DNA from: Sphaerochaetaceae bacterium
GTDB taxonomy: Bacteria > Spirochaetota > Spirochaetia > Sphaerochaetales > Sphaerochaetaceae
Reading direction: 5' to 3'
Length of the DNA: 64,000 nucleotides
Assembly: GCA_024405015.1 (NCBI GenBank)
Contig: JAKSPE010000003.1
Span: forward strand, 1 to 64,000
Shown here: piece by piece, positions 1-64,000 of the stretch
Layout of the letters: each line of letters starts with the position of its first letter
Numbering within the stretch: position 1 is the first letter of the stretch
Program-made: the position numbers and the translations under genes
The notes under the pieces: model-generated
Database searches by the model: none
Seen by the model: the letters and a program-made list of their open reading frames with translations, nothing else
What the model was told of the DNA's origin: nothing

Positions 1-43
1 CCGTCGACAACAGAATAACATCAACTCCATGAGCTGTGGTCAT
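1..43 (-). other. possible 5' end of a leftward gene, not resolved
   Basis: A minus-strand frame opens with ATG at 43 and reads MTTAHGVDVILLST before it leaves the window. The GVDVILLST stretch loosely recalls molybdopterin-binding domains, which would suit the moa genes next door, but 14 residues are too few to judge. There is no well-spaced ribosome binding site, and the same frame is already open upstream of this ATG back to about position 134. It may equally be chance. Confidence 0.12.
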
Positions 44-79
44 CCTACTTTTTTTCAACAGTGGTTCTTTACACCAAGT

Positions 80-104
80 CCGATAGGTTATCGGAAAATA
101 TAAT
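80..104 (+). promoter_or_regulatory. palindrome and -10 box before moaA
   Basis: A perfect inverted repeat, CCGATA-GGT-TATCGG (80-94), lies just upstream of a consensus TATAAT at 99-104. No good -35 box sits 17 nt upstream, and the palindrome occupies most of the spacer region. It is a candidate operator for the molybdenum-cofactor operon. The regulator is unknown, and no canonical Moco riboswitch was recognised. Confidence 0.35.
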
Positions 105-152
105 GGAAAGTCTTTGATAGATAGGCTATTCTTCTAAAATAGGAAACCTGGT

Positions 153-1109
153 ATGAAAGACATTCTTGGCCGTGAGATAGATTATCTGAGACTCTCCATA
201 ACTGACCTGTGCAATCTGCGCTGTCGGTATTGCATGCCGGAAAGCGGCATCTGCAAGAAGTCTCATGATCAGATGCTGTCCCAGGAGGAGATGGTGTTTG
301 CGGTCAAAGCCTGTGCATCGCTTGGAATCAAGAAGGTGCGTCTTACAGGAGGTGAGCCGTTAGTCAAAGGAAACATCCTTTCCATCTGTGAATCGGTAAA
401 GTCTGTCGATGGCATTGAGACTTTATGTATGACGACAAATGGCATACTGCTTAAGAACATGGCTCATGATCTCAAACATTCAGGTGTCGATGCCTTGAAC
501 ATCAGTTTGGATACTCTGAATGCCGATAAGTTCCAGTACATGACTCGAGGTGGAAACCTTTCCGATGTGCTGTCAGGACTGGATGCTGCGCTTTCTTCTG
601 GTTTTAACAAGGTCAAGATCAATGCTGTTCTCTATGGCGGTTTCAATGATGATGAGATTGCCGACCTTGCAGGTCTTACCATGAAGTATCCGGTTGATGT
701 CCGTTTCATTGAGCTTATGCCGATGGACAGTTCCTTAGGCTATGACAGAAAGGCTTTCATTTCCTGTGAAACCGTTCTTGAGAAGCTGAAGGATTTTGGT
801 CTTTCCAAGGTTGGAATGGATGGTGTTTCCAGAACATATCGCCTTTCTGGTGCACAGGCCAACATCGGGCTCATCAGCCCTCTAAGTTTGAGTTTCTGCC
901 AGAGTTGTAATCGTATCCGAATCACTGCAGACGGAAAGGTGAAGCCGTGTCTTCATTCTGGAGAGGAACTTTCGATAAAGGGCCTTGATTATGATGGCAT
1001 GAAAGCCGTGATTGAAAAGGCAATATTGGCAAAGCCTGCTTGCCATAAGAACCTGTCATTTGACGAAGCAAGTGACGCAGGAAGAACCATGAACAGGATT
1101 GGAGGCTGA
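153..1109 (+). CDS. moaA: GTP 3',8-cyclase MoaA
   Basis: MoaA is a radical SAM enzyme that carries out the first step of molybdopterin synthesis, turning GTP into 3',8-cyclo-GTP. At 318 residues it has normal family length. The N-terminal radical SAM motif CNLRCRYC (about residues 20-27) is followed by the SAM-binding LTGGEPL. The C-terminal second-cluster motif CQSCNRIRI plus a third Cys 14 residues on is complete, and the protein ends in the conserved Gly-Gly tail that acts at the active site. An AGGAAA ribosome site precedes the ATG. It is the first gene of a four-gene operon, and its last codons supply the ribosome site of moaC. Confidence 0.97.
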   Translation: MKDILGREIDYLRLSITDLCNLRCRYCMPESGICKKSHDQMLSQEEMVFAVKACASLGIKKVRLTGGEPLVKGNILSICESVKSVDGIETLCMTTNGILLKNMAHDLKHSGVDALNISLDTLNADKFQYMTRGGNLSDVLSGLDAALSSGFNKVKINAVLYGGFNDDEIADLAGLTMKYPVDVRFIELMPMDSSLGYDRKAFISCETVLEKLKDFGLSKVGMDGVSRTYRLSGAQANIGLISPLSLSFCQSCNRIRITADGKVKPCLHSGEELSIKGLDYDGMKAVIEKAILAKPACHKNLSFDEASDAGRTMNRIGG

Positions 1110-1110
1110 T

Positions 1111-1593
1111 ATGGACTTTACACATTTCAACAATGAGGGAAGAGCCAAGATGGTTGATGTTGGAGAAAAGGACGTCAGCAGACGTACGGCCGTTGCATGC
1201 GCCAAAGTTTTCGTCAACAAGAACACCTTCGATCTGATTCGCAGCGGTGGCATGAAGAAGGGTGATGTTCTGACGGTTGCCCAGATTGCCGGAATCATGG
1301 GAGCCAAAAGGACCTCCGACCTCATTCCGATGTGTCACCCTATTGTCGTGGATGGTATAGACCTGAGCCTTTCTCTGAACGAGGAGCAGCTTTGCATCGA
1401 TATCCTTGCTACCGTCTCCTGTGATGGTCGCACCGGTGTTGAGATGGAGGCATTGACCGCAGCGTCTACAGCTGCCTTGACCGTTTATGATATGTGCAAG
1501 GCGGTTCAGCGTGATATCAGAATCGAGAACATCCATCTTGTGTCAAAGACCGGTGGAATCCATGGGGACTATCGATTCGAGGAGGAACACTGA
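1111..1593 (+). CDS. moaC: cyclic pyranopterin monophosphate synthase MoaC
   Basis: MoaC converts the MoaA product into cyclic pyranopterin monophosphate, the second step of molybdopterin synthesis. The 160-residue protein shows the family signatures KMVDVGEK, GAKRTSDLIPMCHP, a GVEMEAL stretch and the C-terminal KTGGIHGDY. I chose the ATG at 1111 because GGAGG lies five bases upstream. A TTG twelve bases earlier is in frame but has no ribosome site. The gene follows moaA by one base and overlaps the next start in TGATG, so translation is probably coupled. No moaB, moaD or moaE was seen in the window. Confidence 0.97.
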   Translation: MDFTHFNNEGRAKMVDVGEKDVSRRTAVACAKVFVNKNTFDLIRSGGMKKGDVLTVAQIAGIMGAKRTSDLIPMCHPIVVDGIDLSLSLNEEQLCIDILATVSCDGRTGVEMEALTAASTAALTVYDMCKAVQRDIRIENIHLVSKTGGIHGDYRFEEEH

Positions 1594-2036
1594 TGGGTCA
1601 GAAGGGTATTGTCAAAGCCGTTTGCATAAGCGAGAAAAAAGGTGAGGTCAAACATCCGATTGATGTTGCCAATCTCATTGAGGACTTTGGTATCGAAGGC
1701 GATGCCCATGCCGGGAAATGGCATAGACAGGTGAGCCTTCTGGGAACGGAGAGTGTGGGAAAAGCTCAGGCAAAGATTCCATTTGAGCTCAAGGCTGGAG
1801 ATTTCGCTGAGAATATTCTCATGACTGGCATCTGCCTGTATGAACTTCCTATCGGTACCAAGATGAAAATCGGAAGTGCACTCTGTGAAGTGACGCAGAT
1901 CGGTAAGGAATGCCATCAGGGTTGCGCCATCCGAAAGCTGACAGGCGATTGCGTGATGCCAAGAGAAGGAATCTTCGTCAAGGTTCTTCAGGGTGGTCAG
2001 GCAAAGGCTGGTGATGGAGTTGAGATTTTAGAATAA
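1593..2036 (+). CDS. MOSC domain protein in the Moco operon
   Basis: A small stand-alone MOSC domain (147 residues), the fold found at the C terminus of Moco sulfurase. Stand-alone forms in anaerobes often sit in moa operons and are thought to handle sulfur or the cofactor itself. Visible family features are GIEGDAHAGKWHRQVSLL near residue 33, the Cys-bearing GKECHQGCAIRKLTGDCVMP (the putative sulfur-carrying Cys is in this region) and REGIF. The start overlaps the moaC stop (TGATG). Exact substrate and partner cannot be read from the sequence. Confidence 0.88.
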   Translation: MGQKGIVKAVCISEKKGEVKHPIDVANLIEDFGIEGDAHAGKWHRQVSLLGTESVGKAQAKIPFELKAGDFAENILMTGICLYELPIGTKMKIGSALCEVTQIGKECHQGCAIRKLTGDCVMPREGIFVKVLQGGQAKAGDGVEILE

Positions 2037-2048
2037 GGGATGAATCAT

Positions 2049-2642
2049 ATGCATGTATCAAATCTGACAAGAGAGCAGGCTTTTGAACTGCTTCGCAAAT
2101 ACAACAAGGATGCTTTTCACATCCAGCACGCACTGACCGTTGAGGGTGTCATGCGTTGGTATGCCAATGAGCTTGGCTATGGAGAAGAGCAGGAATACTG
2201 GGGACAGGTAGGTCTTCTTCACGATATCGATTTTGAGAATTGGCCAGAGGAACACTGCAAGAAGGCACCGGAGCTTTTAGTTCCTGGCGGAGTAGGAGAG
2301 GACATGGTTCACGCAATCTGCTCACATGGCTATGGTATCTGCTGTGACGTTGAACCGGTTGAAGAAATGGAAAAGGTTCTTTTCGCTTGTGATGAGCTTA
2401 CCGGTCTCATCTGGTCTGCATCACTCATGCGCCCAAGCAAAAGCGTCATGGATATGGAAGTCAAAAGCGTCAAAAAGAAGTTCAAGGACAAGAAGTTCGC
2501 AGCCGGTTGCTCCAGAGAGTACATCACACTCGGTGCTGAGAGACTTGGCTGGGAGCTTGAGAAACTGATGCAGATGACAATCGATGGCATGAAGTCCTGC
2601 GAAAAGGACGTCTACGATTTCATGGCATCCTACAAGGCATGA
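2049..2642 (+). CDS. HD domain phosphohydrolase
   Basis: A member of the HDIG/HD family of metal-dependent phosphohydrolases, about 197 residues. The expected ligands are visible as FHIQHAL, the HD pair in GLLHDIDFENWP, a downstream HAICSHGYG and the Asp of FACDELTGLIWS. Close relatives are annotated only as HD family hydrolases, so the substrate is unknown. GGGA eight bases upstream favours the ATG at 2049 over another in-frame ATG at 2040, which would have the ribosome site directly abutting it. It is the last gene of the moa operon and is followed by a terminator. Confidence 0.88.
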   Translation: MHVSNLTREQAFELLRKYNKDAFHIQHALTVEGVMRWYANELGYGEEQEYWGQVGLLHDIDFENWPEEHCKKAPELLVPGGVGEDMVHAICSHGYGICCDVEPVEEMEKVLFACDELTGLIWSASLMRPSKSVMDMEVKSVKKKFKDKKFAAGCSREYITLGAERLGWELEKLMQMTIDGMKSCEKDVYDFMASYKA

Positions 2643-2670
2643 AAGAAAAGGATGATCCTTTTTGAGAATC

Positions 2671-2708
2671 CAAGCCGTTGCACATATTGTGTGAAGGCTT
2701 TTCTTTTT
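2671..2708 (+). terminator. Rho-independent terminator of the moa operon
   Basis: AAGCC pairs with GGCTT, with an inner TTGCACA/TGTGTGAA stem, and a T-rich run (TTTTCTTTTTT) follows. It lies 30 bases after the HD gene. The first copy of the interspersed repeat begins directly after the T-run. Confidence 0.75.
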
Positions 2709-2710
2709 TG

Positions 2711-2847
2711 CGATTGTGGGTCGGCGGTGAAATGCCTGTGCATTCTAGCGGACGGATGCGCCAGGTTGGCAGGATAGCCCAACCGAGGCGCATGTTCGCG
2801 TCCCAAAGGGAGCATGCATCAGGCCTTGCACGGCCTACACACATGAG
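2711..2847 (+). repeat. structured interspersed repeat, copy 1
   Basis: An approximately 137 bp element that begins CGATTGTGGG and ends CACATGAG. It recurs at 3800-3935 (about 93% identical by eye), 49707-49841, 50385-50528 and, truncated, near 55774. Its core folds into a long hairpin: ATGCGCC (2756-2762) pairs with GGCGCAT (2787-2793), with an inner GGTTGG/CCAACC stem around the conserved loop CAGGATAG. The 3' end abuts the stop codon of the nuclease gene. The repeat encodes no protein. Its function is unknown. Confidence 0.88.
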
Positions 2848-2848
2848 A

Positions 2849-3667
2849 CTAGCTGAGAATCTCTCTGATGATGGTCTGTATCATGTTCGTTGAGATTGTC
2901 GTTTCCTTGCTCTCAAACGTCACGATCAGATTCTTCCCAATGACAAAACCGGACTTCGCATACTGCTCAATCTTCCATAGGTTCCTTTTTCGGTATTTGT
3001 CATCGTCCATCTTTCCGAGATGTTCCCAGATGATGATCTGACCTGTACTTTTCTTTAGGATATAGAAATCCGGATAGATCACCTCCCCATCCTTTGTCTT
3101 GAATGCAGGCTCATAGTGATAGGGGATTCCTGCTTTGATGAGATTCTCTCCAATCAGAAGCTCTATCTTGGATCGGACATGTTCACCTCTACTGGTAACA
3201 AGCTCACAGTCAATAGGCATTGAGTTTGTGGAATACCTTCTGTTCTGCCACTGTTGGGCAAACTGATCCTCCACCGCATTCGGATACACATATGGCTTGA
3301 TTGCCTCAGGAAGCTGCTCATAGACATCATTGATGTCAGGGCATTTCGACAGAATCCTGATGCCTTCATCCAAAATGGCAATCTCCTTTCTTGCCGTAGA
3401 GACAAGCCTTTTCTCGTAGGTGTTTTGGGCAAGTCTCTTCAGAGTCTGTGTGTCTGACTTTGCGATATACTTCTCTGGGGTGCCATCGGAATGAACCCGA
3501 TAGAATTGGGGTGCTCTTTTTCCACATCGAACCCTTAGGGTATCAATGATGTGTGGTGTCTCTCTGTCATTGATACGATTTTCAATGGCAGCCTTCATTT
3601 CCTTGATGTTTTTGATAATGGTCAAAGTATTCACACAGGCTCTATACCAGGGAACTGTCAAAATCAT
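2849..3667 (-). CDS. PD-(D/E)XK-like nuclease family protein between inverted repeats
   Basis: A 272-residue protein. The C-terminal 120 residues look like a restriction-endonuclease fold: a Glu in VRSKIELLIGENL, then YHYEPAF, the Asp of IYPDFYIL, and IIWEHLGKMDD in place of the usual ExK. Later come a Tyr-Arg-Lys segment and GKNLIVTFES. I recognise this as a family of uncharacterised bacterial proteins with a predicted nuclease fold, and no substrate is known. The N-terminal half is basic and helical. Inverted copies of the repeat flank the gene and its stop codon touches copy 1, as in a mobile cassette. No strong ribosome site marks the start. An internal ATG at 3598 is possible. Confidence 0.72.
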   Translation of the reverse strand: MILTVPWYRACVNTLTIIKNIKEMKAAIENRINDRETPHIIDTLRVRCGKRAPQFYRVHSDGTPEKYIAKSDTQTLKRLAQNTYEKRLVSTARKEIAILDEGIRILSKCPDINDVYEQLPEAIKPYVYPNAVEDQFAQQWQNRRYSTNSMPIDCELVTSRGEHVRSKIELLIGENLIKAGIPYHYEPAFKTKDGEVIYPDFYILKKSTGQIIIWEHLGKMDDDKYRKRNLWKIEQYAKSGFVIGKNLIVTFESKETTISTNMIQTIIREILS

Positions 3668-3799
3668 TTTGGGAAATGGGCAAAATGATATGGTGATTCA
3701 ACAATTATTGATGTTTATTTTCTGAAATGTTGAAAAAGACAACAAAAAGAAGAGAAAAAAGAGTTTCTTGTTGAAATTGAATGAGACGATTGAATCTTG

Positions 3800-3935
3800 C
3801 TCATGTGTGTAGGCCGTGCAAGGCCTGATGCATGCTCCCAAAGGGACGCGAACATGCGCCTCGGTTTGGCTATTCTGCCACCTGGCGCATCTGTCCGCTA
3901 GAATGCACAGGCATTTCACCGCCAACCCACAATCG
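3800..3935 (-). repeat. structured interspersed repeat, copy 2
   Basis: Near-identical to copy 1 but on the opposite strand, so the CACATGAG ends of both copies face the nuclease gene. The hairpin core is kept (ATGCGCC/GGCGCAT), with an inner GGTGGC pairing with GCCAaACC. It sits just upstream of the nuclease gene and just past the terminator of the leftward yfcE operon. The rest of the 349-base gap (3668-4016) is A/T-rich DNA and that terminator. Confidence 0.88.
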
Positions 3936-3950
3936 CCCAATCATCAAATG

Positions 3951-3999
3951 AAAAAGGCTGCACTTGCAGTCAATTGACCACTATGCAGCCTTTGTTTGT
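3951..3999 (-). terminator. Rho-independent terminator of the OsmC-yfcE operon
   Basis: Read leftward, AAAGGCTGCA (complement of 3984-3993) pairs with TGCAGCCTTT (complement of 3953-3962) and runs into a T-rich stretch. It lies 18-66 bases beyond the yfcE stop. The GGCTG/CAGCC stem resembles three other terminators in this window. Confidence 0.75.
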
Positions 4000-4016
4000 T
4001 TTCTCGATTTGGAAAC

Positions 4017-4559
4017 TTAGTTGAATGTCTGATACACCTCTCCAGTTTCCAGGTTCTTCCACTCAAAATGACCATCCTCGAGAGTCATATAGCTATGCGG
4101 ATTTCCCGCTTTAGGAATGGATGTTGAGCCTGGATTCATGTATGTGTAGGTCTCGTGCTCGATGCAGGCTGGGATGTGGGTGTGCCCGTGCAGAAGGATA
4201 TCGCCATCTTTAAGAGGCGGAACATTGTCCTGATTGAACTTATGCCCATGTGTAACAAAGACCATTCTGTCTCCTACTGGAAGGAGTGCATATTCCGCTA
4301 GAACCGGGAACTGCAGGACCATCTGATCGACTTCTGCTTCACAGTTGCCACGAACAGCCATGATGAGATTCTTTTTCTCGTTAAGCATCGCAATGACAGA
4401 TTTTGGGTTGTAGTCCCTTGGAAGGTCGTTTCTAGGACCATGATAGAGCAGGTCTCCCAGAAGGATGATCCTGTCTGCCTTCTCCGATTCGAAGACCTTC
4501 ATCAGAAGGTCACAGTAATAGGCCGATCCGTGGATGTCCGAAGCAATTAGAAATTTCAT
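4017..4559 (-). CDS. yfcE: YfcE/MJ0936 family phosphodiesterase
   Basis: A small calcineurin-like metallophosphoesterase (180 residues) of the YfcE family, manganese-dependent phosphodiesterases with broad activity in vitro. All metal-binding motifs are present in order: DIHG near residue 8, GDLLYHGPRND with the YfcE-specific insertion, GNCEAEVD, the HGH of VTHGHKFNQ and HGHTHIP. Its ATG overlaps the stop of the upstream OsmC-like gene in ATGA, so the two are co-transcribed. A terminator follows. Confidence 0.94.
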   Translation of the reverse strand: MKFLIASDIHGSAYYCDLLMKVFESEKADRIILLGDLLYHGPRNDLPRDYNPKSVIAMLNEKKNLIMAVRGNCEAEVDQMVLQFPVLAEYALLPVGDRMVFVTHGHKFNQDNVPPLKDGDILLHGHTHIPACIEHETYTYMNPGSTSIPKAGNPHSYMTLEDGHFEWKNLETGEVYQTFN

Positions 4560-4942
4560 GCGAACTCCACATCAACGGTGATCTTTGCCACCTGGTTCAG
4601 GGTGTAGTAGATGGAGCATGTCTCACAGGTCCTGTCGATTGCCTGTGCAAAGGCCTCCCGATTCTCCACGCCAAAGGCGGTGATCCTCATGGTGCAATTG
4701 TCCATAGTTGTCGGAATCTGCTCACGTTTGGTGCATTTGACCTGGAACTCCAGCTTCTCATAGCTGACTTCTTTTTTTGTGGCGATGTCTCGGAATGTGT
4801 AGTAGAAACAGCCGGAGAGGGCGCCCAACAGATACTGGTATGGGTTTGAGTTCTCGGAGATGATGTGCTGGGCCTTGTCCCATGTGGTGAACGATCCACC
4901 ATCGTTACAATACTGTGCTTTGATTTCGTTGTGTTTAGCCAT
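4556..4942 (-). CDS. OsmC/Ohr family protein
   Basis: An OsmC-fold protein of about 128 residues. Family members reduce organic hydroperoxides using two cysteines. One Cys lies in GALSGCFYYTFRD and a CETCSIYYT segment carries the distal pair, as expected. An in-frame ATG at 5062 would add an unlikely 40-residue leader rich in His, so I prefer the ATG at 4942, although its ribosome site is weak. It overlaps yfcE by four bases. The actual substrate cannot be told from sequence. Confidence 0.82.
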   Translation of the reverse strand: MAKHNEIKAQYCNDGGSFTTWDKAQHIISENSNPYQYLLGALSGCFYYTFRDIATKKEVSYEKLEFQVKCTKREQIPTTMDNCTMRITAFGVENREAFAQAIDRTCETCSIYYTLNQVAKITVDVEFA

Positions 4943-5147
4943 GTCTTCATAATGGTGCAAATGGTGCATCGTTTCAACTGAAAATTGAGAAATGCAACGT
5001 TTTGTTGCAATTTGAAACAAAATGGACGAGTAAAGGAATCCAGTATGATTGACACTTTGCATGAATATGTAATTTTATATCTATACTCGCACCTTTATAC
5101 AGGAACTTAGGCTAGGTGCTCTGAATTTTCCCATAAGGAGGGACAGC

Positions 5148-6539
5148 ATGAGAAAAATTACCGTTTCAGATTACACACTGAGAAAGCTTAGTGACAATGG
5201 GGCTTCCCAGCTCCTTTTCAGAGAGAAACTAGCCATCGCCCTATGCATTGACAGATATGGAGCAGACGTGATTGAACTTCCTGCAGTCAAGAATCCTAAG
5301 GAAGACCAGATCATCTACAAGACAATCTCCGAATCCGTCAAGAATGCCGCAATCGCAATCCCAGTTGGCATGACTGCTGAATCCGTCAAGATCGCTGCCG
5401 AATGTGTAAAGAGTGCAGTTCATCCTGTTCTCCAGGTTTCCGTTCCTGTATCAACCGTACAGATGGAATATTTGTATAGAATGAAGGGCCCGAAGATGCT
5501 CGACAAGATCACCGAGCTCTGTATGGCCGCCCGTGCACTTTGTGAGAACGTTGAGTTCAACGCCATTGATGCAACAAGATGTGAGCTTTCATTCCTCATC
5601 CAGGCCGCACAGACAGCAAAGGCTGCCGGTGCAACATCCGTTTCCATCTGCGATGATGCCGGTGTCATGATGCCGGAGGAATTTGCACAGATCGTTGATG
5701 CTCTCAAGAGAGCTGTTGACATGCCTGTCATCGCATGTGTCTCTGATAGCATCTCACTTGGTGCAGCGAATGCCCTTGCCGCCATCAAGGCTGGATCTGA
5801 TGGAATCAAGGCTTCCGTCACAGGAAAGGATTGCCTGAGCCTGGACAGCTTCGCAGATGTCCTTAAAGTGAAGGCTGACCAGCTTGGTATCACAACCGGT
5901 CTCAAGTTCACAGAAATCCATTCCGATATTGATTCCATGCTCAAGAAGATCAACAAGACCAAGGAAGAGGAGGACATCACTCTTGGCGGTTCTGTCATCT
6001 TCCTGGACAAGGAAAGCACCATCGAGCAGGTCTCTGATGCTGTTCGCAGCCTTGGCTATGATCTTTCAGAGGATGACAACAGCAAGGTCTATGAGGCACT
6101 CATGAGACTTTGTGAGAAAAAGAGCTCAATCGGCAGCAAGGAGCTTGAGGCTATCGTCGCTTCCTCTGCCATGCAGGTTCCAGCAACCTATACTCTGGAC
6201 AGCTTTGTCATCACCATCAGCAACCTGTCCAACTCTGTTGCAAACATCAACCTTTCCAAGGACGATGCAACCCTTCAGGGTGTTGCCGTTGGAGATGGTC
6301 CTATCGATGCTGCTTTCAAGGCCATTGAGCAGTGCATCGGTTTCCACTATGAACTGGATGAGTTCCAGATTCAGGCCGTTACGGAAGGAAAGGAAGCTCT
6401 CGGTTCCGCTCTCGTCAGACTCAGAAGCAATGGTAAGCTCTATTCCGGCAACGGTCTTTCCACAGACATCGTCGGTGCATCTATCAGAGCTTACGTCAAC
6501 GCCCTGAACAAGATCGTCTATGAGGAGAATCAGAGATGA
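5148..6539 (+). CDS. LeuA-like protein with lost catalytic site and intact regulatory domain
   Basis: This 463-residue protein aligns end to end with 2-isopropylmalate synthase: a TIM barrel (about 1-260), linker domains, and a C-terminal LeuA dimer/allosteric domain (about 345-460) with DGPIDAAFKAI and a GNGLSTDIV segment. The active site is gone. The usual DTTLRDGEQ is DYTLRKLSD, the metal-binding HTHDDLG is SDSISLG (both His replaced, about residues 199 and 201), and the NGIGERAGN loop is absent. I infer a non-catalytic protein that may sense Leu or Ile. AAGGAGGG precedes the ATG. The next start overlaps its stop (ATGA), so it is made with an acyl-CoA ligase fusion. Confidence 0.85.
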   Translation: MRKITVSDYTLRKLSDNGASQLLFREKLAIALCIDRYGADVIELPAVKNPKEDQIIYKTISESVKNAAIAIPVGMTAESVKIAAECVKSAVHPVLQVSVPVSTVQMEYLYRMKGPKMLDKITELCMAARALCENVEFNAIDATRCELSFLIQAAQTAKAAGATSVSICDDAGVMMPEEFAQIVDALKRAVDMPVIACVSDSISLGAANALAAIKAGSDGIKASVTGKDCLSLDSFADVLKVKADQLGITTGLKFTEIHSDIDSMLKKINKTKEEEDITLGGSVIFLDKESTIEQVSDAVRSLGYDLSEDDNSKVYEALMRLCEKKSSIGSKELEAIVASSAMQVPATYTLDSFVITISNLSNSVANINLSKDDATLQGVAVGDGPIDAAFKAIEQCIGFHYELDEFQIQAVTEGKEALGSALVRLRSNGKLYSGNGLSTDIVGASIRAYVNALNKIVYEENQR

Positions 6540-8992
6540 AGTTAGCCTTTTCAACCAAGAACGTAGACAGACAGTCATTTGCTGGACTCTGTCGCCTTGG
6601 CTATGACTATGGCATGGCCGGTTTTGAGATCTATGATGCTGTCGCAGAAAGAACAAAACATTCTGATTCTGTTCTCAGATCCGAGAAAATTTCCGAGGGT
6701 AAGATCCTGCTTTCCAACAGAGGACTTGAGGTTTCTGCCCTTGTGTATCCAGTAGCTCTCGATAAGAGCGAGGCATCTGCCAACGCACTTGTCCAGTATG
6801 TCGATATGGCATGTCTTGCCGGCATTGAATATGTCATTGTCACAATCGATGCTGATGTCGAGCCTCAGGCTCTTAAGGCAAAATATGCTGCTGCTGTTGC
6901 TAGAGCAGAGTCCCAGGATGTCGGAATCCTCTTTGAGACGACAGGTCCGCTTTGCACTTCTGAAAAGCTTCTTGCCATCATCAACTGCTTCCGCTCCACC
7001 GTCATCGGTGCATCCTGGAACACAAGAGGAACCTTCTTCGGAGCTGGTGAGAGTGCCGAGACCACAATCAAGACACTTGGTGCCTATATCCGCTATGTCA
7101 GACTTGGTGACAGAAATGGTGATGTCGATTGTCTGATCGGAGAGGGAAGCCTTCCTGTCGATAAGTTCCTCAACGCACTCAGATCTCTGAACTACGAGGG
7201 TTTTGTCACAGCCGACTGGAACAGTGAAGTCCAGGATGCTGATATTGTTCTGACCCACTTTGAGAACTTCATCTCAAGAGTCACGGAAAACAGAAAGAAA
7301 TCTCCAAAGCTTCAGGAGAACCGCTCTAAGACAGGAACCTTCCCATGGAAGAAGTATGAGGTCATTGATGCCACATTCGGTGATGTCCTTGATACCATGG
7401 CTGAGACCTATCCTGACCAGTATGCCTTCAAGTTCACAACACTTGACTATACACGAACCTACAGCCAGTTCCGTCGTGACGTTGATCAGATGGCAGCATC
7501 ACTGATCTCCATGGGTGTCAAGCCAGGCTACAAGGTAGCCATCTGGGCAACCAACGTACCTGCATGGTTCCTCACATTCTGGGCAACCACCAGAATTGGT
7601 GCTGTTCTCGTCACCGTGAATACCGCCTATCAGATCCATGAGGCGGAATACCTTCTCCGACAGTCTGATACCCATACGCTTGTCATGGTCGAAAGCTACA
7701 AGGATTCCAACTACAAGCAGATCATGGAGGAGCTCTGTCCTGAGCTTAAGGGCCATAAGAAGGGTGAGCCTCTGTATGCCGAGAAGCTTCCGTTCCTTAG
7801 AAACATCGTCACTGTCGGTTTTGACATGGAAGGTGCCATGAACTGGGAGCAGATGCTCGAGCGTTCTGACAGGGTCCCTATGGCAGAGGTCCGAAGAAGA
7901 GCATCCATGGTCAAGGCCGAGGATGTCTGTAACATGCAGTATACCTCCGGAACCACAGGATTCCCTAAGGGTGTCATGCTGACGCACCGTAACATCGTCA
8001 ACAACGGTAAGACCATTGGTGACCGAATGGATATGTCCACAGCAGATCGAATGATGATTCAGGTTCCAATGTTCCATTGCTTCGGTATGGTCCTTTCCAT
8101 GACAAGTATGATGACACATGGCGGTACACTGAGTCCTATCCCATACTTCTCACCGAAGTCCTCTCTGGCTTGTATCAATCAGGAGAAGATCACCTGCTTC
8201 AATGGTGTTCCTACCATGTATATTGCCATGTTCAACCATGAGGATTTCGCAAAGACCGATTTCTCTTATATGAGAACTGGTATCATGGCCGGTGCAAACT
8301 GCCCGGCAGACCTCATGAGAAGGGCATCGGTTGAGATGCACATGACAGAGATTCTTTCCGTTTACGGTGAGACTGAGTCATCCCCAGGTTGTACCATGGG
8401 TGAGGTCAACGAGGATCTTGACCACAGAGTTGAGACCGTCGGTTCCGCCTTCCCAGGTGTTGAATGTAAGATCATTGATCCGGAGACTGGTGCAGACCTT
8501 CCAGATGGCCAGAACGGTGAGTTCGTCGCTCGTGGTTTTAACATCATGAAGGGTTACTACAAGATGCCAGAGGCTACTGCCCAAACTATTGATGCCGATG
8601 GTTGGCTCCACACCGGTGATATCTGCTGCAGAACTCCTGATGGCTACTACAAGGTCACTGGACGACTCAAGGATATGATCATCCGTGGTGGTGAGAACAT
8701 TTACCCACGTGAGATTGAGGAGTTCTACCTCACAAATCCGAAGGTCCGTGATGTCCAGGTTGTTGGCGTAAAGGATAAGGTTTATGGTGAGGAAGCCTGC
8801 GCTTGGGTTGTCCTGCACGAAGGCCAGACTGCTGACGAGAAGGAGATGAAGGATTATGGCTATGCCTCCATGGCTAAGCATAAGGTTCCTCGCTACTTTA
8901 TGTTCGTTCCAGACTTCCCGATGAACGCAGCAGGAAAGATTCTGAAGTACAAGATGAAGGAGCAGTCCGAGAAGATGCTCGGTCTGGTCTGA
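6536..8992 (+). CDS. fusion: degenerate TIM-barrel isomerase domain + AMP-forming acyl-CoA ligase
   Basis: An 818-residue, two-part protein. Residues 1 to about 250 resemble xylose-isomerase/AP-endonuclease-like TIM barrels, but the ligand motifs are changed. The usual D-x-x-H reads SWNTRGTFF, the H-x-x-D reads RLGD, and the last Glu is in FVTADWN. Residues from about 278 form a complete adenylate-forming ligase: YTSGTTGFPKG (about 468), YGETES, GWLHTGD, GRLKDMIIRGGENIYP and the C-terminal catalytic Lys in AAGKILKYK. The ligase half should activate a carboxylic acid to its CoA ester. The context suggests branched short-chain acids. The barrel probably has a regulatory or scaffold role (inference). 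Confidence 0.88.
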   Translation: MKLAFSTKNVDRQSFAGLCRLGYDYGMAGFEIYDAVAERTKHSDSVLRSEKISEGKILLSNRGLEVSALVYPVALDKSEASANALVQYVDMACLAGIEYVIVTIDADVEPQALKAKYAAAVARAESQDVGILFETTGPLCTSEKLLAIINCFRSTVIGASWNTRGTFFGAGESAETTIKTLGAYIRYVRLGDRNGDVDCLIGEGSLPVDKFLNALRSLNYEGFVTADWNSEVQDADIVLTHFENFISRVTENRKKSPKLQENRSKTGTFPWKKYEVIDATFGDVLDTMAETYPDQYAFKFTTLDYTRTYSQFRRDVDQMAASLISMGVKPGYKVAIWATNVPAWFLTFWATTRIGAVLVTVNTAYQIHEAEYLLRQSDTHTLVMVESYKDSNYKQIMEELCPELKGHKKGEPLYAEKLPFLRNIVTVGFDMEGAMNWEQMLERSDRVPMAEVRRRASMVKAEDVCNMQYTSGTTGFPKGVMLTHRNIVNNGKTIGDRMDMSTADRMMIQVPMFHCFGMVLSMTSMMTHGGTLSPIPYFSPKSSLACINQEKITCFNGVPTMYIAMFNHEDFAKTDFSYMRTGIMAGANCPADLMRRASVEMHMTEILSVYGETESSPGCTMGEVNEDLDHRVETVGSAFPGVECKIIDPETGADLPDGQNGEFVARGFNIMKGYYKMPEATAQTIDADGWLHTGDICCRTPDGYYKVTGRLKDMIIRGGENIYPREIEEFYLTNPKVRDVQVVGVKDKVYGEEACAWVVLHEGQTADEKEMKDYGYASMAKHKVPRYFMFVPDFPMNAAGKILKYKMKEQSEKMLGLV

Positions 8993-9012
8993 GTTCCGTT
9001 TTCACAAGAATA

Positions 9013-9044
9013 GGGGGCAGCGCTTAAAGGTGCTGTCCTTTTTG
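9013..9044 (+). terminator. terminator of the LeuA-like/ligase operon
   Basis: GGGCAGC (9015-9021) pairs with GCTGTCC (9032-9038), with a G-U wobble, and TTTTT follows. It separates the first two-gene operon from the T-box operon. Confidence 0.75.
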
Positions 9045-9094
9045 TTGCAATAATGACATTTTGACGGATTCTGTTACGAAAGATCTCCATTGCC

Positions 9095-9127
9095 TTGACA
9101 TTGTTTGGTGTAAGTGGTAAACCACTT
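9095..9127 (+). promoter_or_regulatory. promoter with palindromic operator before the T-box
   Basis: TTGACA (9095-9100), a 17-base spacer and TAAACC (9118-9123) form a promoter that would start transcription near 9130, just ahead of the T-box. A palindrome, AAGTGGT-AA-ACCACTT (9112-9127), covers the -10 box, a typical repressor position. The HTH-cupin protein encoded first in the operon is the obvious candidate binder (inference). Confidence 0.55.
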
Positions 9128-9137
9128 TTAACAAAAG

Positions 9138-9417
9138 CTGTGACGAAGACGGAGCAGGAAATGTAGCATCAGCGAGCTGGGTACGGTGTGAGCCAGTTGT
9201 GAGAATCCTGTAAACCTATCACTTCCGAGCTGGAGAGGGAAAGCCTGAAAAGGTGAGTAGAGGTCTCCCGTGACTGCCGCGTTAGTGCATACGGCTTGAT
9301 GGAGCCTGAGTGGCGTAGAGATACGCAATTTGAGTGGTACCGCGGGTATCATATCTATGAAACGGATATGCAACTCGTCTCAAAGGAATTTAAAGTCTTT
9401 TGGGACGAGTTTTTTTT
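9138..9417 (+). ncRNA. T-box leader, probable isoleucine specifier
   Basis: A tRNA-sensing T-box leader. Stem I shows GCGAGCTGGG and GTGTGAGCCAG. The specifier position reads ATC (9218-9220), followed by the usual A and CTTCCGAGC, which points to isoleucine. TGGCGT-AGAG-ATACGC is a stem III. The T-box TGGTACCGCG is at 9335-9344, and its TGGT would pair with an ACCA tRNA end. TTTGAG (9329-9334) can pair with CTCAAA (9379-9384) as antiterminator. Alternatively AACTCGTC (9372-9379) pairs with GACGAGTT (9404-9411) before eight Ts as terminator. Uncharged tRNA-Ile should therefore switch the operon on. Confidence 0.93.
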
Positions 9418-9432
9418 ATTTTTGGAGGATGT

Positions 9433-11706
9433 ATGGATTCTACAAAGAACCAGCTTCAGGAAGTTGCTTCACGTATCAAGGAAATGCGTGAGATCATGGG
9501 CTTCACTGAGAATGCAATGGCAGAGAAGACCGAGGTCAGCCTTGGTGTTTATCGCGCATATGAGAGTGGACAGGCCGACCTTCCGTTCTCATTCGTACAC
9601 AAGTGTGCCGTTGCCTTTGGAATTGATATGCTCGAGCTTCTCGAGGGTCATTCCACCAGACTTTCTACCTATACTGTCACAAGAAAGGGAACTGGATCAC
9701 AGGCTGCAAAAGAGCTTGGTATCGACATCCAGGAACTTGCTCCAAAATTCAAGAACAAGATCGCTAACCCATACTGGGTCCGTTACGACTATTCAGAAGA
9801 GCTTCAGAACAAGCCGATTCATCTGGATACACACTCCGGACAGGAGTTCGACGTTGTTATTTCCGGTCAGCTGATGGTTCAGGTTGGAAACAACAAGGAA
9901 ATCCTCAATGAGGGTGACTGTATCTACTACAATTCATCCAATCCTCACGGAATGATCGCTGTCGGTGGTAAGGACTGTCTGTTCGTTGCTGTCGTTCTTC
10001 CTGGAGAGGAAGATGCAGATTCCAAGGACACCATCCTCAAGTCCATCGCTCCGGTTCCAGCAGAGAAGAAGCATCACCTTCTGGTTGAGAAGTTCGTTGA
10101 CTGCGTCGAGGACGAGAACGGATATCTTCAGGACATCAGTTTCAAGAACACCGATTCCTTCAACTATGGTTTCGATGTTGTCGATGCCATTGCTGACAAG
10201 TATCCAGACAAGCTTGCCATGATTCACCTTGATGTAAACAGAGTCGAGAGAAGATTCACCTTCATGGACGTCAAGAAGGAGAGTGCAAGAGTTGCCAACT
10301 ACTTCGTTTCCATGGGAATCAAGAAGGGTGACAAGGTCATGCTTGTTCTCAAAAGACACTACCAGTTCTGGTTCGCCATGATGGCACTGCACAAGATCGG
10401 TGCTGTCGCAATTCCTGCAACCTACCAGCTTAGAGAGCATGACTTCGTCTATCGTTTCAATGCAGCTGGCGTCAAGGCCATCATCTGTACTTCTGACGGT
10501 GACTGTGCACAGATCGTCGACAAGGTTCAGCATGAGTGTCCTACACTTGAGCTCAAGATGCTCGTTAATGGCTCCAGAGAAGGTTGGAAGGACTTCAATG
10601 CAGAGTATCCTCTGTTCAAGAGCTCCTTCCGAAGAACAGCTGACACTCCTAGCGGAGATGAGCCGGCTCTCATGTTCTTCTCCTCCGGAACAACAGGAAA
10701 CCCAAAGATGGTCGAGCACAAGCACACTTATGGCCTTGGCCACTTCGTCACAGCCCGCTATTGGCACTGCTGCGAGCCTGATGGACTTCACTTCACCATC
10801 TCCGATACCGGTTGGGGTAAGTCCCTTTGGGGTAAGCTCTATGGCCAGTGGATGTGCGAAGGTGCCGTATTCGTCTACGACTTCGACCGCTTCAGCGCAG
10901 CCGATCTTCTTCCACTGTTTGCCCAGTACCAGATCACAAGCTTCTGTGCACCACCTACCATGCTCAGAATGATGATCAAGGAAGATCTGTCACTGTACGA
11001 TTTCAGTAGTGTCAGACATATGACAACTGCAGGTGAGGCTCTGAACCCAGAGGTCGCCACACAGTTCAAGAAGGCTACAGGTCTTGATATTTACGAAGGC
11101 TTCGGTCAGACCGAGACAACTCTTACCGTCGGAAACCTCAACGGCGCCAAGATCAAGCTCAGCTCCATGGGTAAGCCATCACCAGCCTACAATGTCATGA
11201 TTGTCGACCCAGATGGAAATCCAGTTCCAAACGGTGAAGTCGGTGAGATTGTCATTGATATCTCAAAGGGTTCCCCAGTTGGTCTGTTCACACAGTATTA
11301 CAAAGATCCTGAGAAGACTGCAGAAGCTATGCATGATGGTCTTTACCACACAGGTGATACCGCATGGAGAGATGAGGATGGCTACCTGTTCTTCGTTGGA
11401 AGAACCGATGACGTCATCAAGTCTTCCGGTTACAGAATCGGACCATTCGAGGTCGAGTCTGTCATCATGGAGCTCCCATATGTTCTGGAATGTGGTGTTT
11501 CAGCCGCTCCAGATCCTGTTCGCGGACAGATCGTCAAGGCTTCCATTGTTCTGACAAAGGGTACAGAGCCAACCGAAGAGCTCAAGAAGGAGATCCAGAA
11601 CTACGTCAAGGAGCATACAGCCCCTTACAAGTATCCAAGACTTGTCGTATTCCGCGATGAGCTGCCAAAGACCATCAGTGGAAAAATCAAGAGAAACGCT
11701 CTCTGA
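9433..11706 (+). CDS. fusion: XRE-type HTH + cupin + AMP-forming acyl-CoA ligase
   Basis: A 757-residue protein with three parts: an XRE-like helix-turn-helix (about 1-65), a cupin sensor domain (about 100-190, with EFDVVISGQLMVQVG and a double-Asn NPHGM stretch) and a complete acyl-CoA ligase. The ligase motifs are FFSSGTTGNPK, YEGFGQTETT, YHTGDTAWRDEDGY, GRTDDVIKSSGYRIGPFE and TISGKIKR. The EGFGQTE form is typical of the medium/short-chain (ACSM-like) subgroup. The start at 9433 follows GGAGG and lies 16 bases past the T-box terminator. It likely activates a branched short-chain acid, and the HTH may let it bind DNA, but both are inferences. Confidence 0.9.
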   Translation: MDSTKNQLQEVASRIKEMREIMGFTENAMAEKTEVSLGVYRAYESGQADLPFSFVHKCAVAFGIDMLELLEGHSTRLSTYTVTRKGTGSQAAKELGIDIQELAPKFKNKIANPYWVRYDYSEELQNKPIHLDTHSGQEFDVVISGQLMVQVGNNKEILNEGDCIYYNSSNPHGMIAVGGKDCLFVAVVLPGEEDADSKDTILKSIAPVPAEKKHHLLVEKFVDCVEDENGYLQDISFKNTDSFNYGFDVVDAIADKYPDKLAMIHLDVNRVERRFTFMDVKKESARVANYFVSMGIKKGDKVMLVLKRHYQFWFAMMALHKIGAVAIPATYQLREHDFVYRFNAAGVKAIICTSDGDCAQIVDKVQHECPTLELKMLVNGSREGWKDFNAEYPLFKSSFRRTADTPSGDEPALMFFSSGTTGNPKMVEHKHTYGLGHFVTARYWHCCEPDGLHFTISDTGWGKSLWGKLYGQWMCEGAVFVYDFDRFSAADLLPLFAQYQITSFCAPPTMLRMMIKEDLSLYDFSSVRHMTTAGEALNPEVATQFKKATGLDIYEGFGQTETTLTVGNLNGAKIKLSSMGKPSPAYNVMIVDPDGNPVPNGEVGEIVIDISKGSPVGLFTQYYKDPEKTAEAMHDGLYHTGDTAWRDEDGYLFFVGRTDDVIKSSGYRIGPFEVESVIMELPYVLECGVSAAPDPVRGQIVKASIVLTKGTEPTEELKKEIQNYVKEHTAPYKYPRLVVFRDELPKTISGKIKRNAL

Positions 11707-11720
11707 TAAACGGGGTGTCT

Positions 11721-12512
11721 ATGAAAGTTACATGCTTGCAGATGGATATGAAGTTCGCCTGTCCACAGGAGAACTTCAAGAAGGCTGAGGACCTGGTTCG
11801 CCAGGCCGCTTCCCAGGGTACGGACGTTGCAGTTCTCCCTGAGACCTGGAATGTCGGATTCTTCCCAAAGGAGAATCTCGACACTTTAGCTGATGACAAT
11901 GGAAAGAATGTGAAACAGGTATTCTCAGCTCTTGCAAAGGAGCTGGGAATCAATATTGTTGCGGGCAGTGTTGTGAATCGAAAGGCAGATGGTATCTACA
12001 ACACCGCTTTTGTCTTCAACCGAGAAGGCGAGTGCGTTGCCGAATATGACAAGGCTCATCTCTTCTCTCCGATGGATGAGGACAAGTTCTTCAACAAGGG
12101 AACTGCAAATGCAACATTCGAACTCGATGGACACAAGTGTGGAATCATCATCTGTTACGACGTGAGATTCCCTGAGTGGACAAGAAACATGACGGTCAAG
12201 GGCCTTGATATCCTTTTCATGGTATCCCAGTGGCCACTTGTCCGAGTGCCACATCTGGATGCTCTCACAAAGGCTAGAGCCATTGAGAACCAGATGTTCG
12301 TCGTCTGCTGCAACTCTGCAGGTAAGGCTGGACAGACCGTCTATGGCGGAAACTCCTCCATCAATGATCCTTGGGGTGTCACAATTGCACATGCAATTGG
12401 CTCAGAACAGGAGATTATTTCTGCAGATTGTGATACAACAATTCTTGACGGCATTCGAAGCAGCATCAACGTCTTTGCTGACAGAAGGCCAGAACTTTAC
12501 AAAGTAAACTAA
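11721..12512 (+). CDS. carbon-nitrogen hydrolase, omega-amidase-like
   Basis: A 263-residue nitrilase-superfamily amidase. The catalytic triad is visible as Glu in VLPETWN, Lys in YDKAHLF and Cys in IICYDVRFPEW. The last motif fits the Nit2/omega-amidase branch, which hydrolyses 2-oxoglutaramate or 2-oxosuccinamate left by glutamine or asparagine transamination. That would fit its place immediately before an aminotransferase gene, by pulling amino transfer forward. The ATG at 11721 has GGGG five bases upstream. A GTG six bases earlier is less likely. Confidence 0.86.
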   Translation: MKVTCLQMDMKFACPQENFKKAEDLVRQAASQGTDVAVLPETWNVGFFPKENLDTLADDNGKNVKQVFSALAKELGINIVAGSVVNRKADGIYNTAFVFNREGECVAEYDKAHLFSPMDEDKFFNKGTANATFELDGHKCGIIICYDVRFPEWTRNMTVKGLDILFMVSQWPLVRVPHLDALTKARAIENQMFVVCCNSAGKAGQTVYGGNSSINDPWGVTIAHAIGSEQEIISADCDTTILDGIRSSINVFADRRPELYKVN

Positions 12513-12534
12513 TTTTCGGTAAGGAGAATACATT

Positions 12535-13629
12535 ATGGAATACAATTTCCCGGTAACAAGAACAACAACTCCTAAGCAGAGACCTGCTGACGAGACAAAG
12601 CTTGGATTTGCCAGATACTTCACCGACCACATGTTCTGCATGGATTGGGACGAAGGCCAGGGCTGGCATGATGGTAGAGTCGTACCACACGCACCACTTC
12701 AGATCGAGCCGGCATCATGTGTACTCCACTACGCTCAGATGATGTTTGAAGGTATGAAGGCTTACAGAACAGCTGACGGAGAGATCCAGATCTTCAGACC
12801 AGACATGAACGCAAAGAGAATGGCTCGCACAAACGAGAGAATGTGCATCCCTGAGCTCCCAGAGGAAATCCTCATCGCTGGCGTCAAGGCTGTCATCAAG
12901 GAAGACATCGACTGGGTACCAAAGGCTCCTGGAACAGCCCTTTACATCAGACCATTCATCTTCGGTGATGAGGTCTCATTCTCTGTTCTTCCTGCAAAGC
13001 ACTACAGATTCCTCATCATCCTGTCACCTACAGGATCCTACTATGCTGCAAACGACGGCGGACTTTCCACAACAAGAATCTACGTCCAGAAGAAGTACAT
13101 CCGTGCCGCCAAGGGTGGTACAGGTTACGCAAAGGTCGGTGGAAACTATGGTGGTGGAATGAGAGCTTCTCAGGATGCTATGAAGTTCAACTGCAAGGAC
13201 GTTCTCTGGCTCGATGCTCAGGAGCACAAGTATGTTGAGGAAATCGGAACCTCCAACGCCTTCTTCATGATCGGCGATGAGGTCATCACAGCTCCACTGG
13301 ATTCCGAGACAATCCTCCCTGGTATCACAAGAGACTCCGTCATCCAGCTTCTCAAGCACTTCGGCATCAAGATCACAGAGAGAAAGCTCTCCATCGATGA
13401 GATCATGGAAGCCAGTAAGAACGGAACTCTCAAGGAGATCTTCGCTTCCGGTACTGCTGCAGTCATCTCCCCAATCGGAACACTTTGTGTTGAGGGAACA
13501 GACTACATGGTCGGCGACGGCAAGGTCGGTCCTGTTGCTCAGAAGCTCTACGACAACCTCTACGGTATGCAGACAGGTAAGGTCGAGGACTTCATGGGTT
13601 GGGTCTACAAGCTCGGTCTCAAGGCCTGA
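12535..13629 (+). CDS. ilvE: branched-chain amino acid aminotransferase
   Basis: A class IV, PLP-dependent aminotransferase of the long (type II) bacterial BCAT form, 364 residues. It interconverts valine, leucine or isoleucine with their 2-oxoacids using glutamate/2-oxoglutarate. Diagnostic stretches are FEGMKAYR, RPFIFGDE, GYAKVGGNYGGG (with the PLP-binding Lys), EEIGTSNAFF and FASGTAAVISPIG. AAGGAG precedes the ATG by eight bases. Within the T-box operon it would catalyse the last step of Ile/Val/Leu formation from 2-oxoacids made by the oxidoreductase downstream. Confidence 0.96.
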   Translation: MEYNFPVTRTTTPKQRPADETKLGFARYFTDHMFCMDWDEGQGWHDGRVVPHAPLQIEPASCVLHYAQMMFEGMKAYRTADGEIQIFRPDMNAKRMARTNERMCIPELPEEILIAGVKAVIKEDIDWVPKAPGTALYIRPFIFGDEVSFSVLPAKHYRFLIILSPTGSYYAANDGGLSTTRIYVQKKYIRAAKGGTGYAKVGGNYGGGMRASQDAMKFNCKDVLWLDAQEHKYVEEIGTSNAFFMIGDEVITAPLDSETILPGITRDSVIQLLKHFGIKITERKLSIDEIMEASKNGTLKEIFASGTAAVISPIGTLCVEGTDYMVGDGKVGPVAQKLYDNLYGMQTGKVEDFMGWVYKLGLKA

Positions 13630-13640
13630 TCGGATTGGAT

Positions 13641-14285
13641 ATGAAAAGAGTTACACTGTTTTGCGGACATTATGGCAGCGGAAAGACAAACATCGCTGTG
13701 AACTATGCCTTGGCTTTGCGGGAGAAGGGACTTGAGGTTGCCATTGGTGACCTTGATATCGTGAACCCATACTTCCGCTCCAAGGACAGCTCCGATGAAC
13801 TCAGAGCCGCTGGCATTGAGGTCATTGCCCTTCCGTTCGCAAACAGCAGTGTAGACCTCCCGTCACTTCCAAGCCAGGCATATTCCCTGGTGCAGAACCA
13901 TGCCCGCTATGCTGTTTTGGATATTGGAGGTGACGACAGAGGAGCCTATGCACTTGGACGTTATGTCCCGTACATTCTGGAGGAGAACGACTACGAAATG
14001 GTCTATGTCGTGAACTTCTACAGACCTCTTACCACAACCGTCCAGGAGGCGGTTGAAGTCATGGGTGAAATCGAAACTGCCTGCAGGATGAAATTCACCG
14101 CAATCGTCAACAACTCCAATCTGGGAGCTGAGACGACAGCTGACGACGTAAGGGCAACCATGGCCAAGGCGCAAGAACTTGGTAGGGTCACAGGACTTCC
14201 TGTGCTGGCAACCACGGCTGAAATGAGTGTTGCAGAGGGCGATATGATTCCTCTGAAACTCCAGAAGAGGCCATTTGAAGCTTAA
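13641..14285 (+). CDS. P-loop ATPase of unknown role in the oxidoreductase operon
   Basis: A 214-residue nucleotide-binding protein with a clear Walker A motif, GHYGSGKTN, near its N terminus, followed by DLDIVNPYFRSKD (a conserved signature of this family) and a Walker B-like YAVLDIGGDDRG. Similar genes occur beside 2-oxoacid:ferredoxin oxidoreductase genes in clostridia and are annotated only as ATP-binding protein. A role in maturation or control of the complex is possible but unproven. The ATG at 13641 lies 12 bases after ilvE. Confidence 0.8.
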   Translation: MKRVTLFCGHYGSGKTNIAVNYALALREKGLEVAIGDLDIVNPYFRSKDSSDELRAAGIEVIALPFANSSVDLPSLPSQAYSLVQNHARYAVLDIGGDDRGAYALGRYVPYILEENDYEMVYVVNFYRPLTTTVQEAVEVMGEIETACRMKFTAIVNNSNLGAETTADDVRATMAKAQELGRVTGLPVLATTAEMSVAEGDMIPLKLQKRPFEA

Positions 14286-14327
14286 GTCTGAACTTATGTT
14301 TCATACAAATAGAATAGGAGTTTTGCC

Positions 14328-14534
14328 ATGGCAAAAGTAACCTTTAACGAAGACATCTGTAAGGGATGTGGACTTTGCGTTGATGCATGTCCAAAGCACA
14401 TCCTTGCACTTGCCAAGGATAAGATTAACAAGAAGGGCCACAATCCTGCAGTCATGACTGACCAGGAGAAGTGTATCGGTTGTGCATTCTGTGCAACAAT
14501 GTGTCCGGATTGCGTGATTACGGTGGAGAAGTAA
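14328..14534 (+). CDS. 2x[4Fe-4S] ferredoxin subunit of the 2-oxoacid oxidoreductase
   Basis: A 68-residue ferredoxin with two classic cluster motifs, CKGCGLCVDACP and CIGCAFCATMCP. In four-subunit 2-oxoacid:ferredoxin oxidoreductases this is the delta subunit, which passes electrons between the TPP-bearing subunit and free ferredoxin. AGGAG precedes the ATG. The alpha subunit gene starts one base after its stop. Confidence 0.95.
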   Translation: MAKVTFNEDICKGCGLCVDACPKHILALAKDKINKKGHNPAVMTDQEKCIGCAFCATMCPDCVITVEK

Positions 14535-14535
14535 T

Positions 14536-15600
14536 ATGTCAGAGAAAGTTTTGATGAAAGGAAATGAGGCAATTGCAGAATCTGCAATCAGATCCGGTTG
14601 TCTCTGTTACTTCGGCTATCCTATCACTCCGCAGACGGAGCTTGCCGCCTACATGGCCAAGAGAATGCCGAAGATCGGAGGAGTCTTCCTCCAGGCCGAA
14701 AGTGAGATCAGCGCCATCAATATGGTCTATGGTGTTGCAGGAGCAGGCAAGAGAGTCATGACAAGTTCATCCTCTCCAGGAGTCTCCCTCAAGCAGGAAG
14801 GCATTTCCTATATCGCCGGAGCTGATCTTCCAGCAGTTATCGTAAACGTCCAGAGAGGCGGTCCAGGCCTTGGTGGCATCCAGCCATCCCAGTCTGACTA
14901 CTTCCAGGCAACCAAGGGTGGTGGACATGGTGACTACCATCTGATTGTTCTCACACCTTCCTCTGTCCAGGAGATGGCAGACCTCACAAGCCTTGCCTTT
15001 GATCTTGCTGACAAGTATCGTGTTCCAGCTATGCTTCTTGCTGATGGTACCATGGGTCAGATGATGGAGCCTGTCCTCCTTCCTGAGCCACATGATGTGA
15101 CTGTTGAGAAGTCTTGGGCTGTCTGTGGTACACAGATGAAGAGAGAGCACAACATCATCAACTCTCTGTACCTTTCTCCAGAGGTTCTCGAGAAGACAAA
15201 CTTCGAGCGTTATGAGCGCTATAAGCAGATTGAGGAGAACGAGGTCCGCTACGAGAGTTACCTGATGGATGATGCAGAGTACTGTATCGTCGCTTTCGGT
15301 ATCGCAGCACGTGTTGCCAAGAACGCAATCACAGCAATGCGCAAGGAAGGCATCAAGGTTGGTCTCATCCGACCAATCACCGTCTGGCCATTCCCAGTCA
15401 AGCCGATTCGCGAGGCTGCTGACAAGGTCAAGGGTTTTGTCTGTGTTGAGCTTTCCATGGGTCAGATGATCGACGATGTCAAGCTCGCTTCTGAGTGCAA
15501 GAAGCCTGTCGTGCTTTGCAACAGAGCAGGTGGAATGATCCCAAGCGTTGATCAGATCATTGAGACAACAAAGAAGATGATTGAAGGAGGGGCAAGATAA
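14536..15600 (+). CDS. vorB: 2-oxoacid:ferredoxin oxidoreductase alpha subunit (VorB type)
   Basis: The 354-residue alpha subunit of a ferredoxin-linked 2-oxoacid oxidoreductase. The pyrimidine-binding domain shows GNEAIAESAIRSGC, YFGYPITPQTEL and EISAINMVYGVAGAGKRVMT, followed by SSSPGVSL and the transketolase-like C-terminal domain. Sequence features and gene order match the branched-chain (2-oxoisovalerate) VOR group rather than pyruvate:ferredoxin oxidoreductase. The reaction is reversible: oxidative decarboxylation gives acyl-CoA, CO2 and reduced ferredoxin, and the reverse fixes CO2. The stop overlaps the next start (TAATG). Confidence 0.92.
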   Translation: MSEKVLMKGNEAIAESAIRSGCLCYFGYPITPQTELAAYMAKRMPKIGGVFLQAESEISAINMVYGVAGAGKRVMTSSSSPGVSLKQEGISYIAGADLPAVIVNVQRGGPGLGGIQPSQSDYFQATKGGGHGDYHLIVLTPSSVQEMADLTSLAFDLADKYRVPAMLLADGTMGQMMEPVLLPEPHDVTVEKSWAVCGTQMKREHNIINSLYLSPEVLEKTNFERYERYKQIEENEVRYESYLMDDAEYCIVAFGIAARVAKNAITAMRKEGIKVGLIRPITVWPFPVKPIREAADKVKGFVCVELSMGQMIDDVKLASECKKPVVLCNRAGGMIPSVDQIIETTKKMIEGGAR

Positions 15601-16355
15601 TGGCAATTGTATTTGAGAAACCAAAAAGCCTTACTTCCAAGGAATTCCACTACTGCCCAGGATGTCCACATGGAATCATCCATCGTCTTGTAGCTGAAGC
15701 TATCGATACACTGGGAATTGAGGGAAAGACAATCGGTATCGCACCTGTCGGATGTGCTGTCATGGCTTATGACTATTTCACATGTGACATGGTCGAGGCT
15801 GCTCATGGTAGAGCTCCAGCCGTTGCAACCGGTATCAAAAGAGCACGTCCTGAGAACATCGTCTTCACTTATCAGGGTGATGGAGACCTTGCTTCCATTG
15901 GTATGTGTGAGACTGTTCATGCAGCAACAAGAAACGAGAACATCACAATCATCTTCGTCAATAACGCAATCTACGGTATGACAGGTGGTCAGATGGCTCC
16001 TACATCACTGCCAGGTCAGGTCACTCAGACTTCTCCTTATGGACGTGATGTCAAGATCCAGGGTTACCCAATCAAGGTTGCTGAGCTGCTTTCCGCTCTC
16101 GATGCCCCATATTACATCGAGCGTGTTGCCGTCAACAACGTCAAGAACGTCAAGCATGCAAAGCAGGCTATTGAGAAGGCTTTCCGCAACCAGATCGAAG
16201 GCAAGGGCTTCTCTCTGATTGAGGTCGTCTCCGCTTGTCCAACCAACTGGGGTATGACACCTAAGAAGGCTCTTGAGTGGGTTGATTCCGACATGATCCC
16301 TTACTATCCACTTGGTGTGTTCAAGGATCGCAGCAAGGAAGAGGAGGCCAAGTAA
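15600..16355 (+). CDS. 2-oxoacid:ferredoxin oxidoreductase beta subunit (TPP-binding)
   Basis: The 251-residue TPP-binding subunit. CPGCPHGIIHR near residue 20 carries conserved cysteines. The TPP/Mg motif is GDGDLASIG followed about 30 residues later by NNAIYGMTGGQMAPTS, typical of Kor/Vor beta subunits. It overlaps its neighbours at both ends (TAATG), which implies tightly coupled synthesis of the complex. Confidence 0.94.
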   Translation: MAIVFEKPKSLTSKEFHYCPGCPHGIIHRLVAEAIDTLGIEGKTIGIAPVGCAVMAYDYFTCDMVEAAHGRAPAVATGIKRARPENIVFTYQGDGDLASIGMCETVHAATRNENITIIFVNNAIYGMTGGQMAPTSLPGQVTQTSPYGRDVKIQGYPIKVAELLSALDAPYYIERVAVNNVKNVKHAKQAIEKAFRNQIEGKGFSLIEVVSACPTNWGMTPKKALEWVDSDMIPYYPLGVFKDRSKEEEAK

Positions 16356-16885
16356 TGACAACACAGATTCTTATTGCTGGTTTCGGTGGTCAGGGAATCC
16401 TTTTCACCGGTAAGCTTCTTGCTTACAAGGCTCTTCTGGAAGGAAAGGAGCTTTCCTGGCTCCCATCCTATGGTCCTGAGATGCGTGGTGGTACAGCTTC
16501 CTGCTCCGTCACAATCAGTGACGAGCCGGTCGGATCTCCGATCATTGACCATCCGGATGTCCTGATCGTCATGAACCTGCCATCCCTTGACAAGTATGAG
16601 GATACTGTCAAGCCAGGTGGAATCATTTTCGTTGACTCCACTCTCATCGAGAGAAAGGTCAAGAGAACTGACGTCCAGGTCTTCTACATCCCATCGACCA
16701 AAATCGCTCAGGACATGGGGGCTGGTAACCTTGCCAACATTGTCCTTCTTGGAAAGGTTCTGAAGGATTGTCCAGCAATCTCAAGAGCCTATGTGGAGGA
16801 TGCCCTGAAGAAGGTCGTCTCCGCCAAGCATCCTGAGATGTATGACTTCAACCTGAAGGCCATCGACGCAGGATACAATTACTGA
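16355..16885 (+). CDS. 2-oxoacid:ferredoxin oxidoreductase gamma subunit
   Basis: The 176-residue gamma subunit, with FGGQGILFTGKLLAYKAL and SYGPEMRGGTASCSV, standard for this family. With the ferredoxin, alpha and beta genes it completes a four-subunit Vor-like complex. A strong terminator follows, so this gene closes the T-box operon that began at 9433. Confidence 0.94.
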   Translation: MTTQILIAGFGGQGILFTGKLLAYKALLEGKELSWLPSYGPEMRGGTASCSVTISDEPVGSPIIDHPDVLIVMNLPSLDKYEDTVKPGGIIFVDSTLIERKVKRTDVQVFYIPSTKIAQDMGAGNLANIVLLGKVLKDCPAISRAYVEDALKKVVSAKHPEMYDFNLKAIDAGYNY

Positions 16886-16887
16886 GA

Positions 16888-16924
16888 AACACGGGCCTTT
16901 GGAAACAGAGGCCCAGTTTTTTTG
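16888..16924 (+). terminator. terminator of the T-box operon
   Basis: GGGCCT (16893-16898) pairs with AGGCCC (16909-16914), and a run of seven Ts follows within two bases. Confidence 0.85.
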
Positions 16925-16948
16925 ACTATGATTACTGCTTGAGTAAGT

Positions 16949-17001
16949 TAAGCTCAGCTTAGGTACTTCGTTTTTGATTGTTTTTTTGAGAAAACGAAGT
17001 A
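16949..17001. promoter_or_regulatory. paired palindromes before the amidohydrolase gene
   Basis: Two symmetrical sequences abut: TAAGCT-C-AGCTTA (16949-16961) and an 11-bp inverted repeat, TACTTCGTTTT (16964-16974) with AAAACGAAGTA (16991-17001), around a T-rich loop. The second could be a bidirectional terminator. The first looks more like a protein site. No clear promoter for the next gene was found in the 93 bases that follow. Confidence 0.35.
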
Positions 17002-17094
17002 TTTTACTTCTATTTCTTGCGAAAATGATGAAAAAGGAAGTACTTGCCAAAGCAATTGCCATGAAAATCCTTATGAAGAGAGGGGAATCTCACA

Positions 17095-17889
17095 ATGACC
17101 AGAATCATTGACTCACATTGCCATGTCTACCCGGAGGCCATTGCTGCAAAGGCAGTGAAGGGCGTCTCCGATTTCTATGATGGAGTAAACAGCTATGGTG
17201 ATGGTCTGGCTTCCACCGTTAGGGACTCTTACAAGGGCAAGGGCGCTGACCATGCTGTAATATTCTCTGTGGCAACACGCCTCAAGCAGGTGGATTCCAT
17301 TAACAACTTCATTGCAAAGGCCGTCTCTGAGTCGGAAGGTTTTTTCACAGGTCTGGGAACCGTGCATCAGGATACTCCAGATATGGGTGCTGTGGTAGAT
17401 CAGATTGTCTCCCTTGGTCTCAGAGGTGTGAAGCTTCACCCAGATACGCAGGAAGTCTGCATCGATGATCCACGTCTTTTCCCATTGTATGAGGCCTGTG
17501 CTGGTCGCATTCCTGTGCTTTTGCATACTGGCGACTATCGCTATGACTATTCCAACCCAAACAGAATGGAGCCTGTTCTGAAGATGTTCCCAAAGACCAC
17601 ATTCATTGGTGCACATTACGGCGGATGGTCGGTCTGGGATGAGTCTACAGAAAAGCTTCATAAGTATGACAACTTCTTTGTCGATTCCTCTTCCACCTCC
17701 AACTGGGTCGAGGACGAGAAGATCAAAGGCTACATTGCTTCCTATGGTTCTGAGAAGGTCATCTTCGGTTCTGATTTCCCGATGTGGGATGTCGAGGTGG
17801 AGATTCAGAGAATGCTTCGTCTGGGACTTAAGGAATCTGAGTACGAGAATATCTTCCACCTGAATGCTGAAAGGATTTTCGGAATCTGA
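17095..17889 (+). CDS. amidohydrolase family protein (ACMSD-like TIM barrel)
   Basis: A 264-residue metal-dependent hydrolase or decarboxylase of the amidohydrolase-2 family. Metal-binding features are the N-terminal HCH in DSHCHVYPE, a His in VKLHPD, LLHTGDYRYD, FIGAHYGG and the C-terminal Asp of IFGSDFPMWD. AGAGGGG precedes the ATG. The substrate cannot be deduced, and the gene stands alone between a terminator and the lipoprotein gene. Confidence 0.85.
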   Translation: MTRIIDSHCHVYPEAIAAKAVKGVSDFYDGVNSYGDGLASTVRDSYKGKGADHAVIFSVATRLKQVDSINNFIAKAVSESEGFFTGLGTVHQDTPDMGAVVDQIVSLGLRGVKLHPDTQEVCIDDPRLFPLYEACAGRIPVLLHTGDYRYDYSNPNRMEPVLKMFPKTTFIGAHYGGWSVWDESTEKLHKYDNFFVDSSSTSNWVEDEKIKGYIASYGSEKVIFGSDFPMWDVEVEIQRMLRLGLKESEYENIFHLNAERIFGI

Positions 17890-17955
17890 TTTTCATTTTG
17901 CATTTTACAAAAGATTGATTTGCCTCTAGAATTCCAAGGAAAGGGAGAAACCTCT

Positions 17956-19004
17956 ATGAGAAGATTCGTTTGCATTTCCTTGCTCGTCTTGGCGGTTATT
18001 GCACTGTCTGTTTCCTGTAATCAGGAACCTGATTCCGCCAAACGTCCGAACCATAGCCATTCCTTTACTGAGGAGAATGTCTCTGACAAGTACTTGAAGA
18101 GTGCTGCAACCTGCACCTCCAAGGCTGTGTATTACAAAAGCTGCGATTGTGGAGTGAAGGGTAGAGAGACCTTTGAAAGCGGAGAGACTCTTTCACATAT
18201 TTTCACAGCCGAGATTGTGGAGGCATCCCATCTTGCAGCTGCTGCAACTTGCTCTGCAAAGGCTACATACTACAGATCTTGCACGGAATGCGGCGCAAAC
18301 GGTAGTGAGACTTTCGAAAGCGGAGAGAAGGGATCCCATACTATGTGGGCGGTGCTTGCAACGCTTGCGGTGAATACCAGGTTTATGCAATCGGAGCCGC
18401 AGGCCCTGCTGGTGGAATCATTTTCTATGATTGCGATGCGGATAACACAGACGCAGATCCTGACGGTGCTGATAACCTTAAGTCTGATGTATGTGGCTGG
18501 CGTTATCTTGAGGCTGCACCGGAAAACATAACGGCCAATGGAGAAGTGGAGTTCGGATTCGGTTATTGGCGTGACAGATCCAATGGAACAAACCTTAAGG
18601 TTGATACCTTGGATGGTTTCGGTGCTGGAAAGAAGAATACGGCAGATATTGTCAGGTATTTGGGAAATAGTGCCTATATGTATAACAGCTCAAGCACAGG
18701 CATGTATGACGAACACTACCAGTACAATGAAGTCAAGTCTGGAGATTATGCTGCAAGACTTGCCAGCAATTATGTCTATGGCGATTACACAGACTGGTTC
18801 CTTCCAAGCAGTAGTGAACTGTTCAGAATGTGCAATGCCCTGCAGAGCCTCGGGCTTGGTGGCTTTGAGAACGGAGATTATTATTGGTCATCGACAGAGG
18901 CTTCCACAGCTGATAGCGCATGGGGTTATAAGGTGGGAGAGCAGAGTCTCAGGAATTCCAACAGAAGCACAACCATGCATGTCAGACCAGTCAGATCCTT
19001 CTGA
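17956..19004 (+). pseudogene. lipoprotein with Cys-rich repeats and Lcl-like C terminus, frameshifted
   Basis: The N-terminal part has a lipoprotein signal with the lipobox Cys at about residue 17 (SVSCNQ). Two repeats follow, of the type SAATCTSKAVYYKSC ... GRETFESGE. The reading frame shifts near 18340-18345. Beyond it another frame, closed at 19004, continues with a repeat-like CNACGEYQ and a domain like DUF1566/Lcl (GGIIFYDCDADNT, WRYLEAAPE, DWFLPSSSEL, YYWSSTEAS). Restoring one base there joins both halves into about 350 residues. Either the gene is broken or phase-variable, or the sequence has a one-base error. AGGAAAGGGAG precedes the start. Confidence 0.8.
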
Positions 19005-19008
19005 AGAT

Positions 19009-19045
19009 AGAGCCTTGAACCTTTTGGTTTGAGGCTTTCTTTTTA
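19009..19045 (+). terminator. terminator after the lipoprotein gene
   Basis: GCCTTGAACC (19012-19021) pairs imperfectly with GGTTTGAGGC (19026-19035), and TTTCTTTTT follows. Confidence 0.7.
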
Positions 19046-19052
19046 CTTGCGA

Positions 19053-19119
19053 TGTAAAGAAATCTTTACATATTATAATGTAATAAATAATTGACAGTAG
19101 GAAATGCCTGCAGTATCAT
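19053..19119 (+). promoter_or_regulatory. operator and promoter of the HTH/VapC module
   Basis: A perfect inverted repeat, TGTAAAG-AAAT-CTTTACA (19053-19070), is followed by a TATAAT-like site (19074-19079) and then a fine promoter: TTGACA (19091-19096), 17 bases, TATCAT (19114-19119). The start codon at 19126 lies six bases beyond the -10 box, so the transcript is probably leaderless. The palindrome is a likely autoregulatory site of the HTH antitoxin. Confidence 0.6.
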
Positions 19120-19125
19120 TTAGGT

Positions 19126-19617
19126 ATGGGTGAAACAATCAGAAGATTAAGAGAAAAATGCGGTTACTCACAGGCTGAAGTTGCAGCCTATATCGGTGTG
19201 TCTAGGCAAACCTATATCAAATATGAAGCAGGGGAGATTGAGCCTCCTATCCGCGTCCTTCGACTGTTCAAAAAGCTCTTCAAGGTCTCCTATGAACAGA
19301 TCATCGACGGAATTCAGAAGGAGTGTGCTCAGGAGCCTGTCTATTCGGAGTATGTGGCAGAAAGCGTTTCTGAAAGTGCTCCTGCTTATGGTGCTTCCCC
19401 GAAAGTTCATGAATCTGCTTTGGACAGACAGGTCAATGCGCTTCCTTTGGATATGAAGAAGGTTGTCTTTGATCTTGTAGACTCTTTGACAAGTCTCGCT
19501 GGCCCTAAGGACGAGAAGCCTGTCCATATCTATCGAACACCAGGTGGGCTTACCGGAAAGTTCTGGATGGCCGATGATTTTGATGAAACCCCTGACTGCT
19601 TTGCAGATTACATGTGA
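19126..19617 (+). CDS. XRE HTH protein with DUF2281-like tail, predicted antitoxin
   Basis: A 163-residue protein with an N-terminal XRE helix-turn-helix (about 1-62; MGETIRRLREKCGYSQAEVA) and a long linker. Its last 25 residues (TPGGLTGKFWMADDFDET) resemble the DUF2281/VapB-type antitoxin tail that masks PIN toxins. The next gene encodes a PIN toxin whose ribosome site overlaps this stop. A DNA-binding antitoxin joined to this tail is an uncommon combination. There is no Shine-Dalgarno sequence before its ATG. Confidence 0.85.
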   Translation: MGETIRRLREKCGYSQAEVAAYIGVSRQTYIKYEAGEIEPPIRVLRLFKKLFKVSYEQIIDGIQKECAQEPVYSEYVAESVSESAPAYGASPKVHESALDRQVNALPLDMKKVVFDLVDSLTSLAGPKDEKPVHIYRTPGGLTGKFWMADDFDETPDCFADYM

Positions 19618-19624
19618 GGTCAAT

Positions 19625-20005
19625 ATGCTCCTTCTTGATACACATGTACTTCTTTGGTATTTGAGAGACTCTATGGAACTTCCGAAACAGCTCAATGACA
19701 CAATCAGTAAGGCTGCTGATGTCGCTACCAGTGCCATCTGTCTGTGGGAACTTGCCATCAAAGCCAGCATCAAGAAACTGGAACTTGAATTTTCCCTTGC
19801 TCAGATCGAGGATTTGTGCATCGAGAAGGGGATAAAGATTCTGCCTCTGAGGACTGTGGATATGGATATCATCAAGACTTTGCCGGATATCCATAAAGAT
19901 CCATTTGACAGAATGCTGGTCTGCCAAGCCATCAACAATGCTGCTATCATCATCACGAAGGACGACAACATTGCCAGGTATCCGGTAAGGACTTTGTGGG
20001 TTTAG
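19625..20005 (+). CDS. vapC: PIN domain toxin VapC
   Basis: A 126-residue PIN-domain ribonuclease, the toxin of a type II module. Acidic active-site residues appear as LLDTHVLLWYL at the N terminus, a Glu in SAICLWELAIK, and KDPFDRMLVCQA plus TKDDNIARY near the C terminus. GAGG lies five bases upstream of the ATG, within the end of the antitoxin gene. VapC toxins typically cut tRNA or rRNA. The target here is unknown. Confidence 0.93.
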   Translation: MLLLDTHVLLWYLRDSMELPKQLNDTISKAADVATSAICLWELAIKASIKKLELEFSLAQIEDLCIEKGIKILPLRTVDMDIIKTLPDIHKDPFDRMLVCQAINNAAIIITKDDNIARYPVRTLWV

Positions 20006-20009
20006 TCGG

Positions 20010-20095
20010 CAAATGTTTCTTTAAATAGTAACTTTTTTCATTTTTTCTCTTGACAAATGTTTCTGTTTATAGTAACTGTTACTATGTACAGTAAC
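20010..20095 (+). promoter_or_regulatory. direct repeats and palindromes before the ABC importer
   Basis: Two near-identical 24-base sites, CAAATGTTTCT-N4-ATAGTAACT, start at 20010 and 20054, a 44-base period (about four DNA turns). The second runs into alternating palindromes: AGTAAC-T-GTTACT and GTTACT-N6-AGTAAC (20071-20095). TTGACA is at 20050-20055, but no convincing -10 box is correctly spaced. This looks like a multi-site operator that controls the transporter. The regulator is unknown. Confidence 0.5.
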
Positions 20096-20118
20096 AAAAC
20101 GTACAAGAGGTAATGGAA

Positions 20119-21144
20119 ATGAAGAAACTTTTGGCTATGGCAATCGTAATTTGTATCGCAGTCGCATCCGTCTTCGCAGCAGGTTCTGCAGAGGCTACAA
20201 ACGGACAGAAGACCTACAAGGTCGGTATCTGTAACTTTGTTGATGATGCATCACTCAACCAGATCTGTGACAACATCAAGGCTCAGCTCGCAGCAATTGA
20301 AACACAGAAGGGTGTTAAGATTGAAATCAAGTATGATAACTGTAATGCAGACGCAAACGTCATGAGCCAGATCATCGCAAACTTCATCGCAGATAAGGTC
20401 GATGTCATGGTCGGTATCGCAACTCCAGTTGCAATGGCTATGCAGGCAGCAACAGAAGACAATCAGATTCCTGTCGTCTTCGCAGCAGTTTCTGACCCAC
20501 TTGCCGCAGGTGTCGTCGATTCTCTCGCCGCTCCTGGTCATAACATCACAGGTACATCTGACTTCCTTGATACAAACGCAGTCATGAACCTCATCTTCGC
20601 TCTGAATCCAGAAGCCAAGAAGGTTGGACTTCTCTATGACGCAGGTCAGGATTCCTCCAAGACAGCTAATGCAACAGCAAAAGAGTATCTGAAGGCCAAG
20701 GGCGTTGAGATTGTAGAGAAGACCGGTACAACAGTTGACGAAGTCATCCTTGCAGCAAACGCACTCATCGCAGAGAAGGTTGATGCAATCTTCACCCCAT
20801 CTGACAACACAGTCATGACAGCAGAGCTCTCCATCTACGAGACACTCGCAGCCGCTGGTATCCCACACTATGCAGGAGCTGATTCCTTCGCTCTCAACGG
20901 TGCTTTCCTCGGATACGGTGTTGACTACGCTAACCTCGGAAGAGTCACAGGTGACATGGTTGCTGAAATCCTCTTCGACGGTGCAAAGCCAGCCACAATG
21001 GCAGTCAAGACATTCGACAACGGTACAGCAACAGTCAACATTGAGACAGCTGCAGCAATGGGATACGATTTTGATTCCCTAAAGGCAACATTTGGTCCAT
21101 ACTGCACACAGGTCGTTTCCATCAAGACCGCTGAAAGCTTCTGA
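20119..21144 (+). CDS. ABC importer substrate-binding protein (TrpX-like)
   Basis: A 341-residue periplasmic binding protein of the PF04392 type, the family of tryptophan/tyrosine-linked importers. A signal peptide (MKKLLAMAIVICIAVASVFA) ends before AGSAEA, a spirochaete-like pattern. Typical segments include YKVGICNFVDDASLNQI, PVVFAAVSDPLAAG, VGLLYDAGQDSS and FTPSDNTVM. GAGG eight bases before 20119 favours this ATG over one six bases earlier. Permease and ATPase genes follow at once. The ligand could be an aromatic amino acid, but that is only by family. Confidence 0.9.
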   Translation: MKKLLAMAIVICIAVASVFAAGSAEATNGQKTYKVGICNFVDDASLNQICDNIKAQLAAIETQKGVKIEIKYDNCNADANVMSQIIANFIADKVDVMVGIATPVAMAMQAATEDNQIPVVFAAVSDPLAAGVVDSLAAPGHNITGTSDFLDTNAVMNLIFALNPEAKKVGLLYDAGQDSSKTANATAKEYLKAKGVEIVEKTGTTVDEVILAANALIAEKVDAIFTPSDNTVMTAELSIYETLAAAGIPHYAGADSFALNGAFLGYGVDYANLGRVTGDMVAEILFDGAKPATMAVKTFDNGTATVNIETAAAMGYDFDSLKATFGPYCTQVVSIKTAESF

Positions 21145-21158
21145 TAAACGGAGATTCG

Positions 21159-22088
21159 ATGATCACAACGATATTAGGGCTCGGAGCTACAGCTCTTGAG
21201 CTGGGACTGATAAGTTCCCTCACAGTACTAGCACTTTTCTTGAGCTACTCAATGCTCAACGTATGTGACCTTTCCACTGACGGCTGCTTCACTCTTGGAG
21301 CGGCCGTTGGCGCTGTAGTGGCACTGGCAGGTCACCCATACCTTTCCATCTTCGCAGCCATGGGAGCTGGAATTCTTTCAGGTTTTGTTACAGCCATTCT
21401 TCAGACCAAGATGGGTATCGACAGCCTCCTTTCCGGAATCATCGTCAATACCGGTCTTTACTCCATTAACATCGCAATCATGGGCGGATCTTCTCTGCTC
21501 AACATGAACAAGACCGACACAATCTTCACAAAGGCAAAGACACTGCTCTCTGACACCTTCATGTCAACACAGTACCGCCTGGTGGTTGTCATTGTGATTG
21601 TCGCCGTTGTCGTGGCCGCTATGACATGGTTCCTCAAGACCCGCATTGGTCTTTCCATCCGAGCCACAGGAAACAATCCAGACATGGTTAAGTCATCGTC
21701 CATCAACCCTGTGTACACCACAATCATCGGCCTTTGTCTTTCCAACTCACTTACCGCACTTTCCGGATGCCTTTTGGCACAGAGTCAGAAGTCTGTCAAC
21801 ATCACAATCGGCTCTGGTATGGTCACCATCGCATTGGCATCACTGCTGATCGGAAACGCATTCATGGGAAAAGGTGGAATCGGTAAGCGTGCAATCGGTG
21901 CAGTTCTTGGTGCATTCATCTTCCGACTCGTGTACACCATTGCACTGCGCTTCAACCTGGCAGCCTACATGCTCAAGCTGGTATCCTCTGTGATCGTCAT
22001 CATTGCAATTTCAGGTCCGTACTTCAAAAAGCGTCTGCCTGAGTTCAAGAGAATGCGCGAGGCTAAGAAGGGGGCAAGAAATGCTTGA
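21159..22088 (+). CDS. ABC importer permease
   Basis: A 309-residue inner-membrane permease of the branched-chain/ribose-type fold (about nine hydrophobic segments) that pairs with the preceding binding protein. CDLSTDGCFTLGAAVGAV near residue 36 and GLSIRATGNNPDMVKSSSI around residue 165 are characteristic of the TrpY-like group. It starts 14 bases after the binding-protein gene and overlaps the ATPase gene by eight bases. Confidence 0.92.
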   Translation: MITTILGLGATALELGLISSLTVLALFLSYSMLNVCDLSTDGCFTLGAAVGAVVALAGHPYLSIFAAMGAGILSGFVTAILQTKMGIDSLLSGIIVNTGLYSINIAIMGGSSLLNMNKTDTIFTKAKTLLSDTFMSTQYRLVVVIVIVAVVVAAMTWFLKTRIGLSIRATGNNPDMVKSSSINPVYTTIIGLCLSNSLTALSGCLLAQSQKSVNITIGSGMVTIALASLLIGNAFMGKGGIGKRAIGAVLGAFIFRLVYTIALRFNLAAYMLKLVSSVIVIIAISGPYFKKRLPEFKRMREAKKGARNA

Positions 22089-22866
22089 ACTGAAAAACAT
22101 TTCAAAGACCTTCAATCCAAAGACCGTTTTCGAGAAGGTTGCTTTGGATCACATTGACCTTACTGTCAACGATGGTGATTTCATTTCCATCATCGGTGCA
22201 AATGGTGCTGGTAAGTCCACGCTGTTCAATGCCATCTGCGGGTCGTTTCTGACAGACAGCGGAAGCATCCGTCTTGACGGTCAAGACATTACCCTCATGG
22301 CAGACCACAAGCGTGCCCGCATGATTGGCCGTCTGTTCCAGGACCCTATGAGAGGCTCCGCCCCAGGCATGAGCATTGAAGAGAATTTGGCTCTGGCTGC
22401 AGGTCATGGCGGATGGCTGAGTAAGGTCTCCAAGGCCGACAAGCAGCTGTTCCGCGAAAGGCTGTCACTTCTTGGCATGGGCCTTGAGGATCGTATGAAC
22501 CAGCCGGTTGGACTTCTTTCTGGTGGTCAGCGACAGGCACTGACCCTTCTGATGTCTACGTTCAATCCTCCAAAGCTTCTGCTTTTGGATGAGCATACTG
22601 CAGCATTGGACCCAGCTACCGCAGAGAAGGTACTGGCTTTGACAGAGAGCATCGTCAAGGATAACCATCTGACATGTATGATGATCACCCACAACATGCA
22701 AAGCGCATTGGACCTTGGTAACCGCACCATCATGATGCACAAGGGAAAGATCATCTACGATGTGGCAGGACAGGAGCGTGAGGGGCTTAAGGTCTCGGAC
22801 CTTCTTGCCCAGTTCAAGATTGCAGCCGGCAAGGAGCTGGACAACGATCGAATGATGCTCGTCTGA
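22081..22866 (+). CDS. ABC importer ATP-binding protein
   Basis: The 261-residue ATPase of the TrpXYZ-like importer. Walker A is GANGAGKST (about residue 39), the signature is LLSGGQRQALTLLMS, Walker B is LLLLDEHTAALD and the switch His is in MMITHNM. The ATG at 22081 lies inside the end of the permease gene. Another in-frame start 78 bases earlier would only translate permease sequence out of frame. Confidence 0.94.
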   Translation: MLELKNISKTFNPKTVFEKVALDHIDLTVNDGDFISIIGANGAGKSTLFNAICGSFLTDSGSIRLDGQDITLMADHKRARMIGRLFQDPMRGSAPGMSIEENLALAAGHGGWLSKVSKADKQLFRERLSLLGMGLEDRMNQPVGLLSGGQRQALTLLMSTFNPPKLLLLDEHTAALDPATAEKVLALTESIVKDNHLTCMMITHNMQSALDLGNRTIMMHKGKIIYDVAGQEREGLKVSDLLAQFKIAAGKELDNDRMMLV

Positions 22867-22887
22867 CATTGATATGAAACATGTAAA

Positions 22888-22925
22888 GAGGCAGGTCCAT
22901 ACCCATGGGCTTGCCTTTTCTGTTT
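22888..22925 (+). terminator. terminator of the ABC importer operon
   Basis: AGGCAGGTCC pairs over ten positions, two of them G-U, with GGGCTTGCCT, and TTTTCTGTTTTTG follows. The end of the stem overlaps a possible -35 box (TTGCCT) for the next gene. Confidence 0.65.
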
Positions 22926-22944
22926 TTGGGTGTATATTACTGTC

Positions 22945-23349
22945 ATGGATTACGTAAAAGAGAAGATGGAGGCCATCTACGCAGGTGAAAAGGCCTTAGA
23001 CAGTTTGAGAGATGCGCTTCAGCAGTTAAGAGGTGCCCGCAATTGGGGCCTTTATGACATTCTGGGAGGAGGTTTCATCTCTTCCATGATCAAGCACTCC
23101 AAGATTGATAATGCAAGACGTTACATCGAGCAGGCAAAATATGATTTGAAGGTTTTCAACAAGGAACTTCAGGATGTGTCGATGCATCTTGATATCGACA
23201 TCGGAAGCTTTCTGACTTTCTTTGATCTGATGGACAGCTTCTTTGTGGACCTTATGGTTCAGTCCAGAATCTCCGATGCCGCTTACCGCGTCGAAGAAGC
23301 AATTCGCAAAGTGGAATCTGTTTTGGACAGACTCCGATCAACCTATTGA
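22945..23349 (+). CDS. conserved hypothetical, helical protein
   Basis: A 134-residue, largely alpha-helical soluble protein. The most striking segment is RGARNWGLYDILGGGFISSMIKHSKID (positions about 30-56, shown in part in relatives), a Gly-rich motif seen in uncharacterised proteins of anaerobes. The termini are coiled-coil-like. There is no ribosome site. A TATATT box (22933-22938) ends six bases before the ATG, so the mRNA may be leaderless. I cannot assign a function. Confidence 0.75.
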   Translation: MDYVKEKMEAIYAGEKALDSLRDALQQLRGARNWGLYDILGGGFISSMIKHSKIDNARRYIEQAKYDLKVFNKELQDVSMHLDIDIGSFLTFFDLMDSFFVDLMVQSRISDAAYRVEEAIRKVESVLDRLRSTY

Positions 23350-23357
23350 GGGTGATT

Positions 23358-24197
23358 ATGCAAAACGATGATCTGATGCTCATTGTCCCGACAGCGGAGT
23401 ATGCGGATTCCATCCTTTCCTACAAGAGGGAGATGCTCAGTGCAGACAGTTCTATGGACGGTTGTGGTCCGCTCAGAAGACACGATGATATCCAGTCTTT
23501 TTTGCAGGAGGTCTATGATTTCATGGATCTCGATAAGATTGCTGACAACTATGTGACGGACACCACATACATCTGCGTAAGAAAGTCCGACAGCGTTGTC
23601 GTCGGTTTCTGCCAGATCCGGCATTTTCTGAATCTATACCTCTACAAATACTCCGGACATATCGGCTACAGCGTTCGTCCGAGCGAGCGTCGTAAAGGCT
23701 ATGCCAAATGGATGCTCTCCGAGGCACTTCGCATCTGTGCCTCCAAGGGTATGACACGTGCCATGGTCAGCTGCCTGGAAAGCAATGAGGCAAGCCGTCG
23801 CACCATCCTGGCCAATGGCGGCACCTACATCGAGACCGTCTTCTATGATGAAAAGGAGGGAAGTCTTGAAAAGTACTGGGTTCCAACTGGGCTAGAAAAG
23901 CCGTTCTTTCCGAAGCTTGAGAACCGACAGCGGGTGATTTCCCTAAGTCTCATGGCACGAGGGGAGGAGCCTGTCCTGAAGGATGTATATAGCCTTGACC
24001 TGGAATCTGAGGGAGGTACTGCCTCGGATGTTGTGGTTCAACTGAAGGAAGGCTCTGACCTTGCCTTCTATGCTGCGGTGCTTTCTGAGAATGGCTTCAC
24101 CATCCTTGCTGAAAATCCTGAGGAGATTCTTCTGGGGTATGGCTATGTGGATGATAAGGCAAGTGACGCGTCCTTTGAGGTGCATTTGAGGCATTGA
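23358..24197 (+). CDS. GNAT acetyltransferase with extra C-terminal domain
   Basis: A 279-residue protein. Residues up to about 175 form a GNAT N-acetyltransferase, with GHIGYSVRPSERRKGYAKWML as the acetyl-CoA-binding segment and CLESNEASRRTILANGG as motif B. The N terminus resembles the predicted-acetyltransferase (COG3981-like) group. About 100 further residues (from ISLSLMARGEEPVL) have no recognisable domain. GAGGGTG precedes the ATG at 23358. An in-frame TTG twelve bases earlier is less likely. Confidence 0.85.
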   Translation: MQNDDLMLIVPTAEYADSILSYKREMLSADSSMDGCGPLRRHDDIQSFLQEVYDFMDLDKIADNYVTDTTYICVRKSDSVVVGFCQIRHFLNLYLYKYSGHIGYSVRPSERRKGYAKWMLSEALRICASKGMTRAMVSCLESNEASRRTILANGGTYIETVFYDEKEGSLEKYWVPTGLEKPFFPKLENRQRVISLSLMARGEEPVLKDVYSLDLESEGGTASDVVVQLKEGSDLAFYAAVLSENGFTILAENPEEILLGYGYVDDKASDASFEVHLRH

Positions 24198-24302
24198 TTG
24201 GTGTTATTGATAAAAAATTATCGATAAACATTAAAAATATGTTGACAAACATAAATCAATAGTGGTATTTCTTAGTCATCACAGATGATAAGGAGCATCA
24301 TT

Positions 24303-24833
24303 ATGGAAAAGATGATCAAATATTCAAAGATCGGTTATGTGTTTGCCAACGTGCTGAAAGTCCTTGCTTGGGTTGGTTGTGGACTTCTGCTTGCATCCAT
24401 GATTGTCATGGCTGTTACCAAGGATACTTCTGGACTTATTTATCAGGGTGAGAACGTGAGTGTCTACTCTCCAGTCTCCATGGGAGATGCAACACTTGGG
24501 GCTGCATTCACCAGCATGTCTGTAGCAGCTGTAACATTGGTTTTTGTCGGTTTTGCCATGTTGGAGCTTCAGAGAATCCTGTTTGGCATGAAAGAAGGCA
24601 ATTCTCCTTTCACCGATGAAAATGTGAAGAGCATTCGAAGAATCTCCCTCTACATGCTCATCGGTTGGATTTTGGCATCCATCATTGCCTTTGTCATGGA
24701 AGTTGTCCTTCATGCAGGGCCAACGTTCGAGTTTGAGGGTGGAAGCCTTCTTCTGATCTTCATCGTCTACGCTCTGAGCTTTGTGTTCGAGTATGGTGTC
24801 AAGCTGCAGACGCAGGTCGATGAGACCCTGTAA
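24303..24833 (+). CDS. DUF2975 family membrane protein
   Basis: A 176-residue integral membrane protein with four predicted helices (about residues 15-40, 75-95, 118-140 and 150-170), matching DUF2975. These proteins are usually paired with a short YozG-like HTH regulator, as here. AAGGAG precedes the ATG at 24303. Another in-frame ATG lies 18 bases upstream within the ribosome site region. The pair's biological role is unknown. Confidence 0.88.
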   Translation: MEKMIKYSKIGYVFANVLKVLAWVGCGLLLASMIVMAVTKDTSGLIYQGENVSVYSPVSMGDATLGAAFTSMSVAAVTLVFVGFAMLELQRILFGMKEGNSPFTDENVKSIRRISLYMLIGWILASIIAFVMEVVLHAGPTFEFEGGSLLLIFIVYALSFVFEYGVKLQTQVDETL

Positions 24834-24842
24834 GGAGTTGTT

Positions 24843-25049
24843 ATGGCAATCATTTTACGTTTGGACCGCGTGATGGCGGACCGCAAGATGTCGCTGAATG
24901 AACTTGCTGAGAAGGTTGGCATCACCAATGTGAACCTTTCCAAGATGAAGACGGGAAAGATCAGTGCCATACGGTTTTCGACCTTGGATGCGATCTGTAA
25001 GGCCTTGGATTGTCAACCAGGGGATATCTTGGAATACAAACCGGAATAG
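24843..25049 (+). CDS. XRE-type HTH regulator (DUF2975 partner)
   Basis: A 68-residue stand-alone helix-turn-helix protein, MAIILRLDRVMADRKMSLNEL..., of the YozG/Cro-C1 type. The recognition-helix region reads VGITNVNLSKMKTGK, and PGDILEYKP at the end is typical. It starts ten bases after the DUF2975 gene and probably regulates the pair. A terminator follows. Confidence 0.92.
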   Translation: MAIILRLDRVMADRKMSLNELAEKVGITNVNLSKMKTGKISAIRFSTLDAICKALDCQPGDILEYKPE

Positions 25050-25054
25050 GGAAT

Positions 25055-25088
25055 AAGCTGCTGCGTTATGTGGCAGCTTTTCTTTTTT
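25055..25088 (+). terminator. terminator after the DUF2975/HTH pair
   Basis: AAGCTGC (25055-25061) pairs with GCAGCTT (25073-25079), followed by TTCTTTTTT. Confidence 0.8.
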
Positions 25089-25121
25089 CATCGGTATTGT
25101 ATTCTATTGCCGATTTTGAAT

Positions 25122-25166
25122 CTAATGTTTTCTTTTATTTACATTAGACAGCATTATGTTTATAAT
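25122..25166 (+). promoter_or_regulatory. promoter and operator of the orphan HTH gene
   Basis: TTTACA (25138-25143), a 17-base spacer and a consensus TATAAT (25161-25166) form a strong promoter. An inverted repeat, CTAATGT (25122-25128) with ACATTAG (25141-25147), spans the -35 box, and a further GTTAG lies before the start. This suggests autorepression. Confidence 0.6.
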
Positions 25167-25187
25167 AGAAAACGTTAGAGGATATCT

Positions 25188-25511
25188 ATGAAGAAAGCCG
25201 CTTACAATATACTGCCTGATACAACCAAGAGGCTTGCAATTCTAGGAGAGCAGATCAAACTTGCGCGTCTGAGACGTGGACTTTCTGCCTCCCTTGTGGC
25301 TGAGCGTGCCGGCATCAGCCGATCGTCCTTATGGAAGGTTGAGTCTGGAAATCCTGCAGTCGCCATGGGAATCTATGCTGCGGTACTTCACGCTCTCAAT
25401 GGAATGGACTCGGACCTTCTTCTGGTTGCAAAAGATGATAGGATGGGAAGACAACTTCAGGATCTTGGACTGCTTACTCGCAAAAGGGCTCCCCGCACCA
25501 AGAAATCCTGA
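25188..25511 (+). CDS. XRE-type HTH regulator, orphan HipB-like
   Basis: A 107-residue DNA-binding protein with a central helix-turn-helix (about 15-75; GLSASLVAERAGISRSSLWK). It resembles HipB-like antitoxins and short XRE regulators, yet no hipA or other toxin gene follows, since the next genes run the other way. The basic tail (RKRAPRTKKS) may contact DNA. GAGG precedes the ATG. Function beyond DNA binding is unknown. Confidence 0.87.
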   Translation: MKKAAYNILPDTTKRLAILGEQIKLARLRRGLSASLVAERAGISRSSLWKVESGNPAVAMGIYAAVLHALNGMDSDLLLVAKDDRMGRQLQDLGLLTRKRAPRTKKS

Positions 25512-25516
25512 CTGTT

Positions 25517-26560
25517 TTAGTTCCTAGGATACAGAATCTCTGCCAGCATCTGGTACGCCTCTGCAAAGCGCCGATTCGGCTTGTTGTGAAACAGGTCTCG
25601 TGGAAGGAATACTACATGGTTGTTCTTCACAGCCCGCAGGGCGTTCCATACAGGACTTTGTCCAAACTGGTTGTCTAGGGCTGTCTTTGCAATATCGGTT
25701 CCAGCATGACACTGAATCAGAATCACATCAGGGTCTGCGGCAAAGACCGTCTCCAGGTTGATTTCGATTCTGTCGGCACTGTTGGTAGCTCCCCATAGGT
25801 CTGTGATGTTCGTTGCGCCCATTTGGCTAAGCATCTCACCAATGACGGTGTTGGAGGTGTTGGCATCTAGGCCTGTAGAGGTTGAGAACATGCAAAAGAC
25901 CTTTGGTCCTTCGCCTTTCGGACAACTCTCTAGAACCTTGACGACGTCATCAAGAGCCGTTAGTGCTACCGACTCCCAAAGCTCCTCGTGGCCTGTCAGG
26001 GCACTGAACACCTTGAACCATTTCAGATAATCGGAAAAGTCCGCGTAATCCACGGCTATCACGTCAATTCCGGCAGCCTTTGCAGGAGAACTGATGGTGG
26101 CATAGCCATTCATGGCTGTGGAGCAGATGATCAGATCCGGCCTGTCGGCAAGAATGCGCTCAATATCCCACTTTTTTGCATTGGATGCGGTGGCTGCAAT
26201 GTGCATGTCCGTATCCTGTGTGATATCCCGACCAATGTAGGTCTCATACTGCTCAATGGCACTGTCTCCACCGATGATGGTACTTGCGCTTCCACCTGCC
26301 TCATACCAAAGTGTGGCAAAGGAAGCATAGAGGATACTCACATTTCTTGGATTCTTTGCAAGTGTAATTGGAGTGTCGGAGCCGGATGCATCGGTGAAAG
26401 TGACACTGTCGGAAGTGATGACAACGTCGTTGGCCTTTGCAAGAAAAGCTTCTCTGAGGTTGTTTTTATTCGAACTGATTTTCACTTCCTTTGTTGCCTG
26501 AGAGAATACTGGTATGACAACGACAACGCAGAGAAGGGCAAGAAGCAATGTTTTTCTCAT
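25517..26560 (-). CDS. ABC importer binding protein, siderophore/heme/cobalamin type
   Basis: A 347-residue periplasmic binding protein of the BtuF/FepB class. It has an N-terminal signal peptide (MRKTLLLALLCVVVVIPVFSQA), NPRNVSILYASFATLW at the start of the fold, a two-lobe layout and DPDVILIQCHAG. The ligand may be a siderophore, heme or corrinoid. The sequence alone does not decide. ATPase and permease genes lie upstream in the same operon. The stop codon falls five bases from the convergent HTH gene. Confidence 0.88.
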   Translation of the reverse strand: MRKTLLLALLCVVVVIPVFSQATKEVKISSNKNNLREAFLAKANDVVITSDSVTFTDASGSDTPITLAKNPRNVSILYASFATLWYEAGGSASTIIGGDSAIEQYETYIGRDITQDTDMHIAATASNAKKWDIERILADRPDLIICSTAMNGYATISSPAKAAGIDVIAVDYADFSDYLKWFKVFSALTGHEELWESVALTALDDVVKVLESCPKGEGPKVFCMFSTSTGLDANTSNTVIGEMLSQMGATNITDLWGATNSADRIEINLETVFAADPDVILIQCHAGTDIAKTALDNQFGQSPVWNALRAVKNNHVVFLPRDLFHNKPNRRFAEAYQMLAEILYPRN

Positions 26561-27342
26561 GTGAGGCTCCTTGCCTTTGGAATATAGAATGGTCTTTTGG
26601 AGTTTTCGTCCAACATGACGGTTGCCTCAACATGGAAAAGGTCTCGAAGGTTCTCTTCTGTGATGACCTGCTCTGGTGTTCCATGCGCCAAGACGGATTG
26701 GTCTCCGATGACATAGAGGTCATCGCTGTAGCGGCTAGCCAGGTTCAGATCATGCATCACCATCACAATGGTCAGCTTCCTTTCCTGGTTGAGCCTACGA
26801 AGAATCTCAAGGACCTCTAACTGATAAGCGGCATCGAGGTGAGTCGTCGGTTCATCCAACACAAGGATCTTCGGCTCTTGGGCAATGGCCATGGCAATCC
26901 ATGCCCGTTGGACTTCACCTCCGGAAAGCTTTCCCATTTCACGGTTCTGCAGGTCGGAAAGACCTACCTGAACAAGGGCGTCATCGATGATTCGGTTGTC
27001 CTCTGCCGAAAGGCCGTGACCTGGTGTTCGGCGTGGGAAGCGTCCATAGGAGACGAGGGTTCGGACTGGGATGTCGCTTGGGCATGTGTGGACCTGCGAA
27101 AGGTAGGCCACCATCTTTGCCACCTGCGGTTTTGCATAAAGGCGTATGTCCTTGTTCTGTAGAATGACCGCGCCGGACTGTGGTTTGATTGTGCGGGAGA
27201 TGGTTTTGAGTAAACTTGTCTTTCCTGTGCCGTTGAGACCCAGAATCGATGTGATGGTACCTTCTTTGAAGTCCATGCTCACATTCTGGAGAATTGTTTT
27301 GCCACCAAGGCTGATGGTGATCTTGTCAAAACCAAAGAACAT
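26557..27342 (-). CDS. ABC importer ATPase, FecE/BtuD type
   Basis: A 261-residue ATPase with Walker A GLNGTGKTSL, signature LSGGEVQRAW, Walker B KILVLDEPTTHLD and switch His MVMHDLN, the usual pattern of iron-chelate/cobalamin importer ATPases. It overlaps the binding-protein gene in ATGA and touches the permease stop. Confidence 0.94.
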   Translation of the reverse strand: MFFGFDKITISLGGKTILQNVSMDFKEGTITSILGLNGTGKTSLLKTISRTIKPQSGAVILQNKDIRLYAKPQVAKMVAYLSQVHTCPSDIPVRTLVSYGRFPRRTPGHGLSAEDNRIIDDALVQVGLSDLQNREMGKLSGGEVQRAWIAMAIAQEPKILVLDEPTTHLDAAYQLEVLEILRRLNQERKLTIVMVMHDLNLASRYSDDLYVIGDQSVLAHGTPEQVITEENLRDLFHVEATVMLDENSKRPFYIPKARSLT

Positions 27343-28346
27343 CAGTTGGCCTCCTTTGTGCGAAGCAGGTACAAGAAGAACGGCGCACCGATGAAGGCCA
27401 GTATGATGCTCACCGACACTTCTCCTGGCATCAGGATCACGCGACCTATGGTGTCACACACCATGATCAGCATGCTGCCAAGCAGGGCCGATGTCGGAAA
27501 CAGATATTTGTAGTCAGAGCCGACCAGAAGTCTTGCGATGTGTGGCACAATCAGACCTGCAAAGCCGACGATTCCAGCTACGGCAATGGCAGCTCCAGAG
27601 AGCAGGGAGGAGGTGACAATCAGAATCAGTTTGAAGACTTCGGTTCGAAGACCAAGGGAGGTGGCTGTTTCCTCGCCTAAAAGCAGGATGTTCATGCGAC
27701 TTGGAAGAAACACGCACACCAAGGTGCCGATGATGGCATAGGGAAGAACCATGTGAAAGCTGCTCCAGGTCACGCCATTCAGACTTCCCACTAGAAAGCC
27801 GGTGGCATTGGAGAGCGTCTCTGGGAACATGGTGCGAATCACATCACTGAAAGCCCCAAAGAGGGTGCTGACCGCAAGGCCTGAAAGGATGATGTGAACG
27901 GTGCTGGCTCCTTTCTGATAGGCCAATAGGTAAATGAGCATGGTCGTGGCAAAAGCACCTAAGATGGAACCGACTGGTAGCAGAGCGCTGAGAGAGGGGA
28001 ATGCAACGAGCGTCAGATAACCGACAAAGCTTGCTCCGCTTGTGACACCGATGGTTGCAGGTGATGCCAGATGGTTTCTCAGAAGGCCCTGCAGGATACA
28101 ACCGGAAAGGGAAAGGCATAGTCCCACCAAAGCGCCGGTGAGAATTCTTGGAAGCCGAAGGTTCCAGATCAGAAGACGTGGTGTGGAGTCGTCGGCGATG
28201 AAAACGGCTCGTACGGTCTGTCCGATGGAGAATCGGACGCTTCCGATCCCGATGCAGAGTATGGCCGAGAGGATGCAAAGCAGGGCAAGAACCGCGATTG
28301 TGACGGCTTTGCCTTTTGTTGTTCGTGCGATTTCTCGTGTTCTCAT
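27342..28346 (-). CDS. ABC importer permease, FecCD/BtuC type
   Basis: A 334-residue permease of the FecCD family with about ten membrane helices and the family markers RLPRILTGALVGLCLSLSG, GVTSGASF and VGFAGLIVPHIAR. GGAGAGG lies before the ATG at 28346. An upstream in-frame ATG at 28376 would add ten polar residues. It is first in the three-gene operon, preceded by an extended -10 box (TGCTACAAT) on the minus strand. Confidence 0.93.
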   Translation of the reverse strand: MRTREIARTTKGKAVTIAVLALLCILSAILCIGIGSVRFSIGQTVRAVFIADDSTPRLLIWNLRLPRILTGALVGLCLSLSGCILQGLLRNHLASPATIGVTSGASFVGYLTLVAFPSLSALLPVGSILGAFATTMLIYLLAYQKGASTVHIILSGLAVSTLFGAFSDVIRTMFPETLSNATGFLVGSLNGVTWSSFHMVLPYAIIGTLVCVFLPSRMNILLLGEETATSLGLRTEVFKLILIVTSSLLSGAAIAVAGIVGFAGLIVPHIARLLVGSDYKYLFPTSALLGSMLIMVCDTIGRVILMPGEVSVSIILAFIGAPFFLYLLRTKEAN

Positions 28347-28493
28347 ATCCTCTCCGCAATTGTTATTGTAGCACATTTGCTGAACTATGGGGCTAGGCTT
28401 TGGACCTATTGTGCGTCAAATGGTTTGGTAAACTATGGATTTAAACAAAAATATGGGTTATTGTTTTGTCCAGAGTGATAAAGGCGGTGCGTT

Positions 28494-30125
28494 ATGAGCG
28501 TTGTAGTTGAAGATCTTCTGAAAATGCCATCTTTGCGAAATGCAAAGGTCCTTGCCGGAAAGGATGGTCTGAGAAATGTCGTCTACGGTGTTACGGTTCT
28601 TGAGTATGCCAATGTGGATGAGATTCAGGAGGACTTTTATCGAAAGAATATCGGACTAATGAGCAGCCAGGTCGTACTGACAAGCTTTGCGTCTGTCAAA
28701 GACAATGTGAATGCACAGATCCAGAACATCCGACGTATCGCAAAGGCGGGTCAGGTTGCGCTTGTCCTTTACTATGTGGGCGTTGTCATGAAAGAGATCG
28801 ACCCACGCCTCATTGCGGTAGCCGATGACATTGGACTTCCTCTGATTGCTATGCCGGAAGGCCGTCTTGATATGCGCTACAGTGACCTCATTACCGATAT
28901 CAACGAAGCGGTGCTTCTGGACCGCATGCACTACAAGGGAAGTCTTGTCACCGAGATTATCGGTCAGATTACAAAGCTTCCGACCGACAAGCAGACGGTG
29001 GATTCCGCCATTTCCATGTTGTGCAACAAGCTTCATGTCAGCATTGTTCTGACCGATGGCAGCCTCAATATCCTGGGTGTCTCCGCTTGGCCACTTCAGA
29101 ATGCAGGAATCGAGTCCCTCATGACCGAGGAGAACGTCTGTCACCATGTGAAACGACGCAAGAACTTTGCTCCGATTCCGGGCAATTACATCTGGTTCGC
29201 ACCAATTCATGACAAGGGCAAGGACCCAATGCGGCTTTTCCTGATTGAGGAGGGAGCAACCTTAAACGAGGCTCTTGTCGATATGGCAAAGGAAACTGTG
29301 CAGCTTGCCGTTGAGCTTTGGAGCAGCCGACATAGCGCTGTCATGACCAGTGAGTTGGTCAAGGCGATTCTCAACGATGAGCCGATTCGTATGCGACGAC
29401 TCAGCGAAGTTCTCCATATTGATATCAAGTCCATCCATACCTCATGGTTCCTGCGAAGATTGGATGGAAAGGGTGTGTTCACCAAGGAGATGATTGCTAT
29501 CGTGCGACAGGTAATGGACCGCCTTGACTCAGATATCATCCTTGAGCCGTACCGTTCGCCACTTGCTGAGTTCGATGACCTGATCATGTTCTTCCGCAAT
29601 CCGCTGGATCTGCATCTTCTGGAAAACTGTGCGCAGGAGATCATTGACAGTCTGCATAAGATGGGCTGTACAAATGTCTATCTGACGATGCTGGACTACA
29701 AGTTCACAACAGCCGATGTCCGCAATGCCTATTCCATCTGGAACGAGAACGAAGCCAAAACCCGTGTCGCATTCCCTCGTCTTGAGGTGTTCCATGAGTC
29801 CGAGTTCGAGCTGGTGCGACAGTGCAACGAAATCATCAAACTCGGTGAAAAGAGTATTGCAAGTGCTACCGGATGCCTTGATGCCCTGTCTGACCGACAG
29901 AGCTCTCAGGAGTTCCTCAAGACCCTTGAAGTCTATTTCCTGGATTCGGATATGAACATGCAAAAGGCCTCCGAGATTCTCAATGTCCATAAGAATACCA
30001 TCAAGTACAGAATCAACATGGTCAGCGATGCTTTGGGTTATTCGGTCACAAACCCGATCACAACATCCCGTTTGACCATTGCTCTGTGCATTCGACGTCT
30101 GTTGGACAAGGCAACCGAGAACTGA
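28494..30125 (+). CDS. PucR family transcriptional regulator
   Basis: A 543-residue regulator. The N-terminal PucR domain (about 1-125) is clear from LLKMPSLRNAKVLAGKDGL. The middle contains a GAF-like region, and the C-terminal PucR-type helix-turn-helix shows ETLEVYFLDSDMNMQKASE then LNVHKNTIKYRI. Relatives control purine, amino-acid or secondary nitrogen use. It lies divergent to the FecCD-type importer and upstream of a membrane hydrolase, but its targets cannot be read from sequence. Confidence 0.9.
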   Translation: MSVVVEDLLKMPSLRNAKVLAGKDGLRNVVYGVTVLEYANVDEIQEDFYRKNIGLMSSQVVLTSFASVKDNVNAQIQNIRRIAKAGQVALVLYYVGVVMKEIDPRLIAVADDIGLPLIAMPEGRLDMRYSDLITDINEAVLLDRMHYKGSLVTEIIGQITKLPTDKQTVDSAISMLCNKLHVSIVLTDGSLNILGVSAWPLQNAGIESLMTEENVCHHVKRRKNFAPIPGNYIWFAPIHDKGKDPMRLFLIEEGATLNEALVDMAKETVQLAVELWSSRHSAVMTSELVKAILNDEPIRMRRLSEVLHIDIKSIHTSWFLRRLDGKGVFTKEMIAIVRQVMDRLDSDIILEPYRSPLAEFDDLIMFFRNPLDLHLLENCAQEIIDSLHKMGCTNVYLTMLDYKFTTADVRNAYSIWNENEAKTRVAFPRLEVFHESEFELVRQCNEIIKLGEKSIASATGCLDALSDRQSSQEFLKTLEVYFLDSDMNMQKASEILNVHKNTIKYRINMVSDALGYSVTNPITTSRLTIALCIRRLLDKATEN

Positions 30126-30210
30126 TTGGTTTTCGGTATTCTGTCAAAAGTTTACAAAACAGTTTAGAAAACTATTCGTACTTTAGGCTCGTAAATGGTA
30201 AACTGGTGTC

Positions 30211-31908
30211 ATGAAAAAGAATCTGGCACTGTATATTGGTCTTGTTTTCGTCTTGGTTGCACTGGTCAGTGCAATTGTCCTTTCCGTTCCGACCTTTGGA
30301 GGAAAAGTCGTCTCCTTCGATTCCAGCTATGGCAAGAAGAACGTCACATTGAAGGGAACCTACTGGGAGGTCAAAGGGTCTGAATATGCCGTTCTGGTCT
30401 GTCCTGGATACTCCTGCGACCGTGAGAAGTGGCGCCCAATGGCAAACCTGTTCGTGGGAAACGGTCTGACGACAATGACCTTTGACTATGCAGGGCAGGG
30501 TGCCTCCACAGGAACAATCGGCTTTGACAATGCAAAGACCGATGCCATTCCAGTAGAGATCTCCGATGCCATTGAAAAGCTTCATGAACTCAGTGGCATC
30601 CCATATGAGAAGATCATCCTTGTAGGCCATTCCCTGGGTGGCAGATCCATTTTGAGACTTCTGTACGATTACAACAATCCAAATGCCGTCACCACGGTAC
30701 CAAAGCGCAATATCAAAAATGTCATTCTGTTCTCCGCTGCTGTGAACTACTATTTCAACGCGCAGGCATCCCTGTTTGCCGGAACCACCGATGAAGCCGA
30801 AAGTCCATGGGATGTCTTTGGTGCCTCTGATGTTGCGGGCACCCACGTGTACCTGTTCGGCTCCACGGCCGATGACATCGTCTTTGATGAGGATGTTCTT
30901 GCCATGTATAACCGCCTTGGTGGTAGTGCTCCACAAAGCGGTATGTTCGAGGGAAGTGTCATCAACAACTTCGGCTCCAAGATCACTGTTCGGGTCTCCA
31001 ATCTTTTGCTTCATTCCTACATGATGTTCAGCCCAAAGTATGCCGTCTACACCAATGAGGCCCTAAGTGAAATCACAGGAGCACCGGCATCTTATCCTGC
31101 TGCACGAATCTTCTTGACTTATGTGTCCTGGATCTCTGCGCTTGTCGGACTTGGCTTTGTGTTCTTTTCTTTGACTAGAGGGGCCAAAGAGCCAGCAAAC
31201 GACAGCATTCCGGTCATCACAGATATGAAGGCATTTCTGCTGCGAAAGCTCTTTCTGTGGCTTCCTGGCATTGCCATGGCCTTTGTCGTGTGCTGCATCT
31301 GCGTGGTGATGCCGTTTGGCTCTCCGATCATGAACATCCCATATATGTGCTTCATCGCAGGCTATGGTCTTGTGATGCTGCTGGCCTACCGAAAAGGTCT
31401 ATTTAAGGGCACAGAAGGAAGGCTTCCGAGACCGTCCTTTCAAATTGCCGCAAAAGGATGCGAACTTGCTAAGGCAATTGTGATTACTGTGGTCTCCTGT
31501 GCGTTTGTATGGTTTGTTCTTTGGTGCACCATGTATCGCCTGATTCCGCTGAATGTCCGACTGTTCTGGGTTGTGTTTGCATCTGTCCTGATGGCCGTTG
31601 GCTATTACATCTCCGGCGTGGAGAACGATATGCTTGATAGCGCAAATGCCAGTGCAAAGGTGCGATTTCTGTACAACCTCATCCAGTATGTGGCATTGTT
31701 TCTGTTTGTTCTGTTCTATCTTGTCATCAAGAGCTACTCGGGTCTCATCGGTCAGATCCAGAATATGATTCTGATGTACATTTTCTGTATTCCACTTGGA
31801 GATTACCTTAGACGAAAGACCTCAAACAGGCTGGTCGGTGCCGTTGTGACAGCCTTCCTGTTCCAGACGCTGATGATTACGTCTGCAGCCCTGATTTCGT
31901 TTTTCTGA
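30211..31908 (+). CDS. membrane alpha/beta hydrolase with multispan C-terminal half
   Basis: A 565-residue protein. An N-terminal anchor helix leads into an alpha/beta hydrolase (about 35-265) with CPGYSCDREKW, DYAGQGAS and the nucleophile elbow GHSLGG. The second half (about 300-565) contains seven or eight membrane helices. Such hydrolase-plus-membrane proteins are uncharacterised, and a role in lipid or envelope modification is plausible. There is no ribosome site. TAAACT (30199-30204) ends six bases before the ATG, suggesting a leaderless mRNA. Confidence 0.82.
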   Translation: MKKNLALYIGLVFVLVALVSAIVLSVPTFGGKVVSFDSSYGKKNVTLKGTYWEVKGSEYAVLVCPGYSCDREKWRPMANLFVGNGLTTMTFDYAGQGASTGTIGFDNAKTDAIPVEISDAIEKLHELSGIPYEKIILVGHSLGGRSILRLLYDYNNPNAVTTVPKRNIKNVILFSAAVNYYFNAQASLFAGTTDEAESPWDVFGASDVAGTHVYLFGSTADDIVFDEDVLAMYNRLGGSAPQSGMFEGSVINNFGSKITVRVSNLLLHSYMMFSPKYAVYTNEALSEITGAPASYPAARIFLTYVSWISALVGLGFVFFSLTRGAKEPANDSIPVITDMKAFLLRKLFLWLPGIAMAFVVCCICVVMPFGSPIMNIPYMCFIAGYGLVMLLAYRKGLFKGTEGRLPRPSFQIAAKGCELAKAIVITVVSCAFVWFVLWCTMYRLIPLNVRLFWVVFASVLMAVGYYISGVENDMLDSANASAKVRFLYNLIQYVALFLFVLFYLVIKSYSGLIGQIQNMILMYIFCIPLGDYLRRKTSNRLVGAVVTAFLFQTLMITSAALISFF

Positions 31909-31910
31909 TA

Positions 31911-32795
31911 TCACTCTGCGGAAAGCAGAACGACACCGGTAATGGCCACGGCAAATCCCAAGAAGTCCATGGCCACAAATGGTGTTCCCAACAAAAGCCA
32001 GGATGACAGTGTTGCCACAATCGGTTCGGCACATGAGAGCATGCTGGCTTTTTTTGCGCCACAAAGCTGAACGCCTTTCAGATAGAGGGTAAAGGCAAAA
32101 GCCGTACCGACTGCAATGATGAAGAGGATGCAAAGTAGGGTGACAGGTCTTGTGTCGGTCAGGACTCTGTAGTCTCCGGAGATGGCGAACATCACAATGC
32201 CTCCAACGAACATCGAGTATCCCAGAATCATCGCTGTGCCGAACTCTTTCATGAGATTTCCAGGAAGCAGTGTGTAAAGGACGACTGCCAAGGCTGCCAT
32301 GCCGCCCCAGAAAAGGCCTTCCTTGGAGATGACCAGCTGCGAGATGTTTCCATGGGTAGCGAGCAGGAAGACACCTAGCATAATCAGCACCAGGCACAGA
32401 TATTCCTTGAACTTCGGTTTCTTCTTAAGCTGGATGCTTGAGATGGCGAACACAAGGATGATGCCTGAACTTTGCAGCACGGTTGCGGTTCCTGAGTTGG
32501 AGTACTTGATTGCGCTAAGGTACGAAAGCTGGCACAGTCCGACTCCGAAGATGCCGTAGATGATGATGTGAACAACCTTCTTCAAATCCTTGAGGCTGTC
32601 CAGCATATGCTTTCGGTTTGTGATGAGGTTCATGAGAATCAGAAGAAGTCCCGAGCCCATCAGACGGTAGATGGTGACGGTTCTAGGTGCAATGTCCGAG
32701 TAACTGAACAGGTACTGTCCGCAGGTTCCGGAAAGTCCCCATGCCGTTCCTCCTATGAGGGAATAGAATATGCCTTTCTTCTCTTGTGTTGTCAT
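31911..32795 (-). CDS. EamA/DMT family transporter
   Basis: A membrane transporter of about 294 residues with ten predicted helices arranged as two EamA repeats; GGTAWGLSGTCGQY opens the first and WGGMAALAVVLYTLLPG the second. Members export amino acids or other metabolites, and the substrate here is unknown. AGAGG five bases upstream favours the ATG at 32795. It converges with the hydrolase gene two bases away. Confidence 0.88.
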   Translation of the reverse strand: MTTQEKKGIFYSLIGGTAWGLSGTCGQYLFSYSDIAPRTVTIYRLMGSGLLLILMNLITNRKHMLDSLKDLKKVVHIIIYGIFGVGLCQLSYLSAIKYSNSGTATVLQSSGIILVFAISSIQLKKKPKFKEYLCLVLIMLGVFLLATHGNISQLVISKEGLFWGGMAALAVVLYTLLPGNLMKEFGTAMILGYSMFVGGIVMFAISGDYRVLTDTRPVTLLCILFIIAVGTAFAFTLYLKGVQLCGAKKASMLSCAEPIVATLSSWLLLGTPFVAMDFLGFAVAITGVVLLSAE

Positions 32796-32864
32796 GTGCA
32801 CCTCTTGGCGTGAACTATATCAAAAAATGCGTGATTCCTCTACCTTGATTTTGCCGATTGGATT

Positions 32865-34592
32865 ATGATGATGCCTATGAAGGGCATTCAGTCTCCTGAC
32901 AAGGTTTCATCATTCTTCAAGTCCCAATGGAAAGTTCTGACGGTGGTTACCGTCACAGGCATTCTGTACAATTTCGGGCTTCTCGTGGGACCGATCTTTG
33001 AGGGCAAACTTGCTCAGAGTCTGTTGGATCTGTATCGGGGACAGTCCCTGTTCTCCGATATCCTTGTACTTGCTGCCTTGTATGTCCTGTCCACGCTTGT
33101 GGTCCAGTTTGCACGATACCTAAAGCGCCTGTATGTGCGCCGTTTTGCCAACAACATCAACCGCTCCATGAAACATATTCTGTATGCGAATCTGATTCAC
33201 AAGAGCAAGGTTGCACTTGATTCCGAGAACATCGGATCACTGATGACCAAGGCTATCAGTGATGTGGACCAGTGTGCAGAAGGTATGCGAAAGTTCACCA
33301 CAGAGGTCTTTGACACCGGAATCGCCTTTTTGTGCTATGCGGGGCTGTTGGTTGTCTGTGACTGGAAACTCGCCTTGGCGTCGCTTCTCATCTCCTGCCT
33401 TTCCTATCTGATTGCAGAAAAGCTCAAAGGAATCGTCGAAAAGACAGGTCGTGCCTTCAAAGAAAGTTCCGGCCGCCTGAATTCCGTCGTTTTGGACCGT
33501 GTGTCCAATGCAGGGCTCTATCGCATCTACGGCTCGGAGAAGGCTGTGGATGAAATCTGTGAAACGAACCTTTCGGACTACGAAAAGAGAGCCGTCAAGG
33601 CTGAGGTTCTGATTTCTGCCATGCCGCCGCTTTACAAGATCATTTCCATGCTCAGCGTCATTGCCATTGTTTTCTTCTGCGGAAGAAACGTCGCAAACGG
33701 TGTGTGGACCATCGCAACCTTCACCATTTTCCTTTCCAGTTATGCAAAGCTTTCCACCAAGGCTTCCAAGGCGGCAAAACTCTTTAACTCCGTGCAGAAG
33801 GCCTCGGTTTCCTGGAAGCGAATCAAGCCGTTTATGAGACAGCCTGAAACAGATGAAAGTCTTGCTTCTGTTGCCTGTAAGGACCTTAAGGTCAAAGATC
33901 TTGGGTATAAGACGGAGAATGGAACTATCATATTTGAGGGCCTGTCCTTTACGGCAAAGCCTGGAAGTATCATTGGAATCACAGGTCCTGTGGCAAGCGG
34001 AAAGTCAACACTGGGAAAGGTCTTTCTCTGTGAGCGGCCATATGTCGGAAGTGCTGCCTTTGGGGGAACCGAGCTTTCCTCTATGAAGCAACATGACCTC
34101 TATAGTTGCATTGGGTACCTGGGACATGACACGGAGCTCTTGAGCGACAGCATCGAGGAGAACATCCTTTTGGGCTCTGACGTGGCCTTGGACGATTATC
34201 TGAAGGCCGTCTGTTTCGACCATGAGATATCTCAGATGCCAGAGGGCATCCAGACAAGAATCGGAAGTGGGGGAGTTCGTCTTTCTGGTGGTCAGCAGCA
34301 GCGTGTGGCTCTTGCCAGAACCCTGGTTCACAAGAAGCCTGTTCTGGTACTCGATGACCCATTCAGCGCCTTGGACAAGACGACTGAAATGGCTGTGTTC
34401 GAGAATCTTCGGGCAATGTGCTCTGACAGCATCATTCTTCTGATTTCCCATAGGCTGACGCTGTTTCCGCAGATGGACAATGTCATTTGGATGGAAGATG
34501 GTAAGGCTTCTCTTTCCGACCATGAAAGCCTTATGGCAAGCAATGCTGCCTACAAGAATCTGTATGAGATCCAGGAGGGCGAAAACAAATGA
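32865..34592 (+). CDS. heterodimeric ABC exporter, subunit with atypical Walker B
   Basis: A 575-residue ABC half-exporter with a six-helix membrane domain (about 20-320) and an ATPase domain. Walker A is GPVASGKST and the signature is LSGGQQQR. The Walker B/catalytic site is VLDDPFSALD, with Asp in place of the catalytic Glu, and the switch His is in ISHRLTL. The loss in one half matches asymmetric heterodimeric exporters. Several ATGs lie at the start (32865, 32877), none with a good ribosome site. It overlaps the partner gene in ATGA. Confidence 0.9.
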   Translation: MMMPMKGIQSPDKVSSFFKSQWKVLTVVTVTGILYNFGLLVGPIFEGKLAQSLLDLYRGQSLFSDILVLAALYVLSTLVVQFARYLKRLYVRRFANNINRSMKHILYANLIHKSKVALDSENIGSLMTKAISDVDQCAEGMRKFTTEVFDTGIAFLCYAGLLVVCDWKLALASLLISCLSYLIAEKLKGIVEKTGRAFKESSGRLNSVVLDRVSNAGLYRIYGSEKAVDEICETNLSDYEKRAVKAEVLISAMPPLYKIISMLSVIAIVFFCGRNVANGVWTIATFTIFLSSYAKLSTKASKAAKLFNSVQKASVSWKRIKPFMRQPETDESLASVACKDLKVKDLGYKTENGTIIFEGLSFTAKPGSIIGITGPVASGKSTLGKVFLCERPYVGSAAFGGTELSSMKQHDLYSCIGYLGHDTELLSDSIEENILLGSDVALDDYLKAVCFDHEISQMPEGIQTRIGSGGVRLSGGQQQRVALARTLVHKKPVLVLDDPFSALDKTTEMAVFENLRAMCSDSIILLISHRLTLFPQMDNVIWMEDGKASLSDHESLMASNAAYKNLYEIQEGENK

Positions 34593-36223
34593 AGCGCAAT
34601 CCTGTTTTCAAGACCATTTTCCAGAGCATGGCATCCCACCTGATTCTCTCCATTGCCGTGGCCTTATGTGTCATCGGTGCAATCGTGTCGGCCTTGCTTC
34701 CACCTCTTGTTCTAGAGCGTATCGTGGATACTCTTGCCTCTGGTGGTAACATCCAGCTAGTTCTAGCCATTTCCTATTTCGCCTTCATTGCGCTGACAGG
34801 TCTTTTGGAGTCTGCCCGTGAGACGCTTCTGACCGCTTTAGGACAGAAGATCACCCATGCACTTCGCTCATCCATGTTGGCAAAGCTGTCTCGACTTTCT
34901 TCCCATACACTTACGCAGGAAGACCCTGGTGTGACAGCCTCAAGATTTGTCAACGATGTGGATACGGTGGAGAACCTTTTCACCTCCGGCATCATCAGCA
35001 TGATTGCCGATCTGTGCAGAATCATCAGCATCTTTGTGATTCTGTTTGTGAAAAACCGCGGACTTGCCTTGGTGCTGGTTCTTCTGGTTCCTGGAGTCTT
35101 TGCCATGACCCGAGCCTTTCAAAAGCGAATGCTCAAGGCCCAGATCCAGAACCGCGTTGCTGTGGGAAGAATCTCCAATCACATTCCAGAGACGATTCGA
35201 ACCATCCGCACCATCCATACACTGGGCACCGAGTCCCATATGAGAGCCAAATATGACAAGGCCATTCAGGAAGGCTATGATGCCGTGGAGAAGAACAACT
35301 TCTATGACTCTATCTTCTCCCCAATCATTGTGATGATGAATGTCGTGATGGTTGCCATCGTCTATGTGCTTGCATCTACCGGTAATGCCAGCATCAACAC
35401 CTTCTTCGGCATGGGTGTGGGAACCGCGGTTGCCGTTGTGACCTACATTTCCGAGATCTTCAGTCCGCTTCAGAGCATTGGTATGGAAATCCAGACCATC
35501 CAAAGCGCCGTGGCAGGTGTGCACAGAATCGCGGAGTTCATGGACCTTCCGGAGCGATGGCCATGTGATGCTTGCCTCAAAGCAGATGACAGTGCCCCAA
35601 GTGTCAGCGTTACAGACCTTGCATTCGCTTACGAAGACGACAAGAGGGTTCTTGATGGGCTGTCCTTCGAGGTCCATGCAAATGAGCATCTGACTTTGTG
35701 TGGTCGAACCGGTTGCGGAAAGAGTACGACGTTCAAACTGCTTCTGGGCCAGTACAAACCGCTTGCAGGCTCTGTCCGAATTCATGGACAGGATGCTTAC
35801 AAGATTCCTGATAGTGAAAAGCGAAGACTCTTTGGCTATGTAGAGCAGAATTTCAGTTCTGTTCCTGGAACGGTTGCCGACCAGATCCGACTGTTTGATG
35901 CAACCATCAGTGATGAAATGGTCATGGCTGCAGCCAAGACGGTCGGGCTTCATGAGACGATTATGGGCATGGAGAAGGGCTATGACACCATGTGCCAGAG
36001 TTCACTTTTCTCTCAGGGGCAGTGGCAGCTTCTGTCCATTGCCAGGGCCATTGCAGCGCAGCCTGAGATTATGCTGTTGGATGAGATTACGGCAAATCTG
36101 GATGCACAGACAGAAAAAACGGTCCTCCGTGCACTGAAAAGTGCTTCAGAGAACCGTACTGTCATTTCCATTTCCCACCGCCTTTATGAGACGGAAGGGG
36201 GAAGAACGTTAAATCTCAATTGA
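34589..36223 (+). CDS. heterodimeric ABC exporter, catalytic subunit
   Basis: The 544-residue partner of the preceding gene. Six membrane helices (about 15-300) precede an ATPase domain with Walker A GRTGCGKSTT, a shortened signature (SLFSQGQWQLL), Walker B with a true catalytic Glu (MLLDEITANLD) and ISHRLYE. One composite ATP site should therefore be active and one degenerate. The cargo may be a drug, lipid or peptide. Its 3' end overlaps the convergent FAD-enzyme gene by eight bases. Confidence 0.91.
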   Translation: MKRNPVFKTIFQSMASHLILSIAVALCVIGAIVSALLPPLVLERIVDTLASGGNIQLVLAISYFAFIALTGLLESARETLLTALGQKITHALRSSMLAKLSRLSSHTLTQEDPGVTASRFVNDVDTVENLFTSGIISMIADLCRIISIFVILFVKNRGLALVLVLLVPGVFAMTRAFQKRMLKAQIQNRVAVGRISNHIPETIRTIRTIHTLGTESHMRAKYDKAIQEGYDAVEKNNFYDSIFSPIIVMMNVVMVAIVYVLASTGNASINTFFGMGVGTAVAVVTYISEIFSPLQSIGMEIQTIQSAVAGVHRIAEFMDLPERWPCDACLKADDSAPSVSVTDLAFAYEDDKRVLDGLSFEVHANEHLTLCGRTGCGKSTTFKLLLGQYKPLAGSVRIHGQDAYKIPDSEKRRLFGYVEQNFSSVPGTVADQIRLFDATISDEMVMAAAKTVGLHETIMGMEKGYDTMCQSSLFSQGQWQLLSIARAIAAQPEIMLLDEITANLDAQTEKTVLRALKSASENRTVISISHRLYETEGGRTLNLN

Positions 36224-37589
36224 TCTGGCTGAGGATATCTCTTGCGACGAACACGCCACTTGCTGAGGCATGGGACAGGGAGTGTGTGACACCACTGCCA
36301 TCGCCGATCATGTAAAGGCCTTTGTGCTTTGTCTCAAGGTGCTCGTCCACTTTGACTTCCATGTTATAGAACTTGACCTCAACACCATAGAGCAGGGTAT
36401 CGTCATTGGCGGTTCCCGGTGCAACTCTGTCCAGTGCGTAGATCATTTCAATGATACCATCCAGAATTCTCTTTGGAAGGACCAGGCTGAGGTCACCAGG
36501 TTCTGCCTTGAGGGTTGGGATGCAGAAGCTTTCTGCAATTCTCTTGCGGTTGCTTCGTCTTCCACGGACAAGGTCTCCAAATCGCTGGACGATGACACCG
36601 CCTCCCAACATGTTGGAAAGTCTTGCGATGCTCTCACCATAACCGTTGCTGTCCTTGAACGGCTCGGAGAAATGCTTGGAGACCAGAAGTGCGAAGTTTG
36701 TATTCTGGGTTCTCTGTGCAGGATCCTCGAAGCTGTGGCCGTTTACGGTGATGATGCCGTTGGTGTTTTCGTTGACGACTCTTCCATATGGGTTCATACA
36801 GAAGGTTCTGACGTTGTCCTCGAACTTCTCGGTACGATAGACGATCTTGCTTTCATAGAGGCTGTCGGTGAGGTGTGAGAAGATCTGGGCTGGAAGTTCC
36901 ACACGCACGCCGATATCAACGCGGTTGGACTGTGTCTCAATCTCCAGGTCTCGACAGACGTCTTCGACCCACTTGCTGCCGCTTCTTCCGACAGACACGA
37001 TGCACTTGATGCATTCGTAGGTGTCTTTTTCAGTAACAACCTTGTAGCCGTTTTCGAGTTTCTCAATGGTTTTGACCGGGCTGAGGAAGTGGAAATCGAC
37101 CTTGTCCTTGAGCTCTGCATAAAGGTTCTGGAGTACCACGTAGTTCTTGTCGGTTCCCAGGTGTCTGACCGATGCGTTAAGCAACTTGAGCTTGTTCTGC
37201 ATGCACAGCTTGGAGATATTGGAACCTGCTGTGGTGTAGAGTTTTGTACCTTCACCACCATGAGTCATGTTGATGTCATCGACATACTGCATGAGCTTGA
37301 TGGCAGTCTCCTGACCAATGTACTCGCAAAGGGTTCCGCCGAAGTCGTTTGTGATGTTGTATTTTCCATCAGAGAATGCACCAGCTCCGCCGAAACCGGA
37401 CATGATGGAGCAATGCTTGCAGTTGATGCATGTCTTGATCTTCTCGCCGTCAATCGGACATTTTCTCTTTTCCAGAGGGTTTCCCATCTCCATGACAGCA
37501 ACCTTGAGATTGCTATTGCCTTTTACCAGTTCGTAGGCAGAAAAGATTCCACCAGGACCTGCTCCAATGATGATGACATCGTACTTCAT
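36216..37589 (-). CDS. FAD-dependent oxidoreductase with Cys cluster
   Basis: A 457-residue flavoprotein of the uncharacterised FAD-dependent dehydrogenase group (COG2509-like). The N-terminal dinucleotide-binding motif is IIIGAGPGGIFSAYEL, and a Cys-rich segment (KCPID ... TCINCKHCSIMSGFGGAG) follows at about residues 43-72. GLYMIGDGSGVTHSLSHASASG near the end is the second FAD contact. Substrate and electron partner are unknown. It is transcribed alone. Confidence 0.87.
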   Translation of the reverse strand: MKYDVIIIGAGPGGIFSAYELVKGNSNLKVAVMEMGNPLEKRKCPIDGEKIKTCINCKHCSIMSGFGGAGAFSDGKYNITNDFGGTLCEYIGQETAIKLMQYVDDINMTHGGEGTKLYTTAGSNISKLCMQNKLKLLNASVRHLGTDKNYVVLQNLYAELKDKVDFHFLSPVKTIEKLENGYKVVTEKDTYECIKCIVSVGRSGSKWVEDVCRDLEIETQSNRVDIGVRVELPAQIFSHLTDSLYESKIVYRTEKFEDNVRTFCMNPYGRVVNENTNGIITVNGHSFEDPAQRTQNTNFALLVSKHFSEPFKDSNGYGESIARLSNMLGGGVIVQRFGDLVRGRRSNRKRIAESFCIPTLKAEPGDLSLVLPKRILDGIIEMIYALDRVAPGTANDDTLLYGVEVKFYNMEVKVDEHLETKHKGLYMIGDGSGVTHSLSHASASGVFVARDILSQIN

Positions 37590-37713
37590 TACTGTGTTAC
37601 CTCAACCAGACAATTTTACACCAAGTAGGATTGCTACGCAATACAGCATGAAAAAAGATACAAAGTTGCGTTGACATCAATACTTAAACGAATAAATATG
37701 CTAAACTGCTTGC

Positions 37714-38379
37714 ATGAAGACTACAGACTACCTGAAATCCAATGCCTATCCTGGCCGTCTGATTGCGGCAGGAGTCACTCCACAGGGAAAACTTGTGTAT
37801 GCTTATGCAATCATGGGCCGTAGCCCAAACAGCAGAAACCGCATCTTTGAAGTGAAGGGAAGTGAAGTTTACACCGCACCGTTTGATGCTTCAAAGGTCC
37901 AGGACCCGTCGCTGATCATCTATCCTGCCATCCTGAAAAGCGAAAAGGGCATGATTGTCTGTAATGGAGATCAGAGCCTTGATCTTCGACTTGCTCTGGA
38001 ACATGGCCTTGGCATGGCAGAAGGCATCGCCTCCCGCACCTATGAGCCGGATGCTCCAAATTACACTCCAAGAATCTCCCTGGTCATTGAGGAGAATGCG
38101 TTTGTGTTCTCCATTTGCCGAAGACAACCGTCTGGAGAGTGTGAGAGAAGCGTCTGGACCTATCCGAAAAAGAGCGGAGAACTTCACATGATCCATACTT
38201 ACGAGATGGACGGAAACCCACTTCCACCTTTTTCGGGAGATCCAAAGGCATTGGAGTCTGAAGACGATTATGCCGATATTCTTTGGAACAGTCTGGATTC
38301 GGAGAACAGGATTTCCCTGTATGTCAAGGAAGGAGACGAGGTTCGCGTCTTCAACGCAAGAGAGGAGGAGACAAAATGA
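37714..38379 (+). CDS. purO: IMP cyclohydrolase, PurO-like
   Basis: A 221-residue protein of the archaeal-type IMP cyclohydrolase family (PF07826). It would close the ring of FAICAR to give IMP, the last step of purine synthesis. Recognisable segments are YPGRLIAAGVTPQGKLVYAYAIMGRSPNSRNR and LALEHGLG. The next gene, overlapping in ATGA, encodes an AICAR transformylase, so the two reactions of fused PurH are split between two proteins. TTGACA (37671) lies upstream. TAAACT ends six bases before the ATG, with no ribosome site. Confidence 0.86.
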   Translation: MKTTDYLKSNAYPGRLIAAGVTPQGKLVYAYAIMGRSPNSRNRIFEVKGSEVYTAPFDASKVQDPSLIIYPAILKSEKGMIVCNGDQSLDLRLALEHGLGMAEGIASRTYEPDAPNYTPRISLVIEENAFVFSICRRQPSGECERSVWTYPKKSGELHMIHTYEMDGNPLPPFSGDPKALESEDDYADILWNSLDSENRISLYVKEGDEVRVFNAREEETK

Positions 38380-39542
38380 GAGTTGATTTCAAATACGGAT
38401 GCAACCCAAACCAGAAGGTTGCCTATCTTGAGTCTATGGGCGATATGCCGATCAAGGTCCTGAATGGAAGACCTGGCTACATCAACCTCATGGATGCCCT
38501 CAACGGCTATCAGCTTGTGCGCGAGCTCAAGCAGGCAACTGGCCTTAGTGCCGCAACATCCTTCAAACATGTTTCCCCTGCAGGTGCAGCCGTTGCCGTT
38601 CCTCTTTCCGATGTGGAGCGCAAGATGTATTTCATCTCTGCCAAGAAGAATCTCACACCTCTTGCCACTGCATACATTCGTGCACGAGGTGCTGACCGCA
38701 TGGCATCCTTTGGAGATTTCATTTCCCTGTCTGATGTCTGTGATGAATGTACTGCCTCCATCATCTCTCGTGAGGTCTCGGATGGCGTCATTGCTCCGGG
38801 TTATGAGCCTGCAGCTCTTGAGATCCTTTCCAAGAAGAAAGGTGGCGCCTACCTGGTGTTGGAAATGGATCCTAACTATGTTCCAAAACTTGAGGAGCGT
38901 AGAACAATCTTTGGTCTTGACCTTGTTCAGGACCACAATTGCTGGATTCCAGATGCTGAAAGCCTTGGTAATATCAAGTCCAAGAAAACAGAGATTCCAG
39001 AGGGCGCCAAGCTTGATCTGATTGTGGCACTTCTGGCTTTGAAGTATACCCAGTCCAATTCTGTGTGTTATGCGGAAAATGGTCAGACCATTGGTGTCGG
39101 TTCCGGTCAGCAGTCTCGAATTGCCTGTACCAGACTTGCCGGTTCCAAGGCAGACCTCTGGCATCTTCGCCATGCCCAGAAGGTTTTGGATCTTCCGTTC
39201 CTTCCTGAGAAGACCAGAAACGACAAGGACAACATTGTCGAGCAGTATCTTGCCGATGACCCTGAGATTGATGTGGTAGAGAACTGGCAAAACTATTTCA
39301 CTGAAAAGCCTGCTTCATTCACACGTGAAGAGAAGAAGTCCTTCCTTTCAACCCTTCATGATACAAGCCTTGCCTCTGATGGCTTTTTCCCATTCCGTGA
39401 TAACATCGATCGTGCAGCCAAGTCCTGTGTCTCCTACGTCGCTGAACCGGGTGGTTCAACTCGTGACGAGGATATCATCGGTGCTGCTGATGAGCATGAC
39501 ATGGTTCTTGTCTTTACGGGTGTGAGACTGTTCCATCATTGA
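38376..39542 (+). CDS. AICAR formyltransferase without cyclohydrolase domain
   Basis: A 388-residue protein equivalent to the transformylase part of PurH. It transfers a formyl group from 10-formyl-THF to AICAR. Family features are KYGCNPNQKVA, a Lys-His pair in ATSFKHVSPAGAA, NLTPLATAYIRARGADRMASFGDF, KYTQSNSVCYA and GVGSGQQSRIACTRLAG. The ATG at 38376 follows GAGGAGG and overlaps the PurO-like stop. A much longer frame upstream merely reads through purO sequence. Confidence 0.93.
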   Translation: MRVDFKYGCNPNQKVAYLESMGDMPIKVLNGRPGYINLMDALNGYQLVRELKQATGLSAATSFKHVSPAGAAVAVPLSDVERKMYFISAKKNLTPLATAYIRARGADRMASFGDFISLSDVCDECTASIISREVSDGVIAPGYEPAALEILSKKKGGAYLVLEMDPNYVPKLEERRTIFGLDLVQDHNCWIPDAESLGNIKSKKTEIPEGAKLDLIVALLALKYTQSNSVCYAENGQTIGVGSGQQSRIACTRLAGSKADLWHLRHAQKVLDLPFLPEKTRNDKDNIVEQYLADDPEIDVVENWQNYFTEKPASFTREEKKSFLSTLHDTSLASDGFFPFRDNIDRAAKSCVSYVAEPGGSTRDEDIIGAADEHDMVLVFTGVRLFHH

Positions 39543-39547
39543 TGGTT

Positions 39548-40891
39548 TTACGACAATAGCATCTCTTTTCTGTATTTTGCATAGAAGCACAGAATGAAGG
39601 TTGTGATGACAACCCAGACGACCGGCTCTGCAAAACAGACGGCAATGAAGCCAAGCTTTGGCACGACGAATACGGTAATCAGAACCTTCATGACCATCTC
39701 AATGGCAGAGCCCACAAGTGGTCCATTCTTGCGTTCCATGGCCTGAAGGGCCTGTCTCATAGGCACATAAATGGCCAGGAATGGGAAGAAGGAAACATTG
39801 ATTCTGAGGCTTAGCACTGCATTTCGGATGACATCCGGATCGGTTGTTCCTGTCATGAATCGGACGATATGACCACCGAAGCCATAGATGGTGGAAATGG
39901 CAATGGCATCCCAAATCAGAACGATACCCATGAGGCGCGGAATGCCGTAGCGGATTCTGTCTTTCTTCTTGGCTCCCCAGTTCTGGCTTGTGAATGTGGA
40001 GAGGGAGCTTGCAAGGGATGTCGTCGGTTGCATCATCATGAGAATGAACTTTCTGGCAGCCGTATGGGCTGTGATGTACATGGCGCCAAGGCTGTTGATG
40101 GCACTTTGGAAAATGATGGTACCGAAGTTTACCGTTGTGTAGGATACTGCCAAACTGACACCAGAAGTCAGAATCTGGCCAGACAGCTGACGATTTGTTT
40201 TCCAATCCTCTTTTCTTGGAAGGTCCTTCTTGTAGTTTCGGAAAAGGTAAATGCCGCTAAGGGCCGAAGAGATTCCTGCGGAGATGATAGTCGCAAAGGC
40301 TGCACCTTGGATGCCCCAATGGAAGACGGCAACGAAAAGCAGGTCCAGAACAATGTTGATGCAGCTGGAGAGTATCAGATAGATAAGCGTCATGTAGCTG
40401 TTGCCAAATGCCCTGAGAATATTGGAGAACATGTTGTAGGAATTTGTGATGGTGATTCCTGCGCAAATGATCAGTATATAGCGATACGATAGGTCAATGA
40501 TGGAGTCTGGCGTTTTGAGAAGCTGTAGAATCGGACGTAGAAAAATGACGGTAAGAAGGGTCTCTCCAATTGCCAGGACGATGTTGTATTTTATGATTGC
40601 TGCTATGCTTTTTCTTGTGTTCTCCTGATTATGGGCTCCAATTGCCATGGCAAGGATAATGGAGAAACCGATGTTCATTCCGTTTGCCAGGTTGATAATC
40701 ATGGTGTCAATCGCCTGTGTCGCACCGATTGCCGCAATGGCAGTATCACCCAGGTTGTAACCTGCAACCATGGTGTCTACCATGGAATAGAATTGCTGGA
40801 AAAGATTGCCAATGAGTAATGGAATGGCAAATATGATCATCTGTCGAACCGCTTTGCCTTGGGTCATATCCATGTATCTGGCTTTACTCAT
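39548..40891 (-). CDS. MATE family efflux transporter
   Basis: A 447-residue MATE pump with twelve predicted helices. MTQGKAVRQMIIFAIPLLIGNLFQQFYSMVDT is the typical N terminus, and GAQNQE-like and TAFVVPKLG-like repeats follow. It probably extrudes cationic drugs or metabolites using Na+ or H+. It is one of three MATE genes in this window. The promoter upstream is good: TTGAAA, 16 bases, TATAAT on the minus strand (40912-40939). Confidence 0.93.
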   Translation of the reverse strand: MSKARYMDMTQGKAVRQMIIFAIPLLIGNLFQQFYSMVDTMVAGYNLGDTAIAAIGATQAIDTMIINLANGMNIGFSIILAMAIGAHNQENTRKSIAAIIKYNIVLAIGETLLTVIFLRPILQLLKTPDSIIDLSYRYILIICAGITITNSYNMFSNILRAFGNSYMTLIYLILSSCINIVLDLLFVAVFHWGIQGAAFATIISAGISSALSGIYLFRNYKKDLPRKEDWKTNRQLSGQILTSGVSLAVSYTTVNFGTIIFQSAINSLGAMYITAHTAARKFILMMMQPTTSLASSLSTFTSQNWGAKKKDRIRYGIPRLMGIVLIWDAIAISTIYGFGGHIVRFMTGTTDPDVIRNAVLSLRINVSFFPFLAIYVPMRQALQAMERKNGPLVGSAIEMVMKVLITVFVVPKLGFIAVCFAEPVVWVVITTFILCFYAKYRKEMLLS

Positions 40892-40911
40892 TTGTGTACA
40901 TCTCCGCGTGC

Positions 40912-40939
40912 ATTATATTGCTTCTGTGGGAAGTTTCAA
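40912..40939 (-). promoter_or_regulatory. promoter of the MATE gene
   Basis: Read leftward: TTGAAA (complement of 40934-40939), a 16-base spacer and consensus TATAAT (complement of 40912-40917), then a CGGAG ribosome site before the ATG at 40891. Confidence 0.65.
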
Positions 40940-40968
40940 AGTATTCTAGTCGATATTCAGGAGTTCAT

Positions 40969-42468
40969 ATGCGCATTGTTCGTTCTGCAAAGGAAAAGGT
41001 CTACTCAGGAATCTCAAGCATCCCATCCGGAAAAGCTTCCAATCAGCTGGTTCAGGGTTGTCTTGTTCTGGAGGGTGGTGCCTTCCGAGGTTTGTACACC
41101 CAGGGAATGTTGGATTACTGGATGCTGCATGGAATCAACTTCCAGACGGTTGTCGGTGTAAGCGCCGGTGCATTGGCTGGAATGAACTATGTTGCCGGTC
41201 AGATTGGACGTTCTGCCCATGCAAACCTTGGCTTTCGTCATTATCGAAACTACATCGGCGCTGGTGCCGTGCTGAAGGCGCATAGTCCAATTCGTGTTGA
41301 CTTCCTTCTGAAGGACTATAATCGCATTGAGAAGTTGGATACCAACCGCCTTTTTGATGCATCGCGCAGATTCGTTGCTGTGGCAACCAGTTGCGAAACG
41401 GGTGAAGCGGAATTCTTTGAACATTCCAACTGCAAGGACATGATGTCAGCCATCAAGGCTTCTGCCAGCATGCCTTTCATCTCTCCTATGGTGGAGGTTG
41501 ACGGAAAGAAATGTCTCGATGGTGGATGTGCCTGTGCCATCCCTTACCAGTGGGCAATGGATCAGGGCTATGAGAAGATCGTCGTCATCAAGACCCGAGA
41601 TTCATCCTTCCGAAACATCGATCCAAAGGTGAATACAAGAGCAAAGAAACTTTACCGCAACCATAAGGCCTTGGCGACTGCCATTGATGAAGCCGATGTC
41701 CGCTATAACCAACAGCTGGATGAATTGGACCAGCTTGCAAAAGAGGGAAGAATCCACTTGATCGCGCCATCTGAGAGTGTCACTGTCTCTCGTGTTGATG
41801 GGGATATGGAAAAGCTCGGTGGTCTGTATTGGCTTGGTTACAACGATGCCGCAAAGGGATTGAAAGCCTTGAAGAATTACCTTGGCTTGGAGCAGACGCA
41901 GGAGAACTCCATTCGCATTGCCAGTGAAAACGATGCCCAGCAGCTTGTCGATATCTACTCCTACTATGTGCAGAACACTGCCATCACTTTTGAATATGAA
42001 GTTCCAAGTGTCGAGGAGTTCAAGTCCAGAATCCGAAAGACGCTTTTAAAGTATCCTTACATCGTGTACGAAAGAGATGGTCAGATTCTCGGCTATGCCT
42101 ATGTGGGAACCTTCCATGATCGACCAGCCTATGACTGGGCTGTTGAGACCAGCATCTATGTCCAGAAGGATTGTAAAGGGCAGGGAATCGGCAAGGCGTT
42201 GTATGAGGAACTGGAGAAACTTCTCAAAAAGCAGAACATCATCAATCTCAATGCCTGCATCGCATATCCTGCAACCGATGACGATGCCCATCTGACCAAA
42301 GACAGCGTTCTGTTCCATGAAAAGCTTGGCTACAAAATGGTGGGAGAATTCCATGCCTGTGGATACAAGTTCGATACTTGGTACAACATGGTGTGGATGG
42401 AAAAGGCCATCAGCGAGCACGAAGTTCCTGCCAAATCTGTCATCTGGTTTGAAAACCTGGAAGCTTGA
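40969..42468 (+). CDS. fusion: patatin-like phospholipase + GNAT acetyltransferase
   Basis: A 499-residue two-domain protein. Residues 20 to about 300 are a patatin-like phospholipase of the YjjU group: oxyanion GGAFRGLYTQG, nucleophile elbow GVSAGA and catalytic Asp in LDGGCACAIP. Residues about 325-490 are a GNAT acetyltransferase like phosphinothricin acetyltransferases, with IASENDAQQLVDIYSYYVQNT, SIYVQKDCKGQGIGKALY and VLFHEKLGYKMVGEF. No stop or start separates them. CAGGAG precedes the ATG. I do not know a described role for this fusion. Lipid remodelling is one guess. Confidence 0.9.
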   Translation: MRIVRSAKEKVYSGISSIPSGKASNQLVQGCLVLEGGAFRGLYTQGMLDYWMLHGINFQTVVGVSAGALAGMNYVAGQIGRSAHANLGFRHYRNYIGAGAVLKAHSPIRVDFLLKDYNRIEKLDTNRLFDASRRFVAVATSCETGEAEFFEHSNCKDMMSAIKASASMPFISPMVEVDGKKCLDGGCACAIPYQWAMDQGYEKIVVIKTRDSSFRNIDPKVNTRAKKLYRNHKALATAIDEADVRYNQQLDELDQLAKEGRIHLIAPSESVTVSRVDGDMEKLGGLYWLGYNDAAKGLKALKNYLGLEQTQENSIRIASENDAQQLVDIYSYYVQNTAITFEYEVPSVEEFKSRIRKTLLKYPYIVYERDGQILGYAYVGTFHDRPAYDWAVETSIYVQKDCKGQGIGKALYEELEKLLKKQNIINLNACIAYPATDDDAHLTKDSVLFHEKLGYKMVGEFHACGYKFDTWYNMVWMEKAISEHEVPAKSVIWFENLEA

Positions 42469-42478
42469 TGCTGCAAAC

Positions 42479-42507
42479 TTGCACGAGTAAGGCAGAATCG
42501 ATAAAAT
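42479..42507 (+). promoter_or_regulatory. promoter of the leader RNA before the amidohydrolase gene
   Basis: TTGCAC (42479-42484), a 17-base spacer and TAAAAT (42502-42507) predict a start near 42514, giving a leader of about 190 bases. Confidence 0.6.
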
Positions 42508-42513
42508 AGAGAC

Positions 42514-42704
42514 ATAACAATTTCCATGAAGAGTGCACGAGTGACAAGCACGTTGACTGCACAACAACCTACCATTTTTGGCAAGGTGCTAAAGCTTGAT
42601 TCGATGGAACTGAGAAACGCATGCAGCCCATCGGAGACGATGGGTTTCTTTTTTTCTGAACAAGGGAATCCCATGGTCACTCTTTGTGGAAGAAGGAGTG
42701 ACAA
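42514..42704 (+). ncRNA. structured leader RNA, candidate riboswitch/attenuator
   Basis: A leader of about 190 nt with GTGCA/TGCAC (42533-42537, 42558-42562) and ACCT/AGGT hairpins, then a Rho-independent terminator (CCCATCG-GAGA-CGATGGG-T-run, 42627-42655). After it, GTCACTC (42676-42682) pairs with GAGTGAC (42696-42702) and hides the GGAG ribosome site of the next gene. The same GAGTGAC also occurs at 42539-42545, so the anti-ribosome-site strand has two possible partners. I recognise no known riboswitch class. A stand-alone small RNA that ends at the terminator is the alternative. Confidence 0.5.
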
Positions 42705-43415
42705 GTGAAGAATATCATCCATGTTCCACATGATGGACATCAGTTTCCAACTGACCTTTGGAGTAGTATCTGTATCCCACTTGAGGACTTTGAAACCTAC
42801 CATAAAGCCATGTCTGACTGGGAAGTTTATAATTTAATTCCATTAGAATTCCGTGCTCGGACTATTAGATTTCCCTTTAGCAGGCTTCTCTGTGATGTGG
42901 AGCGGTTTCTGGAAGGTGAAGAGATGGAAGTCTATGGAATGGGATTTTGCTATGAGAGGGCTTATGATGGAAAGCAAATCAAGCATGTGGATGCTGCACT
43001 AAAAGCAAGAACCATGACCTATTACCTCCAACATCATGAGAAGCTTAAAGCCATGGTGCAAGCCACTTCTGACGATGTTGCGATTTTGGATCTTCACAGT
43101 TTCTCAGACCAGATCATCCCTTCTAGAAACCGAAAAGAAGGGAATGTGATTCCAGATATCTGCCTAGGCTTGGGAGATGAGTGTTTGGCCAAGTACCTCT
43201 ACGAGTCCTTTACTCGAAATTGCTTTTCTGTCGAATATGATTATCCGTATGCAGGAAGTCTTCTGCCGAATCTGGATCCGTGGTGGACAGCTAAGCACAC
43301 TTGCCGTTCTGTTATGGTCGAGATCCATAAAAGGGTGTACTTGGAAAACAAAAGGACAGCAGATCTGATATCCGCCGTCCTTTCCGATTACCTTTCCTAT
43401 GTACAAAATCTTTGA
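42705..43415 (+). CDS. N-formylglutamate amidohydrolase family protein
   Basis: A 236-residue member of the FGase (HutG-like) family, which cleaves N-formylglutamate in histidine breakdown. Metal-site features are IIHVPHDGH near the N terminus, DLHSFSD in the middle and VEIHKRVYL near the end. No other hut genes are near, so the substrate may differ. The start is GTG at 42705, preceded by GGAG six bases upstream inside a hairpin. The codons are more A/T-rich than in neighbouring genes. Confidence 0.85.
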   Translation: MKNIIHVPHDGHQFPTDLWSSICIPLEDFETYHKAMSDWEVYNLIPLEFRARTIRFPFSRLLCDVERFLEGEEMEVYGMGFCYERAYDGKQIKHVDAALKARTMTYYLQHHEKLKAMVQATSDDVAILDLHSFSDQIIPSRNRKEGNVIPDICLGLGDECLAKYLYESFTRNCFSVEYDYPYAGSLLPNLDPWWTAKHTCRSVMVEIHKRVYLENKRTADLISAVLSDYLSYVQNL

Positions 43416-43874
43416 TCAGTTGTTGTGGCAACCACAACCGCAGCCGTGCTGCTCAGTGCTCTCCTCATGACATCCGCATTCTTCATGCTGCTCCTCATGA
43501 TGGTGGCAACCGCAACCCTCATGGCCTTCTTCGTGATGGTGATGGCAATTGCAGTTAGCCTCTGAATTCTGCTCAAGAGTCCCATTCAGAAGTGCCTGTA
43601 CCGCCTCGTCACAGTTTCCGGAAACGCCTGCGAAAAGGAGAATTCCCATGGACATGACGCCCATCTGTGCACCAGGTCCGATACCACCGCAAATGAGGAC
43701 ATCGGTGTGATAGGCCTGAAGGAAATAGGCGAGGGCTCCATGTCCCTGTCCTTCGGTATTGACAACCTTGCTCTCCAGAATCTTCTGGCCGTCGCAAAGG
43801 TAGAACTTGATTTCTGTGCTGTGGCCGAAATGCTGGAAGATCTGGCCGTTTTCATGTGTTACTGCAATGATCAT
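43416..43874 (-). CDS. NifX/NafY-like Fe-Mo cofactor protein with His/Cys-rich tail
   Basis: A 152-residue protein. The first 105 residues are a dinitrogenase-cofactor-type domain (MIIAVTHENGQIFQHFGH ... GHGALAYFL ... CGGIGPGAQMGVMSMGI), found in many anaerobes without nitrogenase. The last 45 residues are an extreme His/Cys/Glu tail (CNCHHHHEEGHEGCGC and similar units), surely metal-binding. I place the start at 43874, after AGAGGGA. Earlier ATGs would add unrelated sequence. It likely stores or delivers a metal or Fe-S/Mo cluster. It abuts the convergent gene end to end. Confidence 0.88.
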   Translation of the reverse strand: MIIAVTHENGQIFQHFGHSTEIKFYLCDGQKILESKVVNTEGQGHGALAYFLQAYHTDVLICGGIGPGAQMGVMSMGILLFAGVSGNCDEAVQALLNGTLEQNSEANCNCHHHHEEGHEGCGCHHHEEQHEECGCHEESTEQHGCGCGCHNN

Positions 43875-43939
43875 AACAAATCCCTCTGTGAACAAAGATA
43901 GCGGTTTCATTCGTTGAGGGCAAGCGTAAAACGGATTTT

Positions 43940-45109
43940 TTAATGGTTGGACCAGATTCTGTGGTCGGCATCCTTGTCGTAGATGTAGGAAAGATAGGAT
44001 GCAAATCCCTCGCCATTGATATTGGCCCACATCTGAAGAGCCTCTTCATCGATGTCGGAATAGTGACCTGCAAAGTACTCTCTGTTTAGCTGGAGAGACA
44101 GTTCAAGCATGCGAGCTTTAGACTCTTCATCCTTGACCTCGGAAAGGCGCTGAACGGACTTGTTCTCGGTGCAGGCATCAAAGACTTCCTTTGCATTCTG
44201 GATAAGCGTCTCATCGGAGATCTGACGGGTTTCGTAGGACATGTCATCGCCATGGATGGTGAGCACACCATACTGCAGTGGATAGTCTGCCATACTGGAT
44301 GCGGCAATGTCAGTAATTCCATCCTGCTCAACGATATGCTGGATGTGAAGGTGTCCTGAGAGATTCAGTGTGACACCATATTTCTGATACAGGGCAAGAA
44401 GCTTTGAGGCATTGTCCAGCTGGTAGCCCCATGTGAAGTTCTTGCTATGGACGAACAGGTTCTGATGGGTCAGGGAAATGACCTTGATGCCTTTCTCCTG
44501 TGCCTCTTTCAGATGCTCCTCAATCCAGGAAAGTGTCTTGGTGCGGATGGTTCCCTTGGTTCCCGTGTTGCTATCGATGCTGAGGATCCAAAGGTCATCG
44601 GCCAATTGGGAGATGTAGGAGTCTGACCAGTCATCCTGGTAAATGCCGGTTCCGAATCCAAGGTCCCACCACAGGGTCTCAAATTCCATGGCGCCCAGGG
44701 ACTCGACCTTCTTGAGTCCTCCATCTACATATTTGTAGGCAGTCTGTCCAACATCATGGTTTCCCGTCATGACATAGACGCCAATTCCGTTTTCCTTGAG
44801 TTGATGCAGAAGGGCATAAAGTTCCTGATGGCTACGGGTCTCTCCATTGAGAGTCAGGTCTCCAGTCACAACGACAGCATCCGGTCTGAGCTCGAGCATG
44901 TCCTTCACAAAAGTCTGTGCAATCTGGACGCTGTCGATGGTGTCTTTACCGTCTGCAGTAAGCATGACCTTTCTCATGTAGTCCGGATCCTGGATGTAAT
45001 ACTGAGAGTAGTAGTGGAAGTCACTGGTATGTACAATGGTGAGATCAGCAGCGAAGAGGGAGGCAAGGGCAAGAACGCCAAAGACCAAGGATGCGATAAT
45101 TCTTTTCAT
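43940..45109 (-). CDS. secreted metallophosphoesterase
   Basis: A 389-residue calcineurin-like phosphoesterase with a signal peptide (MKRIIASLVFGVLALASLFAADL), so it probably acts in the periplasm. Metal motifs in order are HTSDFHYY (about residue 27), VVTGDLTLNGE, VMTGNHDVG, a SLTHQN His and SGHLHIQH. The C-terminal 90 residues are a helical extension. The substrate is unknown. Confidence 0.9.
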   Translation of the reverse strand: MKRIIASLVFGVLALASLFAADLTIVHTSDFHYYSQYYIQDPDYMRKVMLTADGKDTIDSVQIAQTFVKDMLELRPDAVVVTGDLTLNGETRSHQELYALLHQLKENGIGVYVMTGNHDVGQTAYKYVDGGLKKVESLGAMEFETLWWDLGFGTGIYQDDWSDSYISQLADDLWILSIDSNTGTKGTIRTKTLSWIEEHLKEAQEKGIKVISLTHQNLFVHSKNFTWGYQLDNASKLLALYQKYGVTLNLSGHLHIQHIVEQDGITDIAASSMADYPLQYGVLTIHGDDMSYETRQISDETLIQNAKEVFDACTENKSVQRLSEVKDEESKARMLELSLQLNREYFAGHYSDIDEEALQMWANINGEGFASYLSYIYDKDADHRIWSNH

Positions 45110-45128
45110 GTCATGAATTATTGCGAAA

Positions 45129-45794
45129 TTAGAGGCCTTTTACAAGATTGATGCTTTCCTCAATGAGGGAAATGATACGATTCCAGTCGGATTTTGGTGT
45201 GATTAGGACCGTAATCCAATGTTTCTTGTTCATGTGATAGGCAGGAAACACCGTCACTCCATCGATGACATCGGCAATATCATCTGGTCGATGCTTGAGA
45301 TTGATGCAATCAACAAGACTTTCCCCTGGAAGTCCCAGACGGCTGATCGGTATTGTCATGAGAAGTCCCACCCATTTGCCGCTAGGGATCCGAAAGACGA
45401 GATTCTGTCTGTCAACTGGATCGGATGACCATGGGTTGTCATATCCGATTCCATATCGCTCTGAAAACAACTGGATGACCTTGTCTCTGAGAGAGTTTTC
45501 CTGCACCTTGGCCTTTTCCAGAACGGTCTCTGCAAAATGGACTACGCTGTAGCGGATTCCAGTCACGAATTTGCCTGTGCTGCTTGCATCCTCAAAGAGG
45601 GCGTAGGGTTCATTGTCAAAACTGTCATAGACTCTTACGGAAAGTTTGTCTTTGGAATAAGTGTATATGGCATAAAGATCTGTACCTTCTATGCCATAAC
45701 GGCAGACAAGGCCGTCCGTTGTCGTTTCAAATCCATATTGAGTCAGTAACGTCATATCGGGATTTCCCGTTGTCAGCAGATGGCTTAGGTCCAT
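45129..45794 (-). CDS. MmcQ/YjbR family protein with extra N-terminal domain
   Basis: A protein of about 221 residues. The last 120 residues match the YjbR/MmcQ (DUF419) fold, with DRQNLVFRIPSGKWVGLL, DCINLKHRPDD and FPAYHMNKKHWITVLI. The first 100 residues are a less conserved alpha/beta region. YjbR proteins are often called DNA-binding, but the function is poorly supported. I take the ATG at 45794. A TTACTC box lies seven bases upstream and no ribosome site is visible. Confidence 0.8.
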   Translation of the reverse strand: MDLSHLLTTGNPDMTLLTQYGFETTTDGLVCRYGIEGTDLYAIYTYSKDKLSVRVYDSFDNEPYALFEDASSTGKFVTGIRYSVVHFAETVLEKAKVQENSLRDKVIQLFSERYGIGYDNPWSSDPVDRQNLVFRIPSGKWVGLLMTIPISRLGLPGESLVDCINLKHRPDDIADVIDGVTVFPAYHMNKKHWITVLITPKSDWNRIISLIEESINLVKGL

Positions 45795-45890
45795 GTTATG
45801 AGAGTAACATCTAAACCAATCCAAGTAAACAAAAATATTGATTTGGGTATAATTTATATATTAATATTGGGTTATAAAAGGAGTAAAATT

Positions 45891-46151
45891 ATGCCTAATA
45901 TAAAGCCAATATCTTCTTTGAAAAACTATCAATCTGTAGTTGAAGAGGTCTGTGAGGATTCTCCTGTATATCTGACAAAAAATGGCAGCGGGAGTTGCGC
46001 ACTTGTTGATATGTCTTATGTTGATTCTTATGAAAAGATGAAGGCTGAATTATCTCTTCTTTCCGAATTGTATAAAGGAAAGCATTCTGGAGAAACAGAG
46101 GGTTGGTTCTCGGCTGAGGATATCGAAAAAGAATTGGGAGTAAGAACTTGA
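45891..46151 (+). CDS. Phd/YefM-type antitoxin
   Basis: An 86-residue antitoxin of the Phd/YefM fold, with MPNIKPISSLKNYQSVVEEV, the typical VYLTKNGSGSCALVDMSYVDSYE and a C-terminal toxin-binding tail (WFSAEDIEKELG). AAAAGGAG precedes the ATG. It overlaps the toxin gene by four bases. Both genes are clearly more A/T-rich than their surroundings, suggesting recent acquisition. Confidence 0.9.
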   Translation: MPNIKPISSLKNYQSVVEEVCEDSPVYLTKNGSGSCALVDMSYVDSYEKMKAELSLLSELYKGKHSGETEGWFSAEDIEKELGVRT

Positions 46152-46447
46152 AAATAGTATATTCTGCTCAAGCCAAGAGGGATTTGCTCGGAATAAGTAA
46201 ATACATAACCGACAGTCTGTATAACCCAAAATCAGCATCATCCACAGCTGAAATGATTATGAAAGAAATCTCCAGATTGGAAGATTCCCCGTATGTTGGA
46301 ATTCCAGTAGTATTTGAATTCACAGAAATTGTGGGTGTTCGAGTTATACGGTACAAAAACTATGGAGCATTTTATCGTATTTCAGAAAATATTGTTTATA
46401 TTGATAGAGTACTATATCTCAAACGCGATTATATGAAACTGTTTTGA
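46148..46447 (+). CDS. RelE/ParE family toxin
   Basis: A 99-residue toxin of the RelE/ParE superfamily, with MKIVYSAQAKRDLLGISKYI, a central SRLEDSPYVG and RVIRYKNYGAFYRI. The C terminus keeps a basic Arg-Asp-Tyr segment. It starts with TTG at 46148, overlapping the antitoxin stop (TTGA), with no better start nearby. RelE members cleave ribosome-bound mRNA and ParE members poison gyrase. Which applies here is unclear. Confidence 0.88.
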   Translation: MKIVYSAQAKRDLLGISKYITDSLYNPKSASSTAEMIMKEISRLEDSPYVGIPVVFEFTEIVGVRVIRYKNYGAFYRISENIVYIDRVLYLKRDYMKLF

Positions 46448-46466
46448 GAAATAAAAGGGGAGAATC

Positions 46467-46859
46467 ATGCAGGAAGTATTCGATTTCATCAAAAAGGCAA
46501 ATACCTATTTTCTGGCAACTGTAGATGGTGACCAGCCAAGAGTCAGACCATTTGGAACCATTGACATGTTCAACGGCAAGCTCTACATCCAGACAGGACT
46601 CAAGAAGGATGTCGCAAAGCAGCTTCTGGCCAATCCAAAGGCCGAAATCAGCGCCTGTGTTGACGGTTCATGGATCCGTGTCTGCGGCAAGCTCGTTCTG
46701 GATGACAACAGAGAGGCAAGAAAGCACATGCTGGACAACTATCCATCCCTAAGAGGCATGTACAACGAGGACGATGGAAACTGTGCAGTCTTCTGCTTCA
46801 CAGATGCTGTTGCTACCATCTGCAGTTTCACAACTGCACCAAAGACAATTCAGCTCTGA
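46467..46859 (+). CDS. pyridoxamine 5'-phosphate oxidase family flavoprotein
   Basis: A 130-residue FMN-binding split-barrel protein with FLATVDGDQPRVRPFGTIDMFNGKLYIQTG and KAEISACVDGSWIRVCGKL, typical of the short PNPOx-like family found in anaerobes. It may reduce F420- or FMN-linked substrates, but no substrate is known. A GGGGAG ribosome site precedes the ATG. Confidence 0.9.
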   Translation: MQEVFDFIKKANTYFLATVDGDQPRVRPFGTIDMFNGKLYIQTGLKKDVAKQLLANPKAEISACVDGSWIRVCGKLVLDDNREARKHMLDNYPSLRGMYNEDDGNCAVFCFTDAVATICSFTTAPKTIQL

Positions 46860-46874
46860 GAATAGGACCTTTTT

Positions 46875-47801
46875 TCAGCCGGCCAGCAGAGAAAGCATCG
46901 GGAGTGTGATGACACAGAAGATGGATGACATCAAAACCGTGTAGGCTGCTGGCTTCTGCTCCATCTCATGAAGTTCCGCCAAGGACAGGATGACGGCTGC
47001 ACAAGGGCAACCCGCTGTTAAGAGCAGGGAGATCTTCAGTGTGCTGTCAAGCCATGGGATGAAGTAGACGATGGCATAGCAGAACAGTGGAAAGACAATG
47101 AGCTTCAAGGCACTTACTGCATAGGCAAACGGATTTCCAAAGACTTCCTTCACGTTCATGGAGGCAAGTCGGAGTCCCAGGACAATCATGCAAATCGGAG
47201 CGGACATGGCTTTGAGCACTGTCGGCACTGCAACGACCTCTGCAGGGAGATGGAAATCCAGAAGGAACATCGGAACCGCGACGAGCATCGCAAGAATCGT
47301 CGGGTTGATGATGGCTTTCTTCAGTGAGATGTATTTCTTGTCCTTTGTGATCAGGAACTCACCTAGGGTGAATACCAGAAGGTTCATGCTTGCTGCAAAG
47401 GTCATGGCATAGCAGGAGACGATCGGTTCGTTTGGGAAGATGGCTGTCACAATCGGTGTTCCAAAGAATCCGACATTTCCCATGAAGGATCCACAGGTAA
47501 GGATTCGGTACTTTCCCTGTTCCAACTTTTTCCCCAGAACCAGAATCATCAGCAGATAGAAAAGGATCTGCAGAATCAGAGTCACAAAGAAGAACTTGAA
47601 TACATTTATGGCATTCTCTTTGCTGTAAGGTATTGCCTGAAATGAACTTATGATCATACCTGGCGTACATGCGTACACAAGGATCGCGGACATTGTCTTG
47701 CCGTGTTCCGAAGATGCGAGCTTTGTTTTCACAAGTGTGAATCCCAAAGCCATATAGAAAAGCATTGTAAGAATATTCTTGAATACGATACTGAAAGCCA
47801 T
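46875..47801 (-). CDS. AEC family transporter
   Basis: A 308-residue membrane protein of the auxin efflux carrier (AEC) family with ten predicted helices in two halves; TKLASSEHGKTMSAILVYACTPGMIISSF and GNVGFFGTPI are the hallmarks of the first half. Bacterial members move organic acids such as malate or malonate. The substrate here is unknown. Confidence 0.9.
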   Translation of the reverse strand: MAFSIVFKNILTMLFYMALGFTLVKTKLASSEHGKTMSAILVYACTPGMIISSFQAIPYSKENAINVFKFFFVTLILQILFYLLMILVLGKKLEQGKYRILTCGSFMGNVGFFGTPIVTAIFPNEPIVSCYAMTFAASMNLLVFTLGEFLITKDKKYISLKKAIINPTILAMLVAVPMFLLDFHLPAEVVAVPTVLKAMSAPICMIVLGLRLASMNVKEVFGNPFAYAVSALKLIVFPLFCYAIVYFIPWLDSTLKISLLLTAGCPCAAVILSLAELHEMEQKPAAYTVLMSSIFCVITLPMLSLLAG

Positions 47802-47862
47802 AACGATGCAAATCTATGGCAATGATGTTGTTTTGTCTAGATGAAAAACGATTTCAGCCAAC

Positions 47863-47891
47863 TTGTATTCTACATGCAATAACGTTAGAAT
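47863..47891 (+). promoter_or_regulatory. promoter of the second MATE gene
   Basis: TTGTAT (47863-47868), a 17-base spacer and TAGAAT (47886-47891). The likely GTG start at 47900 lies eight bases past the -10 box, so the mRNA would be leaderless or nearly so. Confidence 0.5.
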
Positions 47892-47899
47892 CCTCTGCT

Positions 47900-49231
47900 G
47901 TGAATAAGGATCTTACTATCGGACGTGAGGATAGGGTCATTTGGGCCTTCACCTTGCCATTGCTCGGATCGATGATCTTCCAGCAACTATACAATCTGGC
48001 TGACAGCTTTGTTGCCGGCAAATTCATTGGTCAGGAAGCTCTGGCTGCTGTTGGTAACAGCTATGAGATTACGCTCATTTTCATTGCCATCGCTTTTGGT
48101 TGCAATATGGGTTGCAGCATTGTGGTGTCGCAGCTTTACGGCGCCAAACGGATGCGCGATGTCAAAACTGCCATCTACACCACTTTCGTGTCTGTGTTTG
48201 TGATGGTTGTTGTATTATCCACATTGGGTCTGTCTCTTCTGAAACCACTGCTTCGGCTCATCCACACTCCGCAGGAGACTTTCTCCGACAGCGTCACGTA
48301 CCTTCGCATCTACATATACGGTCTTGCATTCCTGTTCTATTATAACATCGCAACTGGGATCTTCTCGGCGATGGGAGATAGTCGAACACCATTTGTTTTC
48401 CTGGTCTTCAGTTCTACAGCCAACATCTTTATGGATATCCTGTTTGTCATTGTGTTCAAAATGGGTGTCCGTGGTGTCGCCTGGGCAACTTTCATTTGCC
48501 AGGGTGTGGCTGGAGTGCTTGCGAATCTGGCTCTTGTCAGAAGGCTCAGGGGAATTGCGACTGACGAAAAGGCAAATGTCTTTGATGGAGAAATCTTCCG
48601 GCGAATCGTTCGCGTTGCGGTACCATCTATGATGCAGCAGTCCTTTGTCAGTGTCGGCAACATCATGATTCAGAGTGTGATCAACAGCTTCGGTGCCGTT
48701 GTCATGGCAGGCTACGCCGCATCCATCAAAATCAACAATTTGGTGATCCAGGTCATCATGACAATCGGAAATGGAGTGTCCTCCTTCACGGGTCAGAACA
48801 TCGGAGCTGGGAAACTGGAACGCGTCTACAAAGGGCGAAGAGCTGCCATGCGTTTTGCATTTCCAACTCTTGCCGTTGTGGGTCTGCTTCTTGCGTTCTT
48901 CAGCCGCTATCCGCTTTCCCTTTTCATGCAAAGCAACGCGGTCGATGCCATGAGAGTAGGTCAGGACTTCTTTAAAGTTGTCGGATTCTTCTATATTCCT
49001 GTTGCGATGAAAATCATCACCGACGGCGTCATCCGCGGCAGTGGCGACATGAGGTCCTTCCTGATCTCCACCCTCATGGACCTGTTTACTCGAGTCGTTC
49101 TGGTGTTCATTCTCTCCGGCTTTTTGGGCCCTATGGGAATCTGGATCAGCTGGCCGTTCGGATGGCTTTTGGGAACTGCGTTATCTCTGATGTTCTACAC
49201 AAGGGGCCGCTGGAAGACCATGCGGATTTGA
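47900..49231 (+). CDS. MATE family efflux transporter
   Basis: A MATE pump of about 443 residues, with twelve helices and the conserved opening DRVIWAFTLPLLGSMIFQQLYNLADSF. I place the start at GTG 47900 (VNKDLTIG). An in-frame ATG at 47816 would add 28 residues with no family resemblance and would precede the promoter. It probably exports drugs or metabolites and is distinct in sequence from the two other MATE proteins of this window. Confidence 0.9.
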   Translation: MNKDLTIGREDRVIWAFTLPLLGSMIFQQLYNLADSFVAGKFIGQEALAAVGNSYEITLIFIAIAFGCNMGCSIVVSQLYGAKRMRDVKTAIYTTFVSVFVMVVVLSTLGLSLLKPLLRLIHTPQETFSDSVTYLRIYIYGLAFLFYYNIATGIFSAMGDSRTPFVFLVFSSTANIFMDILFVIVFKMGVRGVAWATFICQGVAGVLANLALVRRLRGIATDEKANVFDGEIFRRIVRVAVPSMMQQSFVSVGNIMIQSVINSFGAVVMAGYAASIKINNLVIQVIMTIGNGVSSFTGQNIGAGKLERVYKGRRAAMRFAFPTLAVVGLLLAFFSRYPLSLFMQSNAVDAMRVGQDFFKVVGFFYIPVAMKIITDGVIRGSGDMRSFLISTLMDLFTRVVLVFILSGFLGPMGIWISWPFGWLLGTALSLMFYTRGRWKTMRI

Positions 49232-49286
49232 CAATTGAAAATGCTTGGAAATGGACGTAGAATAAAAGCGTCTTGGAGGAGAAGAT

Positions 49287-49634
49287 ATGATCATTGAAAA
49301 GAAAGATATGAAAATTGAGGATGTCGTCAACATGAGAGGCGGTGCCGGAACCGTCATCAAGGAGACCATCGCACCAGCAGAACCTAGTGTCCATATGCGC
49401 TTGTTCGCAAAGTTCACCATCCGAAAGGGCTGCAGCATCGGCGAGCACACCCACACAGCTGAGGTCGAGTACTACTACATCCTCTCTGGTGAGGGAATCC
49501 TCACAGAGGCCGATGGCGAGAAGGTCGTCAAAGCTGGTGATGTCGTCATTACCGGTTGGGGCAACTCCCATGCCATCCGAAATGAGAAGGACGAGGACCT
49601 TGTCTTTGTCGCTGTCATTCCTACAGAGAAATAA
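49287..49634 (+). CDS. small cupin domain protein
   Basis: A 115-residue single-domain cupin. The metal-binding motif 1 is SIGEHTHTAEVEYYYILSGEG and motif 2 is GDVVITGWGNSHAIRN. Small cupins of this type may be isomerases, dioxygenases or sensors, and none can be chosen from sequence. GGAGGAG precedes the ATG. A hairpin follows the gene. Confidence 0.9.
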   Translation: MIIEKKDMKIEDVVNMRGGAGTVIKETIAPAEPSVHMRLFAKFTIRKGCSIGEHTHTAEVEYYYILSGEGILTEADGEKVVKAGDVVITGWGNSHAIRNEKDEDLVFVAVIPTEK

Positions 49635-49652
49635 TCTGAACGGTTGGATATG

Positions 49653-49684
49653 AGAAGAGCTGGCTTTGCGGCCAGCTCTTTGTG
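49653..49684 (+). terminator. hairpin after the cupin gene
   Basis: AAGAGCTGGC (49655-49664) pairs perfectly with GCCAGCTCTT (49671-49680). The following T content is modest, so termination may be partial. Confidence 0.6.
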
Positions 49685-49706
49685 TATATGTTTACAATTT
49701 CAAGCC

Positions 49707-49841
49707 CGATTGTGCCATTGGCGGTTCGATGCCTGTGCATTCCAGCCTGCCAGGGCCTTCGGGGCAGGATAGCCCAAGTGAGGCAGGCATGGCGTCCTGA
49801 AAGGGGTATGCATCAGGCCTTGAACGGCCTATGCACATGAG
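49707..49841 (+). repeat. structured interspersed repeat, copy 3
   Basis: A diverged copy that keeps the ends CGATTGTG and CACATGAG and the loop GCAGGATAGCCC. The outer stem has changed on both sides, to GCCTGCC (49745-49751) with GGCAGGC (49782-49788), so pairing is kept by compensating changes. A further hairpin, AGGACCC/GGGTCCT (49840-49861), follows its end. It faces copy 4 across a 540-base gap. Confidence 0.85.
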
Positions 49842-50384
49842 GACCCTGCTTCATGGGTCCTGCAGTCGACCGGTTTGAAGGTCCGTAGGTGTGTATTTTT
49901 CATTGTAAGTTATTGTTTCATATAAAATTATAAATAGGTCTCTAGGTTATGAGGTCTGTAGGTCCGTCTTATAAATACAGACCTTCGCACCTATGTGCCG
50001 ACAGACCTTTTTTCAAGTTGTTTTGCAATAACAAGTTATTTCGTTGAGAGCAGACCTTCAGACCTAGTCACCGGTCGACCTGCAAACCTAAAGGATCATC
50101 AACAGCCATCTCAAAAGTCTGCAACCCGACCAGCCGTGAAGTCTGCAAGTCCTGCTATATTTTATTTAATTAGTTCTAATATAATGATTTAACTTTTATG
50201 TTTCTCTAATTTCCAAAGTCTGAAAGTCCGCAACCCAGTGTTTTTCGTACAGGGTTGCAGACTTGCGGACTTGTCAAAATGGCAATTGCTTAACAATAAA
50301 TGCTTATATTATAGAAACTTACATTTTTTCATGCATCGGTTTCACACTTGCAGACTGGTCGGGTTGCGGACTTTAGGCAAGGCT
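49842..50384. repeat. gene-free block of nested imperfect palindromes
   Basis: No convincing gene lies here. Short words of the type AAGTCYGCAACCC or AGGTCTGTAGGTCC recur in both orientations. One strong hairpin joins 50216-50236 to 50252-50272 (AAGTCTG...CAACCC with GGGTTGC...GACTT). Others join 49951 to 50007, and 50117 to 50371 (GCAACCCGACCAG with its complement). GTCGACCGGT near 49866 is mirrored near 50070. The block is bounded by inward-facing repeat copies 3 and 4 and could fold as one large cruciform or RNA. Confidence 0.7.
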
Positions 50385-50528
50385 CTCATGTGTATAGGCC
50401 GATGTAAATCCTGATGCATGCTCCCCACCGGGGACGCGACAGGCCACTTTTGAGGCGGGGCTATCCTGCCCGCCCTTGTGGCCTACGCCGCTAGAATGCA
50501 CAGGCTTCCCACAGCCTACCCACAATCG
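50385..50528 (-). repeat. structured interspersed repeat, copy 4
   Basis: A diverged copy on the minus strand. The outer stem is AGGCCAC (50441-50447) with GTGGCCT (50478-50484), a third base-paired version of the same stem, around GGGCGGGCAGGATAGCCCC. Its CACATGAG end faces left towards copy 3. The other end lies 22 bases before the terminator of the leftward PHP gene. Confidence 0.85.
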
Positions 50529-50550
50529 AACCAGTTGTAAGCGTCAATGT

Positions 50551-50592
50551 ACAAAAATGGCTGTAACATCTGGTGGTTTTTGTTACAGCCTT
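50551..50592 (-). terminator. terminator of the PHP phosphatase gene
   Basis: GGCTGTAACA (50559-50568) pairs perfectly with TGTTACAGCC (50581-50590). Read leftward, a T-rich ATTTTTGT follows. The same GGCTGTAACA stem recurs in two terminators near 55.5 and 56 kb. Confidence 0.75.
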
Positions 50593-50616
50593 CTTGGTTT
50601 AATCAGTCGAGAAATT

Positions 50617-51405
50617 TTAGTCTCTTGTGTAGTTGAGAACCCGGATTCCCATACCGACGAGTTTTTCGGCGTTGTCCACAAACATCTTTTTCTGAAGTTT
50701 GTTCGGCACATGGGCATCAAAGCCGACAAACACATCCGGGTCATAGGTGCTTGCAATTTCCCAGAAGGCTTCACAAGGATAGCCAAGGCCCTGGTAGTAA
50801 TTGTCCTGTCGTTTCCAGATGCCTGAAAGATTGTACTCCAAGGCAACGCCTGTGTCCTTGGAAAGCTGACAGATATCTCGGGAGACGCTTTTGACATAAT
50901 CGTCAACCACCTGGTAGTTGCTGAACAGAAGGTCAGGGTGGGCCACATACTTGAAAAGACCGGTCTCCATGGCACATTGCAGTTTCTTCACATACTTTCC
51001 GGCATCCTTTGGATCAAATTCCTTTCCGATGAAGATCTCGCCCGGTTTGTCGTTTGCATAGTGGTTGCCGATGATCAGATACTCAATGTTGTAGCGACCC
51101 TTTGTGTCTTCAAGCCAATGAAAATAGTCCTTAAATGGTTCACATTCCAGTCCGATGCAAAGGTCTATCTTGCCTGCAAACTCCTCCTTGAGGCTGTTCA
51201 TTGTGCTGATGTACTCCTCAAGCTGTGACATTCGCATGCGGGAGTTGTCACCTGCAAGTTTTTCGGTGTCTGGCCATGGGGTATGGTCTGCAAAGCCAAG
51301 GACATCAAAATCCTGGTCAATTGCCTGAAGGATATATTCACGGTCTGTGCCTTTTGCGTGCTGGCAACGATAGGTGTGTGTATGGTAGTTCTCAATTCTC
51401 ATCAT
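50617..51405 (-). CDS. PHP-type histidinol-phosphatase-like hydrolase
   Basis: A 262-residue PHP-domain phosphoesterase of the HisK group. Metal-binding motifs are YHTHTYRCQHA at the N terminus, FADHTPWPD, GLECEP, IGNHYA, VAHPDLLFS and GFDAHVPNK. Some members dephosphorylate histidinol phosphate. No other histidine genes are nearby, so that assignment remains tentative. Confidence 0.88.
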   Translation of the reverse strand: MMRIENYHTHTYRCQHAKGTDREYILQAIDQDFDVLGFADHTPWPDTEKLAGDNSRMRMSQLEEYISTMNSLKEEFAGKIDLCIGLECEPFKDYFHWLEDTKGRYNIEYLIIGNHYANDKPGEIFIGKEFDPKDAGKYVKKLQCAMETGLFKYVAHPDLLFSNYQVVDDYVKSVSRDICQLSKDTGVALEYNLSGIWKRQDNYYQGLGYPCEAFWEIASTYDPDVFVGFDAHVPNKLQKKMFVDNAEKLVGMGIRVLNYTRD

Positions 51406-51485
51406 TTCTGTCCTGATGCCATAATAGCAAATGGGCAGTATTGAAACAACTGTTCAAGCCTTATCCAAGTCGATAGAATTGATAC

Positions 51486-52775
51486 GTGATGATCCGCAGA
51501 TTCTTCCGTTACACATCCCAGAACATCTCCGCCATGATTGGCCTTTCGCTGTACATCCTTGCTGATACGTTTTTCATCTCCAAGTATGCGGGCGCCGATG
51601 GTCTTGCAACGCTGTCGCTGTTTTTGCCGGCGTTCGGAATCCTTTATGGTGTGGGTCTCATGCTTGGAAACGGATTTGCTACCGTCTACACCATTGGGAA
51701 GGCAAGCGGGGAGGATGTGAGCACCCATTTCATCCAGGCTCTTTTGTGGGCACTTGTGTTGGGATTTCCGATTGCCATCTTGGGCTATCTGTTTCCATCT
51801 TCCATTATGCGTCTGCTGGGAGGACAGCAGTCCCACATTGCACTGGGAAGCGGCTATGTGCGAATTCTCATGTCCATGACGCCGGTTTTCTTTCTCAATT
51901 TCATCTGTGGCTCCTTTGCCCGAAACGACAATGCGCCGACTCTTGCCATGGTGGCATCCTTGGTAGGAAGCTTTTCCAACATCCTGTTTGACTATCTGTT
52001 TCTGTTTGTGTTCGACTGGGGCTTTCAAAGCGCGGCAACCGCAACGGTCATCAGCCCATGTCTGTCCATTCTGATCTTGTCCTTCCATTTCTTGGGAAAG
52101 CGTGGGGGAGTGGGGCTTAAAATCGGCCGTCCAAGTCTGAAAGTGTTCTTTCGCTCCTGTGCGCTTGGTATGTCCTCCTTCATGGCAGAGATTTCCTCTG
52201 GTATCACCATTTTTGTGTTCAACAATCTCATCATGGGCCTTTCCGGAAGCATTGGAGTTGCAGCCTACAGCATTACGGCGAATATCGCTTATGTTCCAGG
52301 GGCTTTGTATGGTGGCATTGCCGATGGCTCCCAGCCGCTTCTTTCTGAAAGCTATGGAAAAGATGATAGGAAGAGTCTTCACCTTTGTCTGAAACTCGGA
52401 CTTGTATCGATTCTCATCGCCGCCATTCTGGTTGTCAGCTGCTGCTGGCTGTTTACAGGTCCGATTGTGAATGTGTTCAATGGGGAGCAGGATGCCGAAC
52501 TGGCAAGAACGGCATTTACCAGCGTCCGCCTCTATTCCTTGGGCTTTCTTGTCTCGGGTATCAACATGATGCTCATCAGTTTCTATGCGGCAACCGATAA
52601 GCCAAAGCCTGAGATTATCGGCTCCTTCTCTCGTGGCTGCGTTTCCATTGTCATCTGTGCCCTGGTCATGTCCAGAATCTGGGGGCTAATTGGCATATGG
52701 CTTTCGTTCTTATGCGCGGAGGTCTTGACGCTTTTTATTCTTCTTGCCATTTCCAAAAGACGTTTTTTCAGATGA
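51486..52775 (+). CDS. MATE family efflux transporter
   Basis: A 429-residue MATE pump with about twelve helices, opening NISAMIGLSLYILADTFFISKYAG. It lacks the QQLYN element seen in the other two MATE proteins here, so it belongs to a different subgroup. No ribosome site precedes it. TAGAAT (51474-51479) ends six bases before a GTG at 51486 and nine before an ATG at 51489, which suggests a leaderless mRNA. Confidence 0.9.
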   Translation: MMIRRFFRYTSQNISAMIGLSLYILADTFFISKYAGADGLATLSLFLPAFGILYGVGLMLGNGFATVYTIGKASGEDVSTHFIQALLWALVLGFPIAILGYLFPSSIMRLLGGQQSHIALGSGYVRILMSMTPVFFLNFICGSFARNDNAPTLAMVASLVGSFSNILFDYLFLFVFDWGFQSAATATVISPCLSILILSFHFLGKRGGVGLKIGRPSLKVFFRSCALGMSSFMAEISSGITIFVFNNLIMGLSGSIGVAAYSITANIAYVPGALYGGIADGSQPLLSESYGKDDRKSLHLCLKLGLVSILIAAILVVSCCWLFTGPIVNVFNGEQDAELARTAFTSVRLYSLGFLVSGINMMLISFYAATDKPKPEIIGSFSRGCVSIVICALVMSRIWGLIGIWLSFLCAEVLTLFILLAISKRRFFR

Positions 52776-52803
52776 ATGCTATAGTCTAATTAAGAGGTAC
52801 ATT

Positions 52804-53361
52804 ATGCGAAAAAGTTTTGGTGCTGTCGAGAAAACCTTCTCCCAGCAGGTTTTCATCATTGCCACCTACAACGAGGATGGTACAGTCGATGCAATGAACG
52901 CCGCCTGGGGCGGAATCGGAAATGACAAGGAGATCTTCATCTGCCTGTCTGCAGACCATAGAACCTGCAAGAACTTTGAAAGAACAGGTGCTTTTACCGT
53001 CAGCATGGGTGATGCCGACCATATCGCCGCCTGTGATTTTGTGGGTATGGTCTCTGGCAATGATGACCCTGAGAAGTTCCGAAAATCAGGATTCACCACA
53101 ACACCTAGCACCCTGGTTGATGCTCCAATCATCAATGAACTTGCCGTTTGCGTGGAGTGCAAGGTCAAAAGCTGGGATCCAGAGAACTGCCATCTCTTTG
53201 GAGAGATTGTGAATGTCAGTGTCGATGAAAACGCCTTGACCAATGGCAATGTGGATGTGGATAAGGTCAAGCCGATCATCTTCAATCCGTTTGACCATTC
53301 CTATCATATCGTTGGAAAGAAGGTCGGAAACGCCTTCAAGGATGGATCTGCACTGATGTGA
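52804..53361 (+). CDS. flavin reductase-like FMN-binding protein
   Basis: A 185-residue split-barrel flavoprotein of the flavin reductase/flavoredoxin family, with VFIIATYNEDGTVDAMNAAWGGIG, ICLSADHRTCKNFERTGAFTVS and a C-terminal SYHIVGKKVGNAFKDG. AGAGG precedes the ATG at 52804. It is followed 23 bases on by a nitroreductase gene, so both may serve a redox task. Partners are unknown. Confidence 0.92.
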   Translation: MRKSFGAVEKTFSQQVFIIATYNEDGTVDAMNAAWGGIGNDKEIFICLSADHRTCKNFERTGAFTVSMGDADHIAACDFVGMVSGNDDPEKFRKSGFTTTPSTLVDAPIINELAVCVECKVKSWDPENCHLFGEIVNVSVDENALTNGNVDVDKVKPIIFNPFDHSYHIVGKKVGNAFKDGSALM

Positions 53362-53384
53362 GCGTCCAGAAAGGGGAGAAAAAC

Positions 53385-53918
53385 ATGGAATTTGATCGAC
53401 TTGTCGAAAAACGAAGAAGTTGCAGAGCCTACGAGGTTTCAGAACCGATGACAATGGACCAGGTCCAGCAGCTCATCCAGGCAACTGTACAGGCTCCGAC
53501 CTGGAAGAACTCAGAAACCGGTCGCTATTATGTTGCTGTCTCGCAAGAGATGATGCAGAAAGTGCGTGAGGCACTTCCTGCCTTTAACCAAAACAGCACC
53601 TCAAATGCCTGCGCCTACGTTGTGACAACGTTTGTCTCTAACGTCGCCGGCCATACCAACGGACAGCCGGACAATGAACTTGGCAATTGCTGGGGCTCCT
53701 ATGACCTGGGTCTTCAGAATGCTTACCTTCTGCTCAAGGCAAAGGATATGGGTTTTGATTCCCTTGTCATGGGAATCCGTGATGCCGAAAAGCTTCGTCA
53801 GGCATTTGAAATCCCGCAAGACCAAATGGTCGTCAGCGTCATTGCACTGGGAAAGGGAGCAGGGGAACCTGTTTTGCGAACCAGAAAGTGTGTCGAGGAA
53901 GTGTGCAGCGTACTGTGA
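53385..53918 (+). CDS. nitroreductase family protein
   Basis: A 177-residue FMN-dependent nitroreductase-like oxidoreductase, with FDRLVEKRRSCRAYEVSEP at the start (Arg residues bind FMN phosphate), QAPTWKNSETGRYYV, and SYDLGLQNAYLLLKAKDMG. AGGGGAG precedes the ATG. It probably forms one transcript with the upstream flavoprotein gene. Confidence 0.93.
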   Translation: MEFDRLVEKRRSCRAYEVSEPMTMDQVQQLIQATVQAPTWKNSETGRYYVAVSQEMMQKVREALPAFNQNSTSNACAYVVTTFVSNVAGHTNGQPDNELGNCWGSYDLGLQNAYLLLKAKDMGFDSLVMGIRDAEKLRQAFEIPQDQMVVSVIALGKGAGEPVLRTRKCVEEVCSVL

Positions 53919-53998
53919 AATGTCGTGTGACCACTTCAAATACATAGGCGTTTTATATTAATATTCTTATGTTTTGACAAATCGTTGGAGGTCTGCTG

Positions 53999-55471
53999 AT
54001 GCTAGACAAAAATAACCAATACCAGAAAATGAAATTCAGAATCGAGTCTGAAGTCCTGAAACATCTTTTTGATGGCACGCTTGTCGAGCAGGCAGATCGC
54101 ATTCCTATCGATCTGATTCCTCGTGACAGAACACCTTCCCGCTGCTGCATCTACAAGGAGCGAGAGGTTGTCCGATACCGCATGATGGCTTTGGCCGGAT
54201 TTGAGATTGAAAAGCACGATGATGAGTACAGAAGCCTTTCCTCTTACATGGCAGAAGCCCTTGAAGAGGATAAGCCTCAGCTTCCACTGATTACAAGCAT
54301 CTCCATCGGTTGCTCTTCCTGTCCATCCTCCCATTACCTGGTCAGTGATGCATGCCGCGGTTGTTTTGCCCGCCCATGTACCACAAACTGTCCAAAGGAT
54401 GCCATCATCTTCGTCAACGGAAAGGCACAGATCCTGAACGATAAGTGTATCAAGTGCGGAAAGTGTATGGAGCGCTGCCCATACCACTCCATCGTACACA
54501 ACTGCGTCCCATGCGAAGATGTCTGTCCAGTTGATGCCATCAAGCAGAACGAAGATGGAATCTCCGTCATCGACCACGACAAGTGTATCGGTTGCGGAAA
54601 GTGCAAGATGTCTTGTCCGTTCGGTGCTGTCGCAAAGAGATCCGGTCTTCTTCCTGTTGCCAAGATGCTCAAGAACGGTGAGAAGCTTGTCGCCATCATC
54701 GCTCCAGCCATCGAAGGTCAGTTCCCAGGTTCCCTTGAGAAGATTCAGGCTGCTTGTCTTGCCGCAGGTTTTGACAAGGTCATGGAAGTTGCTGAGGGTG
54801 CCAAGATCACAGCCGAGAACGAAGCCAAGGAACTGATGGAACGCAAGGAGAAGGGTGAAGGATTCCTTTGCACTTCCTGCTGCCCAGCATGGGTTGCGTT
54901 TGTTGAGATCCACGCTCCACAGCTGATGAGCCATGTTTCCAAGACTCTGTCTCCAATGGGTTACACCGCACTTCTTGCCAAGGAAAAGTATCCGGATCAT
55001 AAGGTCGTCTTCGTTGGTCCATGTGTCGCAAAGCGCTATGAGGCTGCCAAGAAGTTCCCAGGTGTCGTCGACCGTGTCCTTTCCTTCTCAGAACTCCAGT
55101 CTCTGTTCGATGCAAAGGGCATTGATATGACCGAGCTTCCGGATCTGACAACCGTCAACGAAGGTTGCGATCCATCCGAGTTTGAGGATTGCCGCAACTT
55201 CGCCGTCAACTCCGGTGTTGCCAACTGCGTCATGTCCCGTGTCGATGACCCAGAGAAGTACAAGGTCATGGCCATTGCCGGTTTGGATAAGAGAACTGTC
55301 CGTCAAATCAAGCTTTGGACAAAGTTCCCACCAGATGCAGACCTGATTGAGGTCATGTCCTGTGAGGGTGGTTGTATCGCAGGTCCAGGCTCTCTGGTAA
55401 ATACACAGACAGCTCTCAAGGCTCGCGAAACCTTCAAAAAGGAACGTGAAGCCAAGAAGGCTCAGAACTGA
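53999..55471 (+). CDS. monomeric [FeFe] hydrogenase (group B-like)
   Basis: A 490-residue iron hydrogenase. The N-terminal half carries a Cys-rich segment (CSSCPSSHY, CRGCFARPCTTNCP) and ferredoxin clusters (CIKCGKCMERCP, CVPCEDVCP, CIGCGKCKMSCP). The H-cluster domain has all three signatures: FLCTSCCPAW (L1), VGPCVAKRYEA (L2) and EVMSCEGGCIAGPG (L3), close to the group B forms of fermentative anaerobes. It would dispose of reducing power as H2 or oxidise H2 with ferredoxin. GGAGG precedes the start. It is transcribed alone. Confidence 0.94.
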   Translation: MLDKNNQYQKMKFRIESEVLKHLFDGTLVEQADRIPIDLIPRDRTPSRCCIYKEREVVRYRMMALAGFEIEKHDDEYRSLSSYMAEALEEDKPQLPLITSISIGCSSCPSSHYLVSDACRGCFARPCTTNCPKDAIIFVNGKAQILNDKCIKCGKCMERCPYHSIVHNCVPCEDVCPVDAIKQNEDGISVIDHDKCIGCGKCKMSCPFGAVAKRSGLLPVAKMLKNGEKLVAIIAPAIEGQFPGSLEKIQAACLAAGFDKVMEVAEGAKITAENEAKELMERKEKGEGFLCTSCCPAWVAFVEIHAPQLMSHVSKTLSPMGYTALLAKEKYPDHKVVFVGPCVAKRYEAAKKFPGVVDRVLSFSELQSLFDAKGIDMTELPDLTTVNEGCDPSEFEDCRNFAVNSGVANCVMSRVDDPEKYKVMAIAGLDKRTVRQIKLWTKFPPDADLIEVMSCEGGCIAGPGSLVNTQTALKARETFKKEREAKKAQN

Positions 55472-55490
55472 GAACATACTTCGTATAACA

Positions 55491-55550
55491 AAGAAAAGGC
55501 TGTAACACAGGTCAGTATCATAGGCTTGGGCGTTGCAGCCTTTTGTTTTG
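55491..55550 (+). terminator. terminator of the hydrogenase gene
   Basis: GGCTGTAAC (55498-55506) pairs with GTTGCAGCC (55532-55540), and TTTTGTTTT follows. The loop of 25 bases is long for a terminator. Confidence 0.65.
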
Positions 55551-55714
55551 TCCAAGTATTACCGCAAGGAAGAAACACAATGTCATTGGATGGGCCTTGC
55601 AGGTATGCCTTTTAAGAGCTCTTCACGAAAAGTTCAGGGGACGTTTCAGCACTGCAGCATGAGAGCTTATGAACTCTCCATTCTGACAATCGCAAAAATA
55701 TAATTGAACCAGCC

Positions 55715-55779
55715 CATTGTTTTCCCTTGTGAGGGAAAATTTCTTTAAAAGTTCATGAGGATTATCCCCAATCCTCATG
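55715..55779. repeat. two hairpins before repeat copy 5
   Basis: TTTTCCCT-TGTG-AGGGAAAA (near 55720-55740) and GAGGATT-ATCCCC-AATCCTC (about 55757-55776) are perfect small hairpins. The second includes the end of repeat copy 5, as a similar hairpin does at copy 3. The stretch 55551-55715 holds nothing else that I can name. Confidence 0.5.
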
Positions 55780-55872
55780 TGTACAGACAGTTCAAGGCCT
55801 GATGCATACCCCTTTCAGGACGCCATGCCGGGCTCGCTTGGGCTATCCTGCCCCGCAGGCCTTAGCAGGCTT
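55774..55872 (-). repeat. structured interspersed repeat, copy 5 (truncated)
   Basis: A minus-strand copy that keeps the CACATGAG end, TGATGCAT and GGGCAGGATAGCCC, but lacks the CGATTGTGGG end and part of the outer stem. It shares GGCGTCCTGAAAGGGG with copy 3, so those two are close relatives. It has no facing partner nearby. It lies between the convergent hydrogenase and WYL genes. Confidence 0.75.
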
Positions 55873-55904
55873 CCATTTTTATCTGGGTGCTGTGTTTTGA
55901 GTAA

Positions 55905-55975
55905 AAATTAAGAAAAACTCCTGCATTACGCTGAGTTTTTGAAAAAAATTGAGAAAAACTCCTGCATTGTGCCAA
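55905..55975. repeat. short direct repeat with hairpin
   Basis: AAAATTAAGAAAAACTCCTG at 55905 recurs with one change at 55946 (AAAATTGAGAAAAACTCCTG), a 41-base period. The first copy forms a hairpin, AAAAACTC (55913-55920) with GAGTTTTT (55933-55940), that could end transcription in either direction. Confidence 0.55.
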
Positions 55976-56026
55976 GTTGAAAGCTCAACAATAGAGTACA
56001 AAGTAGTATGCGTAGTCCACCCACTT

Positions 56027-56062
56027 CAAAAAAAAACTGCAACAGCATCGTGTTACAGCCCT
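56027..56062 (-). terminator. terminator of the WYL regulator gene
   Basis: Read leftward, CTGTAACA pairs with TGTTGCAG around a six-base loop (56038-56059), and nine Ts follow. It lies 24 bases past the stop codon. Confidence 0.85.
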
Positions 56063-56085
56063 TTTTCATGCACGGATATGTATTT

Positions 56086-57099
56086 TCAATTATCTTCTTT
56101 CTCTTCGCTCTTGTACATGCCTGCAGCTTTAAGGTGTTCGGCGCAGATGGCCTCGCGGAACCACTGCGGCTCCAGAACCTCAATGCCGGATCCGAAGCCC
56201 AGTACCCATTTCTTGATTCCTGAGTAGGAGTGTGTCTTGGCGGTCATGATGACGCTTTCGTCCTCAAGCGTCTCGACCTTGACACTGTCCTTCCAGTTCT
56301 TCTCCAGATTGAAGAATCCATGGAAGGAGTCGAACTTCATGACGGCTGTGAACTCGCGTCCATGCCCGAATGGGCCAAACGGATCGTCAAAGCGCTCTTC
56401 GTAGGAGACTTTCTGTGGGAGTTCTCCCTCATAATCGATAACATACGGCACATCGACGGCACGCTCCAGACCGAATGTTCGGTATTCACCGTCAGGAAGC
56501 TTCTGGGCTGCTAGGTAGTAACCGCCATCGTACTGGAAGACTCCCAGCGGCATCAGCTGATACTCTGTGACATCGCGACGTACCGGTTTGTAGGTGAAAT
56601 GGACGCACTTGTCAGCCCTGATGGCGTTCAGAAGTGCAATGATGACCTGCTGGGTATGTTTGGTGGAAATCTTCTTTGCCATGCCCAGGTTCAGGACCGA
56701 GTAGTTCTGCACGTTCTTGAACATGTTCATCTTTTTCTTCAGACCCTCTGCGGAGTCCTTGAGCATTGGGTTGGAAAGGCTCTGGTTGAACATGAGTGCC
56801 AATAGAAGGCCTTCCTCATCGGACAGGTTCATTCCAGGAAGGGTAAGGGACCACAGGTTGTTCTTCGGGACCCGGTAGATGGTCTGACGTTTGTCGGTCG
56901 GGGACTGGAACTCCTCGATGTAAAGGCCCTTCCCGTCAGGGCTGAGGTTCTCAAGGTCATCGATCATGTCTCGGACCGTCCAACGGTCAATGGAGGTCTT
57001 CTTTGCAATCTCCGTTACGGTTGTGCCACCTTCCTGGGACATGAGTTTGAGAATCTGAAGCATTCTGCTGAGGTTGTCTACTGTACTGTTTCGGGCCAT
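56086..57099 (-). CDS. WYL domain transcriptional regulator
   Basis: A 337-residue YafY-type regulator: an N-terminal winged helix (about 1-70, LQILKLMSQEGGTTVTEIAKKTSIDRWTVRDMI), a middle WYL domain (about 150-230, with VHFTYKPVRRDVTEYQLMPLGVFQYDGGYYLAAQ) and a C-terminal extension domain. WYL domains bind nucleic acids or nucleotides and often respond to DNA damage or phage. AGGTGG precedes the ATG. A palindrome covers its -10 box, which suggests self-repression. Confidence 0.93.
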   Translation of the reverse strand: MARNSTVDNLSRMLQILKLMSQEGGTTVTEIAKKTSIDRWTVRDMIDDLENLSPDGKGLYIEEFQSPTDKRQTIYRVPKNNLWSLTLPGMNLSDEEGLLLALMFNQSLSNPMLKDSAEGLKKKMNMFKNVQNYSVLNLGMAKKISTKHTQQVIIALLNAIRADKCVHFTYKPVRRDVTEYQLMPLGVFQYDGGYYLAAQKLPDGEYRTFGLERAVDVPYVIDYEGELPQKVSYEERFDDPFGPFGHGREFTAVMKFDSFHGFFNLEKNWKDSVKVETLEDESVIMTAKTHSYSGIKKWVLGFGSGIEVLEPQWFREAICAEHLKAAGMYKSEEKEDN

Positions 57100-57118
57100 A
57101 TGAATTCCACCTTTGGTC

Positions 57119-57156
57119 TATGTGGATATTCTACCACATAATTTGCGACAGGAAAA
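57119..57156 (-). promoter_or_regulatory. promoter and palindromic operator of the WYL gene
   Basis: Read leftward: TTTTCC (complement of 57151-57156), a 17-base spacer and TAGAAT (complement of 57128-57133). The -10 box is the centre of a palindrome, TATGTGG-N8-CCACATA (57119-57140), an ideal repressor position. Confidence 0.6.
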
Positions 57157-57214
57157 ATCATCTTTTTTCGAGAATGTGTGTTTATGGCCACCTATCGCAT
57201 ACTAAAGTAGGGCC

Positions 57215-57562
57215 ATGTTTGAGTATCTTATGTTTACAGAAAAGGCCGAAATCGGCGGGGATGAGGAAATTCGCATCGAAATGTGTGACGGAGTTCTACA
57301 CTATAGGTTTGTCCGTTCTGAAGGTGTGAACGAGGGAACCTACAGCGGAAACAGTGCCGACTTCATCGAAAGCCTGGAGGATATGGATGTGGATCTGTGG
57401 CAGCCTGTCTATGGGAATCTTCAAGACGAAAGCGGTTTCACCTGGACTCTGACCTACAAGGAAATCGGCAAGAGAAGCATGCATTTCAAGGGAAGTAATG
57501 CCTACCCGGACGGCTATGAAGCTTTCATTGACCTTCTGTTCTCCATCTATTGTGGGGAGTGA
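57215..57562 (+). CDS. conserved hypothetical, acidic
   Basis: A 115-residue acidic soluble protein, MFEYLMFTEKAEIGGDEEIR..., with no motif that I can name. Aromatic residues in LWQPVYGNLQDESGFTWTLTYKEIG suggest a compact beta-rich fold. There is no good ribosome site. TACTAA lies nine bases before the ATG. Normal codon use and a clean frame support it as real. Confidence 0.65.
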   Translation: MFEYLMFTEKAEIGGDEEIRIEMCDGVLHYRFVRSEGVNEGTYSGNSADFIESLEDMDVDLWQPVYGNLQDESGFTWTLTYKEIGKRSMHFKGSNAYPDGYEAFIDLLFSIYCGE

Positions 57563-57653
57563 CATTTTGCGATTTCGGGAAACTCCAGTATTATTGATTG
57601 AAGGCTCCGAATATGTTAGGATGCCGAAACTTGATTTGATGGAGGTATCTGTT

Positions 57654-57953
57654 ATGAGTAAAAGAAAAAGTTCTGGAAAGACAATCCAGACTTTGGCTGT
57701 GATTGTACTTGTTATCGAAATCATCGCAAGCGTCTTCCTCAGCGCACTGGCATGTCTTGCCGTTATGTCCGCTGTGGAATCCCAGTACGAGCCTGCCGCT
57801 GTCGCATTCGGCGTTGCAGTGCTTGTGATTCTTCTCATCTGCTCATTTGTAGGCTATGTCTTCCTTCGTTCCTATGGCGAACTTGTCGAGGACAACAGAC
57901 GTAGCAGAGAAGCGCTTGAAATGATCACATCCAAACTGAAAAGCAACAACTGA
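57654..57953 (+). CDS. small two-helix membrane protein
   Basis: A 99-residue membrane protein: a short basic N terminus (MSKRKSSGKTIQ), two hydrophobic helices (about 13-38 and 50-72) and a polar, charged helical tail. I recognise no family. GGAGG nine bases upstream fixes the start at 57654. Longer in-frame starts upstream read through the previous gene. Confidence 0.75.
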   Translation: MSKRKSSGKTIQTLAVIVLVIEIIASVFLSALACLAVMSAVESQYEPAAVAFGVAVLVILLICSFVGYVFLRSYGELVEDNRRSREALEMITSKLKSNN

Positions 57954-57957
57954 CGGT

Positions 57958-58833
57958 TTACTGCTTCTCCGTCGCAAGGCATGAGCCGGCAACCATGATA
58001 AGCAGTGCAATTACAAATGCAAGACTTGGCTTCTGCCTAAAGACCAGCATCGAAAGCGCAACTCCGATAAAAGGGGAGACCGCATAGTAGGTGCTGGTTT
58101 TTGCTGCTCCGAGATATCTTTGTGCGTAGATGTAGAAGTAGATGCTAAGACCATAAGCGACAAAACCAAGGGCCAGTGCTAGAACCATGCAACCCCAATT
58201 GGTACATCGCTGTCCAAGGGCAAGTCCCAAAGCCAATGCTCCAAGTCCAGATCCGAATCCTTTGATGACGACGATCTGAAGTGGGTCCTTGCTGGAGAGC
58301 TTTCGGGTGCAGTTGTTCTCAAAACCCCAACAGACGCAGGCGCAAAGGACAAGGATGGAACCCCAGGAGAAGGAGAGGCTGCTGATATCCTCAAAGGACA
58401 GAATCGCACTGGACAAAGTGACCAGGACAATGGCAATCCACAGTCTTGCGCTGATAGCTTCCTTGAAGATGAGAAGCGCAATGAGGGACGTGGCGACAAT
58501 TTCGAAGTTGTTGAGAAGTGATGCGTTTGCGGCGGTTGTACGAGTCAGTCCGATCATCAGAAACACCGGTGCGGCAATGTCCAGAAGGACCATCAGAATC
58601 ACATAAGGCAGTTCCTGTTTTGTCAGAGGCTGCTCGGCACTCTTTGTTGTGAGGCTTCGGACCTTTCCGAACAGGAAAATGCCAAGACCCGCTCCCAGAT
58701 ACAGAAAACCTGCCATGAGCGTGGAGGGGATTTTCTCCAACAGCATCTTGGAAAATGGCGAACTTAAGGCATACAGCGCAGCTGCGGTAATTGCAAAGAA
58801 TGTGGCTTTTGCAGTTGTTGTCTTGTTTTCCAT
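57958..58833 (-). CDS. EamA/DMT family transporter
   Basis: A 291-residue transporter with ten predicted helices and two EamA repeats; AITAAALYALSSPFSKMLLEKIPSTLMAGFLYLGAG opens the first and ILVLCACVCWGFENNCTRKLS the second. The substrate is unknown. GGGGAAAC precedes the ATG at 58833. An upstream ATG at 58863 is less likely. Confidence 0.9.
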   Translation of the reverse strand: MENKTTTAKATFFAITAAALYALSSPFSKMLLEKIPSTLMAGFLYLGAGLGIFLFGKVRSLTTKSAEQPLTKQELPYVILMVLLDIAAPVFLMIGLTRTTAANASLLNNFEIVATSLIALLIFKEAISARLWIAIVLVTLSSAILSFEDISSLSFSWGSILVLCACVCWGFENNCTRKLSSKDPLQIVVIKGFGSGLGALALGLALGQRCTNWGCMVLALALGFVAYGLSIYFYIYAQRYLGAAKTSTYYAVSPFIGVALSMLVFRQKPSLAFVIALLIMVAGSCLATEKQ

Positions 58834-58987
58834 ATCGTTTCCCCAATGCTTTTGATACCTCATATGCTAAATGCTTTGGTCTTCTTTCGCAAGGATGCAT
58901 CTGTATCCAAATATTTACCAAACTTTCAACAATCCGTTGTATTCACGATTTCGTGGTAGTAGAATCCATAGACAAGTGGAGGCATAT

Positions 58988-59893
58988 ATGCTCACAAGTT
59001 CAAGTTCAGGAAGACTTTTGAGATCCGTTGGGTTGGAAGAGGGTTTTCGCATTTTCGCACAGTCTGGCCTCGATGCCATGGACTATCCGGTTGATGATGG
59101 TTTTACTTCGTTTGAACAGCTTGCCAAGGCTAATGTCTATGGCCTTGATGAGGACCAGATCAAGGCAAAGTATGGAGCCATCAAGGAGATTGCTGATAAA
59201 AACCATATCCTGATCGGTCAGACCCATGCCGCTTTCGGTAACTACGCAGCCAGCAACAATGAGGTGTTCACAAAGCTTATCATCAACGCCATCATCGCAA
59301 CAAATGTGCTTGGCTCCAAGGTGACGGTTGTCCACCCTGTGAAGCTTCCAGGGCGAATCTGTAACGAACGAAGGGATGAGGCATTTGAATACAATCTTGC
59401 CTTCTATCGACAGTTCATCCCTTATTGTGAAAAGTATGGTGTCAAGATTGCCATCGAGAATATGTGGGAACGGGACGAAAATCTGGTCATTCGTGCAAGT
59501 GAGTGCTCCGACGCCCATGATATTGTGCGCTACATCAAGGAGCTTGGAAGTGACAACTTCTGTGCTTGTGCAGACCTTGGTCACTTTGCACTGACCGAGA
59601 AGGATACCGGTATCAGTGTCGCCGATAACCTGCGAATCCTGGGAGATCACATGGAGGTGATTCACCTTCATGAGGTCGATCTTGTGACCGATACCCATGT
59701 CATTCCGTATACGTTCCAGGGCGTCATGGATTGGGAGGACATCATCCAGGCCTTCAAGGATGTGAAGTATGACAGGATCATGAACCTTGAGGTCATGCCT
59801 TATCTGAAGTATTTCCCGTTGGACCTGTATCCGGAAGGTATGAGAAGAATCAGTGTGATGTCACATTACCTGGCGAAGAGGGTTTCGGACTGA
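58988..59893 (+). CDS. sugar phosphate isomerase/epimerase family protein
   Basis: A 301-residue TIM barrel of the xylose-isomerase-like family. Unlike the degenerate barrel near 6.5 kb, its metal site is intact: Glu in VKIAIENMW, D-x-x-H in ADLGHFAL, H-x-x-D in HLHEVDL and Glu in MNLEVMP. It probably isomerises or epimerises a sugar or polyol, identity unknown. GTGGAGG precedes the ATG at 58988. In-frame upstream codons are unlikely to be used. Confidence 0.9.
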   Translation: MLTSSSSGRLLRSVGLEEGFRIFAQSGLDAMDYPVDDGFTSFEQLAKANVYGLDEDQIKAKYGAIKEIADKNHILIGQTHAAFGNYAASNNEVFTKLIINAIIATNVLGSKVTVVHPVKLPGRICNERRDEAFEYNLAFYRQFIPYCEKYGVKIAIENMWERDENLVIRASECSDAHDIVRYIKELGSDNFCACADLGHFALTEKDTGISVADNLRILGDHMEVIHLHEVDLVTDTHVIPYTFQGVMDWEDIIQAFKDVKYDRIMNLEVMPYLKYFPLDLYPEGMRRISVMSHYLAKRVSD

Positions 59894-59991
59894 AAAGGGC
59901 ATTGTTTTTTTTGTAAAATCTGCTTTTCCGTTATTTGCATACAGCCAGTGAAACAATATAATGAAGTCATCATTGTTTAGGGGGAATCACT

Positions 59992-60408
59992 ATGGGTGAG
60001 TCTAAAAAAGGTTTTGATGTTCGATTTCTGACCAAGATTGTTGTTGGTCTTCTGCTTTTCTGCATGGGTGTCACAGGTTTTGTCAGCACAAAGGGTACTG
60101 ATTTCACAGAGGCACTGTTCGATGCTCTCGATCAGGATTGGCTGATCTATATCACAACAGGTCTAGTCACTCTTGCTGGTCTCGGAATCGTATTCACATC
60201 CATTCTCAAGGGTTTCCCTTCCTATGTTGGCCTCATCTCAACCATCATTGCAATCGTCTTCTGGGTTGCTATCATCGTGTTCAGAGATTTCGTGGATATG
60301 AACGTCAAGGATGCAGAGACTGCCATCTCCTGGATCCAGCAGCTTGCTGTGGATTTCATCATCCTTGTTGCCATTCTTCAGTCCACTCTTGCAAAGAAGA
60401 TCAGCTGA
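59992..60408 (+). CDS. small membrane protein, four helices
   Basis: A 138-residue integral membrane protein with helices at about 12-32, 50-68, 78-98 and 115-133 and a short soluble loop after the first. I recognise no family. AGGGGG precedes the ATG. A strong terminator follows, so the gene is transcribed alone. Confidence 0.78.
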   Translation: MGESKKGFDVRFLTKIVVGLLLFCMGVTGFVSTKGTDFTEALFDALDQDWLIYITTGLVTLAGLGIVFTSILKGFPSYVGLISTIIAIVFWVAIIVFRDFVDMNVKDAETAISWIQQLAVDFIILVAILQSTLAKKIS

Positions 60409-60427
60409 GGATTTCAGATGAAAGTTG

Positions 60428-60466
60428 TGGGACATCATGATTCATGGTGTCCCATTTTTCTTTTTA
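60428..60466 (+). terminator. terminator after the four-helix protein gene
   Basis: GGGACA (60429-60434) pairs with TGTCCC (60448-60453), with extra pairing inside, and ATTTTTCTTTTT follows. Confidence 0.85.
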
Positions 60467-60494
60467 TGCTATCATGGTTCCGGGAGATGCACAG

Positions 60495-61292
60495 ATGAAC
60501 AGAAAAATCACCAAATACCTGATCATAACATTTGCAATCACTTGGACCCTTTGGTGGGCAGAGGCGCTGTTGGTTGGGCTGACATCCATGGTGGACACGG
60601 ATGTCCTTCCGATGATTCTGTTCCTTGGTGGAGGCTTTGGCCCTACGATTGCAGCTTGCCTTTGTCTGGAAGACGGTTTCTCCTTGCGCAATCTCTGGAA
60701 ATTCGTCGGTTCCTACAAGAAGGGTGGTGCCTTCTACTTTGTGATTTTCTTCATTTTGGAGCTGCTTGTGTTCTCTCAGGGTGCAACCGGCCTTATCCCA
60801 TCCCTTGCCGACATTGATCTTCCAATTGCGAAGATCGGCCTGATTTTTGTAGAGGCTACGTTCATTTTTGGTGGTAACGAGGAGCTTGGCTGGCGAGGAA
60901 CGCTCTTGCCTGAACTTGTCAAAGAGAACAAGTCCCTCATCGGTTCTGCTGTCATTGTCGGAGTCATTTGGGTGTTTTGGCATCTGCCTCTGTGGTTCAT
61001 CCAGGGCAATCCACACCAGAACATGTCCATTTTCTATTTTGCGTTCCTGGGAATCCTTCTGAGCATCTGGCTTTCATCACTTCAGTCTCTGAGCTCCAGC
61101 ATTCTCATGTGTATGGTCATCCATGGATGGACCAACACGCTTCTTGGCATCTGGGACTACCATTACACAACAGCCTATGCTGCAGGACTTGTCATTCTGA
61201 CCATTCTGGCTGCTGACTGCGCTGTGGCTGCACTACGAAAGGAAAAAACAGGGGCAAGCAAGCCAAAGAAACCTAGTTCTTCCGAGCTTTGA
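60495..61292 (+). CDS. CPBP family intramembrane metalloprotease
   Basis: A 265-residue membrane protein with about eight helices and the CAAX-protease/bacteriocin-processing (CPBP, Abi) motifs: NEELGWRGTLLP (double Glu plus Arg), VFWHLPLWF and a later His in MVIHGWTN. Members cut prenylated or signalling peptides or give immunity to bacteriocins. GGGAG precedes the ATG at 60495. The 3' end overlaps the convergent methyltransferase gene by 20 bases. Confidence 0.92.
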   Translation: MNRKITKYLIITFAITWTLWWAEALLVGLTSMVDTDVLPMILFLGGGFGPTIAACLCLEDGFSLRNLWKFVGSYKKGGAFYFVIFFILELLVFSQGATGLIPSLADIDLPIAKIGLIFVEATFIFGGNEELGWRGTLLPELVKENKSLIGSAVIVGVIWVFWHLPLWFIQGNPHQNMSIFYFAFLGILLSIWLSSLQSLSSSILMCMVIHGWTNTLLGIWDYHYTTAYAAGLVILTILAADCAVAALRKEKTGASKPKKPSSSEL

Positions 61293-62037
61293 AGGCCATG
61301 TAGGAATCGTGGACGAACGAGTCTGTAAGTTCGCTTCCACAATCGTCGGAGTAATAGCCGTCAATGGTGAAGCCTGCCGCAAGAAGACCTCCCATGATGG
61401 ACTCCAGTGTATGTGAGAACTCCACCGTGTCCTGCTTGGCAAGCCGCTTTTGCAGTTCCTTCTGGGACAGTGATGTTGTGTCACTGAACGGAATGGTGTA
61501 GCGGATCTTGAGCTTTCTGTCCTGGATGCGGTCGTCAAACATGTAGATGGCAGGATTTGCGATTCCGAACAGCAGTTTCCCGTTGTCTTTCAGAACACGA
61601 TGCACCTGCCGATAGGCCGCTTCTATATCATCGATGAAGTTCAAAGCCTGTGGGATGATGACTGCATCAAAGCTTTTGTCTTCAAACGGCATGTCCAGAA
61701 TGTTGGCATTTACCAGTGACGCCTCTAAAGAATATTTGTCCAGTGCCTTTCGGTCCTGGTCCAACTGGCCTTCTGAGATGTCCAGGGTTGTGACATGGCA
61801 GCCATAGGCGGCAAGAAGCGGAGTCTGCTGCCCACCGGCTCCGCAGGCCAGAAGAACATCTTTTCCTTTGAGGTCTTCAATCCATGGCATAGGAACAAGC
61901 TTGAATGGGGTGACCCAGATTTCCGGTTTCCCTTGTTTTGCGTTTTGGATCGCCTCTGGTCCCACCATCAGGGTCCAGTAGTTATGTCTCAATACTTCCT
62001 CATTCCAAGCTTTGCCGTTTGTCTCGTAGATGTTCAT
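61273..62037 (-). CDS. SAM-dependent methyltransferase
   Basis: A 254-residue class I methyltransferase. The SAM-binding motif I is VLLACGAGGQQTPLLAAYG, followed by VTTLDISEGQL and FDAVIIPQALNFIDD. The N-terminal NGKAWNEEVLRHNYWTLMV is typical of an uncharacterised small-molecule methyltransferase group. The ATG at 62037 has no ribosome site. An extended -10 box (TGCTATCAT on the minus strand) ends six bases before it, again suggesting a leaderless mRNA. Confidence 0.9.
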   Translation of the reverse strand: MNIYETNGKAWNEEVLRHNYWTLMVGPEAIQNAKQGKPEIWVTPFKLVPMPWIEDLKGKDVLLACGAGGQQTPLLAAYGCHVTTLDISEGQLDQDRKALDKYSLEASLVNANILDMPFEDKSFDAVIIPQALNFIDDIEAAYRQVHRVLKDNGKLLFGIANPAIYMFDDRIQDRKLKIRYTIPFSDTTSLSQKELQKRLAKQDTVEFSHTLESIMGGLLAAGFTIDGYYSDDCGSELTDSFVHDSYMAFKARKN

Positions 62038-62087
62038 GGCTGTATGATAGCATAACAAAAATATTTAGTGAATTTTTGTTGAAACTA

Positions 62088-62146
62088 TTGACGAACCATC
62101 GCGGATATACACATATATTATTATATGAGTTAGATATATTTAACTC
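62088..62146 (+). promoter_or_regulatory. candidate promoter and operator of feoAB
   Basis: TTGACG (62088-62093) lies ahead of an A/T-rich -10 region. A palindrome, GAGTTA-GATATATT-TAACTC (62127-62146), overlaps the expected transcript start. Its TTAG-N-TAA core resembles sites of DtxR/TroR-type metal regulators, which would suit an iron transporter (inference). Confidence 0.45.
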
Positions 62147-62159
62147 TAAGGATTTTGAA

Positions 62160-64000
62160 ATGACACTCAAGAACATAGAAATCGGAAAGCATGTGGTCAT
62201 TACGGCCGTAGGAGGGGAAGGAGCTCTGCGACAGCACTTCCTTGACATGGGTATTATCCCGGGCGCTGAAGCTACAGTCGTCAAATTCGCTCCGCTTGGA
62301 GATCCGATGGAAATCCAGATCCATGGCTATGAACTGACCTTGCGTCTGGCAGATGCCGATCAGATCCAGGTCGAGGAGATTGATGAAAGACGCAACAAGC
62401 ATGAGAAGGTTTCCCATATCAGAAGCTCTGCACACCCAGGCCTTGGTGAAGAGGGTAAGTACCACAACCACGAAAACCCAAGTGAGGCACTTTCCGATGA
62501 CACCGTTCTGACCTTTGCCCTTGTCGGAAACCAGAACTGTGGAAAGACCACCTTGTTCAACCAGCTCACAGGTTCCAACCAGCATGTCGGAAACTTCCCG
62601 GGCGTTACCGTGGACCGCAAGGATGGCGTTATCCGTGGCCATGAGAACACGCTTGTCACCGACCTGCCTGGCATCTATTCCATGTCCCCATACAGCGCAG
62701 AGGAAATCGTCTCCCGAGATTTCGTCCTCAACCAGAAGCCAAAGGCCATCATCAATATCGTTGATGCCAGCAATATCGAGCGCAATCTGTACCTGACCAT
62801 GCAGCTTCTGGAGATGGGCATCCCGATGGTTCTTGCCCTTAACATGATGGATGAGGTCATCGGCAACCACGGCTCCATTGATGTCAACGGTATGGAGAGC
62901 ATGCTGGGCATTCCTGTGGTGCCGATTTCAGCTTTCAAAAATGAGGGAATCAACGAGCTTGTCAGCCATGCCGTGCATATCGCCAAGTATCAGGAACGAC
63001 CTTCGATTCAGGACTATTGCAACAAAGAGGACCACGATGGTGCCATCCACCGTGCGCACCATGCCATTGAGTCCATCATCGAAGACCATGCGCTTCGTGC
63101 CCAGCTTCCTTTGCGCTTTGCCGCCAGCAAGGTCATTGAGGGCGATCATCTGATTCTGGAGCAGCTGGATCTTGACCAGAACGAAAAGGATATGCTGGAG
63201 CACATCATTGTCCAGATGGAGGCCGAAAGCGGTATGGACCGAAGTGCTGCCATTGCCGATATGCGCTTTGATTTCATTGAGCGCCTTGTGGAGCAGAATG
63301 TGGTCAAGCCTGTTGAGCAGAAGGAAAGGGTGAGATCCGAGAAGATTGACCGCATCCTGACTGGAAAGTGGACGGCCATTCCTTGCTTTATCGGTATCAT
63401 GGGTCTTGTGTTCTATCTGACCTTCAATGTCATTGGAGCCTTCTTGCAGGATCTACTGGCAAGTGGTATCGAGGCACTGTCGGCAGTGGTGGAAAACGCC
63501 ATGATTGCCGTCAACGTCAACCCTTCCATTCAGGGCCTTGTGATCAACGGTCTGTTTGATGGTGTCGGAAGTGTCTTGAGCTTCATCCCGATTGTTGTGA
63601 CGCTGTTTTTCTTCCTGTCTCTGATGGAGGACAGCGGCTACATTGCACGTGTTGCGTTCTTCATGGACAAACTTCTGCGAAAGATCGGCCTTTCAGGACG
63701 CAGCATCGTACCAATGCTCATCGGCTTTGGCTGTACCGTTCCTGCTGTCATGTCCACAAGAACGCTTCCTTCCAGCCGTGACCGAAAGATGACAATCATG
63801 CTGACACCGTTTATGAGCTGCACCGCAAAGCTTCCGATCTATGCGTTCTTTGTGCAGGCTTTCTTCCCACATCATGGTGGACTGGTCATGACAGGCCTTT
63901 ATGTGTTGGGCATCTGCACCGGAATCCTGGTGGCCTTCCTGTTCAAGAATGTGCTGTTCAAGGGAGAAGCAGTGCCGTTTGTCATGGAACTTCCGAATTA
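62160..64000 (+). CDS. feoB: FeoA-FeoB fusion ferrous iron transporter, 3' end outside window
   Basis: An open frame of at least 613 codons that runs off the window. Residues 1-75 are a FeoA (SH3-like) domain: LRQHFLDMGIIPGAEATV. After a His-rich linker, the FeoB G domain shows G1 GNQNCGKTT (about residue 123), the GNFPGVTVD switch, G3 TDLPGIYSM and G4 LNMMDE. The first membrane helices start near residue 405, with SLMEDSGYIARVAF and GCTVPAVMSTRT of the Gate motif. It imports Fe2+ using GTP. TAAGGAT precedes the ATG. Confidence 0.95.
   Translation, partial: MTLKNIEIGKHVVITAVGGEGALRQHFLDMGIIPGAEATVVKFAPLGDPMEIQIHGYELTLRLADADQIQVEEIDERRNKHEKVSHIRSSAHPGLGEEGKYHNHENPSEALSDDTVLTFALVGNQNCGKTTLFNQLTGSNQHVGNFPGVTVDRKDGVIRGHENTLVTDLPGIYSMSPYSAEEIVSRDFVLNQKPKAIINIVDASNIERNLYLTMQLLEMGIPMVLALNMMDEVIGNHGSIDVNGMESMLGIPVVPISAFKNEGINELVSHAVHIAKYQERPSIQDYCNKEDHDGAIHRAHHAIESIIEDHALRAQLPLRFAASKVIEGDHLILEQLDLDQNEKDMLEHIIVQMEAESGMDRSAAIADMRFDFIERLVEQNVVKPVEQKERVRSEKIDRILTGKWTAIPCFIGIMGLVFYLTFNVIGAFLQDLLASGIEALSAVVENAMIAVNVNPSIQGLVINGLFDGVGSVLSFIPIVVTLFFFLSLMEDSGYIARVAFFMDKLLRKIGLSGRSIVPMLIGFGCTVPAVMSTRTLPSSRDRKMTIMLTPFMSCTAKLPIYAFFVQAFFPHHGGLVMTGLYVLGICTGILVAFLFKNVLFKGEAVPFVMELPN

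Follow-up and report, generated by a model that had tools for sequence, protein, structure and literature searches.

Two copies of a repeat face each other across a single nuclease-like gene in the genome of a gut spirochaete of the Sphaerochaetaceae. What is the relation between the gene and the repeat, and does the one act on the other? The stretch of DNA analysed, 64,000 nt long, is called the window below, and its features are collected in the table. The initial annotation saw the two best-preserved repeat copies as flanking exactly one gene, and a single minus-strand ORF does lie between copies 1 and 2, which are 94% identical over 138 nt (lengths 137–138 bp). The stop codon of this gene (2849–2851), described there as abutting copy 1, is one base away from it. 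Of the two possible starts, GTG is likelier than the ATG at 3667. Copies 3 and 4 were also correctly described as an inward pair around a gene-free block, since the 543 bp between them lack a credible gene; the ORFs there are chance ones and none exceeds 65 aa. Inverted iterons of the AGTCTGCAACCCG and AGGTCTGTAGGTCCG types, one after another, make up this block. Copies 1 and 2 sit between convergent genes for the HD protein and the phosphoesterase, and copies 3 and 4, on our reading of the sequence, between convergent genes for cupin-like and PHP-like proteins. Both pairs are bordered on the outside by terminator-like hairpins with T-runs. A covariance model (CM) of the repeat matched the window copies with E-values of 1e-31 to 1e-34, well beyond what chance would give. 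Elsewhere in the window, the truncated hairpin adjoins a 41-bp direct repeat (55774–55970); contig C3 (L190) has a block that is 89% alike over 379 bp. A SAM riboswitch (RF00162) lies at 42521–42610.

Table. Positions of the repeat copies, the nuclease gene and adjoining features in the window
Feature	Position	Strand	Remark
Intrinsic terminator of upstream HD gene	2671–2709	+	directly outside copy 1
Hairpin repeat copy 1	2710–2847	+	position 138 faces the nuclease gene's stop codon
PD-(D/E)XK nuclease gene	2849–3634	-	261 aa from GTG
Alternative nuclease ORF	2849–3667	-	272 aa from ATG at 3667
Leader of nuclease gene	3635–3799	-	GGTATAxxxxxxGT box at start codon; TTGTTGAAA/TTTCAACAA words
Hairpin repeat copy 2	3800–3936	-	inverted relative to copy 1
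Intrinsic terminator of phosphoesterase gene	3937–3995	-	directly outside copy 2
Hairpin repeat copy 3	49707–49841	+	
Gene-free block between copies 3 and 4	49842–50384	.	inverted iterons
Hairpin repeat copy 4	50385–50528	-	
Truncated hairpin repeat copy 5	55774–55895	-	

The host assembly, a metagenome bin of 2.03 Mb in 48 contigs (85% complete), carries about 60 copies of the hairpin. The CM gave 71 matches genome-wide, some of which are reverse-strand echoes, and because contigs frequently break at hairpins the copy number and some of the junctions are uncertain. Copies occur solo, as inward pairs 140–960 bp apart and as back-to-back pairs 6–17 bp apart. Three of them (L189, L191 and L197) are chimeric, with 5' and 3' halves from different subfamilies. 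Each copy folds as one long, imperfectly paired stem that ends in an apical loop and bears a small side hairpin, that is, a three-way junction (z-scores of -3.3 to -6.6 across copies, -3.9 for the window copies). Among 47 distinct copies, pairing was present in 94% of cells compared to 25–46% when the partners were slid, and both sides changed in 22 of 33 pairs. G-U combinations far outnumbered A-C combinations at paired positions (102 versus 8), which indicates that the fold is selected on the strand that runs from CGATTG to CATGAG.

Covariation together with a G-U signature confined to one strand would also be expected of an RNA. The folded strand could serve as a guide or structural RNA, or as an antitoxin made of RNA, and partner the nuclease in defence or in a toxin-antitoxin system; 81 of 81 homologues have a nuclease domain like that of PDC-S68, a candidate defence protein. 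We regard this as improbable. The two copies at the gene are oppositely oriented, so that one transcript could not contain both in the same sense, and most hairpin copies lie far from the gene. The covariance models of Rfam 15 gave no match to the hairpin, and the corresponding repeats in G018, a genome of another genus described below, are AT-rich iterated palindromes.

The boundaries of the hairpin are sharp. Conservation ends within one to two bases on both sides, falling from 1.5–2 bits inside the unit to ~0.3–0.5 at the first outside base and then to ~0. Because this drop is seen across 42–43 different flanks, the hairpin is a discrete unit that stands in many mutually unrelated contexts. 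The repeat-bounded, cargo-carrying cassettes proposed in the initial annotation were right in outline, but the unit of dispersal is the single 138-nt hairpin, found solo, inward and back-to-back, and several gene-free blocks look like what is left of nuclease elements, not like foreign cargo. Insertion sites show a weak T at -1 and otherwise no recognisable common sequence. Of 30 hairpin clusters, 20 lie in convergent and 2 in divergent gaps, and a terminator is aimed at the hairpin in 22 of 56 flanks compared to 25 of 400 random positions, most of which are coding.

The genome carries eleven divergent paralogues of the nuclease gene, ten of them full-length, with ~30% mutual identity and invariant motifs of catalytic type in common. 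A hairpin lies within 270 bp of the gene in 10 of the 11, and in seven of these ten it is at most 100 bp from the stop codon; rough arithmetic from 60 copies in 2.03 Mb gives a chance expectation of ~4–5% of genes. The eleventh paralogue (L014) has a tandem repeat of its own, with relatives elsewhere in the genome. Similarity among the nucleases correlated with similarity among their downstream hairpins (Mantel r = 0.61, p = 0.007) and weakly with that among the upstream hairpins (p = 0.07). A covariance model built from the hairpins of this genome (CM R1) detected diverged hairpins in five sister genomes, all nuclease-bearing and frequently with the hairpin beside the gene, and none in five other nuclease-bearing genomes of the genus or in 30 genomes outside it. 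Three nuclease-hairpin pairs of different subfamilies occur in the genome G009. When the loci of relatives were searched with a hairpin HMM, the only matches besides this genome's own loci were L073 and L111, both in G009. Two other genomes, G005 and G006, each hold a sole hairpin, which lies 11–12 bp from a nuclease stop codon and has the same inverted orientation to the gene as at the window locus. These two loci are orthologous. Set against the counter-case raised in the initial annotation, orthologues without repeats among conserved neighbours, this one locus traced between the two sister species has kept its neighbours on one side, but the hairpin as well.

Whether the same repeats flank the gene in relatives has a divided answer: sister species have diverged hairpins, but other genera have different repeat families. 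In G018, copies of a palindrome unrelated to R1 stand on either side of one nuclease gene, and about a dozen more are dispersed through that genome. Flank repeats, a different one at each gene and all with copies elsewhere, are present also at five further G018 nuclease genes (five of 7 loci were tested, the fifth only in part), which brings the tested paralogues with their own dispersed flank repeats to six of six; five control gaps, together 897 nt, yielded a single weak additional match. Each paralogue has a distinct repeat family, most clearly in this second genus; the replication outside the original genus covers few genomes, and its controls are small. In Butyrivibrio hungatei a 172-nt palindrome lies upstream of one nuclease gene and an 82% copy of it upstream of a second. 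A generic hairpin-depth scan of 120 distant loci gave no clear enrichment and was not discriminating, and a blastn search of 80 distant loci found no gene enclosed by an inverted pair.

The window protein had no match of any kind in Pfam. It has the RSKxE, PDF and EHxG signature of PD-(D/E)XK proteins, of which SKxE, DF and EHxG are invariant or nearly so across 81 homologues, and its AlphaFold model (pLDDT 93) has a C-terminal restriction-enzyme-like nuclease domain. By motifs and modelled fold the protein belongs to the PD-(D/E)XK superfamily, in agreement with the initial annotation, and nuclease activity is predicted. The nuclease-domain fold is weakly like those of the type II restriction enzymes DrdV and MunI and of the R2 retrotransposon endonuclease (E 0.01–0.1), whereas the element has neither a reverse transcriptase nor a methylase. 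The same domain is homologous to the end of PADLOC PDC-S68 (E 2e-27), with only the last ~120 profile residues matching. PDC-S68 (~1200 aa at full length, a size not reached here) and HEAT_CxxC_PDDEXK, both PADLOC candidate defence proteins, are much larger or differently built; the proteins studied here stand alone at 261–340 aa, differ in the N-terminal domain and have cognate repeats. For the N-terminal half, structure comparison gave no relative that would mark DNA-binding. A tyrosine-integrase-like (AP2) domain was suspected there from topology and was unsupported by the structural comparison.

All ten paralogue starts are directly preceded by a leader of the form ..AAAATGGTTTC..CAGTT....GGTATA....GT followed by ATG or GTG (window 3635–3660; L010–L018). 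The GGTATA box is promoter-like in sequence and may serve as one, and the position of this TATA-like box ~12 nt from the start codon suggests a leaderless mRNA. Orthologous nuclease pairs from two sister species gave dN/dS values of 0.10, 0.10 and 0.23; the nuclease is under purifying selection. The gene is present in 11 of 11 genomes of the genus and in few other genera of the family, with further homologues scattered patchily among Treponema, Fibrobacter, Lachnospiraceae and others from gut and rumen. Carriage by phages or plasmids was considered and set aside: their collections gave only partial or domain-level matches, and full proteins were nearly absent.

A patchy distribution over several phyla would suit a selfish gene of the homing-endonuclease kind, which would cut empty convergent gaps and be copied into them with its hairpin ends by repair, the hairpin then blocking recutting. 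The PD-(D/E)XK fold, with its matches to restriction-enzyme-like and R2-endonuclease-like folds, and the preference for convergent gaps fit this picture as well, yet hairpin copies outnumber nuclease genes by about five to one, the paralogues occupy many different sites, and the weak T at -1 is all that a common target would have to offer. We consider homing of this kind distinctly unlikely.

Some hairpin pairs have clearly moved by other means. The gene-free pairs L029, L033 and L042 and their relatives sit inside an ISL3-type MITE, which in L042 has an 8-bp target duplication, AAAATAAT. Enclosed as they are in this MITE with its duplication, these pairs were spread by the insertion sequence and not by the nuclease. 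The MITE has the ends GGCTCTTCACG../..CGTGAAGAACC and is carried by L042:1420–1960 and relatives and by L161, L162, L163 and L166; the 28-bp MITE end is found also in the sister genomes G001, G004 and G007. Could all hairpins be passengers of insertion sequences in this way, with the nuclease genes merely sharing the same intergenic niches? Near-identical copies do exist. The window copies and most other hairpins, however, have no ISL3-type ends, and the linkage to the nuclease holds in 10 of 11 genes as well as in sister species and a second genus. This reading is disfavoured, and we give it very little probability.

Other gene-free blocks point back to the nuclease gene. L023 and L189 have a short stretch in common with the leader and first codons of the window nuclease gene, L202 shares the leader of L015 and L017, and L197 that of L012. 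Judged by these shared stretches, all four look like internally deleted nuclease elements. Inspection of the flanks of hairpin pairs found no direct repeats. Orthologues of the HD gene in G005 and G007 are without the element, but their downstream neighbours differ, and in G002 (L236:1–110) the first base of a hairpin coincides with the stop codon of the HD-gene orthologue, whose TGA the hairpin seems to provide. One comparison of G009 sites for empty sites covered 4 of 7 sites; since these sites differ from those of G010 and G002 by larger insertion islands, it gave no base-exact junction. The empty sites and target duplications sought at orthologous gaps since the initial annotation have not appeared, neither as a base-exact empty site nor as a duplication at hairpin ends.

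The repeats might instead be static. A retained nuclease useful to the host, for example in chromosome maintenance, autoregulation or self/non-self marking, could use them as binding or protection sites, which would have spread by recombination and gene conversion and not through the nuclease. Purifying selection, the one vertically inherited locus, the convergent and terminator-proximal position of the hairpins and the paralogue-specific motifs in the promoters speak for such a role, and the chimeric hairpins suggest recombination. It accounts poorly for sharp unit ends in more than 40 unrelated flanks, for unrelated repeat families that arose independently beside different paralogues and for the existence of deletion derivatives, and we hold it to be unlikely.

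We believe that each nuclease probably acts on its cognate palindromic repeats, the two together forming a mobile system that works like REPIN-RAYT, although our confidence in this is modest. Each single-copy, divergent PD-(D/E)XK protein would recognise its own palindromic repeat family, here mainly the 137–138-nt hairpin. By analogy with REPIN-RAYT, we infer that the nuclease binds the repeat and cuts it when it is extruded or single-stranded, and that this drives dispersal. Cutting would help copies to reach intergenic sites that lie behind terminators between convergent genes, or to stay in them, and repair at these gaps may, again as in REPIN-RAYT, leave new hairpin copies. The parent element would be the gene with its flanking hairpins, and gene-free pairs and solo hairpins would be its non-autonomous offspring. 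A stronger claim, that the PD-(D/E)XK nuclease disperses its cognate hairpin with no need of any other enzyme encoded by the element, seems to us possible but rather doubtful; the element has no DDE, HUH, tyrosine or serine recombinase or reverse transcriptase.

REPIN-RAYT systems consist of single-copy, divergent enzymes beside their own palindromic repeats, with gene-free intergenic copies, inverted doublets and single-strand folding (PMC3116915). The present system has the same organisation: each nuclease gene stands beside its own dispersed palindromic repeat family, with gene-free intergenic repeats, inverted doublets and folding of a single strand. In contrast, the enzyme here is a PD-(D/E)XK protein whereas RAYT is an HUH/Y1 tyrosine transposase, the unit is 137–138 nt with a three-way junction compared to 20–40 nt for REP, the inward pairs stand 140–960 bp apart, and copies number in the tens rather than the hundreds. 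Because enzyme fold and unit size differ in this way, we claim a likeness in mode of working and not membership. The gene-free, internally deleted derivatives beside gene-bearing elements also recall MITEs and their parent insertion sequences; here, however, the hairpin ends lack a target duplication, the element lacks a DDE transposase, and hairpins occur also solo and back-to-back. A search of the open-access literature, with subscription papers and preprints outside its scope, returned REPIN-RAYT papers and none that connects dispersed repeats with a PD-(D/E)XK nuclease; as evidence of novelty this is weak. Taken together, the genes and their repeats look like a mobile repeat system of a kind not described before, similar to REPIN-RAYT but with an unrelated enzyme.

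For many of the repeat families in bacterial genomes, no maker is known. If dispersed hairpins belong with an enzyme of another superfamily, each paralogue having a distinct repeat, then a lifestyle like that of REPIN-RAYT has arisen more than once in evolution, and an uncharacterised nuclease family of several gut and rumen phyla gains a testable substrate. If the nuclease alone does disperse the hairpin, this would be a mechanistically new form of DNA movement across gut spirochaetes, and possibly in Lachnospiraceae and Fibrobacter.
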